Shown: one piece after another, positions 1-64,000 of the stretch
Layout: each line of letters opens with the position of its first letter
Numbering within the stretch: position 1 is the stretch's first letter
Assembly (NCBI GenBank): GCA_025352695.1
Contig: JANXSK010000122.1
Location: 1 to 64,000 of the forward strand
DNA from: Ferruginibacter sp.
GTDB taxonomy: Bacteria; Bacteroidota; Bacteroidia; Chitinophagales; Chitinophagaceae
Direction of reading: 5' to 3'
DNA length: 64,000 nt
Position numbers and translations under genes: made by a program
The notes under the pieces: model-generated
What the model saw: the letters and a program-made list of their open reading frames with translations, nothing else
What the model was told of the DNA's origin: nothing
Databases searched by the model: none

Positions 1-56
1 TCGAACCATCGTAAAAAGTTTTGCAGACTTACACCTAACCACTCGGCCACGTGACT
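1..56 (-). tRNA. tRNA-Cys (anticodon GCA), 3' part cut off by the window edge
   Basis: Read on the minus strand, the 5' end at base 56 starts a 7-base acceptor strand (AGTCACG). A D arm with GCC/GGT stem, an anticodon loop CTGCAAA with anticodon GCA (plus-strand bases 22-24), a four-base variable loop and the start of the T arm (GATGG, TTCGA) follow. The 3' half of the T arm and the acceptor are beyond the window. The first pair of the anticodon stem is T-T, so the stem has four good pairs. The anticodon GCA and the overall layout fit tRNA-Cys. Confidence 0.88.
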
Positions 57-119
57 ATTTTGATGTAGTACACATCTTTATAAAAAGCTACAGCATAATT
101 AGTTATATTTTTTACTGTA

Positions 120-151
120 CAAAAATAAGTGCTAAATATTAGTCTACCAAA
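120..151 (-). promoter_or_regulatory. Candidate Bacteroidota promoter for tRNA-Cys
   Basis: On the minus strand a -7 element TATTTTTG (bases 120-127) and a -33 TTTG (148-151) are 20 bases apart. This fits the TTTG-N(19-21)-TAnnTTTG promoter pattern known for the primary sigma factor of this phylum. Transcription would begin near 113, giving a leader of about 57 bases before the tRNA 5' end. The -33 box lies in the loop of the inverted repeat at 130-172. Confidence 0.45.
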
Positions 152-172
152 TCAATAGACTAATATTTAGCA
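130..172. repeat. Perfect 17-bp inverted repeat
   Basis: Arms at 130-146 and 156-172 are perfect reverse complements of 17 bases with a 9-base centre. The repeat is AT-rich and overlaps the putative promoter of the tRNA-Cys gene, so it could be an operator. As a hairpin on the minus strand it is followed by TTATTTTTG, so a terminator is also possible. No protein gene lies between it and the hom terminator at 464-489. Confidence 0.75.
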
Positions 173-356
173 AATAATGAAAAAATAATTCCAGCGATAG
201 TAAGGGGTATTTTAATTTGATTAAAATTTAAATTCATTGTATCAGAAAATTAAAGGTGTTGTTTCGAAAGAACAGTTTCTTTAAAAATGTAGTAAATATA
301 TTGTTTGTACTTAGCTGTAATTTGAAGCGAATTATAGGCTTATTAATATATTATAG

Positions 357-449
357 AGGTTGCAATAAAAGTTAAAAAGGGAGATGAAGTACAAGAGGGC
401 GATGCAACGATGATCCACAGAATTGTTACGCCCGGACAAATATTTTAAT
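357..449 (+). pseudogene. Possible gene remnant with a KKGDEVQEGD-like motif
   Basis: An open stretch of 30 codons with no start codon follows a TAG at 354-356 and ends at TAA 447-449. It contains VKKGDEVQEGD, which resembles the hairpin of lipoyl/biotinyl-type or M23-associated barrel domains. It is too short to name a family. It may be the tail of a lost gene or chance. The rest of the interval 57-527 has no gene that I can see apart from the promoter, the inverted repeat and the hom terminator. Confidence 0.2.
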
Positions 450-463
450 AATAAATAGGTATA

Positions 464-489
464 AAAAAGCCCACTGAATCAGCAGGCTG
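464..489 (-). terminator. Intrinsic terminator of the metB-hom operon
   Basis: On the minus strand, AGCCTGCTG and CAGTGGGCT form a 9-bp stem (two G-U pairs) with a 3-base loop ATT, directly followed by six T. It lies 39 bases after the stop codon of hom. Confidence 0.6.
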
Positions 490-527
490 TGACAAGAGAT
501 AAAATAAAGAAAACTACATAAAAAAAC

Positions 528-1781
528 TTACACAACACCCGCCAGCTCCAGACTTCGTTTGCATATTTTTTTATAGTCAATGTTTTCTATTACTGCATCC
601 GGGCATACAATCAGTGATACTCCTTGTTGTTTCCACCAGTCTAATTTAAATAATTTTTCAGCATGTACCACTCCAATCAACCAGCTATAATGAAATACGT
701 TGTGCCATTCTTCTATCCACTCAAAATGATTTTTATCAATCTTTTCAATGGCATCAACACTTACAAATACCTTTAAATAATAATCGTTGCTCAGCTGTGT
801 ATCTGTTTTATGAGCGATCTTTTTATACTCGTATTTATAATCATAGCGTAGGGCAGAAATATCACTTAACACAGCCGATGCTGTAGGAAATGCGCCTGCA
901 CCTTTGCCTTTAAAAAAATGCTTATCTGCAAAACTGCTTTCGGTGGTAATGGCGTTAAACTCATTTTGTACTTGGTACAAATCATCGGCTTCGGTAACGA
1001 ATTGCGGCAATACAAATGCCACCAGTTTTCTGTTGGCGAGCTTTTGTGCATTGGCTACTAATTTAATGCTGTACTTTTTTTCTTTGGCTACGGTGGCATC
1101 CTGCAAAGAAATATTGGTGATGCCGTTAAAAATAAACTTGTCTGTTGTAGCAATGATGCCAAAGGAATGTGCTAATAAAATACTGAGTTTATTGGCAGCA
1201 TCAAAACCGCCTATATCTAATATCGGATTACTTTCTGCAAAGCCCAGTTGTTTGGCAAGCAGTAAGGCTTCGTTAAATTGTACCTGCTCCTGAAATATTT
1301 TAGTAAGGATAAAATTGGTGGAACCATTGATGATGCCTCGGAAAGATTGTAACAAATCGTTGTCATAATATTCTTCCAGGTTACGGATGATGGGCATGCT
1401 GGCACAACAGGCAGCTTCGTATAAAAACGGGGTTTTGTGTTTTTGCTGCAATGTGTACAATTCTTCAAAATGTTCCGCTATCATTTTTTTATTGGCACTT
1501 ACTACCGCCTTGCCACTTTGCAGCGCCTTTTTTATAATAATAAAAGCAGCGTCCGCATCATCTATCAATTCAACAATTACATTGATGTTTTCATCATCCA
1601 GTAAAGTGTCGGCATTGTCAGTAAAATGTGTTGCTGCAAGGCTTCTTTTTTTATCAATATTTTTTATACATATTTTGTTGATGGATGCCTGAAGGGTGGT
1701 CGTGCTATGCAATACATCGTATAAACCTTTGCCCACTACTCCAAAACCAAATAGGCCGATGCAGAGTTTGTTTGTTGACAT
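528..1781 (-). CDS. hom: Homoserine dehydrogenase
   Basis: Predicted cytoplasmic enzyme reducing aspartate semialdehyde to homoserine with NAD(P)H, the branch point to threonine and methionine. The N-terminus has the nucleotide-binding loop GFGVVGKG (residues about 12-19). The central catalytic domain includes the substrate-binding stretch GGFDAANKLSILLAH, and near residue 295 the family motif GKGAGAFPTASAV is intact. At 417 residues it is a monofunctional form without a fused aspartate kinase; the region after residue 330 is not a clear ACT domain. The start ATG at 1779-1781 directly precedes the Rossmann fold. It follows the metB-like gene by 15 bases and shares the riboswitch-controlled leader, so methionine supply probably sets its expression. 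Confident in the enzyme call. Confidence 0.95.
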   Translation of the reverse strand: MSTNKLCIGLFGFGVVGKGLYDVLHSTTTLQASINKICIKNIDKKRSLAATHFTDNADTLLDDENINVIVELIDDADAAFIIIKKALQSGKAVVSANKKMIAEHFEELYTLQQKHKTPFLYEAACCASMPIIRNLEEYYDNDLLQSFRGIINGSTNFILTKIFQEQVQFNEALLLAKQLGFAESNPILDIGGFDAANKLSILLAHSFGIIATTDKFIFNGITNISLQDATVAKEKKYSIKLVANAQKLANRKLVAFVLPQFVTEADDLYQVQNEFNAITTESSFADKHFFKGKGAGAFPTASAVLSDISALRYDYKYEYKKIAHKTDTQLSNDYYLKVFVSVDAIEKIDKNHFEWIEEWHNVFHYSWLIGVVHAEKLFKLDWWKQQGVSLIVCPDAVIENIDYKKICKRSLELAGVV

Positions 1782-1796
1782 TGTTAGTATTTTTAA

Positions 1797-2987
1797 TTAT
1801 GCTGATTGAGATGTAAGTTGTTGTTGAGTTGCCGCCTTTAATTCGTTAATTTTTACAAAGGCCTGATCCAGATCTGCAATTAAATCTTCTACTTCTTTCA
1901 GGCCTACACTTAAACGGATCAGGCTGTCATTTACACCGTTGGCTCTTCTTATATCAGCCGGAATACTTTTGTGCGTCATGTTTGCCGGGGGACTGATCAG
2001 GCTTTTAATGCCACCTAAACTTTCAGCTAGTAAAAAATATTTTGTACCCGTAATAAATGCAATCGCTACAGCTTTTGTATCTTCTTTTAAAGCAAAAGAA
2101 ACTATACCACCAAAGCCTTTGGCCTGTTTTTTTGCAATGTGGTGATTGTGATGAGTTCTTAAACCCGGGTAAAATATTTTATCTACCAAAGGATGCGTTG
2201 ATAAATAAACAGCGAGTTCCTGTGCATTGAGGCAATGTTGTTTTACACGAAGGTGCAGGGTTTCAATACCACGAATCAGCAACCAACTATCGAAGGGCGA
2301 AATAATAGCACCACAGGCATTTTGCAGGAATTTTATTTTTGCTCCAAGGTCTGCATTGTTGGTTATAACAATGCCTGCAATAAGATCGCTGTGGCCACCT
2401 AAATATTTGATAGCAGAATGCACCACTATATCGGCTCCCAAAGTAAGGGGTTGCTGCAAAGCTGGAGAAGTAAAAGTGCTGTCAACGCATAGCAGGCAAT
2501 TACTGGCTTTTGCAATTTTTGCAATGGCTTCAATATCGCTTATTTTTAAAGTTGGGTTGGTAGGTGTTTCTAGCCAGATTAGTTTTGTATTGATGGTAAT
2601 GGCATTAAAAATATTTTCCACATTGGTGGTATCTACATAGGTAATTTTAATCCCAAATTTTTCATACACCTGCGTAAATAATCTAAATGCCCCTCCATAG
2701 ATATCATCAACCGCCACAATTTCATCACCTGATTTTAAAAGTTTACATACTGCATCAATAGCCGCTAACCCACTGCTGAAAGCGGATGCGCAGCTGCCTT
2801 TTTCGAGTTTTGCAATTATGTCTTCCAGCACTTCCCTTGTTGGGTTGTTGCTTCTTGCATAATCATAGCCCTTGTTTATGCCAGGGGCATCCTGTATAAA
2901 AGTGCTGGTTTGATAAATGGGTAAGCTGATTGCGACTGTAAGCGGATCAACCGGAATGCTGTGAAGTAATTGTGTTGCGTTGCTCAT
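1797..2987 (-). CDS. metB: Cystathionine gamma-synthase/beta-lyase family PLP enzyme
   Basis: Member of the Cys/Met metabolism PLP-dependent family (fold type I), 396 residues, the usual length. Visible motifs are YDYARSNNPTREVLE near residue 42, SSGLAAIDAV at 71-80 that binds the cofactor phosphate, WLETPTNPTLK at 138-148, CVDSTFTSP at 167-175, and the Schiff-base lysine K194 in HSAIKYLGGHSD (most relatives have SATKYLGGHSD). The reaction is either O-acyl-homoserine plus cysteine to cystathionine, or cystathionine cleavage; sequence alone does not separate these. The gene is the first of an operon with hom and lies behind a SAM-I riboswitch, which favours methionine synthesis over other family roles. 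The symbol is therefore provisional. No Shine-Dalgarno sequence is seen, as usual in this phylum. Confidence 0.87.
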   Translation of the reverse strand: MSNATQLLHSIPVDPLTVAISLPIYQTSTFIQDAPGINKGYDYARSNNPTREVLEDIIAKLEKGSCASAFSSGLAAIDAVCKLLKSGDEIVAVDDIYGGAFRLFTQVYEKFGIKITYVDTTNVENIFNAITINTKLIWLETPTNPTLKISDIEAIAKIAKASNCLLCVDSTFTSPALQQPLTLGADIVVHSAIKYLGGHSDLIAGIVITNNADLGAKIKFLQNACGAIISPFDSWLLIRGIETLHLRVKQHCLNAQELAVYLSTHPLVDKIFYPGLRTHHNHHIAKKQAKGFGGIVSFALKEDTKAVAIAFITGTKYFLLAESLGGIKSLISPPANMTHKSIPADIRRANGVNDSLIRLSVGLKEVEDLIADLDQAFVKINELKAATQQQLTSQSA

Positions 2988-3127
2988 GATAAAAATTTAT
3001 TCCGGTATTTTTATTTTGACCAGAGGATGAAAAAATTTCTTTCACGCTTTTCAAGAAATTTTTTTTATCGGCTGAGTTTTGAGTTTCTCTAGTATCATCC
3101 TGCAAAGGCTTGATGTGTAGGGGCAAC

Positions 3128-3159
3128 AAAAAAGCTCATCCGATAAATCAGATGAGCTT
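3128..3159 (-). terminator. Riboswitch-controlled intrinsic terminator (attenuator)
   Basis: On the minus strand AAGCTCATC and GATGAGCTT form a perfect 9-bp stem (plus coordinates 3151-3159 and 3132-3140) followed by six T. It sits between the SAM aptamer and metB, about 140 bases before the start codon. The segment 3142-3153, in its loop and 5' arm, can instead pair with the 3' strand of aptamer helix P1 (3192-3203), which would abolish the terminator. Confidence 0.85.
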
Positions 3160-3197
3160 ATAATATTTTGTGTTGATATTTTGAGCTGTGAATCTGA

Positions 3198-3336
3198 CTT
3201 ATCTTCCCGCTGTTTCAACATGCGCTGCATGAAAAAACGGGATGGAATTGGCACCTTTTCTTTAACTTCCAGAAGGAATTAAAAGATAGGTTGTCAAGGC
3301 GTCATCGGGCCATTACCCTCTGCCTTTCTTGATAAG
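3198..3336 (-). ncRNA. SAM-I (S-box) riboswitch aptamer
   Basis: The minus strand reads CTTATCAAGAAAGGCAGAGG at the 5' end, then TGGCCCGATGACGCC, GACAACC, GGTGCCAATTCC and a closing GATAAG, all in the order of the S-box consensus. Helix P1 is CTTATC (3331-3336) with GATAAG (3198-3203). The ligand is S-adenosylmethionine by family knowledge. High SAM should stabilise P1 and let the downstream terminator (3128-3159) form; low SAM frees the P1 3' strand to make the antiterminator. The controlled operon is metB-hom. Confidence 0.95.
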
Positions 3337-3356
3337 CGATAATTAAAGAACTAGAA

Positions 3357-3389
3357 CAAAGGTATTACCACTACTTTTAAAATTCCAAA
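3357..3389 (-). promoter_or_regulatory. Promoter of the riboswitch-metB-hom transcript
   Basis: Minus-strand -7 element TACCTTTG (3357-3364) and -33 TTTG (3386-3389) are separated by 21 bases. This matches the Bacteroidota promoter pattern and would start the RNA about 14 bases before the aptamer. Confidence 0.65.
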
Positions 3390-3550
3390 TAATTCTTTTT
3401 TAATAATTATAAGAACATGCTGTAAATATTGCTGGCATTGAATTATAGGAGGATATATTTTTTTATTTTAAACCGTTACAGCCATTTTTTATACAACATT
3501 ACCCAAAAGATTTTTATCTTGTTGGCGAGGATAAATTTAACTGACCCACT

Positions 3551-5704
3551 ATGTACAATATTCAGCAAACATTACAACAATACTTTGGCTATAATTCTTT
3601 TCGCCATAATCAGGAAGAAATTATCGACAATGTATTGGCAAAAAAGGATAGTATTGTTTTAATGCCAACGGGTGGTGGTAAATCTTTGTGTTACCAGATT
3701 CCTGCATTGGTGTTGGAAGGCGTTACAATAGTAGTGTCGCCCTTGATTGCATTGATGAAAGACCAAGTAGATGCGTTGAAATTAAATGGTGTTGCAGCAG
3801 CTTTTTTAAATTCTTCCCAATCTTCTTCCGAGCAGGCTGCTATTATTCAGCAATTAAAAAATGGCCGCCTTAAATTATTATATGTAGCACCCGAACGTTT
3901 GCTGGGGCAGAATGGATTACTTAATTATTTAAAGGAGATTAAAGTATCGTTGTTTGCCATTGATGAAGCACATTGTATTAGCCATTGGGGGCATGATTTT
4001 AGGCCGGAATATTTAGTGCTGGGGCAATTAAAAAAACAGTTTCCTGCGGTACCAATTATTGCCTTAACAGCTACGGCTGATTCGCTTACAAAAAAGGATA
4101 TTATTCAGAAGCTGGAAGTAACGGATTACACCGTGTATGAAAATTCTTTTAACCGGCCTAACATTAGTTATTATATCCAGCAAAAGCGAAATTACTTTAG
4201 TCAGTTAATCAGTTTTTTATCTGAACATAAAGAAGATAGTGGTATTATTTATTGCCTTAGCCGCAGCTCGGTTGAAAAGCTTGCTACAGATTTAAAAGAG
4301 GCAGGATATGCTGCAGCAGCATATCATGCAGGGCTGGATAAAAATATTAAAGAGCAAAATCAGGATCGTTTTTTAAAAGATGAAATAAAAATTATTGTGG
4401 CAACAATTGCCTTTGGTATGGGTATTAATAAAAGCAATGTACGGTTTGTAGTGCATGTTGATTTACCAAAAAATATTGAAGGGTATTACCAAGAAACAGG
4501 TAGGGCTGGAAGAGATGGATTACCCAGTGAAGCTATTTTATTTTACAGTTCGGCAGATGTGTTTAAATTAAAAAGTTTTGCCAGGGTAGAAGGTAATGAA
4601 GCACAGAGCAAAGTAATGCTAAAAAAGCTTGATCAGATGGCTGCATTTTGCGAAACACGGCAATGCCGCCGCAAGTATTTATTAAATTATTTTGATGAAC
4701 CTGCTGCTAATTTTTGCGGTAGTTGCGATGTATGTTTAAGCCAGGAAGAAAAAGCAGATGCAACGATTGAAGCCCAAAAATTATTGAGTGCTGTAACCCG
4801 TTTGCAGGAAAGGTTTGGTATAAATTATGTGATTGATTTTTTAAGAGGAAGCAGTACTACCAAAACTGAACACCAGTCTATTAAAACGTTTGGCATAGGT
4901 AAAGATATTAGTAAAGATCAATGGAAAGTATATGTAAGAGATATGTTGCAAATGGGATACCTGCAACAGAGTGATACAGAATATCCTGTACTGCAATTGA
5001 ATGCCGTAAGCAGGCAGATATTGAAAGGTGAAATGAAAGTGATGCTGGTAAAATCTGTTTCTGTAAACAAAGAAATAGTACAAAAAAGCAGTGTGGAAGA
5101 ACCTGTGCATCCAGACCTGTTTAAAAAACTAAAAGCCATCCGGTATGATCTGGCGAAAGCCGAAAATGTAGCGGCCTTCCAGGTTTTTAGTGATGCTACA
5201 TTGGTCGAACTGGCTACTTACTTGCCACTCACTAATGCAGCACTGGCCAAAATTTCCGGCTTTGGGGATATTAAACTGGCGAAATACGGCAACCAGTTTT
5301 CAGATGCCATTATAGATTATTGCAGGGCTAATAACCTCACTACAAAAATTGATGCAAAAGTACCCAAGCGGCAACGCAAATCTTCTGCCGTTGAAAAAAC
5401 TATAGATACCAAAAAGCTAAGCCAGCAACTGTTTCAACTGGGCCGGTCGGTTGATGAAATTGCTTTTGAAAGAGGTCTCTCCACTGGTACTGTTGAAGGC
5501 CACCTGGCACATTTTATTTTCTCCGGTGAACTGAAAATTAATGAACTGGTAAATGCAGAAAAGTTGAAAGTTATTGCCGGCGCCATAAAAGCAAATAACA
5601 ACAGCATTGCCGTTGCACCCATAAAACAAAAGCTCGGCGATGGTTATAGCTACGGAGAAATTACTGCTGTGATGAATTATTTGCGACGGATGAGTGAGGC
5701 GTAA
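3551..5704 (+). CDS. recQ: ATP-dependent DNA helicase RecQ
   Basis: A 3'-5' DNA helicase of recombination and replication repair. Walker A is TGGGKS near residue 40; the DEAH box reads AIDEAHCISHWGHDFRPEY near residue 137; TATAD (motif III), IIYCLSRSSVE (motif IV), and GRAGRDGLPS (motif VI) follow. The zinc-binding cysteines of the RQC region are in CETRQCRRKYLL...CGSCDVC at about 366-395. An HRDC-like domain occupies about 520-600. After it comes a helix-turn-helix-like tail (RSVDEIAFERGLSTGTVEGH) as in the helicase-associated C-terminal domain of longer RecQ forms; 717 residues fits that class. It converges with the gene ending at 5706, with one base between stop codons. Confidence 0.96.
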   Translation: MYNIQQTLQQYFGYNSFRHNQEEIIDNVLAKKDSIVLMPTGGGKSLCYQIPALVLEGVTIVVSPLIALMKDQVDALKLNGVAAAFLNSSQSSSEQAAIIQQLKNGRLKLLYVAPERLLGQNGLLNYLKEIKVSLFAIDEAHCISHWGHDFRPEYLVLGQLKKQFPAVPIIALTATADSLTKKDIIQKLEVTDYTVYENSFNRPNISYYIQQKRNYFSQLISFLSEHKEDSGIIYCLSRSSVEKLATDLKEAGYAAAAYHAGLDKNIKEQNQDRFLKDEIKIIVATIAFGMGINKSNVRFVVHVDLPKNIEGYYQETGRAGRDGLPSEAILFYSSADVFKLKSFARVEGNEAQSKVMLKKLDQMAAFCETRQCRRKYLLNYFDEPAANFCGSCDVCLSQEEKADATIEAQKLLSAVTRLQERFGINYVIDFLRGSSTTKTEHQSIKTFGIGKDISKDQWKVYVRDMLQMGYLQQSDTEYPVLQLNAVSRQILKGEMKVMLVKSVSVNKEIVQKSSVEEPVHPDLFKKLKAIRYDLAKAENVAAFQVFSDATLVELATYLPLTNAALAKISGFGDIKLAKYGNQFSDAIIDYCRANNLTTKIDAKVPKRQRKSSAVEKTIDTKKLSQQLFQLGRSVDEIAFERGLSTGTVEGHLAHFIFSGELKINELVNAEKLKVIAGAIKANNNSIAVAPIKQKLGDGYSYGEITAVMNYLRRMSEA

Positions 5705-5705
5705 G

Positions 5706-6257
5706 TTAATCGTTCATATTTTTAGTCATCCACTCTGCCTGGGAACCCGCTGTTTTTTCTATCGTTACCTTATTGGCTATTTTACCCTGACCTTTAATAA
5801 TTGACTCTGTTACATAAGAATGTTCGATGGCTTCACTTTCTTTCATCCCAAACAGCTTTATCAGCGGAATCATTTTATCGCTCCCAAAATGTTTAAACAA
5901 CGGTTCGTCCATAGCACTGAAAATGGGAATGTTTGTAAGCTGCCAGTCTTTTACCAGTTCCAGTTCTTTTGCAGGCAATGGGTAATGTTCTAAAAATACA
6001 GGTTGATGGTTTTTTAGTATGGCTATATCTATTTTATCGACCGTTGTTATTCTGGCCTCATCAATTCCATTCTGTAAGAAAAATACTTTGTACGTTTTGG
6101 CTGTTTCATTAAACCATGCGATAAAAATAGCTTCCGGTTGTGTTTTGGCTAATTGCATGCAGGCATTCATTTTGCCGGTTGAATGGATGTATACTTTGTC
6201 TTTAAAAACAGCAGGAGATTCGGTGTCTTCTTTTTTGCCGAATAGAGTTGATAACAT
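5706..6257 (-). CDS. Small SecA-related protein without ATPase motor
   Basis: 183 residues of cytoplasmic character with no signal peptide. Residues about 118-160 (PLFKHFGSDKMIPLIKLFGM, then EAIEHSYVTESI...GQGKIANKV) resemble the SecA stretch in which the second nucleotide-binding fold ends and the helical scaffold begins (DLM.RFG.D....LM..LG.....IEH..V..SI..AQ.KVE). The front half (IFIAWFNETAKTYKVFFLQN, PVFLEHYPLPAKE) could be an alpha/beta core equivalent to that second fold. Walker A and DEAD boxes are absent, so it cannot be a translocation motor. Function unknown; automatic annotation may call it SecA. It is read away from uvrA and convergent with recQ. Confidence 0.7.
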   Translation of the reverse strand: MLSTLFGKKEDTESPAVFKDKVYIHSTGKMNACMQLAKTQPEAIFIAWFNETAKTYKVFFLQNGIDEARITTVDKIDIAILKNHQPVFLEHYPLPAKELELVKDWQLTNIPIFSAMDEPLFKHFGSDKMIPLIKLFGMKESEAIEHSYVTESIIKGQGKIANKVTIEKTAGSQAEWMTKNMND

Positions 6258-6394
6258 GGAGGATGTTTGTGGGGTGCAAATTAGGGAAAGATCATGTGCA
6301 TTTAATTTTGCAATGTTTTATGCAAAATTAGAAATTAAGAATCAACAAGTGATAATAGTAGAACCTTTTCGAATTGACAAATAGGGAAATATGA

Positions 6395-7315
6395 TTAAGA
6401 ATAAAGTTTCTCAATTTCAGAACACCAAGATTTTATATTGGTGTAAAGTGTATCATTAATTTTATTCGGTAAGTAATCTATAATTCTAAACCTATCGAAA
6501 ACTAAACCAGCCTCATTTGCCCTTGGTGTCCAAATTTCTTTGGGGAAATATTGAGCACAAAAGAACATTCTTATAGGTTTTAAAACAGGTTGTTTGGAAA
6601 ACCATGTATTACAAAAGGCATCTGCATTAAGTTCTGATAATCTATCTTGCCAACTGGTACCTGTTTTACATTGACCAAAAGCAATAATTTGTGAGACTTT
6701 TTTATCTGTGAAACCTTTCCATGCGATGACATCAATATTGTCATCTTGAGGATGATATGCATCATGTTTATGAATCTCCCCACCTTCTCCTATTTTTTTT
6801 GCTATGAGACTTAACTTGTTTCTAAAACCAACAACATCGGTATTGCTGGTACCTAATATTTCCACATTTGAATTCTCTCCAAAAAAAGAAACCGCAATTT
6901 CTGCTGATAGGTTTTCAAACAATTTTGTGCCGTCAATACCATTCTGAATTTTATCATTTGTCATATTCAGCCGGGTTGATAATAACAGAAAGCGATAAAC
7001 TAAGGTAAAAAGATTTTCATCATGATTATATTTTAAAGTGTAGTCATTATTTTGTAATTCAAACGGGTATTGATTTCTGGTGTGATCTTTTCTGTTTTTA
7101 ATCTCTGATGAAATTTCATCCAGTTTATTAATGAATTTATCTGTGTCGTCTTCAATGCCATTAATAATTAGTTCATCGGAAACTAACATCGGAGATTTTA
7201 TTAAATCTAATAAAGAAAGACTGCCCCTTTTTTTGAGAGCTTTATATTCAGCATAATCAGCCCATTCCTGAGATGATGTTCTGAGATTCGGTATGCCATT
7301 CGGTATTTTAAACAT
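6395..7315 (-). CDS. Putative PD-(D/E)XK-type nuclease of a methyltransferase/ParB module
   Basis: 306 residues, no signal peptide or membrane segment. I do not recognise a named family. A likely nuclease core can be read: a helix with glutamate in LFENLSAEIAVSFFG (about 131-145), DDNIDVIAWKGF with acidic residues, then a strand ending IIAFGQCKTG, where Q-C-K matches the (D/E/Q)-x-K element of restriction-endonuclease-like folds such as Mrr. This assignment is inference from motif order and spacing. It is the last gene of a three-gene unit: its start lies two bases after the stop of the ParB-like gene. That context, behind an adenine methyltransferase, supports a restriction or defence role. 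Alternative: a DNA-binding accessory protein. Confidence 0.6.
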   Translation of the reverse strand: MFKIPNGIPNLRTSSQEWADYAEYKALKKRGSLSLLDLIKSPMLVSDELIINGIEDDTDKFINKLDEISSEIKNRKDHTRNQYPFELQNNDYTLKYNHDENLFTLVYRFLLLSTRLNMTNDKIQNGIDGTKLFENLSAEIAVSFFGENSNVEILGTSNTDVVGFRNKLSLIAKKIGEGGEIHKHDAYHPQDDNIDVIAWKGFTDKKVSQIIAFGQCKTGTSWQDRLSELNADAFCNTWFSKQPVLKPIRMFFCAQYFPKEIWTPRANEAGLVFDRFRIIDYLPNKINDTLYTNIKSWCSEIEKLYS

Positions 7316-7317
7316 AA

Positions 7318-8445
7318 CTATTCGTCTCCAAAAATTCTTTTTTTCTGTTCAATAATTCCCTGTAAAGATTTCCATTTCTGCTCCATCGCATCATACAGGT
7401 CATCTGCGATCTGAGCAATTGTAGCTGCATGTTTCAATAAACTTTCATCTTTACCATCAAATCCTTCTGTAAGATAGGATTGAGCCTTTTGGAGTGCCCT
7501 TTTAGCTTCTAATAAATTTTGTTCAAATGTTTTATCTTTAGGCTGACTTATTTCATAGGCTTGGATAAGTGAAACGCCATCTTTCAATGCAAGAACAGCT
7601 TCCTTATTTTTAATTACGGCTTCTAAATGTCTTAGGTCAGGATTTTGGGACTGAATTAGTGCGGGGGCATCATTCTTTTTGCTACCAAATAACCAAGTCA
7701 GCAATTCTTGAAGATTATCATACTTATCTTCAGGTACAGGATTTTTTTTATCTTCGGGAACATCCTTAATTGATAAAAACTCTTTAAAACCTTCGTAATT
7801 CAACCCGGTGTATAGGTGAGAAAAGTAAAGCCTTGGTGCTTGAATATCACCTCTGTCAAATCTTTTTAAATGCTCTGCTTGCTGAATTACCTGTAAACCT
7901 TGATAAAGTTTCTCTACTGTTTTATTTGTGTCTCCAATTTGAGATGCTATCTCATCTAAAGAAATTCCAAATTCATTTCTTATCTGAGAAATATATTGTG
8001 CTTTAGCATAACTTCCCCATTTCGCAGGTCCGTTTATATGTTTAAACCCTATAAATTTCCATGCATCTTCTCTTTTATTTACAAATATTACTGGTAATTT
8101 ATTTAACTGTTCTCTTACAGCAGGCGAAACTGCAAGAAGGTTTTTATTAAATCCGATATTGTCTGCATATATTGGATTTAAAATACATTTAACTGCCGCC
8201 AATCTCCTGTTGCCTTCAATAATTATATTCTTTCCTTTTTCTTTAATCCCAATTAGAGGTTCATTATCAAAAAAGCCACTTGCCTTTATGGACAAAACGA
8301 TTTCTTCAACGCCCATTACATTCCATAAGATTGAAATAATTTCTTCATCTTTTGCGGGTGATGAAATATTAAATTCTGAAATTCTGGGATTACTGGAATC
8401 AAATGAAAGTTCATCTGGACTTATGTAATCAATCTGTCTTTTCAT
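7318..8445 (-). CDS. ParB/sulfiredoxin-fold protein of the methyltransferase module
   Basis: 375 residues. The N-terminal 110 residues are ParB-like: MKRQIDYISPDELSFDSSNP is typical of the first strand, and IIIEGNRRLAAVKCI matches the ParB box (EGxRRLxA) that forms the nucleotide-binding or catalytic pocket. GFKHINGPAKWGSYAKAQYI and DEIASQIGDTNKTVEKLYQG next to it look like ParB motif II/III and a helix-turn-helix. The C-terminal half is helical with coiled-coil character. It is not a chromosomal ParB, since no parA or parS neighbour exists. Proteins of this layout are often found next to methyltransferases and nucleases; here it lies 12 bases after the methyltransferase gene and two before the nuclease candidate. 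Likely DNA recognition or CTP/ATP-dependent switch; exact role unknown. Confidence 0.82.
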   Translation of the reverse strand: MKRQIDYISPDELSFDSSNPRISEFNISSPAKDEEIISILWNVMGVEEIVLSIKASGFFDNEPLIGIKEKGKNIIIEGNRRLAAVKCILNPIYADNIGFNKNLLAVSPAVREQLNKLPVIFVNKREDAWKFIGFKHINGPAKWGSYAKAQYISQIRNEFGISLDEIASQIGDTNKTVEKLYQGLQVIQQAEHLKRFDRGDIQAPRLYFSHLYTGLNYEGFKEFLSIKDVPEDKKNPVPEDKYDNLQELLTWLFGSKKNDAPALIQSQNPDLRHLEAVIKNKEAVLALKDGVSLIQAYEISQPKDKTFEQNLLEAKRALQKAQSYLTEGFDGKDESLLKHAATIAQIADDLYDAMEQKWKSLQGIIEQKKRIFGDE

Positions 8446-8457
8446 AATTTTTTAATT

Positions 8458-9357
8458 CTATTCATTCAATAATGTCAGGTTTCCTTGACGATTTTTTATT
8501 GTAATATTTTCAGGTAGCTGCAAATCGTCACAAAAAACTAAAAGTTCGCTACCGAATTTTTTGGTTTGTAATGTGTAATTTAAATCAAAAGAAGACATTC
8601 TGTAATCTTCATACATTTCTTTTATCTCAGAAACATTATCATAGGAAACTAACCACTTTACATTTTCAATATTTCTGATTGTATTTGCTAAGTTTAAATG
8701 ATTATCACGTTTATAATTATTTAAGTATAGTTCTTTTCCTTTTTTATAATACGGAGGATCAAGATAGATGAAGGTTTCCTCTAAGACCAGATTATACATC
8801 TGAATATTATTCAAGATTTCAACAGCATCTAAATTGGTAAGAAATATATCATTCCTACGACCCGCTATTTTTTCAATTCGCTCAATCAGGTTTTCTTTAT
8901 TGAACCTCACGTCAATTTTATAGTTACCTGTTTGATTTAGACCACCAATCGGACCAGCCTTAAAAATAATACCAGAACGATTAGTCCTATTTAAAAAAAA
9001 TGTTGAAAATCCTAAATCTACAATATTTGTCCTTCGACCACTTTCAAAAATACTTTTCTGTTTATGCCATTCTTCAATGGTAATGGACGTGTTATTTATT
9101 CTATTTATAAAAGCCCTGGTATGATTTAGAATTGCATACCACATAGCATAGACATTATAATCGTAATCATTTATATGAATTCGATTAAAAGTGCCATTAA
9201 ATAATAAATTAAGAGCGGCTCCTGCACCACCAGCATATAATTCCAGATAAGTGCCACCAATAATACCATTCAGTTGCGCTATTTCATTTATAAAATTAGA
9301 AAGACAGGACTTTCCTCCTGGATATCTTAACGGGCTATGATTTAATGTTTTTGCCAA
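8458..9357 (-). CDS. DNA adenine methyltransferase, D12 class (Dam/M.DpnII-like)
   Basis: N6-adenine methyltransferase of the alpha class using SAM on double-stranded DNA. Motif X is SPLRYPGGKS at residues 8-17; motif I is YLELYAGGAGAAL (about 38-50), with ELYAGG replacing the usual EPFAGS; catalytic motif IV is YLDPPYY near residue 200. The 299-residue length fits the MethyltransfD12 family. The target sequence cannot be read from the protein; other Dam-like enzymes of this class often use GATC-type sites. It is the first gene of the module with the ParB-like and nuclease genes, so it probably protects host DNA rather than acting in mismatch repair. The start ATG (9355-9357) directly precedes the conserved N-terminus. 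Confidence 0.92.
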   Translation of the reverse strand: MAKTLNHSPLRYPGGKSCLSNFINEIAQLNGIIGGTYLELYAGGAGAALNLLFNGTFNRIHINDYDYNVYAMWYAILNHTRAFINRINNTSITIEEWHKQKSIFESGRRTNIVDLGFSTFFLNRTNRSGIIFKAGPIGGLNQTGNYKIDVRFNKENLIERIEKIAGRRNDIFLTNLDAVEILNNIQMYNLVLEETFIYLDPPYYKKGKELYLNNYKRDNHLNLANTIRNIENVKWLVSYDNVSEIKEMYEDYRMSSFDLNYTLQTKKFGSELLVFCDDLQLPENITIKNRQGNLTLLNE

Positions 9358-9380
9358 GAGTAAGTTATAAGTTTTTACAA

Positions 9381-9388
9381 CAAAATTA
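9381..9388 (-). promoter_or_regulatory. Candidate -7 promoter element of the methyltransferase module
   Basis: A perfect TAnnTTTG match (TAATTTTG on the minus strand) lies 24 bases before the methyltransferase start. No good -33 TTTG is found at the usual distance, so only the -7 box is supported. Confidence 0.4.
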
Positions 9389-9560
9389 AGCTACAAAATA
9401 TTGAACTTATCTTATTAAACAATCATTTTTCTTGTTTTTGCCTTTTAAAGCTACCTGTATCATTTTTATTAAGTAAATATGTATACAAAAATAACCCAAT
9501 TCCCCCCAACCAAACCCCACCCTTTTTGTTTTGTATCTTTACAATACAGTAAAATAATAC

Positions 9561-12452
9561 ATGGCCAACATAAAAAAATCTTCTGCAGAAGATACAATCA
9601 GCAACGAATTTATTGAAGTGTTTGGTGCTAGGGAGCACAACCTGAAAAACATTGATATAAAAATACCCAAAAATCAATTGGTCGTGTTTACTGGTGTTAG
9701 CGGCAGTGGCAAATCGTCACTGGCATTTGATACCATTTACAACGAAGGGCAGCGTCGTTACATGGAAAGTTTTAGTGCCTATGCCCGTCAGTTTGTAGGT
9801 GATATGGAACGGCCCGATGTTGACAAGATCACCGGTCTTTCTCCCGTTATCTCTATTGAGCAAAAAACCACCAATAAAAATCCACGCAGCACGGTGGGCA
9901 CCATTACAGAAATATATGATTTTTTGCGGTTGTTGTATGCAAGGGTGGGAGAGGCGTACAGCTACAACACCGGAAAAAAAATGGTGAAGTTTAGTGAAGA
10001 AGAAATTGTAACCAACATTTTTTTAAAATTTAAAAACAAAAAAATAAGTTTGTTGGCTCCATTGGTGCGTGGGCGAAAAGGGCATTACAGAGAATTGTTT
10101 GAAGACATCCGCAAGAAAGGTTATTTAAAAGTTCGTATTGACGGAACCGTAAAAGACCTTGTGCCAAAAATGCAAATTGACCGCTACAAAATTCATGACA
10201 TTGAAGTGGTGGTTGATAGATTGGCAGTAACGGATGATATGAAAGTGCGGTTAAGCCAGAGCGTACAAAAAACGCTTCAAGTAGGTAAAGACCTAATGTT
10301 TTTACTCATTAATGATGATAATAAAACGGTGCAGTATAGCAAGCAATTAATGTGCGAAGAAACCGGTATTAGTTATGAAGAACCTTCCCCCAATGCTTTT
10401 TCATTTAATAGTCCCTATGGTGCCTGCCCTATCTGTAAAGGTTTGGGTACTGTTTACACTATTGATATGGAAGAAGTACTTCCGGATAAAACAAAAAGTA
10501 TAAAGAACGGTGCTATTGTACCGTTGGGGGAAGAACGTGACGCCAGCGTATTTCAACAGGTAATAGTGTTTGCAAGAAAGCATAAAATTAATTTAGACAA
10601 ACCATTGAAAGACCTGCCACAAGAACAGGTAAATCTGCTATTGTATGGAGATCAACAGATTAATGCCGAATTGGAAATGGATCTTAGTGATGACACAATT
10701 CCACTGGAGTATACCGGTAGTTATGAAGGCATCATTCCGATGCTGAAAAGATGGTTTGCTTCGCCCAATAGTGGAGAAGCTTTAAGAGATTGGGTGGAGA
10801 AATTTATGCAGTTAAAAACCTGCGGTACTTGCAATGGAGATAGGTTGAGAAAAGAAAGTCTTTGGTTTAAAGTAGATGAAAAAAATATAGCTGAATTAGT
10901 GGCATTGAATTTAGATAAATTGGCTATATGGTTTGATGGAATAGAAAAGCGGTTAAGTAATAAACAAAATGCCATCGCCAAAGATTTGTTGAAAGAAATT
11001 AGAGATCGCTTACAATTTTTACTGGATGTCGGTTTAACCTATCTTACTTTAAACCGTTCTTCTAAAAGCCTCAGTGGTGGAGAATCGCAGCGTATCAGGC
11101 TGGCAACTCAAATTGGGTCTCAATTGCAAGGTATTACTTATATTTTAGATGAGCCAAGTATTGGTTTACATCAAAGAGATAACCAGCGCCTGATTGGTGC
11201 CTTGCAAAATTTGCGCAATATTGGTAATAGCGTTTTGGTAGTAGAACATGATAAAGATATTATGCTGGCAGCAGATTATTTAGTTGATATTGGCCCTAAA
11301 GCGGGTAAGCACGGCGGTGAGATTGTAGCTATGGGTACGCCGCAGGAAGTGTTGGATAGCAACAGCGATACAGCAAAATATTTAAGTGGCGCAAAAAGTA
11401 TTGCAGTACCTGCAGAAAGAAGAAAAGGCAATGGTAATTTTTTAGAATTAAAAGGCTCTAAAGGAAATAATTTAAAAAATGTAAGTGTAAAATTTCCATT
11501 GGGTAAATTGATATTGATAACTGGTGTAAGTGGCAGTGGAAAATCAACGCTTATCAATGAAACTTTGTATCCATTACTGAATAAACATTGTTACAATTCA
11601 AAAGCAATGCCGTTGGAATATAAATCTATTAGTGGCTTGGAGCATATTGATAAAGTAATAGAAATAGACCAGTCGCCCATTGGCCGTACGCCAAGAAGCA
11701 ACCCTGCAACCTATTGTGGTTTTTTTACCGACATCAGAACACTATTTGCACTTGTGCCGGAGGCAAAAATTCGTGGTTATACAGCAGGTAGATTTAGTTT
11801 TAATGTAAAAAGTGGCCGGTGCGAAGTGTGTGAAGGTGGCGGCATGCGGGTGATAGAAATGAATTTTTTACCCGACGTATATGTGCATTGCGAAAAATGC
11901 AATGGCAAGCGCTACAACAGAGAAACATTAGAGATACGCTACAAAGGAAAATCTATCAGCGATGTACTGGATATGACGGTAGATGAAGCAGTAGAATTTT
12001 TTCAGGCAGTACCGTTTATTTATCGTAAAATAAAAGTGCTTAAAGAAGTAGGACTTGGTTATATCACCCTGGGACAAAGTGCGGTAACCCTTAGTGGTGG
12101 CGAAGCACAGCGGGTAAAGTTATCAACTGAACTTGGTAAAAAAGATACCGGTAAAACTTTTTATATTTTAGATGAGCCAACAACAGGGCTTCATTTTCAG
12201 GATATACAACATTTACTGGAAGTGATTAATAAACTGGTAGACAGAGGTAACAGTGTATTAGTAATTGAACACAATATAGATGTTATAAAAGTCGCTGATT
12301 ACATTATTGATATTGGCCCGGAAGGTGGCGATGGGGGAGGATTGGTGTTGTTTGAAGGTGTGCCGGAAAATCTTGTAAAAGTAAAAGAAAGTTTTACAGC
12401 TAAATATTTGAAAATAGAATTAAATAATGACAAAGGACAGATGGGAAAATAG
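9561..12452 (+). CDS. uvrA: Excinuclease ABC subunit A
   Basis: Damage-recognition ATPase of nucleotide excision repair. It has two ABC ATPase halves: Walker A GVSGSGKSS near residue 47 and GVSGSGKST near 655; signatures LSGGESQRIRLA near 505 and LSGGEAQRVKL near 843; Walker B ILDEPSIGLH and ILDEPTTGLH. The second zinc module is complete (CEVCEGGG...CEKCNG at 753-780). The first zinc site has only one cysteine in its first pair (MCEETG) although the second pair CPIC is present, and an early Cys/His pair seen in E. coli is replaced by SYNTGKKM. At 963 residues it is a canonical-length UvrA. A TATCTTTA sequence at 9534-9541 may be the -7 box. Confidence 0.96.
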   Translation: MANIKKSSAEDTISNEFIEVFGAREHNLKNIDIKIPKNQLVVFTGVSGSGKSSLAFDTIYNEGQRRYMESFSAYARQFVGDMERPDVDKITGLSPVISIEQKTTNKNPRSTVGTITEIYDFLRLLYARVGEAYSYNTGKKMVKFSEEEIVTNIFLKFKNKKISLLAPLVRGRKGHYRELFEDIRKKGYLKVRIDGTVKDLVPKMQIDRYKIHDIEVVVDRLAVTDDMKVRLSQSVQKTLQVGKDLMFLLINDDNKTVQYSKQLMCEETGISYEEPSPNAFSFNSPYGACPICKGLGTVYTIDMEEVLPDKTKSIKNGAIVPLGEERDASVFQQVIVFARKHKINLDKPLKDLPQEQVNLLLYGDQQINAELEMDLSDDTIPLEYTGSYEGIIPMLKRWFASPNSGEALRDWVEKFMQLKTCGTCNGDRLRKESLWFKVDEKNIAELVALNLDKLAIWFDGIEKRLSNKQNAIAKDLLKEIRDRLQFLLDVGLTYLTLNRSSKSLSGGESQRIRLATQIGSQLQGITYILDEPSIGLHQRDNQRLIGALQNLRNIGNSVLVVEHDKDIMLAADYLVDIGPKAGKHGGEIVAMGTPQEVLDSNSDTAKYLSGAKSIAVPAERRKGNGNFLELKGSKGNNLKNVSVKFPLGKLILITGVSGSGKSTLINETLYPLLNKHCYNSKAMPLEYKSISGLEHIDKVIEIDQSPIGRTPRSNPATYCGFFTDIRTLFALVPEAKIRGYTAGRFSFNVKSGRCEVCEGGGMRVIEMNFLPDVYVHCEKCNGKRYNRETLEIRYKGKSISDVLDMTVDEAVEFFQAVPFIYRKIKVLKEVGLGYITLGQSAVTLSGGEAQRVKLSTELGKKDTGKTFYILDEPTTGLHFQDIQHLLEVINKLVDRGNSVLVIEHNIDVIKVADYIIDIGPEGGDGGGLVLFEGVPENLVKVKESFTAKYLKIELNNDKGQMGK

Positions 12453-12477
12453 CGAATGTGGTTTCAGGGGTAAGCAG

Positions 12478-12496
12478 GTGTATACAAGGTATACAC
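12478..12496. repeat. 8-bp palindrome with 3-base centre
   Basis: GTGTATAC (12478-12485) and GTATACAC (12489-12496) are perfect reverse complements around AAG, 26 bases after the uvrA stop codon. It lacks a T tract, so it is not an intrinsic terminator. It could be a protein-binding site or chance. Confidence 0.4.
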
Positions 12497-12610
12497 GGCT
12501 TTGATTAATATTTCCCTTCTATCGCTTTGCCATTATTCAATTGGTTATTAGATGGAAAAATCTCTTTGGTATCAGTATAAATCTTTTAGATTATAAATGC
12601 AACTTCACAA

Positions 12611-12712
12611 TTAACCTCCTTGAGATTTGTTATACAGCATTGCCAACATACAACAGGTAACCAATATAATCATTTTAAAAAGTAGGGGATTAGTTTGCAA
12701 ATTGTTTTTCAT
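12611..12712 (-). CDS. Possible small membrane peptide (33 residues)
   Basis: An ATG-started frame of 33 codons lies 25 bases downstream of the DUF6089-like gene on the same strand. It encodes a polar N-terminus (MKNNLQTNPLLFK), one hydrophobic stretch MIILVTCCMLAMLY, and a short tail NKSQGG ending in TAA. One transmembrane helix is plausible. No family is recognised and there is no ribosome-binding site to support it. The rest of the interval 12453-12737 holds only the palindrome at 12478. Confidence 0.35.
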   Translation of the reverse strand: MKNNLQTNPLLFKMIILVTCCMLAMLYNKSQGG

Positions 12713-12737
12713 AATTAGGATGTTTTATTATTAGTAT

Positions 12738-13727
12738 TTAAAATCTTGCAGGGCATCGCATTTGGTTGGCCGATCTCGGACTATTTTCGCCACCTCTGTT
12801 ACCACCTATCTTTATGCCTAGTTTAAATAAAAACGAAAAATAGGCATCATTATTTTTTGGATTACCACGTTGGAACCCTGGATCTGTACGTGTTAAGGTA
12901 CCAGAAGATTTATCATGAATCTGTAATGCAATATTGGCATCAGCAGCAGGTAAATATTTGTTGAATAAAGACGGATCTATATAGGTAGTACTTACATCAT
13001 CTATATAATCTGTAAATGTCTTTCTATATAACAATTCAATACCCACATTCATGTTGTCTGTCAATAAATATTTCAGTCCGGCCCCCATCGGTATATTTAT
13101 TTGTGTCAGCGAATAGTTCGGCCTGTTGGGATATTCGGGAAATCCCTCACCCTCTGTATGCAACGGATGTAAATAATGCCAGGTTTTATTTCCATTTTGA
13201 TCAGTAAGTGAACCCTGTGGATTAAAATGAAAAAGACCTACACCTGCAAATACATAAGGCCTAAGTAACGGCTGATAATCCTCGTTATTTTTGTTTAACA
13301 TCATTAAAGGAAATATTTCAACAGCTGTATAAGCTTCCCAAACATCACTCCTAAAATCAAGGTTACGAGACTTTCTAAATGATTCAGGCCTCCCATCAGT
13401 TACTATAATTTTATCTTCCCCAGCCAGGTAAGTATATTGAGCCGCAAGCCTAAATCCCAGCCATTCATTTGGATGGATACTTAAAAAGGCACCCTTCATT
13501 AACTTTGTCAACGGAATATTTAAATCCTTAATAAATGTAGTGCCATAACCACGGTGACCACCCAAATCCCCCAAAAAAAATGTTGGTCCAAAATTTAATC
13601 CAATTTCAATATTCATTTTATCATTTCCAAGCCTAACGTGTTGAGCGTAGATGGAGTGAGTAGTTAAAACGGTTAGCAGAAATAATAGCAGACTTCTATA
13701 AATAAAATAGTGTAAACGATTTTTCAT
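12738..13727 (-). CDS. DUF6089-like outer-membrane beta-barrel protein
   Basis: The ATG at 13725-13727 begins a good signal peptide (MKNRLHYFIYRSLLLFLLTV, cut after YAQ), so it is preferred over the in-frame ATG 22 codons upstream (13793). The mature protein has alternating aromatic/small strands typical of a small barrel, with NIEIGLNFGPTFFLGDLGG at the start and RPYVFAGVGLFHFNP and NIPMGAGLKYLLTDNMNVGIEL in the middle. The C-terminus ends RCPARF, a form seen in DUF6089 family proteins. No enzymatic motif. The family has no established function; an outer-membrane location is inferred. Confidence 0.7.
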   Translation of the reverse strand: MKNRLHYFIYRSLLLFLLTVLTTHSIYAQHVRLGNDKMNIEIGLNFGPTFFLGDLGGHRGYGTTFIKDLNIPLTKLMKGAFLSIHPNEWLGFRLAAQYTYLAGEDKIIVTDGRPESFRKSRNLDFRSDVWEAYTAVEIFPLMMLNKNNEDYQPLLRPYVFAGVGLFHFNPQGSLTDQNGNKTWHYLHPLHTEGEGFPEYPNRPNYSLTQINIPMGAGLKYLLTDNMNVGIELLYRKTFTDYIDDVSTTYIDPSLFNKYLPAADANIALQIHDKSSGTLTRTDPGFQRGNPKNNDAYFSFLFKLGIKIGGNRGGENSPRSANQMRCPARF

Positions 13728-13852
13728 GCCTTCACGGATTTTGGATACTGGATGCGATACAATATTTATAAATCCATGTACTGAATAATACAAATTCCAT
13801 ATCTACCAAAATAAAACGAAGGCAGTTGTTAAATATTGTTTAATAAGTAAAA

Positions 13853-14308
13853 TTATATAGTGAGGCGCATTTCAATATGCAGAATACCATCTTCAAGATA
13901 AGTATCACCACTTGTTGGTATAAAACCCAGTGATTGGTAAAATTTTTTAAGGTATAACTGTGCGCTGATGGTGATTGCCAAACAGTTAAATTGTTGAAAG
14001 GTAGCCGCAATAGCCCTTTGCATTAATTCCCTTCCACTGCCAGTTCTTCTATAGGGCAAGGCAGTTAAAACCCGGCCAATACTGGCTTCTTTAAACGAAA
14101 GTCCCGGAGGTAAAATACGGCAATAAGCTACCAGCACATTTTTATCCCAGGCAGATAAATGAAAACTCTCAAAATCTTTATTATCTACATCTTGGTACAC
14201 ACAGTTTTGCTCTACTGAAAACACCTCCATACGCACTTGCATAATGGCATACAATTCTTTAGTGGTCAGTGTTTCAAACGATTGGTATTTCCATTGTAAC
14301 GTTGACAT
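13853..14308 (-). CDS. elaA: GNAT acetyltransferase, ElaA-like
   Basis: 151 residues, the standard size of ElaA. It has MQVRMEVFSVEQNCVYQDVDNKD near the N-terminus, the family hallmark, and the acetyl-CoA loop region IGRVLTALPYRRTGSGRELM (R/Q-x-x-G-x-G/A form). The C-terminal part AQLYLKKFYQSLGFIPTSG and YLEDGILHIEMR is also typical. ElaA-type proteins are GNAT N-acetyltransferases whose natural substrate is not firmly established. The 250 bases downstream (14309-14558) hold no gene, only a short CCGC/GCGG hairpin near 14387. Confidence 0.87.
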   Translation of the reverse strand: MSTLQWKYQSFETLTTKELYAIMQVRMEVFSVEQNCVYQDVDNKDFESFHLSAWDKNVLVAYCRILPPGLSFKEASIGRVLTALPYRRTGSGRELMQRAIAATFQQFNCLAITISAQLYLKKFYQSLGFIPTSGDTYLEDGILHIEMRLTI

Positions 14309-14558
14309 GGATAATTTTTATGGTTGAGGTATTTTGTTTAGGTGTTAAGTTTTGTAAAATTTAATTATTAATTGTGCGTTACCCATCCGCAAGGGCGGAA
14401 AGGGGTAGGGCTATACGCTGCAATCTTTTTTTCGTACCTCAAAAAAGGATTTCCGCTGCTATCCCTAACGCGGTTCATTTTGCTACAACCTATTTTTTAT
14501 CAAATCATAAAACTGAATAATAAAGTATTCTATATAAGCCTTTGTAGTGATAGCTTTT

Positions 14559-15818
14559 TTAGTATCCATATTTTTCTTTCCATCTTTCTTTTAAAAATTT
14601 TCTTATTTCTTCTTCCCGGGCATTTTTTTGCGGTGCATAAAATGGAGTGCCTTTTAATTGGTCGGGTAAATATTCCTGTAAGGTAAAATTGTCTTCAAAC
14701 TGGTGAGCATATTTATAATCTTTACCATAATTCATTTGCTTCATTAGCTTGGTTGGCGCATTGCGTAAATGCAAGGGAACAGGTAAGTCGCCGGTTTGTT
14801 TAACTGCAGCTGCAGCTGAGCTGATAGCTACAAAAGCGGCATTGCTTTTAGCGCAGCCCGCAAGATAAGTAGCGCACTGCGAAAGTATTATCCTGCTTTC
14901 CGGGTAACCAATCATGCTTACCGCCTGAAAGGTACTGGTAGCAAGTAAAAGTGCATTGGGGTTGGCATTGCCAATATCTTCGCTCGCAAATATCAGCATG
15001 CGCCTTGCAATAAATTTCACATCTTCTCCACCCTCAATCATCCTTGCCAGCCAATATACTGCGCCATTAGGATCACTGCCCCGCATACTTTTAATAAAGG
15101 CAGAAATAATGTCGTAATGCTGTTCGCCTTTTTTATCATACAAGGCAATCCGCTGTTGGGCAATTTCCATTACTTTATCGTCCGTAATTATTGCATTGGT
15201 ATCCAACACATCTGTTACAAGCTCCAGCAGGTTTAGTAGCTTACGGGCATCGCCACCACTTATAGTTAGCAAAGCATCGGTTTCTTTTAAAACAATATTT
15301 TTTTGCTGTAATACCGTATCTTTTTTTAAAACTACCTGTAACAGTTGTACCAGTTCTTTTTTATCTAGTGCTTTTAAAACATATACCTGGCAGCGGCTTA
15401 GCAAGGCGCTGTTTACTTCAAACGAAGGGTTCTCTGTAGTGGCACCAATCAAACGGATAATTCCTTTTTCAACCGCACCTAACAACGCATCTTGCTGACC
15501 TTTATTGAAGCGGTGAATTTCATCAATAAAAAGAATGGCACCTGGTTTTGTTTTCGCATCTTCTATAACTTCCCTTACTTCCTTTACCCCCGATGAAATG
15601 GCACTGAGTGTATAAAACGGAACGTTTAGTGTGTGTGCAATAATATTAGCAATGGTTGTTTTACCAACTCCTGGCGGCCCCCATAAAATAAGCGAAGGAA
15701 GTTTGCCCTGCTCAATGGCGGTTCGTAAAATGCTATCCTTTCCTGTAAGATGTTCCTGACCAACAAGTTCATCCAGGGTTTTGGGACGCATTCTTTCTGC
15801 TAAAGGGGCTACACTCAT
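14559..15818 (-). CDS. rarA: Replication-associated recombination protein A (AAA+ ATPase)
   Basis: RarA/MgsA, related to clamp-loader subunits, acts at stalled replication forks. The N-terminus PLAERMRPKTLDELVGQEHL is characteristic. Walker A is WGPPGVGKTT near residue 47, Walker B FIDEIHRFNKGQQDALL near 98, sensor 1 GATTENPSFE near 125, and the arginine finger SALLSRC follows. The C-terminal helical domain includes RGSDPNGAVYWLARMIEGGED and FASEDIGNANPNAL, conserved in this family. Length 419 is usual. It is read away from the L,D-transpeptidase-like gene's end region with 134 bases between. Confidence 0.95.
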   Translation of the reverse strand: MSVAPLAERMRPKTLDELVGQEHLTGKDSILRTAIEQGKLPSLILWGPPGVGKTTIANIIAHTLNVPFYTLSAISSGVKEVREVIEDAKTKPGAILFIDEIHRFNKGQQDALLGAVEKGIIRLIGATTENPSFEVNSALLSRCQVYVLKALDKKELVQLLQVVLKKDTVLQQKNIVLKETDALLTISGGDARKLLNLLELVTDVLDTNAIITDDKVMEIAQQRIALYDKKGEQHYDIISAFIKSMRGSDPNGAVYWLARMIEGGEDVKFIARRMLIFASEDIGNANPNALLLATSTFQAVSMIGYPESRIILSQCATYLAGCAKSNAAFVAISSAAAAVKQTGDLPVPLHLRNAPTKLMKQMNYGKDYKYAHQFEDNFTLQEYLPDQLKGTPFYAPQKNAREEEIRKFLKERWKEKYGY

Positions 15819-15952
15819 ACCATAAAGGTAGTATGCTTAATTTGTTTTTTTTGCCAATAACTATTAAAAAGGAATAAGAATATTATCTGCTTTTTTTGGT
15901 AATTCAGAAGCGTTCAAAAATGGGCGTAATTAAATATTTTGAAACGGGTGCA

Positions 15953-17230
15953 TTATTTTAGGTAAGGTGAAATTTCGGCAATTGTTACAGATTTTTTTAA
16001 GTCATCTAATTCAAGCACAATTAAATAACCGTTGGCACCTCCAGCTTTTTTTACGGCATCAGCCAATTTTTGCTGATCACTCACCTTGCGGTTACCGTTG
16101 GCATCCCAAATTTCTTTGGTACATAAACATCCAGCTGTTGGTGTGTACGGATAATACAATTGGCCTTTATAAAATTCAGGATCTACTGCTGTTCCATGGG
16201 CAATAATTTCTGTGCGGCCTGTAGCCCCAGCATAAAAACTTTCATATAAGGGATCGTAATTATTTAAATCTTTGGGTAATAATTTACCATACCATTTTTT
16301 ACTCCAGGAGGTATCCGTAATGGAACTATCGTTTAAAAAATGTTGCACCGATGTTTCGTAGGGCATGGTAAGTTGCAGGTTTTCTGTAGGGCCAATAAAG
16401 CTACTCCTGCTTTTATCAAAACCATGCATTTTAAAAATACCCTGCGGGGTATTGCCGTTTGTAATATAGGCTGGCATATTACTAACACTTCTTGCTAACT
16501 GTGGCAGCCAAAATATTTTACCGGCATCATTTTTAATAAATTTACCGGCAGTATCCCTTACTAAAACAAGCCCTGCATAATTTCTATTTTTTCGCTGAAT
16601 ACTATATACCACCACATTGCCGGGTAAATAATTTTTATTAAACAAAGCGTTGAGCAAATACTTACCTGAAAAAGTATTTTTTTTATATAGGTTATCTACA
16701 TGTCTGAAAAATTCAGCCATAATTGCTATTTCTTTATCATTATTTAAAGACTGCATTTTATTTATACCAGCTTCCCCTATTAAAGTGATTGTTTTTTTTG
16801 ATGTATCTGTCAGCAATAAATATTCGGCACACATGGCAAATATTTTTGCACTTGTTGTATTAACCAATAAGTGCCCTACGGATTTTGTGAATTGTTTTTG
16901 TTTAGTAGCATATAGCATTTCAAGTAATGCCTGCTGAAAATCCTGACTTCTTTTTTGCATACTATCCACTGCCATTTTTATGGCTGGTTGTGTCCACGCT
17001 TGCTGGTAATTAATCAGTTCAATGGCACTAAAAGCTTCCTGCCATTTTTCTTCTGTATCGTCATTTAAAGGAGAGGATAAATTTTTGGTGATAGAATTAT
17101 TGATAAGGCTATTGTAAAACTTACTGCGGTTTTGTGCGGTAGTAAATTTTGAGAATACAATACTATCAGTTTGTGCTATGACAGGCAAACTCAATACAAT
17201 TATGAATGATACAAAAAATATTTTTTTCAT
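15953..17230 (-). CDS. Secreted L,D-transpeptidase-like protein
   Basis: The ATG at 17228-17230 gives a clean signal peptide (MKKIFFVSFIIVLSLPVIAQ); an in-frame ATG 14 codons upstream would place a hydrophobic extension before it. The first 220 residues are helical and not recognised. The C-terminal 170 residues look like the YkuD catalytic fold: GNTPQGIFKMHGF, then IIAHGTAVDPEFYKGQLYYP and TAGCLCTKEIWD, where the H-G...G-C arrangement supplies the catalytic His and Cys. The usual S-x-G-C-(IV)-R is here TAGCLCT, without arginine after the cysteine. A role in peptidoglycan cross-linking or lipoprotein attachment in the periplasm is inferred; it may act on other substrates. Confidence 0.65.
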   Translation of the reverse strand: MKKIFFVSFIIVLSLPVIAQTDSIVFSKFTTAQNRSKFYNSLINNSITKNLSSPLNDDTEEKWQEAFSAIELINYQQAWTQPAIKMAVDSMQKRSQDFQQALLEMLYATKQKQFTKSVGHLLVNTTSAKIFAMCAEYLLLTDTSKKTITLIGEAGINKMQSLNNDKEIAIMAEFFRHVDNLYKKNTFSGKYLLNALFNKNYLPGNVVVYSIQRKNRNYAGLVLVRDTAGKFIKNDAGKIFWLPQLARSVSNMPAYITNGNTPQGIFKMHGFDKSRSSFIGPTENLQLTMPYETSVQHFLNDSSITDTSWSKKWYGKLLPKDLNNYDPLYESFYAGATGRTEIIAHGTAVDPEFYKGQLYYPYTPTAGCLCTKEIWDANGNRKVSDQQKLADAVKKAGGANGYLIVLELDDLKKSVTIAEISPYLK

Positions 17231-17321
17231 TTGTACAAAGTAAAATAAAAAATGTGGTGTAGTAAGCAACACATTAAAATTCTTCTAACTAAAAAATAAT
17301 TGAGTAAAAATATATTAATAG

Positions 17322-17353
17322 AAAAACCCTGTTAATATAGTCAACAGGGTTTT
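17322..17353 (-). terminator. Intrinsic terminator of aspS
   Basis: AAAACCCTGTT (17323-17333) and AACAGGGTTTT (17343-17353) form a perfect 11-bp stem with a 9-base loop. On the minus strand five T follow (17322-17326). It lies 21 bases after the aspS stop codon. Confidence 0.85.
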
Positions 17354-17374
17354 AAGTAAATTTTTACTGGTTGT

Positions 17375-19210
17375 TTATTTCAAATCCAGCTTAATCTGTA
17401 ATTCCTCAAACTGTTTGGCATCAATAGTACTTGGCGCATCCAACATTACATCACGGCCGCTGTTGTTTTTTGGAAAAGCAATAAAATCACGGATACTTTC
17501 GCTGCCGCCAAGAATAGCACACAAGCGATCAAAACCAAAGGCCAATCCGCCATGTGGAGGTGCTCCATATTCAAATGCACCCAATAAAAATCCAAATTTA
17601 TGTAGCTGCTCTTCGGTATCCATTCCCAAAGCGGCAAACATTTTTTCCTGCAACGCTCTTTGAAAAATACGGATACTGCCGCCTCCAATTTCATTACCAT
17701 TTAATACCATATCGTACGCATTTGCTTTAATACCTGCATAAGGATGTTCAAGGTATTTGGCTGCATTTTCAATTACAGGATTGTTACTGATCATAATATC
17801 AATGTGATCAGGTTTGGGAGATGTAAATGGATGATGCCTTGCTACCCAGCGGTTATCATCTTCAGCATATTCAAACAAAGGAAAATCTAATACCCACAAT
17901 AATTTAAACACATCTGTTTTACGCATACCTAACTTATCGGCCATATACATACGCAGATCACTGGTAGCTTTTCGTGTCTTTTCTTCTGCGCCAGCCAATA
18001 TTAAAATTAAATCACCTGGTTTAGCATTGGTTGTTGCTGCAAAAGCTTTTATTTTATCGGCATCATAAAATTTATCTATGCTGCTTTTAAAAGTTCCGTC
18101 TGCAATACATTTTATAAATACCAGTCCCTTCATTCCAATCTGCGGACGTTTAACCCATTCTGTAAGTTCATCGGTTTGCTTGTGGGTGTACTCGCTGCAA
18201 CCTGGCAATGCTATGGCCAATACAGTTTCAGCATCCACAAAAACAGGAAAATTTCCTCCAGCTCCTAAAGGGGAGTTATTCAGGGTTTCAACTTTTTTGG
18301 GGAAAGTATACAAAGGGAATTTGAGGTTAGCGATCTTCAAATCAAAACGAATATCTGGTTTATCATTGCCGTACTGCCACATGGCATCTTCCCATGTCAT
18401 ACGTTCTACTACATCAGTATAATCGATATCTTTTACATCTTTAAATATACGTTTAACCAAACCTTCGAACATATTCAAAATATCTTCCTGCTCTACAAAA
18501 CTCATTTCGCAATCTATCTGCGTAAATTCCGGCTGACGATCAGCACGCAAATCTTCATCTCTAAAACATTTTACAATCTGGTAGTAGCGGTCGTAACCAC
18601 TTACCATTAGTAATTGTTTAAACGTTTGCGGGCTTTGTGGCAGTGCATAAAATTGTCCGGGATTCATACGGCTTGGTACAACAAAATCCCTTGCTCCTTC
18701 TGGTGTTGATTTAATTAAGAAAGGGGTTTCAATATCCATAAAATTATTTTCGTGCAAATAATTTCTAGTGCTTCGGCCAACGGCATAACGTAGTTCTAGA
18801 TTCTTCTTCACCATATTCCGGCGCAAATCTAAAAAGCGGTATTTCATCCGCAGTTCATCACCGCCATCAGTATCATCCTGAATTGAAAAGGGAGGTACTG
18901 CTGATTTATTTAAAATGGTAAATTCACTCACCACAATCTCAATTTCACCAGTAGCAATATTTGCATTTTTATTACTGCGTTCATTTACAGTTCCTTTAAC
19001 CTGTAATACAAACTCGCGGCCCAAAGGATTGGCATCCAGTTGGGTATTTAGATTTTCTGAAAATAACAATTGGGTTATGCCATACCGGTCTCTAAGATCA
19101 ACAAATGTAATGCTGCCAAACTTGCGAATTGTTTGCACCCAGCCGCTAAGGGTAATTTCTTTTTTTGTATCAGCGATTCGTAACTCGCCACAAGTATGAG
19201 AACGGTACAT
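17375..19210 (-). CDS. aspS: Aspartate-tRNA ligase
   Basis: Class II aminoacyl-tRNA synthetase charging tRNA-Asp. The N-terminal OB-fold anticodon domain begins with [10 protein letters not shown] and contains [22 protein letters not shown]. Motif 2 of the catalytic domain is visible as [23 protein letters not shown] and motif 3 as [15 protein letters not shown]. The bacterial GAD insertion domain lies between (about 280-410). 611 residues is the normal bacterial length. Whether it also charges tRNA-Asn cannot be decided here. The start at 19208-19210 fits the conserved N-terminus. Confidence 0.97.
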
Positions 19211-19363
19211 TGAAATGTGTTTTGTGCCCCATCTCCAAAAGAGAAATAAAGCAATGAATGTTATTATTTTTTAAGCTGTAGTTGTACCCTTATTAAACAT
19301 TGTTGTCGCCCACCACGGCGGATCAACAGTTGAACTGTTATTCAGATTTTACCTAAGCGATTG

Positions 19364-19371
19364 CAAATATA
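19364..19371 (-). promoter_or_regulatory. Candidate -7 element for aspS
   Basis: The minus strand carries TATATTTG, a perfect TAnnTTTG match, 153 bases before aspS. No -33 TTTG is at the expected distance. The interval 19211-19687 otherwise contains a 15-base palindrome AACAGTTGAACTGTT (19325-19339) but no gene. Confidence 0.3.
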
Positions 19372-19687
19372 CAGAGAGAAAGTTTAGAGTGGAAGGGTTA
19401 TGCTTAACCAGGTATTTATTATTTTATTATATTGGTATTTGGTACCAGGTTTTAGAAAAGTCTTCAGCAGTTTATGCTACTAAGTACAATAAACAGGAGG
19501 TTTGCTATTATTATTGCATCGTATTTTATTTTAAGGGCTTCCCGGATTTTTAACCAATAACCAAGGTTTGTATTTGTTAGTATTGTTTTATTTGTGCAGT
19601 AACAGCAGCGGGTTTAATAAATATTCTACCCGGTTAATTGGGTAGCGTGTAGCCTAATTTTTATAAAATGGAAGTACTCAAAAAATA

Positions 19688-20296
19688 TTATACATAAGCG
19701 GTACCGCTCTCAAATAATCCCCTAACTGCAGCAACACTTTCTGAAACAGCTTTTAATTGGTAATGAGGAAAATCGGGAAATGTGATCCAGCTACCACCCC
19801 ATTCGAGCTCTGTTAATTGAGGCAAAACCAGTGCAGGCAAATGCTTGTATTTACTATCTGTTGCAATGTATTTGCCATTTTCAAACAAGCCAATATCCCA
19901 GGCAATACCAAAATTATGATTGCTTTGTCCACCTTTTGCATTGGTTACTTTAGGTAAAGTATTGCCATTTCGTCCTTGTTTGTACAAAGTATCCTGTGCT
20001 GCATACGTACGTGTGCCAGATAGGATGCGTACATCTTTTCCCTGGCTGGTAAGAATAGAAATAAATTTCCTTGCTGTAATTTGTGCCTTTGGTATAAGTG
20101 TAATAATATTACTTTCGCTTCTGAAATCTGCAGCTCCAAACTGTTGTTTAATCAATTCGCTTTGTTGTATAAAAGCAGCATCGGCAGCGTTTATTTTTGG
20201 TCCCCAGCTTCCATCTAATCTGTCTGTATAAAACCCATTGGCTTTTAAAAAGCGCTGATAAAATAGTACATCTTGTTTTAATAATTGGTAACTCAT
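19688..20296 (-). CDS. M15-family peptidase, CwlK-like L-Ala-D-Glu endopeptidase
   Basis: 202 residues without signal peptide. The first 45 residues (YQRFLKANGFYTDRLDGSWG) resemble a peptidoglycan-binding type 1 repeat. The rest is the VanY/M15 fold: ILSGTRTYAAQDTLYKQGR, then GGQSNHNFGIAWDIGLF with the zinc ligands (S-x-H-x6-D), and EWGGSWITFPDFPHYQL with the final histidine. Such enzymes cut peptidoglycan stem peptides; phage endolysins and CwlK share this fold. No holin gene or other phage genes are near. It is the last gene of the accessory cluster on the minus strand. Without a leader its export route is unclear. Confidence 0.82.
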   Translation of the reverse strand: MSYQLLKQDVLFYQRFLKANGFYTDRLDGSWGPKINAADAAFIQQSELIKQQFGAADFRSESNIITLIPKAQITARKFISILTSQGKDVRILSGTRTYAAQDTLYKQGRNGNTLPKVTNAKGGQSNHNFGIAWDIGLFENGKYIATDSKYKHLPALVLPQLTELEWGGSWITFPDFPHYQLKAVSESVAAVRGLFESGTAYV

Positions 20297-20376
20297 TGTT
20301 TATGGTTTTAAATTGGTTAATTTTTAAAAAAGAAATATAAAAATTATTATTATTCACGTAAAAAAGGAGTCTTTAC

Positions 20377-21242
20377 TTATGCTGTTCCACCGGAATTATT
20401 ATTTTTTGATTTTAAGTAGTCGAATATCTTTTTACCCAAATAACTTACTATTGGTATTAAAATAAGTACCAATAATTTTCCAGGGTTTTTTCTTAACCAA
20501 TCAACCAATGTTCTCCAAAATTTGTTTCCAGTTGTATGCTAATATTAAACTCTCTGCTATCTATGGGGCTCATTGTACCATCTTCTTTTTCTGCTACTAC
20601 TTTTAAATAAAGTCTTGCATACTTAACACTTGTTTTGGGAGTAACAGCCCATTGTCATAAATTTTTTTCACCGTCGGTTGTATCAATTAATTGCCGCTGG
20701 CGGTAATCCAGTGAATCAATTCTGAAATTACTATCCGGGTCATTCAGGGTAATGGTGAGGTACTTGAAATAATAAATATTGATGCCTGTTAAATAAGTGG
20801 CTGTATCCGATTTTCTTTCTGGTGTTACCTGTGTATTTTTGTTTTGTAAATCTTCTTTTATTTGTGCTGCCAATTTATCGATTGCTTCTTTTACATTTAC
20901 TGTCCGCACCTGCGCATAAATACTTCTTGTTTGGTCCTGCTTCATATTGGTAAAATAAGAATAGCCTAATACGGCCGATTTTTTCATTTTGGTGCTAATT
21001 TTTTTTATAGCAGCATCTACCGTTACCGGTTGTATTTTATGCATCCTATCAGTAACAGTATTTACCGGTGGCTTTACCGGCCTCGTAGAAATCGTATCTA
21101 CATTTTCGGTTACTGCAGTATCTATAGTAACTGTTGAACTTTCTACTTTTTTCGGTATTGTAGTTTCTTTTTTTTCACTGTTGTAAACACAGCTATAAAA
21201 TAAAATGGCCATGGTAAATAGTATTGCTGATTTTTTTATCAT
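20377..21242 (-). pseudogene. Broken lipoprotein gene (nonsense codon plus frameshift)
   Basis: The intact front part (20655-21242) encodes 195 residues with a lipoprotein signal (lipobox FYSC) and a Thr/Lys-rich linker. A TGA at 20655-20657 stops it, but the same frame goes on with QWAVTPKTSVKYARLYLKV to 20493. A shift of one base near the A4/T3 run at 20517-20523 then leads to KFWRTLVDWLRKNPG, a hydrophobic helix LLVLILIPIVSYLG and a polar tail, ending with TAA at 20377-20379. The pattern of a W-x-V-T-P strand domain followed by a C-terminal membrane helix is coherent, so these pieces look like one former protein of about 285 residues. Function unknown. The lesions could be real or sequencing errors. 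Confidence 0.7.
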
Positions 21243-21295
21243 GACTTAAATTATTATTGCTTTAGTAAATGATGTTGGGTGTAACGAATTAGGAA

Positions 21296-23587
21296 TTAAT
21301 TTTGATTTTTATAATTTTTTGTCCAGAAATTAGCCAGCGGGATATCAATTGCAATAAACCAATTACTTTTCCATCTCGATTTATCTGATATTGCAAGTTT
21401 ACCATCATCTTTTTTGTAATACAGTCTTGAGCCATATTGCCAACCATATCCAACTGAAAGTGGCACGTATGAAAGTGATTTAATGGGTAAGCCGATTCCA
21501 TATACTAGGTAGCCGCCGGGCGTAAAAATGTCATTTATTGTTACCTTTTGATCCAATGAAGTGCTATCATTTTTTAAGCGATACCCTGCAATTGCACCAA
21601 CATCAATCAATGTAGCGTACAGGCTTAGAGCACCAATAGTTGTACCGTTATTATAAAGTCCTAAACCCTTACTGATAGCAATTCCTACTGGTGCAGTAAC
21701 GCCCACTTTTGAATTGTTTCCATCAATTTTATCTGTATTGTTTACACTGTTTTTAATATAACCTCCAATGTATGCATTGAGCGAGATGTTCCATGCCGTA
21801 TTTTTTTTAATAGAAGAGCTTCCTGCGGGCAACACTGCCGCCTCTATGGCAGCTGCTGCTTCTTCGGGCTTTTCAGCCTTAACAATGCTTGCTATAAGGT
21901 TACCGTATTTTAATATTCCTTCAACAAGTATTGATCTTTTATCTATCGAATCTTTTTCAAAAAAGTTACTACTATTAACAGCATTTTTTGCAACCGCAAA
22001 AAGATTTTTACTGGAAACAGTTATTTTATTTGCGGTATCATTGAGCACTATACTTTTATTATCTATTGCAGCTTTCGATTTTGATAATACTTCTTGTAAA
22101 ATATTATAGGTATTCATTACTGCAGCGTTGTAGTTTTTTGTATAAATATTTTTAAATAGATTGTTGGCGTTACGTGCCATTACAATATATCTGTCATCAG
22201 CAATTCCCTCTTTAATAGTATTGGCAATCTTAAAGCCGTAATCAATAATATTAATGGCTTTTTCTATGTAAGTGTAATAATCTTCGTTTGTAAGTCCATA
22301 GTCTTTTTTTTGCTTTAAATCTTTTATTGAGTGTTCCACATCATTAGCCAATACCAAAAAATTTTCTACCAGATCAGAAATTTGTAAAATATTGTTACTA
22401 TTATCTTGCATAAATTGCTGAACGCTGATTTCTTTGTTGGGTGCATATCTAAAAGTTATTCCTTTCATTTTTTGATAAAGCAATCCCAGATAAATTTTGA
22501 GTGTTATCGTATCTTTTAAAATATTCGTATTAAAATCGCTGAAGCTAATCCAGGCTACATCTTTTGATGACGTTAACTGTGTTTTTAACGAACTAATTAT
22601 TAAAGGTGTACCCTTCAATATTTTTGTAGAATCTATTCTTACTATATTATCAGTTAAAGCGGTTGTTCGGATAATAAATGAATCACTTGTAATTTTTATT
22701 GTATCATTTTTTATAAATTTTTCAGTATCCATTTTTCTAACACTTTCTGAAATTTTATCCAATACCCTCCAGGAGCTTTTAAGGTTAATATTCATTTCGC
22801 CCCACTCATTTAAATTAGCAAAATGGCTGATTAAATTTGCCGGGTGCATCGAAGCGTTTGACTGTGAAAGCTCGCTGATAATTTTTACAGACCTAATTGC
22901 CAGCCGTATTTCGGGAAGTGCTTTTAGTAACTGCTGGTATTTGGGTAAATCGATTAAAAGATTGAGATTAACAATTAAATTACTAATGTCTTTATAGAAA
23001 GCTTCACGCATTGATTGTAACAATTCTGAATAACGATATGCCGCAATGCCACGTAAAAATGTAGAAGTTGCCGGAAATAAAGTACGTGCCTCAATATTTT
23101 GGTCAAGAAAATCTTTCATTCTTTGAAAAAAAAGAATGTTTAATTCTTCTTTCCCTCTTTTAATTAGAAAGCGTGCCAGGCCATCAGCAAGGTTAGTAAC
23201 GTTAAAAGATGCTACTGAAGAAAATATAGTCGATTTTTGAAATTTGGAAGTAGCTACCTGTTCATTAATAAAGGCTTGAACTGATCCAGGACTGAGAAGT
23301 TCTGCAAGAAAAGGATTATAGTCGGCATTGGGTGATTCAATATCAAAATCGGCCAAATTATCATGGATTTCTTTTGGCCTGGTATAGTTATTTTTATAAT
23401 AACTATTTAAAATAATAAAATACTTTTCCATTAAAATTTTACCTGCTGTATCGTTTGCATTCACAGGTATAATAAACTTTCCATTTACCACATACTGCCG
23501 AAGCTGAATAGCGTCATAATAAGAATTCTGACAAAAAGTTTTTTGGTTCATAATAAGAAGGATTATCATTACGATTATTTTCTTCAT
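21296..23587 (-). CDS. Large exported protein of the subtilase-associated cluster
   Basis: 763 residues, not recognised. It starts with a signal peptide (MKKIIVMIILLIMNQKTFCQ). Residues about 60-600 are predicted mostly helical, with many charged repeats and no enzyme motif seen. The last 160 residues (NISLNAYIGGYIKNS, GVTAPVGIAISKGLG, PLSVGYGWQYGSRLYYKK, NWFIAIDIPLANFW) alternate like beta strands and end in an aromatic residue region, suggesting an outer-membrane-associated barrel-like or porin-like end. Its start codon lies two bases from the stop of the subtilase gene, so they are co-transcribed. A surface or envelope structural role is plausible but unproven. Confidence 0.65.
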   Translation of the reverse strand: MKKIIVMIILLIMNQKTFCQNSYYDAIQLRQYVVNGKFIIPVNANDTAGKILMEKYFIILNSYYKNNYTRPKEIHDNLADFDIESPNADYNPFLAELLSPGSVQAFINEQVATSKFQKSTIFSSVASFNVTNLADGLARFLIKRGKEELNILFFQRMKDFLDQNIEARTLFPATSTFLRGIAAYRYSELLQSMREAFYKDISNLIVNLNLLIDLPKYQQLLKALPEIRLAIRSVKIISELSQSNASMHPANLISHFANLNEWGEMNINLKSSWRVLDKISESVRKMDTEKFIKNDTIKITSDSFIIRTTALTDNIVRIDSTKILKGTPLIISSLKTQLTSSKDVAWISFSDFNTNILKDTITLKIYLGLLYQKMKGITFRYAPNKEISVQQFMQDNSNNILQISDLVENFLVLANDVEHSIKDLKQKKDYGLTNEDYYTYIEKAINIIDYGFKIANTIKEGIADDRYIVMARNANNLFKNIYTKNYNAAVMNTYNILQEVLSKSKAAIDNKSIVLNDTANKITVSSKNLFAVAKNAVNSSNFFEKDSIDKRSILVEGILKYGNLIASIVKAEKPEEAAAAIEAAVLPAGSSSIKKNTAWNISLNAYIGGYIKNSVNNTDKIDGNNSKVGVTAPVGIAISKGLGLYNNGTTIGALSLYATLIDVGAIAGYRLKNDSTSLDQKVTINDIFTPGGYLVYGIGLPIKSLSYVPLSVGYGWQYGSRLYYKKDDGKLAISDKSRWKSNWFIAIDIPLANFWTKNYKNQN

Positions 23588-23588
23588 C

Positions 23589-24683
23589 TTAAAACGTTTT
23601 TAATGTTTCATATAATTTATTAGGATTAATAATTCCGTGCCCATATTCTATTAAGGAAAATGAGTAAGAAAATGCAGTGGCATACATCGCCTTTTTTACT
23701 ATTTCAATATCAATTGCAGGGTTATTAATTTTTTGTAATATAAGGGAACAAACCCCTGTAACAAAAGCTGCCGCCTGGCTGGTACCAGTTTCTTTTATAA
23801 TATTATCAGTTCCGTTAAGCGAAATAATATCTTCTCCTAAAGCCATAATATCAAGTGTGGGAGTTTGCCTCGATAAAATATTTCTTTCAAAATTTAAATT
23901 TAAACATCCTGTTGAAACACATTCAGGTAACAAGGAAGGGAATGAATCTTTCCTGTCATCTTTACTTCCACTTGAACAAATAAGTAAGCAGTTTTTTTCT
24001 ACTGAAATTTTTCTTAATAAATGTTGAATTTCCTTTTTTAATTGCTCTTCTTCTAAATTTCTAACAATCAATCCAAAACTCATATTGATGATATTAATAG
24101 TGCCAGTTCCATTCGTTTCCAGATATATATCATTGAGCGCATTCCTGATAGCTTTTACGTCAGGTATGCCACCTGTATCGCAAACTTTAGAGATGAATAA
24201 TTGTGTATCTGAAGCTATACCAAAAGCTTTATTTCCTCTTGCTGCAATGATTCCAGCGCAATGAGTTCCATGGCCATTGCTGTCTGTTTGATAATCTGTT
24301 GAGTTGAGTAAATAATTAAATCCATTGATTCTAGAAAAATCAAAATCACTATTCTTTGAAATCCCAGAGTCAAGTACAGCTACTCTTACAACTCTTTTAG
24401 TTTCTTCGGCCCAAAGTGCCGGTATGGAGTACAACCTGTTTTGAATCCATTGTGGAAAGTTCCCTGTGGTTTTAAAAAATGATTCTATCCCTCCGCTCCA
24501 AACAAAGCCCCCTTCAGCAAGCTTATACCAAATGTTATTATCCTTGTAACGTTCTCCAATTACAGGCTCAACTATTTCAACAGTATCTCCGGTATTATAA
24601 TATTGATCTCCTGCATTATTATTGGGTAATATTTCTGGAGTTCCCATTCTAATATTAAGTGGTACAAGCACTCTTGCTTTCAT
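23589..24683 (-). CDS. SH3-like domain plus subtilisin (S8) peptidase, no signal peptide
   Basis: 364 residues. The first 70 residues (NIRMGTPEILPNNNAGDQYY...GDTVEIVEP...WYKL..GGFVWSGG) look like an SH3-type domain. The S8 catalytic triad is visible: Asp in RVAVLDSGIS (about 104), His in NGHGTHCAGI (about 142), Ser in GTSQAAAFVTGV (about 315). No signal peptide or propeptide is seen, so the enzyme is probably cytoplasmic, unusual for a subtilase. It overlaps the membrane protein gene upstream by one base (24683) and lies two bases before the exported protein gene. That tight coupling suggests a common function, perhaps regulated cleavage of a partner. Confidence 0.88.
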   Translation of the reverse strand: MKARVLVPLNIRMGTPEILPNNNAGDQYYNTGDTVEIVEPVIGERYKDNNIWYKLAEGGFVWSGGIESFFKTTGNFPQWIQNRLYSIPALWAEETKRVVRVAVLDSGISKNSDFDFSRINGFNYLLNSTDYQTDSNGHGTHCAGIIAARGNKAFGIASDTQLFISKVCDTGGIPDVKAIRNALNDIYLETNGTGTINIINMSFGLIVRNLEEEQLKKEIQHLLRKISVEKNCLLICSSGSKDDRKDSFPSLLPECVSTGCLNLNFERNILSRQTPTLDIMALGEDIISLNGTDNIIKETGTSQAAAFVTGVCSLILQKINNPAIDIEIVKKAMYATAFSYSFSLIEYGHGIINPNKLYETLKTF

Positions 24684-25945
24684 TAGGCTTCCCTGTTTAA
24701 TGGTGAAACAACTCCGTTTGTGGTTGTATTGGTACTATCTGTTTGCTGCTTTACAGAAGTACGCAGTGCCATTAACTTATTTAATAAATCAAACCAGAAT
24801 GGAGCACCAAGGCTTATTGCAATTGCAGTAATAAGAAAGCCGAAAAAATGATGATAAAATAACCTTAAAAAATATTGCCATTTTTCGTAATGCGAAAATT
24901 TAAGGAGCGTATTTTCTCTTTGCTCAGCGGCTGATAAAGAAGAAAAATCAATTTGAGGCGTATATGTTTTTTCATTTGCTTTTGTATCTATGGTTACCTT
25001 AACTGAATCGGGCGCCCATCCGCCTAATCCTAATAAACTATTGGCATTAACAATATCCTGTTCCAGCCTTTTTTTTACATTGTTTAATGAATCAAGTTTA
25101 TCTGGCAGCAAGTTCAACTTTGGGCCATTAACTTGTGGATTAGTTGTATTGTATACTGCTGCTAGCAAAACAATTTTATCCCTTGCATCTTTATCAGTTG
25201 AAAGTTTATTGATAATTGTAAAGGTGTCAGCATTAAAAAACCAGGCAAGCATAAAACCAAGAACAAGTAAAACAATTTGTATTTTTCTTTTATACCATTC
25301 CGAGCATTGTTCCATGGTTCTATCAAACCAGGCTTCTAATTGTAATTTAAATTTTATAAGATCTCCATAAGATTCATACCATAAGCTTTGCACGTATTTT
25401 GCAGTTTCTTCATCAAGGACAATTTTTTGTTTTTCCTTTCCTTTTTCGTTTTTATGATCGTTTAGAATGCCAATTAAAGCTGCAACAATCCGCTCTTTAC
25501 TTATTTCTGTTACAGGAATTTCTTTTATATCACTTTCATCCGGATTTATCATTTTGGTATTATTATCTATAACTAGTTTTCTATAACCGGTTTCATTTAA
25601 CAGATATAACAAAGTTTTAGAAAAGCTTACAGCTTTAAATTGAGAAGGGATTTTAAAGATGCCCGTACTTCCTAAATATTTAATTTCAGGATGATTGTAA
25701 AAATTAGTAATTCTGGGATTTTTAGGATTTTTCATTAGCTTCAAAGAGTCCCACAAGCGAGGCCAAAATCCCTGCTTATCTTTCTCTTCGTCATTTAACA
25801 TTCTATCTACAGCTTCTTTAAGATTGCGTGCACGCAATCCCATTTTTGTAGCAATTATTTCTGAAAGTATTGTGGCAAATAAACTATATAAAAGGTATAC
25901 AAATACTAACCCAATTACTACATTGATTGCTACATTATCAAACAT
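24683..25945 (-). CDS. Membrane protein with N-terminal, central and C-terminal helices
   Basis: 420 residues, no enzyme motif. An N-terminal membrane segment NVVIGLVFVYLLYSLFATIL is followed by SEIIATKMGLRARNLKEAVDRML, a form I have seen in membrane proteins of unknown role in several phyla. A cytoplasmic portion of about 190 residues leads to a second segment IQIVLLVLGFMLAWFF (about 225-240), a loop of about 130 residues, and a third segment FFGFLITAIAISLGAPFWFDLL near 380. The tail is Thr/Asn rich. It is the first gene of the accessory cluster and its stop overlaps the start of the subtilase. Possible signal transducer or pore-forming partner; not established. Confidence 0.7.
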   Translation of the reverse strand: MFDNVAINVVIGLVFVYLLYSLFATILSEIIATKMGLRARNLKEAVDRMLNDEEKDKQGFWPRLWDSLKLMKNPKNPRITNFYNHPEIKYLGSTGIFKIPSQFKAVSFSKTLLYLLNETGYRKLVIDNNTKMINPDESDIKEIPVTEISKERIVAALIGILNDHKNEKGKEKQKIVLDEETAKYVQSLWYESYGDLIKFKLQLEAWFDRTMEQCSEWYKRKIQIVLLVLGFMLAWFFNADTFTIINKLSTDKDARDKIVLLAAVYNTTNPQVNGPKLNLLPDKLDSLNNVKKRLEQDIVNANSLLGLGGWAPDSVKVTIDTKANEKTYTPQIDFSSLSAAEQRENTLLKFSHYEKWQYFLRLFYHHFFGFLITAIAISLGAPFWFDLLNKLMALRTSVKQQTDSTNTTTNGVVSPLNREA

Positions 25946-26678
25946 GATTGAGAAGTTTATAATTGGTTGCTTTATGTGTTAATTTAAACTAGGTTTATGC
26001 AATAATATAAACCCTATCAGCAAACATGTATGTCTGATAACATTTAATCATAATAAAAAAAATTGTGGGAAGTAATGGGGGGTAATTCGTAGGAATGAAT
26101 TAGAATACTAACATAATATTTAATTGTCACAAATGCAAGCATAAGTAATTATTATTTTAATAGCAGGCTATAAATAATACAATGCGTATTTGTAGAAGTA
26201 AACTATTTGTGAAAGGAAAGTAAATAGGTTTATAATGAATCATCTGCCCTTGCTTTAATTTACCAGGCTTATTAAAATAAAGGATTGAAACATTATTTGG
26301 GGTGGTGTGCCAGGGCGCTCTGCAACCCGCTTATTGGCGGCAGAGGCACTCCATGGTGTCGGCTGCAGGCAGCTGTTTAGTTATTGCTTTGCCTGCACTA
26401 GTTGCGTAGGGTGTATATCATTAAAACAGTAACAAGTTGGCCTAGCTAAAAATTAGCAGCTGATTAAGTATTGGTTCTTAGTCTGTTTTATAAAAACTTT
26501 TGTAAAGTTTAACTACAATGCAAAAATGCGGCATTTTCTAAAATAGCTAAAGAGTATTTTAACGGTAAATAATCGGGTTAAAAAACGGTAAAGGAAAGGT
26601 GATTTATTTTAATGAATTGTGAAAAGGTTTACAGAATTTAGTCCTGTAATAATATTTTAAACCCCTTAAAAAATTAGG
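25946..26678. other. 733-bp interval without a supported gene
   Basis: No open frame of useful length is present on either strand. Most is AT-rich. A GC-richer patch at about 26300-26410 contains a hairpin: GCAGGCAGC (26365-26373) with GCTTTGCCTGC (26386-26396), two bases bulged. It is not a tRNA and I recognise no RNA family. It separates the divergent membrane protein gene and the 26679 gene, so promoters for both probably lie here. Confidence 0.5.
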
Positions 26679-27140
26679 ATGCCCGTAAAAATTGTAGGCG
26701 ACAGAGGTCATACCTCTATAAAAGAGGGAACTATTAAGGAAAGTGACTTGGAAATTATGACCCATAGTTTCATAAAGGAAGTTTCCTTAACACCAATACC
26801 ACTAAGCAATTTGGTTGCAAAACGATACAGCTTCTATTTTACCAAAACACAGTTGCTTGCGCTGTTTGATAAATATAAAGATAATTTAAGAGCCGATGTA
26901 ATTGAAATGGTAATTGCTGTTCAGATACCTGGTTCAAAAGTGGAATGTGATGGCAGAGCAATTATAACCGATAACTCCAACTGTCTCGGAGTTATTTTAA
27001 GTATGGCAGATAAAGTAACACTGAAACCTTTAAATGGGGAAAATAATTTTGTGCTCATTAACGGGTATCAGAACCATGGCCTTGAATTGGCAGATGCGCT
27101 TTGCTGTCCGGGATCAAAACCGCCACCACCTTACAATTAG
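26679..27140 (+). CDS. Small cytoplasmic protein upstream of a two-component locus
   Basis: 153 residues, no signal peptide, membrane segment or known motif. It has a mixed alpha/beta appearance, with charged middle part YFTKTQLLALFDKYKDNLRADVIE and an odd C-terminus with Cys-Cys and prolines (DALCCPGSKPPPPYN). I do not recognise the family. The next gene would start at GTG 27143, two bases after its stop, so it probably belonged to one operon with the sensor genes behind it. Reading frame intact, unlike its three neighbours. Confidence 0.65.
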   Translation: MPVKIVGDRGHTSIKEGTIKESDLEIMTHSFIKEVSLTPIPLSNLVAKRYSFYFTKTQLLALFDKYKDNLRADVIEMVIAVQIPGSKVECDGRAIITDNSNCLGVILSMADKVTLKPLNGENNFVLINGYQNHGLELADALCCPGSKPPPPYN

Positions 27141-27142
27141 TA

Positions 27143-27783
27143 GTGAAAAAAACGCATGTGCCACAATATTTATTTTTTTTATTTGCATGTAGCCTTTGTA
27201 GTATAGTATTTGGTTTTAAAAGCCAAACACTATTTTCTATTGTTACAGCTATTTTTTTGCAGTGCTATCTTCTGTTGAATTCATTTGTAGTAAAGTAACC
27301 ATTACTGATGGTATCTGCAATTTTTGGCATCTTGTTGAATTTAGTTTTTATTCTTTTTTTGTAGCCCATTATATAACCTATCGTCATCGGTATACAATGC
27401 TAGTTTTGCCTTTGCTGACGCTTATTTTCTGCTATACTTACTACTTGTTTAACTGGCGAAACATAAACTTATTTTTTACATTTGGCTACAGTATTTGTGT
27501 AACAATTCTTTTTATTTTTGCGATAATAAAAATTTACGAAATGCTAACGGACGAAAATGATTTGAGATTTCCGTTTACAATTCCTTTATTTTGGTTTTTA
27601 CTTGGCTTGATACTGAACCTTACAAGTTTTCTTTTATTTGAAATGAAAAATTATATTTTAGCACATAATTATAACTTGTACTTTGTAATGCAGTATTCAA
27701 ACCAGGTACTATCAACCCTGCAATATTTATGCTTCATTTTATACTTTTATTGTTCCTGGAAATATCATAACTGGAGTTTGTAA
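27143..27783 (+). pseudogene. Frameshifted multi-helix membrane protein
   Basis: A GTG at 27143 opens a frame with hydrophobic segments (QYLFFLFACSLCSIVFGF, LFSIVTAIFLQCYLL) ending at 27298. From about 27259 another frame carries on with VLSSVEFICSKVTITDGICN, then FWHLVEFSFYSFFVAHYITY and four more membrane segments to 27783. The frames are joined if the T7 run at 27252-27258 had one more T. The joined product is a protein of about 213 residues with six or seven membrane helices, of a kind often found before histidine kinases in this group. Either a real single-base deletion or a homopolymer error. Function as a membrane sensor input is inferred only from position. Confidence 0.65.
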
Positions 27784-27794
27784 TAGGATCCGGT

Positions 27795-28544
27795 TTGTTT
27801 ATATGTTTACTACTTACCATTTTTATAGCCATGTTTCTTATTATTTCTTACAAAAGAAAAATAAGGTATAAGCAGCAATTAGTAAAGCTTGATTTTGAAA
27901 AAAATAAGTTATTGCTCGAAACCCAGATAGAAATACAGGAGCAAACACTTAAAACAATTGCAGAGGAATTACATGATAATATAGGGCAGGTGCTAAGCCT
28001 TGCTAAACTAAACCTTAATACTTTTCCAGTATTTACAGATATGGCCATCCAAACTAAAATTAATGATATCAAACAACTGGTAAGTAAAGCGATACTTGAT
28101 TTGCGCAATCTGAGTAGAAGCATGCATGGAGATAGATTTAACGATTTAGGCTTAAAAGAAGCTATTGCAAATGAATTGAAAATTATGCAGAATACAGGGT
28201 AATTTGCTACCAACCTATCAGTAATCGGCAACCCTTACAATTTAGAAACACAAAAAGAAATGGTACTCTTTCGTATGGTGCAAGAGGCATTGAACAATGC
28301 GATTAAACATTCCCGCGCAAAAAATATTGATGTATTGTTGCAATACAATCCTACAGTTTTTATGTTAACAATAAAAGATAACGGCATTGGCTTTGTGCCT
28401 GCCACACTAGCAATAGCATCTAAAGGAATTGGGTTAAAAAGTATGCAAAACCGGGCCGCTTTTATTGGGGGTGTTTTTTCAATACATTCAGAATGTGAGA
28501 AGGGTACAGCTATTTCTATCGAAATAAAAATGAGCAACACATAG
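27795..28544 (+). pseudogene. Histidine kinase (HisKA_3 type) with an in-frame stop
   Basis: From TTG 27795 the protein has one membrane helix (FICLLLTIFIAMFLIISY), a linker coil, the phosphoacceptor motif TIAEELHDNIGQVLSLAKLNL, and dimerisation helices. TAA at 28200-28202 ends it after MQNTG. The same frame continues with FATNLSVIGNPYNLETQKEM, then LFRMVQEALNNAIKHS (N box) and IKDNGIGF, GIGLKSMQNRA (G boxes) to 28544. A single AAA-to-TAA change would explain the stop. No ATG is at the start; CTG at 27771 in EFVIGSGL would be the typical position, so the start codon may also be mutated. The kinase would otherwise phosphorylate the regulator that follows. Confidence 0.8.
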
Positions 28545-28583
28545 TTTAATTTTTGAAACAAATAACCCTTAAATATACATTTG

Positions 28584-29232
28584 ATGGCAAGCATAGTGTT
28601 AACTGATGACCACGTATTACTTAGGAACGGGCTGGCAACTTTGGTAAAAAATTTGGGACATAATGTATTGTTTGAAGCAAGCAATGGTAAAGATTTTATC
28701 AAAAAATTACAACCTGATAATATACCTGATTTAGTGCTACTGGATATTAATATGCCCCATGGATGGGTACGAAACGGCACAATGGCTTAAACAGCATTAT
28801 TGCTCAGTTAAAAGGCTTGCAATTAGTATGTATGATAATGATAGCTCCATCATTCGTATGCTGCGGAGCGGTGCCAAAGAATATATTTTAAAAGACAGTG
28901 AACCTGCTGAATTACAGATCGCCATTGAATCAATAATGACTAAGGGTTTTTATTACTCCGATCTGATAAGTGGTAAATTGATAAATGCAATCAATCAAAT
29001 GGATGATAATGGTATTGCATTGAATACTTTATTACAGCTAAATGAAAGAGAAATAGAGTTTTTAAAATATACCTGCTCCGAATTAACCTACAAGGAAATT
29101 GCTGATAAAATTTGTGTAAGTCCAAGGACTGTAGATGGTTATCGAGATGGGCTTTTTGAAAAATTACAACTAAAAACAAGGGTAGGTCTTGCGATGTACG
29201 CCATTAAAAATGGGGTGGTTACCTTTCAATAA
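28584..29232 (+). pseudogene. NarL/LuxR-type response regulator with a frameshift
   Basis: The receiver domain starts MASIVLTDDHVLLRNGLATL and reaches the phosphoacceptor region LLDINMPH, then runs out of frame and stops at 28790. From ATG 28759 another frame gives MDGYETAQWLKQHY, the conserved lysine in YILKDSEPAEL, and a C-terminal GerE/LuxR helix-turn-helix (LNEREIEFLKYTCSELTYKE, then ADKICVSPRTVDGYR). The two frames overlap at CCCCATGG (28755-28762). Restoring two bases there (CAC ATG GAT) gives the usual NMPxMDGYET. A two-base deletion is therefore likely. Cognate to the broken kinase 40 bases upstream. Confidence 0.82.
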
Positions 29233-29242
29233 ACTTTAAATA

Positions 29243-29638
29243 TTACATGGTTTTTTCTGAATCTTTATGTCTTAGTTTCCACCAGAAATAATAATAGCCA
29301 AGGATAACGATGCCTATTATAAAGGGAATGATGGCTAAATGTTTGTAGGTGTAATCGCCGAATATTATATGGGTGTCAAAATGTAAAAATTCACTAATCA
29401 TCCAATAGGAGTTGGCACTGATCCATACAACGATTGCTACATTGTGGCATACTTCACTCATGTATTGACGGGTACGAAAAGCAATCACAATGGCAATGAT
29501 TAACGTAGGAAAAATCATAGCAATGCCCAAAGGTCTCCATATCATACACCAGCTAATATCTTTTAATAACCAGAATACAATGTGCAGGTTCTCCATTTTG
29601 CGGTAGCGGATAGGAATCGCATATACTTCGTTGCTCAT
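29243..29638 (-). CDS. Small integral membrane protein
   Basis: 131 residues with three or four hydrophobic segments: around LHIVFWLLKDISWCMIW, PLGIAMIFPTLIIAIVIAF, VAIVVWISANSYWMI and LAIIPFIIGIVILGYYYFWW, then a charged tail KLRHKDSEKTM. There is no signal sequence, catalytic motif or family that I recognise. It converges with the response regulator fragment. Inner-membrane location is inferred; function unknown. Confidence 0.6.
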   Translation of the reverse strand: MSNEVYAIPIRYRKMENLHIVFWLLKDISWCMIWRPLGIAMIFPTLIIAIVIAFRTRQYMSEVCHNVAIVVWISANSYWMISEFLHFDTHIIFGDYTYKHLAIIPFIIGIVILGYYYFWWKLRHKDSEKTM

Positions 29639-29773
29639 GCAGTATTAGTTTAGGTATGCGAATATATATTATTGTAGTAAATGAATTGCAGGTTTGCTTA
29701 AAAGAATAGGTGTGCAACACTCTTGAAAGTTGCTTTAGGAATTATAAAATTTTAAGCAAAAAAACGGAGCAAC

Positions 29774-29807
29774 AAAAAAAGCCTGTCGAATTGTATTTCA
29801 ACAGGCT
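29774..29807 (-). terminator. Intrinsic terminator of rpsT
   Basis: AGCCTGT and ACAGGCT (29780-29786, 29801-29807), extended by GAA/TTC inside one mismatch, form a stem followed on the minus strand by seven T (29774-29780). It lies about 30 bases after the rpsT stop codon. Confidence 0.8.
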
Positions 29808-29837
29808 CTTAAATATATTTATTAAAGATGCTACTAA

Positions 29838-30098
29838 TTATTTTGCTGCAAGCGCATTCACTTTTTTGGCCAGCTTACTTTTTAAGTTAGCGGCTTTATT
29901 TTTGTGAATAGTACCACGTTTTGCTAATTTATCAATCATAGCTGAAACGCTTGGTAATTTTTCTGCGGCTCCATCTTTATTATCAATTGCCTTTATATCA
30001 CGTATTGCGTTACGGGTTGTTTTGCCATAATAACGGTTACGCTCATTGCGTTTTGTGCTTTGACGGACATCTTTCTTGGTTGCTGCGTGATTAGCCAT
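29838..30098 (-). CDS. rpsT: 30S ribosomal protein S20
   Basis: 86 residues, basic. The N-terminus MANHAATKKDVRQSTKRNER and the C-terminal helix IHKNKAANLKSKLAKKVNAL match S20, which binds 16S rRNA in the small subunit. An in-frame ATG 50 codons upstream would add a hydrophobic non-conserved extension; the ATG at 30096-30098 is chosen because it fits the family start and follows a promoter by 20 bases. Confidence 0.95.
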   Translation of the reverse strand: MANHAATKKDVRQSTKRNERNRYYGKTTRNAIRDIKAIDNKDGAAEKLPSVSAMIDKLAKRGTIHKNKAANLKSKLAKKVNALAAK

Positions 30099-30119
30099 TT
30101 TAAATCTATTTTTGGGCTG

Positions 30120-30127
30120 CAAAGATA
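30120..30127 (-). promoter_or_regulatory. -7 promoter element of rpsT
   Basis: The minus strand has TATCTTTG, a perfect TAnnTTTG match, 22 bases upstream of the rpsT start; the -33 position carries only a partial GTTT. The rest of the 600-base interval up to sucA (30128-30699) shows no gene or RNA that I recognise. Confidence 0.5.
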
Positions 30128-30699
30128 GGGGTATAAAACAAGAAATAAACATTATCAAAGAATGAATTTTAAAAATCAATTCATTTAACACCCTCTTTAT
30201 TAAGTTCAGCAACAAATTTAACTTTGAAAGGGAGAATATTTTAGCCAACTTTTTATTGCCATCAATCTTTTTAATGAAAAAAGAAGGATATTAGGAACAT
30301 TGCAACGCTTTAAATCAATAGTAAGTATTTCCCATTTTTTATTCTTATCCATTTGGAACAAGGATGCGTTTGGTTAAATCCACAATTATTTTTAATATTT
30401 TAACGTGTAAAGGCTTGGCAGGTAAGTGGCTGTAATTAGTAATTGAAAATTGTAAATGGTCTATTGCAGATGTGTTTGCCATCTATATATACATTGCTTT
30501 TCTAAGTGCATAGGCTATAAAAAATTCCAAGCCTTTTCCTGAATTCAGCTTTTCTTATTTTGAACCTTATGTTTTATTGAGTTTAATAATTGTTACTTTA
30601 TTAACGATTACAACTAAAATCACACCATTAACTAATTGATAAATGACCGATATTTACATTCCAAATTTTGAGTATAACAACAATCAATTTCTATATAAA

Positions 30700-33447
30700 A
30701 TGAAGGATTTTCAATACATAACGAATGCTCACCCCGCCTACATTGAAAACTTATACAATGATTTTGTAAAAGATCCGGAAAGTGTAGATGCAGATTTGCG
30801 CAAATTTTTTGAAGGATTTGATTTTGCTGTCAGCAATACCAAAAGTACCACTAATGGAACCGTAGCCCCCACCGCTAACACAGTTAATACAGTACAGCTA
30901 AATAAGGAATTTAATGTATACCAGTTAATTTTGGCTTACCGCAGAAAAGGGCACTTAATTGCCATAACAAATCCAATTCGTGAAAGAAAAGATCGGCAGG
31001 CAAATCTTGGGTTAGAAAATTTTGGATTTAGCGATGCAGATTTATCAACCACATTTGAAGCTGGTAAGTTTGTAGGTCTTGGTAAAACTACGCTACAGAA
31101 TATTGTTGCTCATTTACAAAAATGTTATACCACGCATGTAGGGGTTGAATTTAGTTCGGTTAATAGCAGAAAAAAAAGAGATTGGATTATTAACGCGGTA
31201 GAAGATACCATGTTGCAACCTGTGCCTATTGAACAAAAGAAAAGGATATTACAAAAATTGAATGAAGGGGTGATGTTTGAAAAATTCCTTCACACTAAAT
31301 ACATTGGTCAAAAACGTTTTTCACTGGAAGGTGGAGAAACAACTATCGCGGCATTGGATGCAATAATAAATAGAGCTTCCCTAAACGGCGTGCAAGAAGT
31401 TGTAATAGGCATGGCACACAGGGGAAGGTTGAATATTCTCGCAAATATTTTGGGTAAAACCTACGAGCAAATTTTTAGCGAATTTGAAGGAACCGCTACA
31501 CCCGATACAACCATGGGGTCTGGCGATGTTAAGTACCATTTGGGTTTTAGTAGTGAAGTAGAAACCGATCTGGGGAATAAAATAAATTTAAAACTTTGCC
31601 CTAATCCATCTCATCTTGAGGCGGTAGATCCTGTTGTAGTGGGCTTTGCAAGAAGTAAAGCAGACGTATTATACGATAGCGATTTTGATAAAATATTGCC
31701 CATTCTGATACACGGAGATGCCTCTGTTGCAGGTCAGGGTGTAGTGTATGAAGTATTGCAAATGTGTAACCTTAAAGGATATTACACAGGGGGAACTATC
31801 CATTTTGTTATAAATAATCAAATTGGTTTTACTACCGATTTTGATGATGCCCGCAGTTCAGATTATTGTACTTCTATAGCTGCAATGGTTAAAGCACCTG
31901 TACTGCATGTTAATGGGGATGACCCGGAAGCAGTTGTTAAAGCGGTACAAATTGCTACCCATTACAGGCAAGAATTTAATAATGATATTTTTATAGATAT
32001 GGTTTGCTACCGTAAACACGGACATAACGAAGGGGACGAACCTAAGTTTACGCAACCGCAATTGTATGCGCTTATTGATAAGCATCTTAATCCAAGGGAA
32101 GTTTACACACAATACCTCATGCAGAATGGAGAAGAAGATGCGCAAACTTTGGCTAAAGAGATGGAGAAACAATTTTTGGCAGATTTACAGGAAAGGTTAG
32201 ATGAAGTAAAACAACATCCCTTACCTTATACTTTTCAAAAACCAGAATTGTGGTGGAAGAGTTTGCGTAAGTCTACTGCAGCAGATTTTGAAACCTCACC
32301 GGTTACTGCTATTACAGCAGCTAATTTTACGTTATTGTTTGAAGGATTAATGAAATGGCCAGCAGATTTTAAACCTTTACGCAAAGTAGAAAAGCTGTTG
32401 CAGGATAAACAAAAACTATTTGGTGATGAGCAAAAAATAGATTGGGCAACAGGGGAATTAATGGCTTATGGAAGTTTATTAATTGAAGGTAAGGATGTTC
32501 GTATGAGCGGACAGGATGTAAAGAGAGGTACTTTCAGTCATAGACATTCTGTACTGTACGATGAAAATAGTAATGTGGAATACAACCGGTTAAACCATTT
32601 TACCGAAATGCAGCGTCCTTTTAGGATATACAACTCATTGCTCAGTGAATATGCTGTACTTGGCTTTGAATATGGTTATTCCATGGCAAACCCCAATGCA
32701 TTGGTAATTTGGGAAGCTCAATTTGGAGATTTTTGTAATGGAGCACAAACCATGATTGATCAGTTTATTGTAGCTGCAGAAACCAAATGGCAGCGCATGA
32801 ATGGCGTTGTTATGTTGTTACCGCATGGTTATGAAGGGCAGGGACCAGAACACAGCAGTGCCAGAATGGAAAGGTTTTTACAAATGTGTGCTGAGCTTAA
32901 TATTATAATCACTAATATCACTACATCAGGTAATTTTTTCCATGTTTTACGCAGGCAGTTAGCCTGGTCTTTTAGAAAGCCGTTGATAAATTTTTCGCCA
33001 AAGGCTAACCTTCGACATCCTGGAAGCTATAGTTTGATAAGCGAGTTTACAGAAGGGAAGTTTAAAGAAGTACTGGACGATGTTTTTGTAAAGGATGCAG
33101 CAGCAGTAAAAAAAGTATTGTTCTGTAGTGGTAAAATTTATTTTGATCTGGCAGAAAGGCAATTGAAAGAAAGTAGAAAAGACATTGCTATTGTTAGACT
33201 TGAACAAATTTATCCTTTGCCACAAAATCAATTAGATGAGCTGTATAAAAAGTACAATAAGGCCATCTGGCATTGGGTGCAGGAAGAACCCCTAAATATG
33301 GGTGCAGCAAGTTTTTTAAGAATGAATTTAAAGAATATCAATTTTTATATCATCAGTCGTACACAGAGTGCTTCTACTGCCACAGGTTATGCTAAAATTC
33401 ACGCTAAAGAGCAGGCACAGATAATTGATATGGCATTCTCTGTTTAA
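30700..33447 (+). CDS. sucA: 2-oxoglutarate dehydrogenase E1 component
   Basis: Thiamine-diphosphate-dependent E1 of the 2-oxoglutarate dehydrogenase complex, converting 2-oxoglutarate and lipoyl-E2 to succinyl-E2 and CO2 in the TCA cycle. The N-terminus NAHPAYIENLYNDFVKDPESV is the E2-binding type segment. The core shows GMAHRGRLNILANILGK, HGDASVAGQGVVYE, NNQIGFTTD and YRKHGHNEGDEP, all typical of SucA; the C-terminal half has QDVKRGTFSHRHSVL and LLPHGYEGQGPEHSSAR. The ATG at 30700 is preferred; an in-frame ATG 19 codons upstream would add a short unusual extension. sucB is 3.2 kb downstream with two opposed genes between, so the two are not one simple operon. Confidence 0.95.
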   Translation: MKDFQYITNAHPAYIENLYNDFVKDPESVDADLRKFFEGFDFAVSNTKSTTNGTVAPTANTVNTVQLNKEFNVYQLILAYRRKGHLIAITNPIRERKDRQANLGLENFGFSDADLSTTFEAGKFVGLGKTTLQNIVAHLQKCYTTHVGVEFSSVNSRKKRDWIINAVEDTMLQPVPIEQKKRILQKLNEGVMFEKFLHTKYIGQKRFSLEGGETTIAALDAIINRASLNGVQEVVIGMAHRGRLNILANILGKTYEQIFSEFEGTATPDTTMGSGDVKYHLGFSSEVETDLGNKINLKLCPNPSHLEAVDPVVVGFARSKADVLYDSDFDKILPILIHGDASVAGQGVVYEVLQMCNLKGYYTGGTIHFVINNQIGFTTDFDDARSSDYCTSIAAMVKAPVLHVNGDDPEAVVKAVQIATHYRQEFNNDIFIDMVCYRKHGHNEGDEPKFTQPQLYALIDKHLNPREVYTQYLMQNGEEDAQTLAKEMEKQFLADLQERLDEVKQHPLPYTFQKPELWWKSLRKSTAADFETSPVTAITAANFTLLFEGLMKWPADFKPLRKVEKLLQDKQKLFGDEQKIDWATGELMAYGSLLIEGKDVRMSGQDVKRGTFSHRHSVLYDENSNVEYNRLNHFTEMQRPFRIYNSLLSEYAVLGFEYGYSMANPNALVIWEAQFGDFCNGAQTMIDQFIVAAETKWQRMNGVVMLLPHGYEGQGPEHSSARMERFLQMCAELNIIITNITTSGNFFHVLRRQLAWSFRKPLINFSPKANLRHPGSYSLISEFTEGKFKEVLDDVFVKDAAAVKKVLFCSGKIYFDLAERQLKESRKDIAIVRLEQIYPLPQNQLDELYKKYNKAIWHWVQEEPLNMGAASFLRMNLKNINFYIISRTQSASTATGYAKIHAKEQAQIIDMAFSV

Positions 33448-33470
33448 TAAACAACGATCTTATTTTATAT

Positions 33471-33504
33471 AGAGGCTGTCTCATATTTTTGATACAGCCT
33501 CTTT
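33471..33504 (+). terminator. Terminator of sucA
   Basis: AGAGGCTGT (33471-33479) and ACAGCCTCT (33494-33502) pair perfectly, with TCA/TGA pairing further inside after one mismatch. A short T run follows. Lies 24 bases after the sucA stop. Confidence 0.65.
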
Positions 33505-33580
33505 AATATTCTGACAATAATAACAAAAAAAGCTGCTACAAATTATAGCATCAATTTTCGTGTTGCTGTACTATAAAAAT

Positions 33581-33612
33581 AAAAAAGCCCTGTATTGCTA
33601 CAGGGCTTTTTT
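33581..33612. terminator. Bidirectional intrinsic terminator
   Basis: A perfect 14-bp stem AAAAAAGCCCTGTA / TACAGGGCTTTTTT with loop TTGC. It has T runs on both strands and sits between the convergent sucA and the gene ending at 33629. Confidence 0.88.
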
Positions 33613-33628
33613 AAAATATTGTGTGGGA

Positions 33629-34786
33629 TTAATCTCCTTTTACAACTGGTAAAGTTTTTGTTTCTGTACCTGTTAAAATTCTCAATATATAATTGCCAGT
33701 TTGCAATAAACTCATGTTGATCTCTTTGGTATTCTGACCTTTTAATCCCTTCATTTGAATAGTTTGTACCTGTTTGCCGTTGGCATCATTTAAGGTAATA
33801 GTTACCGACGAATTCTCTATTAAATCTAATGATAAGTTAGCTTTTCCTTTTACTGGATTAGGATAAATATTTGCAGCAATCACTTTACTATCCAAACGTA
33901 CAGATTTTATTTCTGAATAAACAAAGTTGTCATTTTTATCTGTTTGTTTAATACGATAGTAAATAATAGCAGCATGGATGGATGATACATCATCTGTTGA
34001 AAAATAGCTATTTGAATTCCTTCCATTATTTTGCGGAGTTACTGAAATTACTTTTTTGAAGTCAATCGCATTTAAGCTTCTTTCAATTTCATAGCCAGCT
34101 GTTAAAGAAGTTTCATTTTCAGCCTGCCAGTAAAGTTGTGCAGTATTGTCTTTTTTTGTTGCAAGAAAGCTAGTAAATTTTACCGGAAGCGTAACTGAAG
34201 TTAGTATTGCAGTTGAATTCGCTGTGCCAGGAACAGTGAAATTTGGTTGATTATAGCTAGTTTGATTGTCTAAAGTTACTCCTGATCGGGGGTAATATAA
34301 ATTACCTTGTCCATCAGAACTTAAAGTGCCTGTACAATAAAAAATGGCATACCCTGTACTTGCACCACCATCAGGCAAGGTTACTAAACCAACATCACCT
34401 AAATTTGGCGTACCGTTACTAAACTCTAATTCCATAGCTTCCACTTCAGTACCAGCGGTAAAACTGGGTTTTAAAGGAGAGGATGTAGTAAATATATTGT
34501 AATTCCAAAAGCCTCCTTCCTTTGTGGGAGGTTGTGTTATTTGCCAAATAGCTCCTGTAATTGAATTTGATACTAGGGCTAAATTAGGGGGCGTTGTAAT
34601 ATTATCCTTAACGCCAATATTAAACTGCAAGGTTGCTAGTGAACTTGGTGTTTGTGTTGCAGCAGATTTTAGGTAAATTTTAATTCTGCTAGGCAGTGAG
34701 CCTACACCAATACTTGCCTGTATTAACTGGCTAAAACTTTGTGTGTAGATAATAGAAACTAAAATTATCGAGAAGATTTTTTTCAT
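33629..34786 (-). CDS. Exported protein with type IX secretion sorting domain
   Basis: 385 residues. A signal peptide (MKKIFSIILVSIIYTQSFSQ) is followed by a beta-rich domain of about 170 residues (SIGVGSLPSRIKIYLKS, LQFNIGVKD, EVEAMELEFSNG) that resembles cohesin-type or related adhesin sandwiches by strand pattern only. Next comes a fibronectin-like unit (PVKFTSFLATKKDNTAQLYW, GYEIERSLNAIDFKKV, YYRIKQTDKN), common before sorting domains. The C-terminal 80 residues from IYPNPVKGKANLSL to the end are a type A type-IX sorting domain. The product should pass the outer membrane and remain on the surface or be released. It lies 37 bases after the 34824 gene in the same direction. Confidence 0.82.
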   Translation of the reverse strand: MKKIFSIILVSIIYTQSFSQLIQASIGVGSLPSRIKIYLKSAATQTPSSLATLQFNIGVKDNITTPPNLALVSNSITGAIWQITQPPTKEGGFWNYNIFTTSSPLKPSFTAGTEVEAMELEFSNGTPNLGDVGLVTLPDGGASTGYAIFYCTGTLSSDGQGNLYYPRSGVTLDNQTSYNQPNFTVPGTANSTAILTSVTLPVKFTSFLATKKDNTAQLYWQAENETSLTAGYEIERSLNAIDFKKVISVTPQNNGRNSNSYFSTDDVSSIHAAIIYYRIKQTDKNDNFVYSEIKSVRLDSKVIAANIYPNPVKGKANLSLDLIENSSVTITLNDANGKQVQTIQMKGLKGQNTKEINMSLLQTGNYILRILTGTETKTLPVVKGD

Positions 34787-34823
34787 AATTTTTGGTTATA
34801 ATTTTTTATAGAAAATACGGGTT

Positions 34824-36419
34824 TTAGTTAGGAAGATTTTGTGTTCTTTGCACTGTTGAAACATTAGACAGGGCATTTACAAGTACAACGTCTTTATCAT
34901 TGCCCAAACCAATATAACTAACGTTTCTGTTCATGTTAAGATCAGCCGAGCTGTATACATCTTTAATAGGCGTACCTGCGTTATTACTCATAGCATTTAC
35001 AAGTATATAATCTTTATCATTACCAAGACCAAGAAAGTTTACCCTTGTGTTAAAGTTTGCATTGCCAGCCCACATTAAATTTTTACTTCCTGAAGTTGTA
35101 TAAGCAGTAGAAGGCCCAAAAATTTGTGCATCTGAGGCAGTTGTTAAATCTAAAAATGCTGCAGTTGATTTCTTTTCATCCAACGATAATAAATTAGTAG
35201 CTGGGTCTGCACTTATGCCTAAATGATTGCGGTGACGAATAGCTAAGGTATAATTGCCATTGGCTACATTATTGAATGTTACAGGACTAACTCCATCCAC
35301 ATCAACAATATTGCCATCTCTTTTTAATAAAGCACTTCTTGTTTGCAACACAACATTTCCAGGAGAAACAACATTGTTTCTTAATTCAAGAAAAATCCAG
35401 TCAACAATATTGTTATTGGCATTTACCTGCGTAACAAAAACACTTGGGGCTGCAGTTTCAACCACGGAGTTAGCAACTTCTGTAAAGTTATATGGAGCAT
35501 TGCGATAAGGATCTGTTAAGGGTATTAAATTAATAGGTGTTCTTAAATTATCAGACATAACGCCTGTTGATGAATTATAAGCACCTTGTAAAAATACCTT
35601 GGTTTTAGCCAACGTAAATTTATCCATTCCATACACATCTCCTATTGAATTGGTAATAGAAGCTTTTATTGTGTTTAATGTATTATCGTGTGATTCATTG
35701 ACAGAAGACCAGTTAGATCCGTCAAAATAATAACCTCTTAAATTAGATTCTGTACCAGTGATATCTGCTGCGTCTAAGTATTGTCCTGCAACGGTAACGG
35801 TACCCGCAATACCAATTTTTGTAACAGGCCAATGAGCAAGTAGAAAATCGGAAATCATTGGAGGTTTATTTGGATCAGCAACTCCTACTACTCTTATTCC
35901 GACATTGGCACTGGTATAAGTACCTGTTGAAGTAATAAAAGCAGGTCGGTAATTTGTACCAAGTCCAACAGGAATTTCATTGTTGGTTACATCAGCAGTT
36001 AATGATTTAATAACTTGTCCGAATGCATTTGTTTCTAAAAATTTACCTGTTCCTTGCCCACTTACAGTTGCTATAGCTGAAAGGGTAACATTATTTGCTC
36101 CCAAAATAATTTTACCATTTGTAAAAAGTATACCTGTACTAATTTTAGCGTTGCCGGTTAATGTAGCATTGGCAGTATTGTCTAACTCAAGTGTGGGTAA
36201 AGAAAAGCCACCCATATTTACATTTTGGTTGGCTGTCCCTTTTAGTAATAATTTACCTGTACCCTGTATATCGGCATTGCTCGTTAAATCGCCTTGCACA
36301 GTTACAGTAGCACCGGGTTGGATAATAAATGTGGCGTTGTCGATGTATAATTGTGCAAAAGAATTATTGCAGGCAATTAACCCAATCAATAAAAAAACAA
36401 GGTGTAATTTTTTAATCAT
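34824..36419 (-). CDS. Exported surface protein with two dockerin-like terminal repeats
   Basis: 531 residues. A signal peptide (MIKKLHLVFLLIGLIACNNS, cut after AQ) precedes a beta-helix-like part with DNATFIIQPGATVTVQGDL and TGNAKISTGILFTNGKIIL. The middle (about 260-430) repeats AYN/NLRTP-type and FLELRNNV.SPGNVVLQTRSALL elements seen in Bacteroidota surface proteins. The tail has two tandem copies of a similar unit: NANFNTRVNFLGLGNDKDYI and ADLNMNRNVSYIGLGNDKDV, about 38 residues apart, comparable to the duplicated calcium loops of dockerins, though the glycine/aspartate of the loop is lost in places. There is no standard type IX sorting domain. Upstream of the 33629 gene and probably co-transcribed. 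Confidence 0.72.
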   Translation of the reverse strand: MIKKLHLVFLLIGLIACNNSFAQLYIDNATFIIQPGATVTVQGDLTSNADIQGTGKLLLKGTANQNVNMGGFSLPTLELDNTANATLTGNAKISTGILFTNGKIILGANNVTLSAIATVSGQGTGKFLETNAFGQVIKSLTADVTNNEIPVGLGTNYRPAFITSTGTYTSANVGIRVVGVADPNKPPMISDFLLAHWPVTKIGIAGTVTVAGQYLDAADITGTESNLRGYYFDGSNWSSVNESHDNTLNTIKASITNSIGDVYGMDKFTLAKTKVFLQGAYNSSTGVMSDNLRTPINLIPLTDPYRNAPYNFTEVANSVVETAAPSVFVTQVNANNNIVDWIFLELRNNVVSPGNVVLQTRSALLKRDGNIVDVDGVSPVTFNNVANGNYTLAIRHRNHLGISADPATNLLSLDEKKSTAAFLDLTTASDAQIFGPSTAYTTSGSKNLMWAGNANFNTRVNFLGLGNDKDYILVNAMSNNAGTPIKDVYSSADLNMNRNVSYIGLGNDKDVVLVNALSNVSTVQRTQNLPN

Positions 36420-36653
36420 AATGCTGCTATTATTTATAAAAATTTAAATTTTATATTTATCTGTTAAAAATACAGAATTATATTATAAAATATATTAGGT
36501 TATAATAAACGGAGAATACCATTTTTTTATTGGGATAGATCATATTTATTTTGTAAAGATGAATAATTATTATTGAAAAAAAAGGCATTCAAGTAAAACG
36601 ATTTTATTAATCTTGTAAATTAACCGAAATTTACCCAACTTTAAATAAAAAAA

Positions 36654-37874
36654 ATGGCAATAGAAATAAAGGTACCCTCAGTAGGTGAAAGTATAACAGA
36701 GGTTACACTCGTAAAATGGTTAAAGAAAGATGGAGAGTGGGTGGATAGAGATGAAGTGATTGCAGAATTAGAAAGTGAAAAGGCAACATTTGAAATTAAT
36801 GCAGAGCAGGCAGGAGTATTAAAAATAATAGCGCCGGAAGGCGATACATTGAAAATTGGAGATATTGCCTGTAATATAAATACAGATGCTGTAAAACCGG
36901 AAGTAAAGGTATCTCCTGTTGCGGCAACCGGTGAGATTAGTACAAATGCAGCGCACGAAAAAGTTGTATCACCAACTCAAACAGATATTACAATAAAGGC
37001 AACTCCTGTTGCCGCAGCAATTATTGCGGATAAAAAAGTGGATATTAAAACTGTTACAGCAAGTGGCAGCAATGGAAAAATAATAAAACAAGATGTATTA
37101 GAGGCCATCAGCAACCCTGGGAGGAAGCAGGGTATAGAATTGTTTGGCAGACAAAAACGAAGTGAAAAACTGAGTAATCTTCGCAAAACAATTAGTCGTA
37201 GATTAGTAGAGGCCAAGAATTCAACTGCAATGCTTACCACTTTTAACGAAGTGGATATGAGTGCAATTATGGAGATAAGGGCAAAAAATAAAGATAAGTT
37301 TAAAGAGCTGCATGGTGTTAATCTTGGCTTTATGAGTTTTTTTACAAAGGCTTGTTGTTTTGCTTTGCAGGAATGGCCCGCAGTTAACGCCTTACTCGAT
37401 GGGGAGAATATACAATACCATGATTTTTGTGATGTATCTATTGCAGTATCAGCTCCAAAAGGCCTTGTAGTGCCTGTTATACGCAATGCTGAAAGTTTGA
37501 GCATGGCAGAAATTGAGAAGAAAGTGGTGGAGTTGGCAAAAAAGGCAAAAGAAAATAAATTAACAATTGAAGAAATGAGTGGTGGCACTTTTACCATTAC
37601 CAACGGAGGCGTATTTGGTTCTTTAATGAGTACACCGATTATCAATATTCCGCAAAGTGCAATTTTAGGAATGCATAAAATTCAGGATAGGCCGATGGCT
37701 ATTAACGGGCAAGTTGTTATAAAGCCGATGATGTATCTGGCACTTAGTTACGATCACAGAATTATTGATGGCAGAGAATCTGTAACCTTTTTGGTAAGGG
37801 TAAAAGAATTGTTAGAAAATCCTGCATTGCTTCTATTTGGTAAAGATCCTGTAAAGAGTTTACTTGAATTATAG
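36654..37874 (+). CDS. sucB: Dihydrolipoyllysine-residue succinyltransferase (E2 of 2-oxoglutarate dehydrogenase)
   Basis: 406 residues. The N-terminal lipoyl domain begins [18 protein letters not shown] and has the lipoylated lysine K43 in [11 protein letters not shown]. An Ala/Pro/Lys-rich linker leads to a short E1/E3-binding segment around residues 115-150 ([20 protein letters not shown]). The catalytic domain carries [20 protein letters not shown] and the active-site [11 protein letters not shown] near residue 370. The sequence GES at the lipoyl start and the RK-x-IS-RRL type fit the succinyl rather than acetyl enzyme. It is read in the same direction as sucA but separated by the exported-protein pair. 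Confidence 0.94.
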
Positions 37875-37931
37875 ATTAGTTAAATTGATTTATTGCGGCT
37901 GGGTTTTTCCAGCCGTTTATATTTGTGCTAT

Positions 37932-39119
37932 ATGAGCCGTTTCAATTCCTACACCAACACAGCTATAAAATTAATCGCTTTATACAAAGGAGACCAGCCT
38001 TTTTCTTTGTTTATAAAACATTTTTTTAGTACAGAAAAAAAGTATGGTTCTAAAGATAGGAAACAAATTGCCGCACTTTGCTATAACTATTTTCGGCTTG
38101 GCTTTGCAATGAAAAATTATTCGACAGAACAAAAAATATTGACTGCAACTTTTTTATGCGAACAACAAGCATCGGAATTTTTGGAACACATTGATCCCTG
38201 CTTGAATAAAAAAATAAGTTTGCCTTTAGCTGATAAACTTAAAGTAGTAAAAGAGCAATTTTTAATCTCGGATGTTTTTCCTTTCCAACAAAGTTTAAGT
38301 GAATCTATTAATATAGAAAATTATTGCCAGTCGATGCTGGTGCAACCTTTGCTTTTTTTACGCTTGCGTCCGCAATGCCGTTTAACCACACTTAAAAAAC
38401 TAGAAAAATCAAAACTTTCTTATAAATTAATTAATAATAACTGTATTCAATTATCGCCCTCAACCAACGTAGAAGATTTTTTTATTATTGATAAGGAAGT
38501 AGTCGTGCAGGATTACAATTCTCAACAGGTATTAAATTATCTTGAGATAAATGAAGTAGCTTTATTTGGAGAAAAGATTCAGTTACCAGGTTTATTTAGC
38601 TGGGATTGTTGTGCTGCAAGTGGAGGTAAATCAATACTGTTGAATGATATTATAAAGAGAAAAATTGACCTAACCATTTCTGACATTCGTATTGGAATTA
38701 TAATGAACCTGCACCTGCGGTTTAAAAAGGCTAATATAAAAGAGTATAAATATTTTATTGCTGATATTGGTAATACTGAGTTTACACCTCCTGTATCCAA
38801 TTACCAATTAATCATTTGCGATGCACCTTGTACCGGAAGCGGCACCTGGGGCAGAACTCCAGAACAATTGTGTTTTTTTAATGCAATTACCATCAAAAAG
38901 TTTAGTGATAAACAAAAAAGAATTATAAATAATGTGATGCCACACCTGAGGGACGGAGGCATATTTGTTTACATTACCTGTTCTGTTTTTAAAGAAGAGA
39001 ATGAAGCAATTGCCGATTTTATAAAAACTTCGTTTAGTATAAAACTATTGCATCAGGAGATTTTGAAAGGATATGATAATAAGGCTGACACTATGTTTGT
39101 AGCGATATTTAAAAAGTAA
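37932..39119 (+). CDS. RsmB/NSUN-family RNA m5C methyltransferase
   Basis: The ATG at 37932 (MSRFNSYTNTAIKLIALYKG) is preferred over the in-frame ATG 13 codons earlier because the conserved N-terminus starts here. The first 140 residues are helical like the NusB-type domain of this class. The methyltransferase core has CCAASGGKSILL (motif I), SDIRIGI (motif II), the two catalytic cysteines in DAPCTGSGTWGRTPE (motif IV) and YITCSVFKEENEA (motif VI). It methylates cytosine in RNA, probably 16S rRNA, although the exact position cannot be told. Convergent with the next gene, five bases between the stops. Confidence 0.9.
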   Translation: MSRFNSYTNTAIKLIALYKGDQPFSLFIKHFFSTEKKYGSKDRKQIAALCYNYFRLGFAMKNYSTEQKILTATFLCEQQASEFLEHIDPCLNKKISLPLADKLKVVKEQFLISDVFPFQQSLSESINIENYCQSMLVQPLLFLRLRPQCRLTTLKKLEKSKLSYKLINNNCIQLSPSTNVEDFFIIDKEVVVQDYNSQQVLNYLEINEVALFGEKIQLPGLFSWDCCAASGGKSILLNDIIKRKIDLTISDIRIGIIMNLHLRFKKANIKEYKYFIADIGNTEFTPPVSNYQLIICDAPCTGSGTWGRTPEQLCFFNAITIKKFSDKQKRIINNVMPHLRDGGIFVYITCSVFKEENEAIADFIKTSFSIKLLHQEILKGYDNKADTMFVAIFKK

Positions 39120-39124
39120 CTATT

Positions 39125-41083
39125 TTATTTTAGTAGTATTTTTTTTGTGATTATTTTTTTGTTATCAATAAATACAGTTACAAAATAGACTCCCGCATTT
39201 AATTGTTTCATTGGTATCAAAAAAGTTTTAATGCTGTTAACTGTCTGGTTTAAGAGGCTATAAACTTTTTGTCCGCTTAGGGAATAAATTTCGATAGCCG
39301 CATTAACTGCCTTATGTCTTGCAATCAGCACAGAAAGATTATCAGTAACAGGATTAGGTCTTACACTTATTGTTTCTCTACAAGAGGTTGTGTAATTTAC
39401 CAGCATAGAATCTAAGTAAAAACTTGTATCTGAAGCAATATTCATTTTGATGCGGTATTTTATAGCAATATCGGGTTCTAAATTATCTAAATTATCTTCT
39501 ATTGCAAAATTGGTTGTAGCAAAACCTGTAGTAGTTTTTAGTGTGGAAATAGTTTCATAAGCTGCATCTGTAACCAATTTTCTTTCTACTTCAATAGTCA
39601 TATTTGTTGCAATTTTTACGGTAAAACTGATACTGGTTTTGCATACATTATTGATACTGATTTGCTGGGTATATAATTTTTTTAATAGCTGAACAAATGC
39701 CTTTTTTACATCCGGTATTCCAAAGCCTGTGCGATCGTCCGGTGCAGGAAATTTATCACTTGCTTTTCTTAAAGCATCAATAATACCCATATTATTTACT
39801 TCGGGAAATGCCTGCCAAAGACAGGTAGCTATACCTGCTGTTATTGGGCAGGCGTAAGAAGTGCCATAACCAAAAGTTGGGAAACCTGTGTTTTGATTTG
39901 CTATAATTGCTCCGTTACCCACAGCTGCCACATCTGGTTTTATTTGCCCGTCACTTGATGGACCAAAACTACTAAAAGAAGCAACTTGGCTATTAACATT
40001 AACAGCACCAACGGTTAAAACACTATCAGCATCTGCAGGTGTGGTAATATAGTGCCATGTATTGGTTCCTTCATTGCCTGCGGCGACGGTTACAAAAATA
40101 CCTTTTTTTGCAGCAAAATCAGCAGCTCTGGCAGATATGGTAGTGTTACCATTCATGTTGTTGTAGCTGTAATCAAAAATGGGGTTACTAAAAGTTGTAT
40201 ATCCCAATGAAACAGAAAATACATCAACGCCTAAACTGTCTGCACGTTCTGCTGCTGCCGCAAAATTTTGTTCTTCAACAGGATATTCGCTGCCAACATC
40301 TTCTGTGCGAAACAAGTAAAAAGAGGTTGCCGGAGCAGTACCAACAAAGGTTCCGGAAATATTTGCGGCAATTGTGCTAAAGCAATGCATGCCATGGGCA
40401 AACTCTTCATTTACACTTGCTTTATTGTCAACAAAATCCCATGTACCAAGAATTTGGTTATTGTTTCTTACACTGTCAAATGTTGGTAAAGATTGATAAT
40501 GATAAAAGCCTGCATCCATAATTGCCAATTGCATTCCTTGTCCCCTAAAACCATGGTTATGTAAAAACTCTGCGTTGTGCAAGTGAACTTGCGAAAAGGA
40601 TTGGCCATAAATATAAAAGTCTGTGGGACTTTGCGGCTTGTTTGCAATTGCAAAAGGTATTGGCTTGTTGGCCGCATCCAATTGTTTATTGATGGGTAAA
40701 ATGATATTGCCTGTTCTTGCGGCAATGGGAGCAGCCTTTTTTACAAAAGAAAAAGCGTTTATTTTAAATAGTGCTGCTTCATCTGTAGTTTGTATACAAA
40801 CCTGGTTAAGCCATTTGCTAACATTAAGAATGTTTACATTTCCGGTTAAAAAAATGCTATCTAAATAGGCCTGCGGTACAGGTAAATCGCTTTCATCTAC
40901 AGCTATATTGTACCTTATTCTTCTGTCAATAGATCGTTGCGTGAGAAATTGACTAGGATTAGTAGTTAAGAAAGGGGAGCCTGCTTTATCTTTAAGTTGA
41001 ATAATATATCGTGTAAATTGACCATAACAATTGACACCAGCAATGGCTAAAAATAGCAGAAATAAGGAGATCAGTTTCTTCAT
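39125..41083 (-). CDS. Exported subtilisin-like protease with type IX sorting domain
   Basis: 652 residues, with signal peptide MKKLISLFLLFLAIAGVNC. The N-terminal 160 residues look like a propeptide (RYIIQLKDKAGSPF, LTQRSIDRRIRYNIAVDESD). The S8 domain has catalytic Asp in QLAIMDAGFYHY, His in EFAHGMHCFSTIA, the oxyanion Asn in VTVAAGNEGTN and Ser in GYGTSYACPITAG. A region of about 110 residues of beta type follows. The end (SVRPNPVTDNLSVLI...MKQLNAGVYFVTVFID) is a type A type-IX sorting domain. It is a secreted or surface protease for extracellular protein digestion. It differs from the cytoplasmic-looking subtilase at 23589. Confidence 0.92.
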   Translation of the reverse strand: MKKLISLFLLFLAIAGVNCYGQFTRYIIQLKDKAGSPFLTTNPSQFLTQRSIDRRIRYNIAVDESDLPVPQAYLDSIFLTGNVNILNVSKWLNQVCIQTTDEAALFKINAFSFVKKAAPIAARTGNIILPINKQLDAANKPIPFAIANKPQSPTDFYIYGQSFSQVHLHNAEFLHNHGFRGQGMQLAIMDAGFYHYQSLPTFDSVRNNNQILGTWDFVDNKASVNEEFAHGMHCFSTIAANISGTFVGTAPATSFYLFRTEDVGSEYPVEEQNFAAAAERADSLGVDVFSVSLGYTTFSNPIFDYSYNNMNGNTTISARAADFAAKKGIFVTVAAGNEGTNTWHYITTPADADSVLTVGAVNVNSQVASFSSFGPSSDGQIKPDVAAVGNGAIIANQNTGFPTFGYGTSYACPITAGIATCLWQAFPEVNNMGIIDALRKASDKFPAPDDRTGFGIPDVKKAFVQLLKKLYTQQISINNVCKTSISFTVKIATNMTIEVERKLVTDAAYETISTLKTTTGFATTNFAIEDNLDNLEPDIAIKYRIKMNIASDTSFYLDSMLVNYTTSCRETISVRPNPVTDNLSVLIARHKAVNAAIEIYSLSGQKVYSLLNQTVNSIKTFLIPMKQLNAGVYFVTVFIDNKKIITKKILLK

Positions 41084-41147
41084 ATTGTACCGGGATTATC
41101 TTTTCAGGTACTAAATTTAAACAGAAACATTGAATTTTAATACAATG

Positions 41148-41888
41148 TTAATTATGATCTATCATTGTGAGGGTGATACCGTAACCTGTTTTAAAGCCAT
41201 AAGTGCCGGGAGTTGGAGGTTGGTATTCCTGGTGGATAAACCGATGATAAACCAATCCTATTCCTTTGCCATAATTTGATACACTAAAATTTATTTCACT
41301 ATAATTTGCAAGGTCTTGTGGGTTATTAATTACTTCGTCTATTTCAGCAACTTTTAAAGTACTATCGATTGTTAAAGCTCCTAAGATGAGCGGTGTATTT
41401 AAACTGTCGTAGGTATAATTCCAATCAGATAAGTATTTAAAATTAGTATATTCTGGGCTTGTATCTATATAAGAATTTCCTTTCCACGAGAAGTTATTTT
41501 TAAAAGGTTCCTTCAATTTTAAAAACCGGAAATTATTTTCGACAAATTCATAGGAATTGCCAGTATTGATTGCAGTAAATGTATTGTCTGATATCCATTC
41601 AGCAATTGAGTTTTTTCGAATATATCTTCTGATAATAAATGCTTTTCTATTAAGGTTATCTGTAATTGTATCCTGTACAAAATGTTTTACCTGGTAAGTT
41701 ATAACGGTATCATTTGGAATTATATTATCTGCAAAAATCAGCGAATCTAACTGATAAGTAATGTATTTACCTACCACTAGTGGAGCATAATCGCTTATAG
41801 CATCTGTTTTAAACACTTCTGTAGTTTTTTTACAGGCACTAAAAATGGTCACTACTATTAAACTTGCTAATAAAATTTTTTTCTTCAT
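41148..41888 (-). CDS. Lipoprotein of unknown function
   Basis: The ATG at 41886-41888 gives MKKKILLASLIVVTIFSACK, a lipoprotein signal with lipobox FSAC; a longer form starting 12 codons earlier would overlap the mnmA end by four bases. The rest is beta-rich (LVVGKYITYQLDSLIFADN, TYQVKHFVQDTITDN, NFRFLKLKEPFKNNFSWKGN) without recognised motif. Similar outer lipoproteins are common in this group. Lies 32 bases after the mnmA stop, so it may be read through from it. Confidence 0.7.
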   Translation of the reverse strand: MKKKILLASLIVVTIFSACKKTTEVFKTDAISDYAPLVVGKYITYQLDSLIFADNIIPNDTVITYQVKHFVQDTITDNLNRKAFIIRRYIRKNSIAEWISDNTFTAINTGNSYEFVENNFRFLKLKEPFKNNFSWKGNSYIDTSPEYTNFKYLSDWNYTYDSLNTPLILGALTIDSTLKVAEIDEVINNPQDLANYSEINFSVSNYGKGIGLVYHRFIHQEYQPPTPGTYGFKTGYGITLTMIDHN

Positions 41889-41920
41889 AAACCCAAAAGT
41901 TATGTAATCACATGCCTGTT

Positions 41921-43036
41921 TCATATAAAGGGCTGCTCACTCCGTTGAATAATACCACCTCCAATTACATCATCGCCTTCGTAAAAAACAGCACTTTGTC
42001 CGGGGGTGATTCCTTTAACGTTTTCGTAGAAACGAACTTTTACACCACTTTGGTATGTGTAAAGGTTACTAATTGCACCTTTATCTTTATAGCGAATTTT
42101 AGTTATTACTTCCATTGCATCTGTAGGGCCTTCATACTTAACCCAGTTTATTTTGGCTACGTTCATTTCATTACCTTTTAGATCTTCTTCTTCACCCAAA
42201 ACAATTGTATTGGTAGTTGGATCAATACCTGTAACAAAAGCTGGTTTACCCAATGCAATATCAAGTCCCTTTCTTTGCCCAATCGTATAAAATGGATAAC
42301 CTTTGTGTTGGCCTAAAATTTTGCCAGATTTATCTACAAAATTGCCGCCGTTTACTTTTTCTTCAAGGTCTTCAACATTGCGTTTTAAAAAGCCCCGGTA
42401 ATCATTATCTGGTACAAAACATATTTCATAGCTCTCTGCCTTTTTTGCCAGTTCAGGATAACCAAAGTCATGTGCCATTTGGCGGATAGCCGTTTTATGA
42501 TAAGTGCCTAAAGGCAAAAGGGTTCTACGGAGCAAATCCTGTTGAAGGCCCCATAATACATAACTCTGGTCCTTGGTTTCATCAATGCCTTTACTAATAA
42601 AATACCTGCCGTTGGTATGTTGATGTATTTGTGCATAGTGGCCGGTTGCGATAAAATCGCATCTCAAGGCATCGGCCCTCTTAAGCAATGCCCGCCATTT
42701 TATGTGCGTATTGCACATTACACAAGGATTTGGAGTGCGACCCGCCATGTATTCTTCAACAAAATTGTCAATTACAAAATCGCCAAACTCTTCTCTTATG
42801 TCTAAAATAAAATGAGGAAACCCATGTTGTACAGCAGCTTGCCTGGCATCGTTAAAACTATCAAGGTTGCAACAACCCGTTTCTTTTTTACCCGTTGTTC
42901 CTACACTTGTTGCATAATCCCATGTCTTCATAGTTATACCAACTACTTCATATCCTTCTTTATGTAGCATCAGTGCGGCTACGGTACTATCTATACCGCC
43001 ACTCATTGCCATCAAAACTTTACCTTTTTTATTCAT
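41921..43036 (-). CDS. mnmA: tRNA-specific 2-thiouridylase MnmA
   Basis: Transfers sulfur to U34 of tRNA-Lys, -Glu and -Gln. The PP-loop is VLMAMSGGIDSTVAALML; the two catalytic cysteines are in RTPNPCVMCNTHIKW and YEICFVPDNDYRGFL; ATGHYAQ and GQRKGL are also conserved. The ATG at 43034-43036 is chosen: it follows a -7 element by 17 bases and begins right before the PP-loop, whereas 54 upstream in-frame codons are not conserved in character. 371 residues is the usual length. It is transcribed before the 41148 lipoprotein gene. Confidence 0.95.
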   Translation of the reverse strand: MNKKGKVLMAMSGGIDSTVAALMLHKEGYEVVGITMKTWDYATSVGTTGKKETGCCNLDSFNDARQAAVQHGFPHFILDIREEFGDFVIDNFVEEYMAGRTPNPCVMCNTHIKWRALLKRADALRCDFIATGHYAQIHQHTNGRYFISKGIDETKDQSYVLWGLQQDLLRRTLLPLGTYHKTAIRQMAHDFGYPELAKKAESYEICFVPDNDYRGFLKRNVEDLEEKVNGGNFVDKSGKILGQHKGYPFYTIGQRKGLDIALGKPAFVTGIDPTTNTIVLGEEEDLKGNEMNVAKINWVKYEGPTDAMEVITKIRYKDKGAISNLYTYQSGVKVRFYENVKGITPGQSAVFYEGDDVIGGGIIQRSEQPFI

Positions 43037-43053
43037 ATCGAAATTCTTCGATG

Positions 43054-43061
43054 CAAAGATA
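43054..43061 (-). promoter_or_regulatory. -7 promoter element of mnmA
   Basis: TATCTTTG on the minus strand, 17 bases before the chosen mnmA start. No TTTG at -33. It supports the shorter mnmA start. Confidence 0.45.
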
Positions 43062-43251
43062 CTGTTTAGATTATAAATGTGTTTTGAAAAGCGTAACCAA
43101 ATGTTGATTTTATTCCTCAATCTGAGTAACCCAACATCCCTTTTTAGATACCGCCAATTATTTTTTGACAATAAAATGTGTAATAATCTCAAATACAAAA
43201 GCAGGCATCTTATTTGGTTTACTACGAAATATTGATTAACAAAATGTTTTT

Positions 43252-43857
43252 ATGAAGAATAAAATAATCTTTTTTGGAATGATGGCAGTAGGGGTTATAT
43301 CAGGCTGTAATATGAACAAGGAAAAAGATAATTCTGTTAATATGTCCAAAGCTACTGATAGTTCCATGATGACAAAAACTGACACGGTTAAGATTGCTCC
43401 TGCAAATGTTGATACTGCGGGTATTTCAAAAAAAGTAGTGATGGTCAATCCCGATCCCACAAAAAAAGGTAAAAAGGGAAAAGTAAGTATTTCATTAAAT
43501 AATACAAAAGGGGTAGGAGCCATGAATGTTGATAAAGATGGCTTTTATGAAAATACAGAAATATTACCAGGTTTTCCTGGAGGACAAAAAGCACTGGCTA
43601 ATTTTTTTGAAAAAAATATTGCATATCCACAGGATGCAACTGACAATGGGATAGAAGGAACTGTAAAAATGAATTTTGCTGTTGATGAAAAAGGTAAAGT
43701 ATTTGCCCCAAAACTTTTGAATGATAATATTGGTTATGGTATTGAAACAGAAGCATTGCGTGTATTTAATAAAATGCCTGCCTGGACACCAGGAAAAATA
43801 AAAGGACGCAATGTAAAAACAAAAATTACACTACCTATAACATTTGCCCTTTATTAA
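43252..43857 (+). CDS. Lipoprotein with TonB C-terminal domain
   Basis: 201 residues. The signal MKNKIIFFGMMAVGVISGCN has lipobox VISGC, so it should be lipid-anchored. A low-complexity Lys/Ser/Thr linker of about 90 residues follows. The last 100 residues are a TonB C-terminal domain: FPGGQKALANFFEKNIAYPQ, GIEGTVKMNFAVDEKGKV and ALRVFNKMPAWTPGKIKGRN. True TonB proteins have an N-terminal membrane helix in ExbBD; this one has a lipid anchor instead, so energy transduction is doubtful. No TonB-dependent receptor is adjacent. The gene after it (43898) may be co-transcribed. Confidence 0.82.
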   Translation: MKNKIIFFGMMAVGVISGCNMNKEKDNSVNMSKATDSSMMTKTDTVKIAPANVDTAGISKKVVMVNPDPTKKGKKGKVSISLNNTKGVGAMNVDKDGFYENTEILPGFPGGQKALANFFEKNIAYPQDATDNGIEGTVKMNFAVDEKGKVFAPKLLNDNIGYGIETEALRVFNKMPAWTPGKIKGRNVKTKITLPITFALY

Positions 43858-43897
43858 TATTTTATAATCTGAAACGTTAACTTTTAAAACTTAAAAA

Positions 43898-44215
43898 ATG
43901 AAATTTAGGAATTTTTTCAAAATCGCATCTTTGTTCGTGTGTATGGCTTTTACAATACCATATATTTCAACAGCAGCAAATAATGAAAAACCGAATACTG
44001 ATAGTATTGCGGACGCACGCATGTTAAGCAACATTATAAATAGGGTAGGCGAGATACAGCAAATGGATAAAAGTAATTTGTCCGCCTCCGATAAAAAGGA
44101 ACTGAAAAAAGAACTTAAAGACATGAAGCAAAAAGCAGATGGATTAAACAGCCGTGTTTATCTTTCTGTGGGTGCAATTATTATCATTATTTTATTACTG
44201 ATCCTTATTTTGTAA
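43898..44215 (+). CDS. Small exported protein with C-terminal membrane helix
   Basis: 105 residues. An N-terminal signal-type segment (FFKIASLFVCMAFTIPYIST) is followed by a helical charged region (LSASDKKELKKELKDMKQKA), likely coiled coil, and a C-terminal hydrophobic end (VYLSVGAIIIIILLLILIL). It is probably periplasmic and anchored in the inner membrane. No family recognised; many Bacteroidota small proteins have this layout. It follows the TonB-domain lipoprotein by 40 bases. Confidence 0.65.
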   Translation: MKFRNFFKIASLFVCMAFTIPYISTAANNEKPNTDSIADARMLSNIINRVGEIQQMDKSNLSASDKKELKKELKDMKQKADGLNSRVYLSVGAIIIIILLLILIL

Positions 44216-44239
44216 GTTTTCGGTAAATATTGGTTAAAC

Positions 44240-44270
44240 AAAAAGGGCAACATTTAATGTTGCCCTTTTT
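44240..44270. terminator. Bidirectional intrinsic terminator
   Basis: A perfect 14-bp stem AAAAAGGGCAACAT / ATGTTGCCCTTTTT with loop TTA and T runs on both strands, between the convergent 43898 gene and the isocitrate dehydrogenase gene ending at 44298. Confidence 0.9.
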
Positions 44271-44297
44271 AATAAATAGCTTTTTTAGGTTAATGAA

Positions 44298-45530
44298 TTA
44301 CAAGTCTACTTTCTTTTTTAAATTTTCATCAATAGCATCTAAAAATTCTTCTGTATATAAATAATGTTCGCCGTGGTTTACTTTATTACCATGTATACAA
44401 ACAGCAAGATCTTTAGTCATTTTACCACTCTCTACTGTTTCAATACAAACAGTTTCCAACGCCTGGCAAAAATCTATTAATGGTTGGTTACTATCTATTT
44501 TACCCCGAAACTCAAGTCCTCTTGTCCATGCAAAAATAGAAGCTATAGGGTTGGTTGAAGTTGGCTTACCAGCCTGGTGATCCCTGTAGTGACGTGTTAC
44601 AGTACCATGTGCAGCTTCTGCTTCCAGTGTATTGCCGTCAGGAGTAATTAATACAGAAGTCATCAAACCTAAAGAACCAAATCCTTGCGCTACCGTATCA
44701 CTTTGTACATCGCCATCGTAATTTTTACAGGCCCATACAAAATTGCCATTCCATTTTAAAGCGCTGGCAACCATGTCATCAATTAAACGATGCTCATAAG
44801 TAATGCCTGCTGCCTGATAAAGCGCTTTAAATTCATTGTGATAAATGTCTTCAAAAATATCTTTAAAACGGCCATCATATTTTTTTAAGATGGTATTTTT
44901 TGTTGAAAGATAAAGCGGCCATTTTTTGGTAAGTGCCATGTTAAAACAACTTCTTGCGAAGCCGGTAATACTTTCATCTGTGTTGTACATGCTTAATGCA
45001 ACGCCATCACCTTTAAAATTATATACTTCAAAAACCTGCGCTTCGGTGCCATCTTCAGGCGTAAAAGTCATTGTTAATTTTCCTTTGCCTTTAATAACTG
45101 CATCGGTTGCACGATACTGATCGCCAAATGCATGGCGGCCTACAATAATAGGAGCCGTCCAGTTGGTAACCAGACGAGGTACATTTTGCATAACAATGGG
45201 TTCTCTAAAAACAGTGCCATCTAAAATATTGCGGATGGTACCGTTGGGCGATTTCCACATTTGTTTCAGGTTAAATTCTTTTACTCTTGCTTCATCCGGA
45301 GTAATGGTAGCACACTTGATACCAACACCAAATTCTTTAATTGCATTGGCCGCTTCAATAGTAACCTGGTCGTTGGTTTCATCACGATACTCCATTCCAA
45401 GATCGTAATATTTAATGTCAAGTTCCAGGTATGGAACAATCAGTTTGTCTTTAATAAATTTCCAGATGATCCTAGTCATCTCATCTCCATCCAGTTCTAC
45501 AACCGGGTTTACAACTTTAATTTTGGCCAT
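44298..45530 (-). CDS. NADP-dependent isocitrate dehydrogenase, eukaryote-like subfamily
   Basis: 410 residues of the dimeric IDH1/IDH2-like type (subfamily II): [20 protein letters not shown] at the start, [18 protein letters not shown] and [17 protein letters not shown] in the middle, [12 protein letters not shown] for metal binding, and [14 protein letters not shown] for NADP binding near 310. It catalyses oxidative decarboxylation of isocitrate to 2-oxoglutarate with NADPH formation in the TCA cycle. A second, bacterial-type enzyme is 130 bases upstream, and both are transcribed in the same direction. A perfect -7 element lies 25 bases before its start, so it has its own promoter. Confidence 0.94.
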
Positions 45531-45555
45531 AGTTTGTTTTGTTTTTTGAAGTCAG

Positions 45556-45563
45556 CAAAAGTA
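45556..45563 (-). promoter_or_regulatory. -7 promoter element of the 44298 isocitrate dehydrogenase
   Basis: TACTTTTG on the minus strand, a perfect TAnnTTTG match, 25 bases before the start codon. No -33 TTTG at the usual position. It lies in the 129-base gap between the two isocitrate dehydrogenase genes, implying separate transcription. Confidence 0.45.
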
Positions 45564-45659
45564 ATTCTATTTAGCATTTGTTGCGTCGCACACTTGTACT
45601 AATTATTTTTCTTCAGCAATTATTCGACGTTTATTTGCGGCTCGGACTTACAGATTACT

Positions 45660-46925
45660 TTATAAATTTTTAATGATTGCATCACCAAACTCACTTGTTT
45701 TTAACAAGGTTCCTTCTTTCATCAAATTATAAAAATCAATCGTAACAGTTTTATTCCGAATGGTTTTACCTACTGAATTGGTAATTAATTCAGCCGCATC
45801 CCGCCAGCCCATGTATTCCAGCATCATAACGCCACTAAGTATTACGCTTGATGGATTCATGGTGTTGGTATTGGCAAAACGGGGAGCCGTACCATGAGTT
45901 GCTTCAAAAACTGCGTGGCCTGTTAAGTAATTAATGTTTGCTCCGGGAGCAATACCAATACCGCCAACCTGGGCTGCTAGTGCATCACTGATATAATCGC
46001 CATTTAAGTTAAGCGTTGCAATAACTGAATAATCCTGGGGTGCCAGTAATGCTTGTTGTAAAAAATTATCAGCTATGGCGTCTTTAATAATTACTTTTCC
46101 ACCAATGGCACTTATTTTCATTTCTTCATTTGCCACGGCTTCCCCACTTTCTTTTTTGGTACATTCCCATTGGTTCCAGGTGTACACATTTCCTCCAAAT
46201 TCTCTTTCCGCCAATTCATATCCCCAGTTTTTAAAAGCACCTTCTGTGTACTTCATGATATTGCCTTTGTGCACAATCGTAACCGAAGGAAGTTTATGTT
46301 CAATAGCATGTAGTATGGCTGATCGAATCAATCGTTCACTTCCTTCCTTACTCACCGGCTTAATACCAAGTGAAGTTGTATCTGGGAAACGTATATTTTT
46401 TACCCCCATTTCATTAATCAAAAAATCAAGTAATTTTTTTGCTTCCGGCGTGCCGGTCATATATTCAATACCAGCATAAATATCTTCGGTATTTTCTCTA
46501 AAAATGGTCATACTTACTTTTTCCGGCTGCCACATAGGAGAAGGTACACCTTCAAAATATTTTACCGGTCTAAGGCAAACAAACAGGTCAAGTTCCTGTC
46601 TTAACGCTACATTTAAACTACGCATACCGCCTCCAACTGGTGTAGTAAGGGGGCCTTTAATGGATAATAAATACTCTTTAAAAGCATCCATGGTGGCTTC
46701 CGGCATCCAGCTACGGGTTTCATTAAAAGCTTTTTCACCAGCCAGCACTTCCAGCCATTCAATTTTTTTTTCGCCTTTATATGCTTTGGCTATGGCGGCA
46801 TCAAAAACCCTTACCGCTGCAGCCCAAATATCTGGCCCAATGCCATCTCCTATAATAAATGGAATAGTTGGATTATTGGGAACTTCCAGCTTTCCATCTG
46901 CGCCCATGGTAATTTTTTGTGCCAT
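45660..46925 (-). CDS. icd: Isocitrate dehydrogenase, bacterial type (E. coli Icd-like)
   Basis: 421 residues of subfamily [21 protein letters not shown] is the nucleotide/metal start; [20 protein letters not shown] holds substrate arginines; [31 protein letters not shown] and [20 protein letters not shown] are typical. In E. coli the positions in this last motif are KY, selecting NADP; here RF. Dehydrogenases specific for NAD have DI or similar, so NADP is more likely, but the case is not settled. The neighbour at 44298 does the same reaction in another subfamily. Confidence 0.92.
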
Positions 46926-46971
46926 ATCTTTATTTTATTCGCTTAGTTAATTAGTTGTAAAGGCAGGCAGT

Positions 46972-47439
46972 TTAAAAATGAACCGTACAATTCATCCACC
47001 CGGCATCAAAAATTACAGCATCCATTTTTTTATAAAAATTAATTGCAGGCTCATTCCAATCTAATACCTGCCAGGCAATGCCAGTGTATTTTTTTTCTTT
47101 TGCCTCAGTAAAAAGGGCGTCAAATAACAAGGTACCTACACCCTTACCACGTAATTTTTCTGTTACCAATAAATCTTCCAGGTACATGCTTTGTCCTTTC
47201 CAGGTAGAGTACCGAATATAATATAATGCCAATGCCTGCACCTCCTTTTTACCTAAAGCGTCAGTCTGTTCTGCAACAAAAGCCCACCAAATGGGCTTGT
47301 CACCAAAACCAGCATCTACAAAATGATCAAAATTAACTGTTATTTCTTCCGCCGCTTTTTCATATACTGCCAATTCATAAATCAATTCCATCATGCGAGT
47401 GCAATCTTCCTTAATTGCTTTTCTAATACGAATGTTCAT
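46972..47439 (-). CDS. GNAT acetyltransferase, diamine/spermidine N-acetyltransferase-like
   Basis: 155 residues. The order of motifs resembles SSAT-type enzymes: IRKAIKEDCTRMMELIYELA, then YYIRYSTWKGQSMYLEDLLV, the acetyl-CoA loop EKLRGKGVGTLLFDAL and LDWNEPAINFYKKMDAV. It acetylates amino groups of small amines or related compounds; the substrate cannot be told from sequence. Located 46 bases after the icd-type gene start on the same strand, but upstream of it in transcription. Confidence 0.83.
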   Translation of the reverse strand: MNIRIRKAIKEDCTRMMELIYELAVYEKAAEEITVNFDHFVDAGFGDKPIWWAFVAEQTDALGKKEVQALALYYIRYSTWKGQSMYLEDLLVTEKLRGKGVGTLLFDALFTEAKEKKYTGIAWQVLDWNEPAINFYKKMDAVIFDAGWMNCTVHF

Positions 47440-47505
47440 ATTATTTTTTATTTAGATAAAAAATTATTTTTTCAAAATTCGCTTATTCAGCCCACATATC
47501 GGTGC

Positions 47506-47513
47506 TATTTTTG
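47506..47513 (+). promoter_or_regulatory. Candidate -7 promoter element of thyA
   Basis: TATTTTTG is a perfect TAnnTTTG match 58 bases upstream of thyA. There is no -33 TTTG at about 19 bases. Confidence 0.35.
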
Positions 47514-47571
47514 TTATTAAAAAAAAGGATGGTTTTTTTCTCTTTAAAGTATACGTGCTTAACTTGCACCC

Positions 47572-48366
47572 ATGCAGCAATATCTTCAACTTCTTAGATA
47601 TATTAAAGAAAATGGTACTGACAAAAGTGACCGCACAGGTACGGGTACACGCAGTGTTTTTGGATACCAGATGCGGTTTAATTTATCTGAAGGCTTCCCG
47701 CTGGTTACCACAAAAAAATGTCACCTTAAAAGTATCATTTATGAATTACTTTGGTTTTTACAGGGGGATACAAATATTGATTATTTAAAAGAACACAACG
47801 TAAAAATTTGGGATGAATGGGCAGATGAAAATGGTAACCTTGGTCCGGTGTATGGCAAGCAATGGAGAAGCTGGCAGGGTGCGGATGGAGTAGAAGTTGA
47901 TCAGGTAAAAGACCTGATTCATCAAATAAAAACTAACCCTGATAGCCGGAGACTGATCATCAGCGCATGGAATGTTGCCGATTTACCAAAGATGAAATTA
48001 ATGCCTTGCCATTGTTTATTTCAGTTTTATGTAGCTAATGGTAAATTAAGTTGTCAATTATACCAACGTTCTGCGGATGTGTTTTTGGGTGTTCCATTTA
48101 ATATTGCTTCCTATGCTTTACTAACCATGATGATTGCCCAGGTTTGTGATTTGGAACCTGGCGAATTTGTTCATTCATTTGGCGATGTACATTTGTATAA
48201 CAATCATGTTGAACAAGCCGAATTACAATTGAGCAGAACCCCATTTGAGCTGCCAAAAATTAAAATAAATTCTTTGGTGAAAGCTATTTTCGATTTTAAG
48301 TTTGAAGATTTTGAGTTGCTAAATTACCAATCTCATCCTGCCATTAAAGCACCTGTTGCGGTGTAA
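47572..48366 (+). CDS. thyA: Thymidylate synthase
   Basis: 264 residues, the E. coli length. It methylates dUMP to dTMP with methylene-tetrahydrofolate, giving dihydrofolate. Visible motifs are [57 protein letters not shown] with the substrate arginines, and the catalytic cysteine in [31 protein letters not shown] is also conserved. folA starts 14 bases after its stop, so both form the usual folate cycle operon. Confidence 0.97.
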
Positions 48367-48380
48367 TTAAAAAATAAAAT

Positions 48381-48872
48381 ATGATTATTAGTTTAGTAGT
48401 TGCTGCATCCGAAAACAATGCTATTGGAAAAGATAACCAACTGCTTTGGCATTTGCCAAATGACCTGAAATTTTTTAAAAATATTACTTGGGGATTTCCG
48501 GTAATAATGGGTCGCAAAACTTATGAAGCAGTTAACAAACCTTTGCCGGGCAGAACAAATATAGTGGTTACTACCAATCCTGGTTGGAGTGCGGAAACAG
48601 TGATTACGGTAAGTAATTTAGAAGCTGCTATTCAAAAAGCTGCTGAAACCAATAGCAAACAAATATTCATTATAGGTGGTGGAGAAATATATAAACAATC
48701 AATGGATATTGCTGATACCATTTATATAACAAGGGTTCATGCCGAACTGCATGGCGATACTTTTTTTCCGGAGATTGATGAAAGCAAATGGAAGCTAACT
48801 TCCAATCAGGATTTTGAGGCGGATCAAAAACATACCTACAGTTATAGTTTTCAAATTTGGGAAAAGATATAA
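48381..48872 (+). CDS. folA: Dihydrofolate reductase
   Basis: 163 residues. It reduces dihydrofolate (produced by ThyA) with NADPH. Typical features are the N-terminal strand IISLVVAASENNAIGKDNQL, LLWHLPNDLKFFKNIT with the catalytic acid, MGRKTYEAVNKPLPGRTNIV and FIIGGGEIYKQSMDIAD, and the end YSFQIWEK. Follows thyA in the same direction. Confidence 0.96.
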   Translation: MIISLVVAASENNAIGKDNQLLWHLPNDLKFFKNITWGFPVIMGRKTYEAVNKPLPGRTNIVVTTNPGWSAETVITVSNLEAAIQKAAETNSKQIFIIGGGEIYKQSMDIADTIYITRVHAELHGDTFFPEIDESKWKLTSNQDFEADQKHTYSYSFQIWEKI

Positions 48873-48943
48873 ATTATTAAATTGACGATGATTTAATTTA
48901 CAATTTTTACCAGTAGCCCCACTCATAACTTATAACTAATAAC

Positions 48944-49741
48944 TTGTATTCAACCTTTCAATTAGCAAAAAAATACCTTCGCTATTATTTTACTGCTTCC
49001 AATGGAAAAGGGCATGGTACACATTCTCCGTTCGTATTCGATTTTATTACACATGTTTTAAACGATAAAAAAAAGTATGCCTGCTATGATACAATTGAAG
49101 TAGTAAGGCAACAATTAAAGCAAGATGCAACTATTATTGAGGTGCAAGATTTTGGGGCAGGCTCTGCAGTAATAAAGCCCAATAAACGGGTAGTAAAAGC
49201 TATTGCAAAATCATCTCTTAAATCGCCAAAATTTGCACAGTTACTTTTTAGAATGGTGCAGTATTATCAACCGAAAAGTATACTAGAACTAGGTACCTCT
49301 TTTGGTATTACCACTGCCTACCTTGCCAGTGGTAATGCAGCTTCAAAAGTATATACCTGCGAAGGAGCACAACAAATTGCAGCAATTGCCCAACATAATT
49401 TTAATCAAGTAGGTATACAAAATTGTACACTTTTAAAAGGTGATTTTGCACAAACTTTACCAGCACTTTTTTCAATTGTTAATCAATTTGATTTTGCTTT
49501 TGTAGATGGCAATCATCGCAAAGAGCCTACACTTCAATATTTTAATCAATTGCTAGCTCACTCTACAGGTAAAGCAATATTAATTTTTGATGATATACAT
49601 TGGAGCAGCGAAATGGAAGCTGCCTGGTTAGCTATCCAAAACCATCCTTCGGTAACAGTAACCATTGATCTTTTTTTTATTGGTATTGTTTGTATTAATA
49701 GTGATATTAAGCTAAAGCAACACTTTGTTGTTAGATATTGA
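48944..49741 (+). CDS. Class I SAM-dependent methyltransferase
   Basis: 265 residues starting at TTG 48944; no ATG is available before conserved sequence. The N-terminus (KGHGTHSPFVFDFITHVL) is a form seen in a Bacteroidota family of methyltransferases. The SAM fold has motif I ILELGTSFGITTAYLAS, then VYTCEGAQQIAAIAQHN and FDFAFVDGNHRKEPTLQYF, and an acidic stretch ILIFDDIHWS. These features match O-methyltransferase-like enzymes acting on small molecules. Substrate unknown. About 70 bases separate it from folA. Confidence 0.78.
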   Translation: MYSTFQLAKKYLRYYFTASNGKGHGTHSPFVFDFITHVLNDKKKYACYDTIEVVRQQLKQDATIIEVQDFGAGSAVIKPNKRVVKAIAKSSLKSPKFAQLLFRMVQYYQPKSILELGTSFGITTAYLASGNAASKVYTCEGAQQIAAIAQHNFNQVGIQNCTLLKGDFAQTLPALFSIVNQFDFAFVDGNHRKEPTLQYFNQLLAHSTGKAILIFDDIHWSSEMEAAWLAIQNHPSVTVTIDLFFIGIVCINSDIKLKQHFVVRY

Positions 49742-49798
49742 TTATTTATTTAATTATAATTCTACAATCCAATAAATTTCCTTCTAAAAAAATTTATT

Positions 49799-49825
49799 CC
49801 CTATCAGGGGATAGGGGCTTTTTTT
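49799..49825 (+). terminator. Intrinsic terminator of the 48944 gene
   Basis: CCCTATC and GATAGGG (49799-49805, 49810-49816) form a 7-bp stem with loop AGGG, followed by GC and seven T. It ends transcription 58 bases after the methyltransferase stop and shortly before the transhydrogenase start. Confidence 0.8.
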
Positions 49826-49852
49826 GTACCTTTAATTTAATTAATTCTATTT

Positions 49853-50977
49853 ATGATTATAGGTGTTTTAAAAGAATCAATCCCTGAAACTAGAGTATCC
49901 TTATTACCTGAACATGTAACCATTCTTAAAAAATTAAATGTAGAAGTGCAGGTGGAGGACAATGCAGGTATAACCGCCTTTGCTAATAATAACAAATACA
50001 TTGATGCAGGTGCAACCATAGCAAGCAGGCAACAAGTAATACAATCTTCTACTATCATTTTATCAATCAACAATTTTACGGAAACAGATATTCTATCAAT
50101 TAAAGCGGGTACTGTTGTGCTAGGTGTTTATCAACCATTGTTTAATTTTTTGTTGATGAACAACTGGGCCTCAAAAGCCTTCACTGTTTTTAGTATGGAT
50201 ATGTTGCCACGTACTACCCGTGCACAAAGCATGGATGTATTGAGTAGCCAGGCAAATATTGCCGGTTATAAAGCGGTACTTACTGCAGCTAATTTGTTCC
50301 CTAAATATTTTCCCATGTTTATGACAGCAGCAGGCAGTATTCCGCCGGCAAAAATGTTGATTCTTGGTGCAGGTGTAGCTGGCCTACAAGCCATAGCCAC
50401 AGGTAAAAGGCTTGGCGCAGTGGTAGAAGTTTTTGATACCAGGCCTGCTGTAAAAGAAGAAGTAATGAGCCTTGGTGGAAAGTTTATTGAAGTAGAAGGA
50501 GCTGCCGATGTAAGTAAAGCCGGAGGTTATGCTGTGGAGCAAACCGATGATTTTATGCAACGCCAAAAAGCAAAAATTGCTGAAAGTGTAGCAAAGGCAG
50601 ATATTGTAATAACTACCGCACAAATACCTGGTAAATTAGCTCCTGTATTGATTACCAGTTCTATGATAAGTGCCATGAAAAATGGTTCAATAATTATTGA
50701 TTTGGCCGCAGCTACAGGAGGCAATACAGCACTTACAAAAAATGAGGAGACGGTAATTTACAACGGGGTAAGTATTGTAGGCAATTCAAATTTACCTGCT
50801 ACAATGCCATCTGATGCAAGTAAATTGTATGGAAAAAACACACTTAATTTTTTACAACTAATCATTGATAAGGAAGGGCAGTTAAATTTAAATTTTGAAG
50901 ATGATCTTGTGAAAGGAACATGTATTGTACATGATAAAACTATCACCAATGAAAGAGTACAAGCATTGCTTGTATAA
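49853..50977 (+). CDS. pntAa: NAD(P) transhydrogenase subunit alpha, part 1
   Basis: 374 residues; the peripheral NAD(H)-binding domain I of proton-translocating transhydrogenase. The N-terminus MIIGVLKESIPETRVSLLPE is characteristic and resembles alanine dehydrogenase. Later motifs are MDMLPRTTRAQSMDVLSSQA, the nucleotide fold LILGAGVAGLQAIATGKRLG, and DFMQRQKAKIAESVAKADIV. The three subunits are in separate genes (pntAa, pntAb, pntB) as in many Bacteroidota and alpha-proteobacteria. The complex links NADH and NADPH pools through the proton gradient, which fits the two NADP-type isocitrate dehydrogenases nearby. Confidence 0.94.
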   Translation: MIIGVLKESIPETRVSLLPEHVTILKKLNVEVQVEDNAGITAFANNNKYIDAGATIASRQQVIQSSTIILSINNFTETDILSIKAGTVVLGVYQPLFNFLLMNNWASKAFTVFSMDMLPRTTRAQSMDVLSSQANIAGYKAVLTAANLFPKYFPMFMTAAGSIPPAKMLILGAGVAGLQAIATGKRLGAVVEVFDTRPAVKEEVMSLGGKFIEVEGAADVSKAGGYAVEQTDDFMQRQKAKIAESVAKADIVITTAQIPGKLAPVLITSSMISAMKNGSIIIDLAAATGGNTALTKNEETVIYNGVSIVGNSNLPATMPSDASKLYGKNTLNFLQLIIDKEGQLNLNFEDDLVKGTCIVHDKTITNERVQALLV

Positions 50978-51035
50978 TATTGCTTTAATACAATGGTAAC
51001 AAGTAAAATTTATAACTAATCAATAGCATTCGATC

Positions 51036-51362
51036 ATGGATAATATTTTAAATTTCATTTCAACCAATCAGCAAATAATCTACATCGTTATACTTATGAT
51101 TTTTGTTGGTATTGAAGTCATAGGCCATGTCCCCAGTGTATTGCACACACCCTTAATGAGTGGCGCCAATGCCATTCATGGTGTAGTAGTAATTGGTGCT
51201 ATCATTGTAATGGGTAAGGCTAATACAGATAATTATCTTGCCTTGATACTAGGTTTTTTAGCAGTTGTGTTAGGAACAATTAATGTAGTGGGCGGATTTG
51301 TTGTTACGGATAGGATGTTGGAAATGTTTAAGAAGAAGCCTCAGCCACCCAAAGCAACTTAA
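51036..51362 (+). CDS. pntAb: NAD(P) transhydrogenase subunit alpha, part 2
   Basis: 108 residues with three hydrophobic helices (IIYIVILMIFVGIEVIGHV, AIHGVVVIGAIIVMG, YLALILGFLAVVLGTINVVG). VPSVLHTPLMSGANAIHG is the domain II signature of the alpha subunit in two- or three-gene transhydrogenases. Together with part 1 and pntB it forms the membrane proton channel. 58 bases after pntAa and 107 before pntB. Confidence 0.93.
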   Translation: MDNILNFISTNQQIIYIVILMIFVGIEVIGHVPSVLHTPLMSGANAIHGVVVIGAIIVMGKANTDNYLALILGFLAVVLGTINVVGGFVVTDRMLEMFKKKPQPPKAT

Positions 51363-51469
51363 AATGCAAAGTAAAAATTAGCCAGTAACCAATAGGTAAA
51401 AATTCTTTGGTAATTGATAAAAAAAATAAATTGAACGCTCTTGTTAAGCGCTTATAGTAAAAAATATTT

Positions 51470-52894
51470 ATGGGAGAACACTTACTTACAGTTTGTTATT
51501 TAATAGGCTCAGTTGCATTTATTTTAGGTCTTAAAATGTTGTCACATCCAGCCGCTGCACGAAAAGGAAATTTGGTAGCAGCATTTGGGATGGTGGTGGC
51601 GATTGCAGGCACCATTTTTTTATACCGTGATGGCGAAACTGGCCAACGCCTTCACAATTACACCTGGATTTTTAGCGGATTATTAATCGGTGGTGTGGTT
51701 GGCATTCTCTCTGCAAAAAAAGTAAAAATGACTTCTATGCCCGAAATGGTAAGTCTGTTTAATGGAATGGGCGGCGCCTGTGCGGCATTAATTTCGTTGG
51801 TAGAGTTTAATCATTTATCAAAAGAATTAGGCGAAGGAACGGTAAAAGTAGCCTCCATACAACCAACAGTATTAATTATAGCGCTGGGGCTTATAATTGG
51901 TTCTGTTTCTTTTGCAGGTAGCCTAATTGCCTGGGGTAAATTAAATGGCAAAGTGAAAGATTATAGTTTTACAGGTCAAAATATTTTAAACCTTATTTTT
52001 TTAGCAATAGCACTTTGTGCAGCGGTATACCTGGTTATTGATCCTGCACAACATTTTTTACTGTATATCATTTTATTGTTGTCTTTATTATACGGTGTAT
52101 TATTTGTAATGCCGATTGGTGGTGCAGATATGCCTGTTGTAATTTCATTACTAAATTCTTTTACTGGTGTTGCTGCAGCTTGCGGTGGATTTTTATATGA
52201 TAATAAAGTAATGCTAACAGGTGGAATTTTAGTAGGTGCAGCAGGCACTTTACTAACTATACTGATGTGCAAAGCCATGAATCGTTCTTTAACAAATGTA
52301 TTGGTGGGTTCTTTTGGTGGTAGTAATAAATCGGGGGTAAGCATTGAAACAAAAAGTCAGGGTGTGTATAAAGAAATCAGTATTACAGACGCAGCAATGG
52401 TAATGAATTATGCCAATAAAGTATTGATCGTTCCGGGTTACGGATTGGCAGTAGCACAGGCCCAGCATATCTGCCATGAGCTTGAAAAAATTCTAGAAGA
52501 AAAAGGGGTAGAAGTTAAATACGCCATTCATCCGGTTGCAGGGCGTATGCCAGGCCACATGAATGTTTTATTGGCAGAAGCCGATGTAAATTATGAAAAA
52601 TTATTGGAGATGGAAGTCGCCAATGACGAATTTAAAACTACAGATGTTGTGTTAATACTTGGTGCCAATGATGTGGTAAATCCGGCTGCTAAAAATGATC
52701 CCACTTCACCCATTTTTGGCATGCCTATATTGGAAGTTGAAAATGCAAAAACAGTTATCGTAAATAAGCGGAGTATGAAACCTGGTTATGCCGGTATCGA
52801 AAATGACCTGTTCTTTCAACCTAAAACTGCCATGCTGTTTGGCGATGCTAAAAAAGTATTACAAAACCTTTGTGCAGAGATAAAGGCGGTATAA
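51470..52894 (+). CDS. pntB: NAD(P) transhydrogenase subunit beta
   Basis: 474 residues. Eight or nine membrane helices fill the first 260 residues, with FNGMGGACAALISLVEFNH and MPVVISLLNSFTGVAAACGG. The cytoplasmic NADP-binding domain III begins after GGSNKSGVS; signatures are IVPGYGLAVAQAQH, HPVAGRMPGHMNVLLAEA and VLILGANDVVNPAAKNDP. It completes the operon pntAa-pntAb-pntB. Confidence 0.96.
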   Translation: MGEHLLTVCYLIGSVAFILGLKMLSHPAAARKGNLVAAFGMVVAIAGTIFLYRDGETGQRLHNYTWIFSGLLIGGVVGILSAKKVKMTSMPEMVSLFNGMGGACAALISLVEFNHLSKELGEGTVKVASIQPTVLIIALGLIIGSVSFAGSLIAWGKLNGKVKDYSFTGQNILNLIFLAIALCAAVYLVIDPAQHFLLYIILLLSLLYGVLFVMPIGGADMPVVISLLNSFTGVAAACGGFLYDNKVMLTGGILVGAAGTLLTILMCKAMNRSLTNVLVGSFGGSNKSGVSIETKSQGVYKEISITDAAMVMNYANKVLIVPGYGLAVAQAQHICHELEKILEEKGVEVKYAIHPVAGRMPGHMNVLLAEADVNYEKLLEMEVANDEFKTTDVVLILGANDVVNPAAKNDPTSPIFGMPILEVENAKTVIVNKRSMKPGYAGIENDLFFQPKTAMLFGDAKKVLQNLCAEIKAV

Positions 52895-52995
52895 TAAATA
52901 ATGGTAATAAAGTTAAAAAAACCATCTCTAGTTACAGTATATTTCTTTACTTTACATATTGCATCTTAACCTCTCACTATCAAAAATCGATTGCC

Positions 52996-53424
52996 ATGCT
53001 CAAAGTCGCCGATATTTTAAAAACAAAGGGTAAAAATATTTATTCCGTACTGCCAGCCAGTTCTGTATATGACGCTCTTACAATAATGGGTGAAAAAAAT
53101 ATTGGGGCGTTGATGATAATTGAAAACGACGAACTAAAAGGTATTTTTTCTGAAAGAGATTATGCCCGCAAAGTGGTACTCGTTAACAGAACATCCAGAG
53201 AAACACTTATCAGTGAAATTATGACAGCAGCCGTAATTACTGTTTCTCCTTCAGATAGTATTGAGCATTGCATGGCTTTAATGAGTAGTAAAAAAATAAG
53301 GCATCTTCCTGTGGCAGACAATGGAAAAGTCGTCGGCCTCATTTCCATCGGCGATGTGGTTACCGCTATTATCGAATCTCAAAAAGAAACCATCTCACAT
53401 TTACAAAATTACATTTCGCAGTAA
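52996..53424 (+). CDS. CBS-domain pair protein
   Basis: 142 residues from ATG 52996; a longer frame upstream to 52870 has no conserved character. It is a tandem pair of CBS domains: VADILKTKGKNIYSVLPASS, LMIIENDELKGIFSERDYAR, then ISEIMTAAVITVSPSDSIEH and RHLPVADNGKVVGLISIGDV. Such pairs bind adenine nucleotides and regulate partner enzymes or channels. No catalytic domain is attached; the partner is not evident. It follows pntB by 101 bases. Confidence 0.88.
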   Translation: MLKVADILKTKGKNIYSVLPASSVYDALTIMGEKNIGALMIIENDELKGIFSERDYARKVVLVNRTSRETLISEIMTAAVITVSPSDSIEHCMALMSSKKIRHLPVADNGKVVGLISIGDVVTAIIESQKETISHLQNYISQ

Positions 53425-53625
53425 GGTAAAATATTTTTACCCAGCAGTTGCATTCTATAGCACCATCGTTGCCACGCTCGGTTCAAAGCCACACCAATGG
53501 GGATCATTGGTTTTCCGAACGAAAGGTATTTTATTTATTTGATGGGCTCAATAACCGTCAATGCAACATCTTACAATAAGTTAAAGAAGAAATTGAAATT
53601 CTATCAACTAATTATTTATTGCAAA

Positions 53626-53673
53626 AAGAAGAGCTTCTGAAAAGTTCCCTGCAATTTTTTAGAGGCTCTTCTT
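53626..53673 (+). terminator. Long hairpin, probable terminator
   Basis: AAGAAGAGCTTCT (53626-53638) and AGAGGCTCTTCTT (53661-53673) form a 13-bp stem with one G-U pair and a 22-base loop. There is only a short T tract at the arm end, so the function is less sure. The rest of the 319-base interval 53425-53743 shows no gene. Confidence 0.5.
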
Positions 53674-53743
53674 GATTAGAATGTCGATATAACTAAAGCC
53701 TGGAGATAGAAATATAACGTACAAATAAATAATAAGTAGTAGT

Positions 53744-54853
53744 ATGAACTATCAAAAATATCGACTTGGTTTAATGACAGTTTTCCTGTTGGGTTTTTCT
53801 TACTTATGTGCTCAGGATAAAAATAAAAAAGTATCGGATGCTGTAATGCAAAAAGTATATAATGAAGTGAAGACGCCTTATAAATATGGGCTAGTAATGG
53901 TACCGCCAGATGATTCTAAAAAATTAGATTGTCCTACTATTTTCAAAAAAGGAAAAAGCTGGTACATGACCTATATTGTGTATGATGGAAGAGGATATGA
54001 AACATGGTTGGCAAAAAGTGAAAACCTGTTATACTGGAAAACGCTTGGAAAAATTATGTCGTTTTCTGATACTGCTAACTGGGATGGTAACCAGAAAGCA
54101 AGTTACAATGCGTTGCAGAAAATGAAGTGGGGCGGCAGTTATCAATTGCAAAAATATGATAATAAATACTGGATGTCTTATATTGGTGGTAGTACAATAG
54201 GTTACGAAGCAGGTTTACTGTCAATTGGCATAGCCTATACTGAAAAAAATCCTGCTGTTCCGCATGAATGGAATCGCTTGGGTGTGCCTGTATTAAAATC
54301 AACCGATCCGGATGCTCGTTGGTATGATAACGGTACCATGTTTAAATCTTCTGTTATTTGGGATAAATTGAAAAATACCGGGCACCCTTTTGTTATGTAT
54401 TATAATGCCCGTGGCGATAGTGTTAACTCAGATAAAAGTGTTGAAAGAATCAGTATGGCTGTATCTGATAATATGGTTAACTGGAAGCGGTATGGTACCA
54501 TGCCGGTTATCAATCATCACGCAGGTATATCAGGTGATGCAGTCATTCAGAAAATGGATGATTGCTATGTGATGTTTTATTTTGGTGCATTTTGGAAAGA
54601 ACGAAAAGAACAGTCAGCCTTTAATCGTTTTGCCTGTTCTTATGATCTAATTAACTGGACAGATTGGAATGGCGAGGATCTGATAAAATCAAGTGAACCA
54701 TACGATGAAACTTTTGCCCACAAATCTTTTGTCATCAAGCATAAAGGTATTGTCTATCATTTTTATTGCGCTGTAAATAGTAAAGAGCAACGTGGTATAG
54801 CAGTAGCAACTTCTGCCGATAAAGGAAAAAGTACTACAACATTTTCAAAATAA
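53744..54853 (+). CDS. Exported beta-propeller glycosidase-like protein (GH43/GH130 clan)
   Basis: 369 residues with a signal peptide (LGLMTVFLLGFSYLCAQ). The sequence shows five-bladed propeller repeats: DDSKKLDCPTIFKKGKSWYM, TWLAKSENLLYWKTLGKIM, YWMSYIGGSTIGYEAG, SMAVSDNMVNWKRYGTMPV and YDLINWTDWNGEDLI. Asp/Trp spacing resembles glycoside hydrolases of the GH43/GH130 groups (blade motifs S-x-D/N-L-x-x-W). Catalytic acids are not assigned here with confidence. It probably acts on sugars in the periplasm; no SusC/D genes lie in the window. Confidence 0.72.
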   Translation: MNYQKYRLGLMTVFLLGFSYLCAQDKNKKVSDAVMQKVYNEVKTPYKYGLVMVPPDDSKKLDCPTIFKKGKSWYMTYIVYDGRGYETWLAKSENLLYWKTLGKIMSFSDTANWDGNQKASYNALQKMKWGGSYQLQKYDNKYWMSYIGGSTIGYEAGLLSIGIAYTEKNPAVPHEWNRLGVPVLKSTDPDARWYDNGTMFKSSVIWDKLKNTGHPFVMYYNARGDSVNSDKSVERISMAVSDNMVNWKRYGTMPVINHHAGISGDAVIQKMDDCYVMFYFGAFWKERKEQSAFNRFACSYDLINWTDWNGEDLIKSSEPYDETFAHKSFVIKHKGIVYHFYCAVNSKEQRGIAVATSADKGKSTTTFSK

Positions 54854-54915
54854 TAATATTACTACTACACCAAATACCTTAAAATTAGACGGTAAAAAAC
54901 TATAAAACCTCCGCC

Positions 54916-54939
54916 GTGGTTCGTTTCCTCACGACCCAC
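54916..54939. repeat. Short inverted repeat in a GC-richer intergenic patch
   Basis: GTGGTTCGT (54916-54924) and ACGACCCAC (54931-54939) pair with one mismatch around TTCCTC. The interval 54854-55038 has no gene. A similar CCGCCGTGGT/ACCACGGCGG sequence occurs at about 19310-19320, so a dispersed intergenic element is possible. Confidence 0.4.
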
Positions 54940-55038
54940 CACCTCGAAGAATTGAGAATTGAAAAATAAATGCACACGAATGCGACGCCAATGAAGCCCC
55001 ACATAGCTGCTGCTTTACCCGGTCAATAATTAAAATGA

Positions 55039-57960
55039 TTACATCAACGCATCAAACAAAATTTCCACAGGATGCATTGCTAAAGTATGCGTACCATCTT
55101 TAATTTGATGGCGGCAACTAGTGCCGGGTGCAGCCACAATAACGGTATCATTTTTTTTATTACGCACTGCCGGAAACAATACGAGTTCACCAATTTGCAT
55201 ACTTAGGTCGTAATGCTCCTTTTCGTAGCCGAAAGAACCGGCCATACCACAACAGCCGCTGGCAATTGTTTGTACCGTGTAATTTTTAGGCAACGATAAA
55301 ATATCAACAGAATGGCTCAATGCAGACAATGATTTTTGCTGACAATGTCCATGCAATAAAATTTGTTTTTCGGCAGTGGTAAACTGCTCCGCTTTTATAT
55401 GACCATTTTTTATTTCTGCAGCAATAAATTCATCTATTAAAAATACATTGTTGCTCAGTTGTTTGGCGGCTTCCAATTGGTCGTCATTGGCAAGATCAAT
55501 GTACTCATCTCTAAACGTAAGGATGGCGCTGGGTTCTATACCAATCAGCGGCGTTTGATTACTAACAATATCTTTTAACAAGGCAATATTTTTATTAGCA
55601 ATTTCTTTTCCTTTTCTAATTAAACCTTTGCTTAGCCACGCTCTGCCACTTTCAATATGTTTTGGTATCACAACATTGTAGCCTAATTTTTCTAATAACA
55701 AAATAGCTTTTATGCCAATTGCGGTATCATTGTAATTAGTGAACTCATCGCAAAATAAATAGACAGTCCTGCCTCCATCTGTTAATAGAGTATTGCGGCG
55801 ATGTTTTTTATACCAACTTTGTAAAGTGCTTTTGTGTAGTAAAGGCATTGAACGATCAACAGCAAAACCCGATAATTTTTTAATGACATGGCCAGTAATT
55901 TTATTTGATACAAAATAATTGTACATCCCCGGAAGTATGGAACCTACTTTAGCAGCCTTTGAAAAATTGGCAATCAGTTTACTCCTGAATGGTACACCGT
56001 TGGTATCATAATATTGTTGCAGAAATTCTGCTTTTAATTTTGCCACATCAACATTGCTCGGACATTCAGATTTGCAGGCTTTGCAACTTAGGCAAAGATC
56101 CATCACCTCATAAATTTCTTTATGATTAAAACGATTTACTTCTTTTGAATTGGTTAAAAATTCACGTAAAATATTTGCCCTTGCACGGGTAGTATCTTTT
56201 TCGTTGCGGGTAGCCATAAACGAAGGGCACATGGTACCGCCGCTTAAATGTGTTTTGCGGCAATCGCCACTGCCATTGCATTGTTCAGCGTGTTGCAATA
56301 CATCCTGATTATGGTAACGAAAAATTGTATTGAATGTAGGAGTTTGCTGTCCGGGAGTGTACCGCAACATGCTGTTCATGGGCGGTGTATTTACAATTTT
56401 ATTGGGGTTAAAAATATGTTGAGGATCCCAGGTATTTTTAAGTTGTTTCAACAGTAAATAGTTTTTAGGACCAATCATCTGTTCAATAAATTCGCCCCGT
56501 AATCTGCCATCACCATGTTCGCCACTTAAAGACCCATCGTATTTTTTTACCAGCGTAGCAATTTCCTGTGCAATGCTTTTAAACAGGCGGTTACCTTCCT
56601 CGGTTTTTAAATTAATGATAGGCCGTAAATGTATTTCGCCCGAACCAGCATGGGCATAATGCACCGCATGTAAATTATATTTTACAAGTAGCTCGTTAAA
56701 TTCACGAATGTAGTTAGGCAGGTCGTTTACATCAACCGCCGTATCTTCAATAACGGGTACTGCTTTCGCATCACCTGGTAAATTACCAAGCAAGCCTAAA
56801 CCTGCCTTACGCAGTGTCCAAATCTTTTTTGTATCGGCACCAAACAGCAATGGAAAATGGTAGCCTAAATTAGCTGCACGCATTTCAACTTCTACCGCTT
56901 TGCATATATCAATAATTTCTTTTCTAGTACTTTTTGCAAATTCTATTACCAATATTGCCCCTGGATCTCCTTGTACAAAAAAGCGGTTTTTGCTTTGTTC
57001 TATATTATCTTTAGTACATTCTAAAATATAGTGGTCAATCAGTTCACTAGCACTGGGCTTGTATTTCAGCGCAATTAAATTGGCCCTAAGGCTTTCGTCA
57101 ATGCTGTTAAAATGAATGCACAACAAACCTGTCTCTTTTGGCGGTAGCGGAACAATATTTAATTTTATTTCGGTAATAAAAGCAAGTGTTCCTTCAGAAC
57201 CTGCAATCAATTCACAAAAATTAAATTCGGGCATACCTGCAACAAAAGGTGCTTTATCCAGCAACATATCAATGGCATAACCAGTATTACGGCGCTCTAC
57301 CGATTTTTTAGGAAACTGTTTTCTTATTTCCTGCTGGTTATCGTAATTGCTTAAAATGCTTCGGATGTTATTATAAATTTCCCCTTCCAGGCTATCCATT
57401 TCGCACTTTGCATGAAAGACATCATTGCTAATTGTTTTAAATTCTACATCGCTTCCATCGCTTAAAATGGCTTTTACTTCCAATAAATGTTCTCGGGTAC
57501 TTCTGTAAACAACGGAGTTGGAGCCACAGGAATTATTTCCTACCATACCACCCATCATCGCACGGTTTGCAGTAGAAGTTTCCGGACCAAAAAATAACCC
57601 ATGTGGGTGTAAGAACATATTTAGTTCATCCCTAATTACTCCTGGTTGAACCCTAACCCATTTTTCGGCCACGTTAAGTTCAATGATATTGGTAAAGTTT
57701 TTTGAAACATCTACTATAATTCCATTACCAACCACCTGGCCTGCCAAAGATGTACCTGCTGTACGTGGTATTAAAGAGGTTTTATTGGATTGAGCAAAAC
57801 TGATAATTTTTTTAATATCAGCTGCTGTTTTAGGGATGGCAACTGCTAAAGGCATTTCCCTGTAAGCCGAAGCATCCGTTGCATAAAGGATCCGCATGGT
57901 GTTATCTGTAAAAAAATCTCCTTCTAGTGAATTTGCTAACAGTTTTAATTTTTCCTTCAT
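55039..57960 (-). CDS. FAD-linked oxidase/Fe-S fusion (D-lactate or glycolate dehydrogenase-like)
   Basis: 973 residues. The front half is an FAD_binding_4 domain (PRTAGTSLAGQVVGNGIIVD, GPETSTANRAMMGGMVGNNS) with an FAD-oxidase C-terminal domain (LHAVHYAHAGSGEIHLRPI, SGEHGDGRLRGEF). The rear half is Fe-S: CRKTHLSGGTMCPS near 573, LCLSCKACKSECPSN near 625, and two CCG-type heterodisulfide-like parts (HGHCQQKSL near 870; SGCCGMAGSFGYE near 904). It combines GlcD-like and GlpC/GlcF-like units in one chain, as in many Bacteroidota. It oxidises a 2-hydroxy acid and passes electrons to quinone; the substrate (D-lactate or glycolate) cannot be set. Transcribed away from the RsmF-like gene. Confidence 0.88.
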   Translation of the reverse strand: MKEKLKLLANSLEGDFFTDNTMRILYATDASAYREMPLAVAIPKTAADIKKIISFAQSNKTSLIPRTAGTSLAGQVVGNGIIVDVSKNFTNIIELNVAEKWVRVQPGVIRDELNMFLHPHGLFFGPETSTANRAMMGGMVGNNSCGSNSVVYRSTREHLLEVKAILSDGSDVEFKTISNDVFHAKCEMDSLEGEIYNNIRSILSNYDNQQEIRKQFPKKSVERRNTGYAIDMLLDKAPFVAGMPEFNFCELIAGSEGTLAFITEIKLNIVPLPPKETGLLCIHFNSIDESLRANLIALKYKPSASELIDHYILECTKDNIEQSKNRFFVQGDPGAILVIEFAKSTRKEIIDICKAVEVEMRAANLGYHFPLLFGADTKKIWTLRKAGLGLLGNLPGDAKAVPVIEDTAVDVNDLPNYIREFNELLVKYNLHAVHYAHAGSGEIHLRPIINLKTEEGNRLFKSIAQEIATLVKKYDGSLSGEHGDGRLRGEFIEQMIGPKNYLLLKQLKNTWDPQHIFNPNKIVNTPPMNSMLRYTPGQQTPTFNTIFRYHNQDVLQHAEQCNGSGDCRKTHLSGGTMCPSFMATRNEKDTTRARANILREFLTNSKEVNRFNHKEIYEVMDLCLSCKACKSECPSNVDVAKLKAEFLQQYYDTNGVPFRSKLIANFSKAAKVGSILPGMYNYFVSNKITGHVIKKLSGFAVDRSMPLLHKSTLQSWYKKHRRNTLLTDGGRTVYLFCDEFTNYNDTAIGIKAILLLEKLGYNVVIPKHIESGRAWLSKGLIRKGKEIANKNIALLKDIVSNQTPLIGIEPSAILTFRDEYIDLANDDQLEAAKQLSNNVFLIDEFIAAEIKNGHIKAEQFTTAEKQILLHGHCQQKSLSALSHSVDILSLPKNYTVQTIASGCCGMAGSFGYEKEHYDLSMQIGELVLFPAVRNKKNDTVIVAAPGTSCRHQIKDGTHTLAMHPVEILFDALM

Positions 57961-58015
57961 CTACCAATAATTTCTTTGATACAAAATTAGCTTGTTTTGA
58001 TCAGTAAGAAAAGAC

Positions 58016-58126
58016 AGAAACACAGATGATAATGATAAGGGTTGATTACACGGATTTCTAATATTATATAAAGTGAATTTAAATGAGGTGTTTTTATTCC
58101 TAGAAATCTGTATCATCAGTGTTTCT
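58016..58126. repeat. Imperfect long inverted repeat between divergent genes
   Basis: Left arm AGAAACACAGATGATA (58016-58031) and CGGATTTCTA (58051-58060); right arm TAGAAATCTG (58101-58110) and TATCATCAGTGTTTCT (58111-58126). The outer 16 bases match with one mismatch, the inner ten with one mismatch, with an extra 19 bases on the left side. It could be a dispersed intergenic repeat of this genome or a regulatory site between the divergent 57960 and 58173 genes. Confidence 0.55.
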
Positions 58127-58172
58127 ATCATTCTGTTACATTAATTTTGATTCCATATTAAATTTTTTATAA

Positions 58173-59552
58173 TTGCAAACTCAATTACCCTCAATATTTC
58201 TTGAATCATTGGAGAATCTGCCTGGTTTTAACAGAGCTGCTTTTGAAAATGTTCATCAGTCAGGCAAACAGTTAACTTCTATAAGATTAAATCCTCATAA
58301 ATTAAAGCAAGCTTATTTTATTGACGCCAATTTGGAAGAAGTTGTTCCATGGTCAACACAAGGGTATTATCTTTCTCAACGGCCTTCGTTTACACTTGAT
58401 CCAATTTTTCATGCAGGAGCATATTATGTACAAGAGGCCAGCAGTATGTTTTTGGAAGAAGTACTTAAACAAACAACTGATTTATCGCTACCAATAAAAG
58501 TATTAGATCTGTGTGCAGCACCGGGTGGTAAATCAACTTTATTACAATCACTTATTAGCAATAAAAGTTTATTGGTGAGTAATGAGCTTATCAAAACAAG
58601 GGTAAATATTTTGGCAGAAAATATTGCCAAGTGGGGAGCAGTCAATGTGATAGTAACCAACAATGATCCGAAAGATTTTCAACGGTTACAAAATTATTTT
58701 GATGTCATAATTGTGGATGCACCTTGCAGTGGCAGCGGACTGTTTAGAAAAGATGCGGCCGCTATTGAAGAATGGAGTCTGCAAAATGTAATGATGTGCA
58801 GCCAGCGGCAGCAGCGAATTTTAGCTGATGTTTTGCCTGCTTTAAAAGAAGGTGGTACAGTAATTTATTCTACCTGTTCTTATGCTGAGAGTGAAGATGA
58901 GGCCATTGCAGACTGGTTAATCAATTATGCAGGTTTACTATCTACTAAAATAACGCTGCGATTGGAATGGCAAATTATTGAAACACAATCCCCACAACAC
59001 GGCGCCTACGGATATCGGTTTTATCCTGATAAAGTAAAAGGTGAAGGCTTTTTTATTGCGGCATTTACAAAAGGTGAAAAAATTACTTCTGCGTGGGATA
59101 CTGACAAATACAAAACTAAATCGGAAAGATTGGTTGCAAAAGAGATTGACATAGTAAAACCTTATTTAAAAAACGAAGCCGATTTTTTCTTTATTAAACA
59201 AAAAGAACAAGTGATTGCTTTGCCGGTACACCTTGAAAATGACTTGGCCACTATTCAATTTGCTTTGTATATTAAAAAGGCGGGTGTTAAACTTGGCACT
59301 ATTATCCGTAATGAATTAATTCCGGATCATGAACTGGCATTGAGCAATATTGTAAATGAAAATTTACCAGCAGTAGAAGTTGATAAAGAAACTGCCTTGC
59401 AATACCTGCGTAGGCAGGAAATAAAATTAGATACCAAGCTAAAGGGCTGGGCAATAATAACCCATAGCAAGTTAGCTTTGGGCTGGGTAAAAGTTTTGCC
59501 AAATCGGATTAATAATTATTATCCTAAAGATTGGCGGATTTTTAATAAATAA
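58173..59552 (+). CDS. RsmF-like 16S rRNA m5C methyltransferase
   Basis: 459 residues beginning at TTG 58173, since no ATG precedes the conserved start. The catalytic core has FHAGAYYVQEASSMFLEEVL, DLCAAPGGKSTLLQSL (SAM motif I), VDAPCSGSGLFRKDAAAIEE with one catalytic Cys, and VIYSTCSYAESEDEAIADWL with the other. The C-terminal 120 residues (KGWAIITHSKLALGWVKVLP at the end) match the RsmF/NSUN extra domain (PUA-like). It should methylate C1407 of 16S rRNA if true RsmF. The rsmB-like gene at 37932 is a separate member. Confidence 0.9.
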   Translation: MQTQLPSIFLESLENLPGFNRAAFENVHQSGKQLTSIRLNPHKLKQAYFIDANLEEVVPWSTQGYYLSQRPSFTLDPIFHAGAYYVQEASSMFLEEVLKQTTDLSLPIKVLDLCAAPGGKSTLLQSLISNKSLLVSNELIKTRVNILAENIAKWGAVNVIVTNNDPKDFQRLQNYFDVIIVDAPCSGSGLFRKDAAAIEEWSLQNVMMCSQRQQRILADVLPALKEGGTVIYSTCSYAESEDEAIADWLINYAGLLSTKITLRLEWQIIETQSPQHGAYGYRFYPDKVKGEGFFIAAFTKGEKITSAWDTDKYKTKSERLVAKEIDIVKPYLKNEADFFFIKQKEQVIALPVHLENDLATIQFALYIKKAGVKLGTIIRNELIPDHELALSNIVNENLPAVEVDKETALQYLRRQEIKLDTKLKGWAIITHSKLALGWVKVLPNRINNYYPKDWRIFNK

Positions 59553-59681
59553 AATCAACTTATTTTTATGTAATTGAAATAAATGGTCTAACAATAAGAT
59601 TGTTAAACTAAAATGCCGCCCCCTTTAAAAGTAGGGTTAACCAACTTATTTTCCCATCTTTGTAACGAAAATTTATATTAA

Positions 59682-60701
59682 ATGAAGCGTTTATTAATAC
59701 TGTTATGTAGCTTTCCGTTGTGGTGTATGGCACAAAATGCGCCCTTGGTGGTAGAAGGTATTTCACCCAATTTATATCTTACACATATCGTGCTGGCAAA
59801 AGAAAATTATTATAGTATTGGTAGGATGTATAATATTAGTCCGAAAGAAATAGCTCCTTTCAATAATTTACAACTCGAAAAAGGCCTTAGTCTTAATCAG
59901 GTGATAAAAGTACCATTACAACAAATTAATTTTTTGCAGGAAGGAAATGCTGCAACAGATGAAGTATTGATTCCTGTTATTCATACGGTTAAAGAAAAAG
60001 AAGGATTATACCGTATTTCAGTTAACTATAATAAGCTACCCATAGAAACTTTAAAACATTGGAATAATATTAAAAGTGATGCTGTACCCAATGGAACGAG
60101 GTTAATTATTGGGTATTTAAAAGTAAAATCAACTTTATCACCACTAGCATCCAAGGCAACAATAAAACCTGCCGATATTAGTAGTAAAGAGCAGGCTGCA
60201 GTAAAAAAAGAGGTGCCGGTTACAGCGAAAATTGCAGAACCTGTAAAAAAAGAAATTGCAGTAGTGAAGGAAAAGGAACCTTTAAGTATACCTGTAAAAA
60301 AAACTCCCCCGGTGGTGGTTAAGGAAGTAGAATCTAATCAAACCAATCAATCAACTGCTGTAACATTTAAAACTTTTAATGGTGGAATTTTTAAATCAGT
60401 GTTTGAGCAACAAGCCAAAAAAGATGCTGCTATAAATGAAAATGGTGTTGCTGCTGTGTTTAAAAGTAACAGTGGCTGGCAGGATGGAAAATACTATTGT
60501 TTGCACAATGCAGCAGCTCCCGGAACAATCATTAAAATTACCAGTGCTGCAAACGGAAAAAGTATTTATGCAAAAGTGTTGGATGTAATTCCGGATATTA
60601 AACAAAACAATGGGCTACTGATACGCATCAGCAATGCCGCTGCGCAGGAATTAGGAGTAGGAGAAGCAAGGTTTGATTGTATGGTGAGTTATTCAAAATA
60701 A
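59682..60701 (+). CDS. Exported LysM-domain protein with RlpA-like C-terminus
   Basis: 339 residues with a signal peptide (MKRLLILLCSFPLWCMAQ). Two LysM motifs follow: TH...AKENYYSIGRMYNISPKE and IHTVKEKEGLYRISVNYNKL, which bind peptidoglycan. A Lys/Pro/Val-rich linker of about 80 residues precedes a C-terminal domain (GTIIKITSAANGKSIYAKVL, GLLIRISNAAAQELG) with the pattern of a double-psi beta-barrel of RlpA type. RlpA-like proteins are periplasmic or outer-membrane lytic transglycosylase relatives, but the catalytic acid is not evident. Cell-wall association is a safe inference. Confidence 0.82.
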   Translation: MKRLLILLCSFPLWCMAQNAPLVVEGISPNLYLTHIVLAKENYYSIGRMYNISPKEIAPFNNLQLEKGLSLNQVIKVPLQQINFLQEGNAATDEVLIPVIHTVKEKEGLYRISVNYNKLPIETLKHWNNIKSDAVPNGTRLIIGYLKVKSTLSPLASKATIKPADISSKEQAAVKKEVPVTAKIAEPVKKEIAVVKEKEPLSIPVKKTPPVVVKEVESNQTNQSTAVTFKTFNGGIFKSVFEQQAKKDAAINENGVAAVFKSNSGWQDGKYYCLHNAAAPGTIIKITSAANGKSIYAKVLDVIPDIKQNNGLLIRISNAAAQELGVGEARFDCMVSYSK

Positions 60702-60770
60702 TTAGAGGTATTTTTATATAAGGTTTATTGAATGCTACAATAAAACTATTTAAAAAAAGGTAATGCATAA

Positions 60771-60802
60771 AAAATAGGCTGTCCATTAAGATAGCCTATT
60801 TT
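60771..60802. terminator. Bidirectional intrinsic terminator
   Basis: AAAATAGGCTGTC and GATAGCCTATTTT form a 13-bp stem with one G-T pair and loop CATTAA, with T-rich ends on both strands. It separates the convergent LysM gene and the glutamate dehydrogenase gene. Confidence 0.83.
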
Positions 60803-60825
60803 CTTTTTATTAGTATACTTTTTTA

Positions 60826-62247
60826 TTAAGGAAAAATACCCAATTCAACATAAGTAATGGCTACTTTATTGATGGCACTTACATAAGCGGCGGTTCGCAT
60901 ATCAGGGATTTCTGGATTGCTCAACCAAATGTCCATAATTTCTTTTGTAGCATTGATCATAGTTTCTTCCAATCCACTATGCACTAAATCTATTTCTTCT
61001 GCACCATGCATAATCAGTTGTCTTTCACTTGAGGTAACTGTTTTTCCGCTTAGTTCTTCTATCTGTTCCAGAATACGGGTATTCATGTTTTCTGTAAAGC
61101 GTTTTTCAAGGCGGCCATAACGCACATGGCTAAGATTTTTTAACCACTCAAAATAACTTACCGTAACACCACCAGCATTAAGATACATATCTGGTACACA
61201 TAAAATTCCTTTTTGTGTAAACACTTCATCAGCTTCCGGTGTGCACGGGCCATTGGCAGCTTCGCCTATTATTTTTGCTTTTATTCTTTTGGCATTGTCA
61301 CCATTGATAACATTTTCCAGCGCAGCAGGTATTAAGATATCACATTCAAGTTCAAGCGAATCTAAAGTATTTGTTAAGGTAGTTGCACCCGGAAAATTAA
61401 TGATAGAACCTGTTTTATTTCTAAACTCTATCAATTCCTCTTCATTTAACCCATTCTCATTGTAAACAGCTCCATCATGCTCAGCTATTGCTATAACAAT
61501 GGCTCCATGTTCTCTAAAAAATTTCGCACTGTGATACCCGACATTTCCTATGCCTTGTACCACAACTTTTTTTCCTTCAATACCCATTGGTAGCCCAAGT
61601 TTTGCCATTATGTTGGGCATATTACAAACTTCACGAACACCATAGAAAACACCTAAGCCGGTAGCTTCTTTTCTACCACGTACACCACCTTGCGAAATAG
61701 GCTTGCCAGTAACACAGCCAGCGCCATCTATTTCTCCTGGTTTTAATGAAGTGTAGGTATCTACTATCCACGACATTTCTCTTTCGCCTGTACCATAATC
61801 AGGTGCAGGTACATCTATCCCTGGACCAATAAAATTTTTCTTTACCAGTTCGGAAGTATAGCGGCGGGTAATTTTTTCCAATTCGTATACACTGTAATTA
61901 CGGGGATTAATTTTTATTCCACCTTTTGCACCACCAAACGGCACATTTACAATGGCACATTTGTAGGTCATTAATGCTGCAAGTGCCATTACTTCATCCT
62001 GGTTAACAGCATCGCTAAAACGAATTCCTCCTTTACAGGGCGATTTGTGTTGGCTGTGCTGTACACGATAAGCTTCTATTACTTCAATAGTACCATCGTC
62101 TCTTTTTATTGGAAAATTTATTCTGTAAACACTATTACAGGCTTTAATTTGTTCTAAAATGCCACTATCCCATTTAGTGAATTTGGCGGCTTTATCAAAG
62201 CTTTTTTCTACGCTTTTAAAAAAACTGTACACGAGTTCAGCTGACAT
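60826..62247 (-). CDS. Glu/Leu/Phe/Val dehydrogenase (glutamate dehydrogenase type)
   Basis: 473 residues. It interconverts glutamate and 2-oxoglutarate plus ammonia, or the equivalent for another amino acid. The N-terminal part has YRVQHSQHKSPCKGGIRFS with the catalytic lysine region, VPFGGAKGGIKINPRNYS and GPGIDVPAPDYGTGEREMSW. The nucleotide-binding domain has VVVQGIGNVGYHSAKFFREH, then ANGPCTPEADE and PDMYLNAGGVTVSYFEW. The length and motifs fit the NAD- or dual-coenzyme type glutamate dehydrogenase of this phylum. Specificity not decided. Upstream 62248-62509 shows no gene. Confidence 0.93.
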   Translation of the reverse strand: MSAELVYSFFKSVEKSFDKAAKFTKWDSGILEQIKACNSVYRINFPIKRDDGTIEVIEAYRVQHSQHKSPCKGGIRFSDAVNQDEVMALAALMTYKCAIVNVPFGGAKGGIKINPRNYSVYELEKITRRYTSELVKKNFIGPGIDVPAPDYGTGEREMSWIVDTYTSLKPGEIDGAGCVTGKPISQGGVRGRKEATGLGVFYGVREVCNMPNIMAKLGLPMGIEGKKVVVQGIGNVGYHSAKFFREHGAIVIAIAEHDGAVYNENGLNEEELIEFRNKTGSIINFPGATTLTNTLDSLELECDILIPAALENVINGDNAKRIKAKIIGEAANGPCTPEADEVFTQKGILCVPDMYLNAGGVTVSYFEWLKNLSHVRYGRLEKRFTENMNTRILEQIEELSGKTVTSSERQLIMHGAEEIDLVHSGLEETMINATKEIMDIWLSNPEIPDMRTAAYVSAINKVAITYVELGIFP

Positions 62248-62509
62248 AATTTTTGTTTTTGTGAAGCAATCGTACTGAAAATAGCGACTGGCAAGAAGCT
62301 ATGCACCCAATTTCTATAAAAAAATATTGGGGCCTATTTATGAAATTTAATAATAATTGTTGTTTAATATTTTTTATAAGGTATTTGTTTTTATCTATTT
62401 ATTAGGTCATTCACGTGTAAAAGAAGCTATAACATTTTTGCATATATGTAGGTTTTCAAAGCTCCTTATACTTTGCTAAAAAAAACCTTAATTGATTATA
62501 CAAGTTAAC

Positions 62510-62728
62510 TTAAAGATTGTCTTTTTCAATTTTACCAATCTTTTTGTCAATACTTACAACGTATAAAAAAAGACCCAATAAAATAGTAACACAAATAGCT
62601 ACAACCACATATATCTTTCCATTACTGCGCATCAGTGATTCGGATGCGCCATTATCCTGTGCAAAAATTGCTGTACTAAACAACAGTGCTGGTAACAGCA
62701 ATAGCCAACAAAAATTTTTATTCCGCAT
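62510..62728 (-). CDS. CcmD-like small membrane protein
   Basis: 72 residues: a signal-like helix (FCWLLLLPALLFSTAIFAQ), a short loop, and a membrane helix (KIYVVVAICVTILLGLFLYV) with a charged tail SIDKKIGKIEKDNL. Position and size match the CcmD family that assists heme export for cytochrome c maturation. It overlaps the end of the CcmC-like gene by 11 bases, so the two are coupled. Confidence 0.75.
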   Translation of the reverse strand: MRNKNFCWLLLLPALLFSTAIFAQDNGASESLMRSNGKIYVVVAICVTILLGLFLYVVSIDKKIGKIEKDNL

Positions 62729-63395
62729 TCAATAAGTTTTTATCTCTAATTAAATTGATCCTTATATTTAAAGTGCTGATCCAGGTACCCAGCAAAGTCC
62801 ATCCAATTACAGCCGGCCAAAATACCAACCTCATAGTTGCATCAAGATCTGCACCATTTAATCCGGGGTTACCTTGTACACCCTTACCGCCTGGATGTAA
62901 AGATTCTACCAATCTTGGTAATATCATTATCAGGGGCAAATAAATGAAATAGGCAAAAATATTATACACGGCACTTACTTTGGCTCTTTTATCAATATCG
63001 GGTACAGCATTTCTCAATACCAGATAAGCAAAATAAATAAGTAATGCTATGGCAACGCCAATTTGCTTAGGATCATTACTCCATGGTTCGCCCCAGGTAT
63101 AGGTGGCCCAGATAGAGCCTGTAATTAAACCAAGAATGCCCATTAAAATACCTGTTCTAGCAAAAGTTTCAGCGTAGATATCGTATTTTAAATCAGGTTT
63201 ACGTAAATACCAAATTGAATAAATTAAAGAAATGGTAAGTAAAATAATTTGCCCAAACCACATAGGAACATGAAAGAAAAGATTTCTGATAGTTTCCTTT
63301 AAGTTGCCAACGTTAGGCACTTTTATTAAAAAACCTGCGGTAAATGTATATAGTAACAATACCGCCGTTAATATTTTCCACCAGCTTTTACGCAT
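62718..63395 (-). CDS. ccmC: Cytochrome c biogenesis protein CcmC/CcsA-like
   Basis: 225 residues with six membrane helices. Conserved elements are LFFHVPMWFGQIILLTISL with the heme-ligand His, ATYTWGEPWSNDPKQIGVAI, the WWD-type heme-handling motif (here WGEPWSNDPK), and GGKGVQGNPGLNGADLD. It handles heme for delivery to CcmE. The first gene of the operon with ccmD-like; preceded by a perfect promoter. Other ccm genes are beyond the window or elsewhere. Confidence 0.88.
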   Translation of the reverse strand: MRKSWWKILTAVLLLYTFTAGFLIKVPNVGNLKETIRNLFFHVPMWFGQIILLTISLIYSIWYLRKPDLKYDIYAETFARTGILMGILGLITGSIWATYTWGEPWSNDPKQIGVAIALLIYFAYLVLRNAVPDIDKRAKVSAVYNIFAYFIYLPLIMILPRLVESLHPGGKGVQGNPGLNGADLDATMRLVFWPAVIGWTLLGTWISTLNIRINLIRDKNLLNAE

Positions 63396-63412
63396 CTTAA
63401 AATTATTGATTG

Positions 63413-63443
63413 CAAAATTAGGGGAAAGAGCCTGTTACACAAA
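63413..63443 (-). promoter_or_regulatory. Consensus Bacteroidota promoter of ccmC-ccmD
   Basis: Minus strand TTTG (63440-63443), 19-base spacer, TAATTTTG (63413-63420). It matches the consensus exactly and lies 18 bases before the ccmC start, giving a leader of about ten bases. Confidence 0.75.
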
Positions 63444-63659
63444 TTGTAAATTGAGTATGTTTTAAAACTAAATGATACGGCCGAAAAATTGGCTAGCTTG
63501 CTTTTTATTTAATGTAGTTGTATGTTGGATTCTCAATAGATGATATAAGTACCAATTTAAATATTCGAATACCATTAATTTTTAAATTGCGAAAACTCCA
63601 TTTTTGTAGTTGGCAGAATTAATTATTTTTATAGTCAAATAACAATAATTATATCGATA

Positions 63660-64000
63660 ATGATAGAAATAATTAAACAACCCTGGCATTGGTTGCCAGC
63701 CGGTATAATGGTGGGATTAACTGTGCTGGCATTGTTACTGTTGGGCAATAAAAAATTTGGTATTTCGGCTTCCTTACGGGATATATGTGCCATCTGCATT
63801 CCTGCAGGTATTCCCTTTTTTAAATACGACTGGAAGGATAAAATATGGAATCTTTTTTTTGTTGCTGGTATTTTAATTGGTGGAATTATTGCCGCCCATT
63901 TTTTGAGCAATCCCAATGAGATTGTGATTGCTCAAAAAACGAAAACCATATTGATTCAATATGGAGTAAAGGATTTTACCGGGCTACTGCCAACAGATAT
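63660..64000 (+). CDS. YeeE/YedE family transporter, partial (cut at window end)
   Basis: The ATG at 63660 begins MIEIIKQPWHWLPAGIMVGL, a membrane helix LTVLALLLLGNKKFGIS, then SLRDICAICIPAGIPFFKYD and a second helix WNLFFVAGILIGGIIAAHF. The QPW-W-AG start, the GNK-FGIS-SLR signature, and two cysteines spaced CAIC (C-x-x-C) match the YeeE/YedE (TsuA-like) sulfur-compound transporters. About 113 codons are present; the 3' end lies outside the window. Divergent from ccmC. Confidence 0.85.
   Translation, partial: MIEIIKQPWHWLPAGIMVGLTVLALLLLGNKKFGISASLRDICAICIPAGIPFFKYDWKDKIWNLFFVAGILIGGIIAAHFLSNPNEIVIAQKTKTILIQYGVKDFTGLLPTD

Follow-up and report, generated by a model that had tools for sequence, protein, structure and literature searches.

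The window, that is, the whole stretch of 64,000 nucleotides that was analysed, contains on its minus strand three genes read in the same direction: a D12-class N6-adenine DNA methyltransferase gene, the first of the module (8458..9357; 299 aa, TTG start), a gene for a ParB-like subunit (7318..8445; 375 aa) and a gene for a third protein, the predicted nuclease subunit P3 (6395..7315; 306 aa). All three ORFs were found as a preliminary description of this DNA had given them, with gaps by ORF coordinates of 12 bases between the methyltransferase and ParB-like genes and 2 bases between the ParB-like and P3 genes. The module had also been placed between recQ and uvrA; uvrA does adjoin it, but recQ is separated from it by a 183-aa gene (5706-6257, minus strand), so that the immediate neighbours of the module are this gene and uvrA. 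The intergenic region at 9358..9560, common to the module and the divergent uvrA, would be expected to contain the module promoter if the module is an operon. A scan of positions 6200-9700 gave no excess of promoter-like sites over shuffles (14 vs 17.5 in shuffles) and 4 terminator-like sites vs 1.7 (sd 1.2), and an Rfam search of 5000-10500 returned no match.

The module is a foreign cassette, as indicated by its GC3 (0.23-0.24 vs 0.33) and by the insertion site, which is empty in 10 of the 11 relatives where it could be read; the genes flanking the module adjoin each other in relatives. The same gene order, the TTG start and the 2-base gap between the ParB and nuclease genes were found in Dyadobacter CY312 and Pedobacter Leaf194, where the first gap is 9 and 4 bases, respectively. 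This recurrence of the order, together with the presence of the pair and a methyltransferase in more than 100 distinct loci, means that the arrangement exceeds chance.

By family, the first gene encodes a D12 N6-adenine methyltransferase, since it matches PF02086 of Pfam (1.5e-16); its best PADLOC model is PD-Lambda-5_B (4.5e-115 over residues 6-289). The motifs previously read as intact are indeed present, namely SPLRYPGGK, ELYAGGAGA and DPPYY, which we take to be motifs X, I and IV, respectively.

For the ParB-like protein, the predicted fold is that of ParB/KorB/Noc, with an NTPase domain and a HTH domain. The NTPase-fold domain (residues about 1-140; 8026..8445, minus strand) could be aligned with nucleotide-bound ParB structures and with KorB, while the predicted HTH DNA-binding domain covers residues about 142-286 (7588..8022, minus strand) and a C-terminal helical segment covers residues about 301-366 (7348..7545, minus strand; helices 303-323 and 334-362), through which the protein may dimerise. 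The EGNRRLAA box described earlier is present within this fold, and its EGNRR part (residues 77-81; 8203..8217, minus strand) is the counterpart of the ParB GERR phosphate motif: it aligns with GERR of the solved ParB chains, and each of its residues is identical in 112/112 aligned pairs. The glutamate of GERR is missing (GNRR in 112/112), and the GxxR form is retained. Note that Pfam ParB_N was matched by 13 of the 74 ParB members (best 8.8e-5), the window's own protein being without match, and that Rab11, given as a PDB relative by a single-sequence match, was judged spurious. The predicted fold would permit both of the roles proposed earlier, reading the sequence or acting as an NTP switch; a passage of PMC12704722 states that nucleotide specificity is not predictable from sequence.

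For the third protein, a high-confidence AlphaFold2 model (pLDDT 89.9, pTM 0.90) predicts not a non-nuclease fold but a winged helix (residues 12-98; 7022..7282, minus strand) followed by a PD-(D/E)XK nuclease domain (residues about 100-293; 6437..7018, minus strand), with an alpha-beta core that carries D ... (E/Q)xK. The predicted active site, D195 ... Q215-x-K217 (6665..6733, minus strand), comes from conservation and from alignment to the D..QAK stretch of MspJI; D195 is found in 112/112 and Q215 in 111/112 aligned P3 members. A nuclease core of the form E...ID-V...QCK had been suspected here, and it holds as regards the fold and the letters (NIDVIAW...FGQCK) but not as regards the QCK lysine, which is not the usual one of the family. 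Indeed, 105 of the 112 aligned members have a lysine ten residues past the Q and none in QCK, so that the presumed active-site lysine is swapped reciprocally between positions 225 and 217, and a family-wide catalytic role of the QCK lysine was ruled out. Such lysine migration is known among PD-(D/E)XK enzymes.

Matches to this protein were found in PHROG 14650 (1.4e-21) and PHROG 3984 (1.2e-17), while among 82 family members Pfam gave no credible family and PADLOC matched mREase_II in two (best E 1.2e-4). A PDB search by sequence with P3 alone gave no match; with the P3 profile, MspJI was the sole credible one (E 0.038, at the D..QAK stretch). Several PDB titles among the structure matches stand for what we take to be nuclease families.

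The conservation of this arrangement was surveyed over 124 distinct ParB-family ORFs of at least 250 aa (L005, cut by a contig end, is therefore absent), of which 115 are paired with P3: 112 in the survey itself and three, L037, L109 and L116, first counted as P3-less and found on closer look to have P3, cut by the contig end in L037 and L116. Fifteen loci were left out (L001, L002, L006-L015 and L022-L024) as duplicates of longer loci, except L022 and L023, which are decayed P3 fragments without a ParB match. The nine ORFs without P3 (eight with lengths of 485-524 aa, the ninth with 366 aa) each have a D12 methyltransferase within 3 kb, and the three that were scanned all match PD-Lambda-5_A. 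A DNA methyltransferase lies at most 1 kb away in 106/112 pairs (C5 in 67, D12 in 35 and N6_N4 in 4), six pairs having none within that distance, and in 36 of 40 clusters formed at 50% ParB identity. That the three genes stay together thus applies strictly to ParB-P3, which is constant, and to a methyltransferase whose family varies. ParB and P3 diverge together (r 0.97 between their identities), and the value for ParB and the C5 methyltransferases is 0.45; in addition, 178 C5 locus pairs, drawn from 39 of the 67 loci, have methyltransferases that are 80% or more alike and ParBs that are no more than 45% alike. Comparison of the sequences therefore indicates that C5 methyltransferases are exchanged independently of ParB-P3. 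The constant pairing and the co-divergence with the predicted nuclease support the earlier proposal of an essential role for the ParB-like protein as a third component.

The pair occurs across phages, plasmids and bacteria. Profile scans of viral sequences with two ParB alignments gave 87 and 99 relatives, the best 80 of each being listed; a viral scan with P0002 alone gave no relatives, and tblastn with P0003 gave no phage record and one plasmid record.

Compared with the KorB, Noc and ParB clamps, of which KorB and Noc are sequence readers, the ParB-like protein has the same predicted NTPase fold and HTH domain, but it differs by EGNRR in place of GERR, by its constant nuclease partner and by the lack of a ParA partner in the window. 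One could think of a plasmid- or prophage-partition (ParB) cassette carrying a passenger nuclease, as several members are annotated as ParB N-terminal domain or ParB partition protein and one viral locus (L134) has, by eye, a ParA-like ORF upstream. However, the module contains no ParA gene and sits between genes that adjoin in relatives, and its constant partner is a nuclease, mostly accompanied by a methyltransferase; we rejected this explanation and give it almost no credence.

Among nucleases, MspJI is the nearest to P3, both in sequence and by Foldseek probability, and, as predicted for P3, it is a PD-(D/E)XK enzyme whose catalytic residues form D ... Q-x-K; MspJI requires modified DNA, and it differs from P3 as a single protein with no ParB partner. 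SspE combines a ParB-type NTPase domain with a nuclease to act on phage DNA. For GmrSD (DUF262), passages of PMC12373910 and PMC10952713 describe the same combination of such a domain with a nuclease against phage DNA, and give DGQQR as its motif. GmrSD and SspE differ from the module by (I/V)DGQQR, a HNH or DUF1524 nuclease and modification dependence, whereas the module has EGNRR, a predicted PD-(D/E)XK nuclease encoded in a separate gene and a presumably protective methyltransferase. It is quite improbable that ParB-P3 is a modification-dependent (type IV-like) nuclease in the manner of MspJI and GmrSD, with the methyltransferase serving something else: besides the closeness of MspJI to P3, weak Pfam matches to GmrSD_N in 4 of the 74 ParB members (best 7.6e-4) would fit this reading, but a cutter of methylated DNA would probably be dangerous beside the methyltransferase found with nearly all pairs, DGQQR is missing and the nuclease is not HNH.

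No named system had been matched to the triplet, and this stands: the nearest is PD-Lambda-5, which has no more in common with the module than the methyltransferase and the ParB part. PD-Lambda-5 (PMC9519451) resembles the module by its methyltransferase family, PD-Lambda-5_B, and by the ParB and HTH N-terminal part of its protein A. Residues 9-170 of the ParB-like protein match PD-Lambda-5_A (2.5e-19), although the best match spans only positions 15-175 of 473, and five PD-Lambda-5_A examples, which have the same ParB and HTH part, align to the profile, of 353 positions, from 3-5 to 167-299. In contrast, PD-Lambda-5_A is one protein with an extra C-terminal region (most PADLOC profiles have 428-613 positions), and PD-Lambda-5 has no P3 nuclease gene, while in the window the ParB protein has 375 aa and the nuclease is encoded by a gene of its own. 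The module might be a diverged PD-Lambda-5, with PD-Lambda-5_A shortened to the ParB-like protein and its effector split off as the third gene; the PADLOC matches of the methyltransferase and the ParB-like protein speak for this. However, full-length PD-Lambda-5_A is found in Dyadobacter (4.4e-183) and Pedobacter (3e-170) alongside a ParB-P3 pair, both beside one methyltransferase, which argues that PD-Lambda-5_A and ParB-P3 are distinct. In addition, none of the 82 P3 members scanned matches PD-Lambda-5_A, and one PD-Lambda-5_A profile run against the whole genome of the window matched solely the N-terminal part of the ParB-like protein. We consider such a divergence unlikely and, with the C-terminal region of the A protein missing from the window, rejected PD-Lambda-5 membership; judged by these sequence comparisons, the module is not a PD-Lambda-5 member despite the parts common to both. 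Among the papers listed by a search of the CC-licensed PMC literature, no study of the PD-Lambda-5 mechanism was apparent by title.

The earlier reading of methyltransferase plus nuclease as restriction-modification gains support from the predicted PD-(D/E)XK fold and from the methyltransferase accompanying most pairs, and this assignment of the module is probable. As in Type II restriction-modification, a stand-alone DNA methyltransferase (here 12 bases from the ParB-like gene) lies beside a predicted PD-(D/E)XK nuclease with a predicted endonuclease fold and conserved putative catalytic residues; the difference is that the restriction part consists of two proteins, one with a predicted ParB NTPase fold. 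Slight support also comes from broken copies, in which the damage lies in ParB or P3 and the methyltransferase is whole; on rechecking, the asymmetry in E. coli was no longer counted as a strong argument. Our best explanation is a restriction-modification system, a bacterial defence that would mark the host's own DNA and cut foreign DNA, in which the ParB-like protein and P3 together form the restriction part (probability roughly 0.73). In this scheme, the D12 methyltransferase, identified by its family, would mark the target sequence on the host chromosome; the ParB-like protein would load through its predicted HTH domain on the unmarked target, where NTP in the EGNRR pocket would close it as a DNA clamp; and the loaded clamp would recruit or activate the winged-helix PD-(D/E)XK nuclease, whose conserved residues would then cut the DNA. 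The specific role of a ParB-clamp reader is a plausible proposal that we hold at slightly less than even odds.

In a variant of this explanation, whose odds overlap with it, the winged helix of P3 reads the sequence and the ParB-like protein serves as an activator that depends on NTP, or as a regulator. P3 does have its own winged helix, and the co-divergence of P3 and ParB fits either protein as reader; the point against it is an indirect one, KorB and Noc, which are sequence readers, being among the closest folds of the ParB-like protein, and we regard this variant as possible but rather doubtful. Returning to the ParB-like protein as reader, we tentatively propose, at about the same odds as the reader role itself, a new class of restriction system: sequence recognition would fall to an NTP-gated ParB-type clamp, which would load where the target is unmethylated and license a PD-(D/E)XK nuclease encoded separately. 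One clamp module around one shared methyltransferase would have two outputs, cutting of DNA by P3 and the effector PD-Lambda-5_A, as suggested by the loci of Dyadobacter and Pedobacter in which all four genes occur.

If this holds true, recognition and cutting would reside in separate proteins of a restriction-modification build, with recognition by a ParB fold, which is best known from chromosome segregation. It would also offer a possible role for the methyltransferases and 'ParB' proteins found in P2-like phages at the gpA-gpQ hotspot, and would tie PD-Lambda-5 to a sister system with the same methyltransferase, suggesting that ParB domains are general sensors of methylation state. Among the papers listed by searches of the CC-licensed PMC literature, no description of the ParB, P3 and methyltransferase triplet was found (by titles, abstract starts and passages); a record may exist in REBASE, subscription papers, preprints or supplements, which lie outside this scope. 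The split build, in which a ParB-like DNA-binding protein is joined to a separate nuclease, was matched to no named restriction system, and it recurs in many phages and bacteria. E. coli W (NC_017635), which the abstract of PMC3032704 gives as a strain designated safe for laboratory purposes, has genes for the methyltransferase (ECW_RS21670), P3 (RS21675) and ParB (RS21680), a complete relative.

The three-gene module is best classed as a variant of restriction-modification and not as PD-Lambda-5, the nearest named defence system; more precisely, anatomy and comparison point well, with a probability that we put at about 0.73, to a restriction-modification system with ParB-like and predicted PD-(D/E)XK subunits. 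Three ORFs fill positions 9357–6395 on the minus strand: the first starts with TTG and encodes a 299-aa DNA methyltransferase (MTase), the next a ParB-like protein of 375 aa and the last a 306-aa protein, P3. Their coordinates bear out the single direction and the intergenic gaps of 12 and 2 bases claimed in the preliminary description. The same description placed the module between recQ and uvrA: the uvrA flank holds (from 9561, on the opposite strand), but a 183-aa gene (5706–6257), to which a Pfam search assigned no family, adjoins recQ and separates it from the module. The MTase belongs to PF02086 (1.5e-16) and matches in PADLOC the methyltransferase model PD-Lambda-5_B (4.5e-115), then a type II methyltransferase model (1.9e-97); its genome holds no other D12 match, and the one C5 MTase match there lies elsewhere than the module.

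The module is an inserted cassette. A search of 59 same-genus genomes with the 183-aa neighbour gave 17 loci (including the window's) that hold a clear homologue; on inspection, 10 of the other 16 display an empty site, since uvrA lies only ~80–150 bp from the homologue; L190 has a gap of 1.4 kb, and the remaining five have no uvrA inside the stretch covered. The three module genes are absent from all 16 relatives' stretches (up to ~1.5 kb either side), the third gene gave zero matches in 35 same-genus genomes, and third-position GC is 0.23–0.24 in the module versus 0.33 in recQ and uvrA. In the close relative with the 1.4-kb gap (G366), the stretch separating uvrA from the 183-aa gene holds another nuclease gene, a YhcG (DUF1016) PDDEXK (L236, 737–1879), which makes this site a possible insertion hotspot.

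The neighbourhood survey proposed in the preliminary description covered 124 distinct ParB-family ORFs of at least 250 aa, 15 short or duplicate loci being left out, and found P3 after ParB in 112 of them and, on closer look, also in L037, L109 and L116. P3 was sought and not found beside the other nine (eight of 485–524 aa, one of 366 aa), which have a D12 MTase within 3 kb; all three of these that were scanned (L003, L004 and L100) are PD-Lambda-5_A, the ParB-part protein of that system. An MTase lies within 1 kb of 106 of the 112 ParB-P3 pairs (C5, 67; D12, 35; N6_N4, 4; Pfam families of examples PF00145, PF02086 and PF01555) and occurs in 36 of 40 clusters formed at 50% ParB identity, and across 63 long-flank loci, 57 C5/D12 ORFs are within 500 bp, 3 at 500–3000 bp and 11 farther. 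The six pairs with no MTase within 1 kb are those of L021, L030, L032, L070 (where the contig end is close) and two in L033, one of which has a C5 MTase at 2.0 kb. The P3 residues of L021 and L030 look intact although no MTase was found nearby, and L033 (4797–9636), a faecal phage contig, holds two unlike pairs facing each other.

On a FastTree tree of the 106 pairs, MTase class switches four times or more, a number that is rough because many long branches meet there, including L021 with L030. Pairwise identities correlate at 0.97 for ParB versus P3, 0.45 for ParB versus C5 MTase and 0.92 for ParB versus D12 MTase. MTases at least 80% alike beside ParBs at most 45% alike were found in 178 C5 locus pairs, drawn from 39 of 67 loci (e.g., L026/L027, with 98% identity for MTase, 33% for ParB and 20% for P3), and in no D12 locus pair; the opposite pattern (ParB at least 65%, MTase at most 45%) was seen in no locus pair. 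In the C5 group, this identity pattern and the like MTases beside unlike ParBs indicate that ParB and P3 travel as one unit and the MTase separately, like restriction versus modification. If like MTases mark like sites, the unlike ParB-P3 pairs beside them should share a target.

In the residue numbering of the window P3, 105 of 112 members carry lysine at the equivalent of 225, with Ala, Gly or Thr at 217, and seven (the window, L003, L004, L092, L093, L094 and L101) carry it at 217, the 225 lysine being gone in six of them. Such a reciprocal swap would be expected if either of two positions can provide the active-site lysine, and the move may have been a single event, since all seven share one starred tree branch.

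Of 345 genomes from the phylum, 10 (including the window's) gave matches to the P3 profile, at 12 places, two of which are remnants; C5 MTase, ParB and P3 are adjacent in G380, and a second copy in G264 has open MTase (C5) and ParB frames with P3 interrupted by a stop. Among 5426 E. coli genomes, the Wphi-type pair occurs in 103 and the 12474III type in 36, and the Wphi MTase gene in 139, with every match spanning 80% or more of the gene (≥ 99% in 103 of them and 90–95% in 36), so pair and MTase are equally frequent. Insertion sequences split the pair in 2 of 60 Wphi-type and 3 of 36 12474III-type matches listed, the latter three (GF47, GF50 and GF54) probably representing one event, since they share an identical place; none of the 60 E. 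coli MTase matches listed is split. Two of the five split loci were inspected, with IS5 in P3 and IS1 in ParB, and the MTase is annotated and uninterrupted in each. In restriction-modification, loss of the MTase alone should be lethal. A split pair beside a whole MTase thus fits restriction-modification, if weakly, because events are few and the pair has over twice the length of the MTase gene. These E. coli loci are flanked by portal gene Q on one side and gene A on the other, which is the P2 hotspot described in PMC9122126; a search of that paper's main text found neither ‘ParB’ nor ‘methyltransferase’.

A full PD-Lambda-5_A adjoins the triplet in Dyadobacter CY312 (4.4e-183; L003, 4369–8918) and Pedobacter Leaf194 (3e-170; L004, 5967–10402), and therefore a single methyltransferase may serve two ParB-based effectors there. 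In the Pedobacter locus, an HNH_2 endonuclease gene (10479–11534) adjoins that of PD-Lambda-5_A. About 0.5 kb past the ParB-P3-D12 module of L017 lies a GmrSD_N (DUF262) protein (11523–13280), which is a defence-island sign, and on a Balneolales contig (L005, 1154–4824), an AAA_21/AAA_15 ATPase gene and a gene that looks helicase-like by eye are located 3′ of P3, possibly forming a further defence system.
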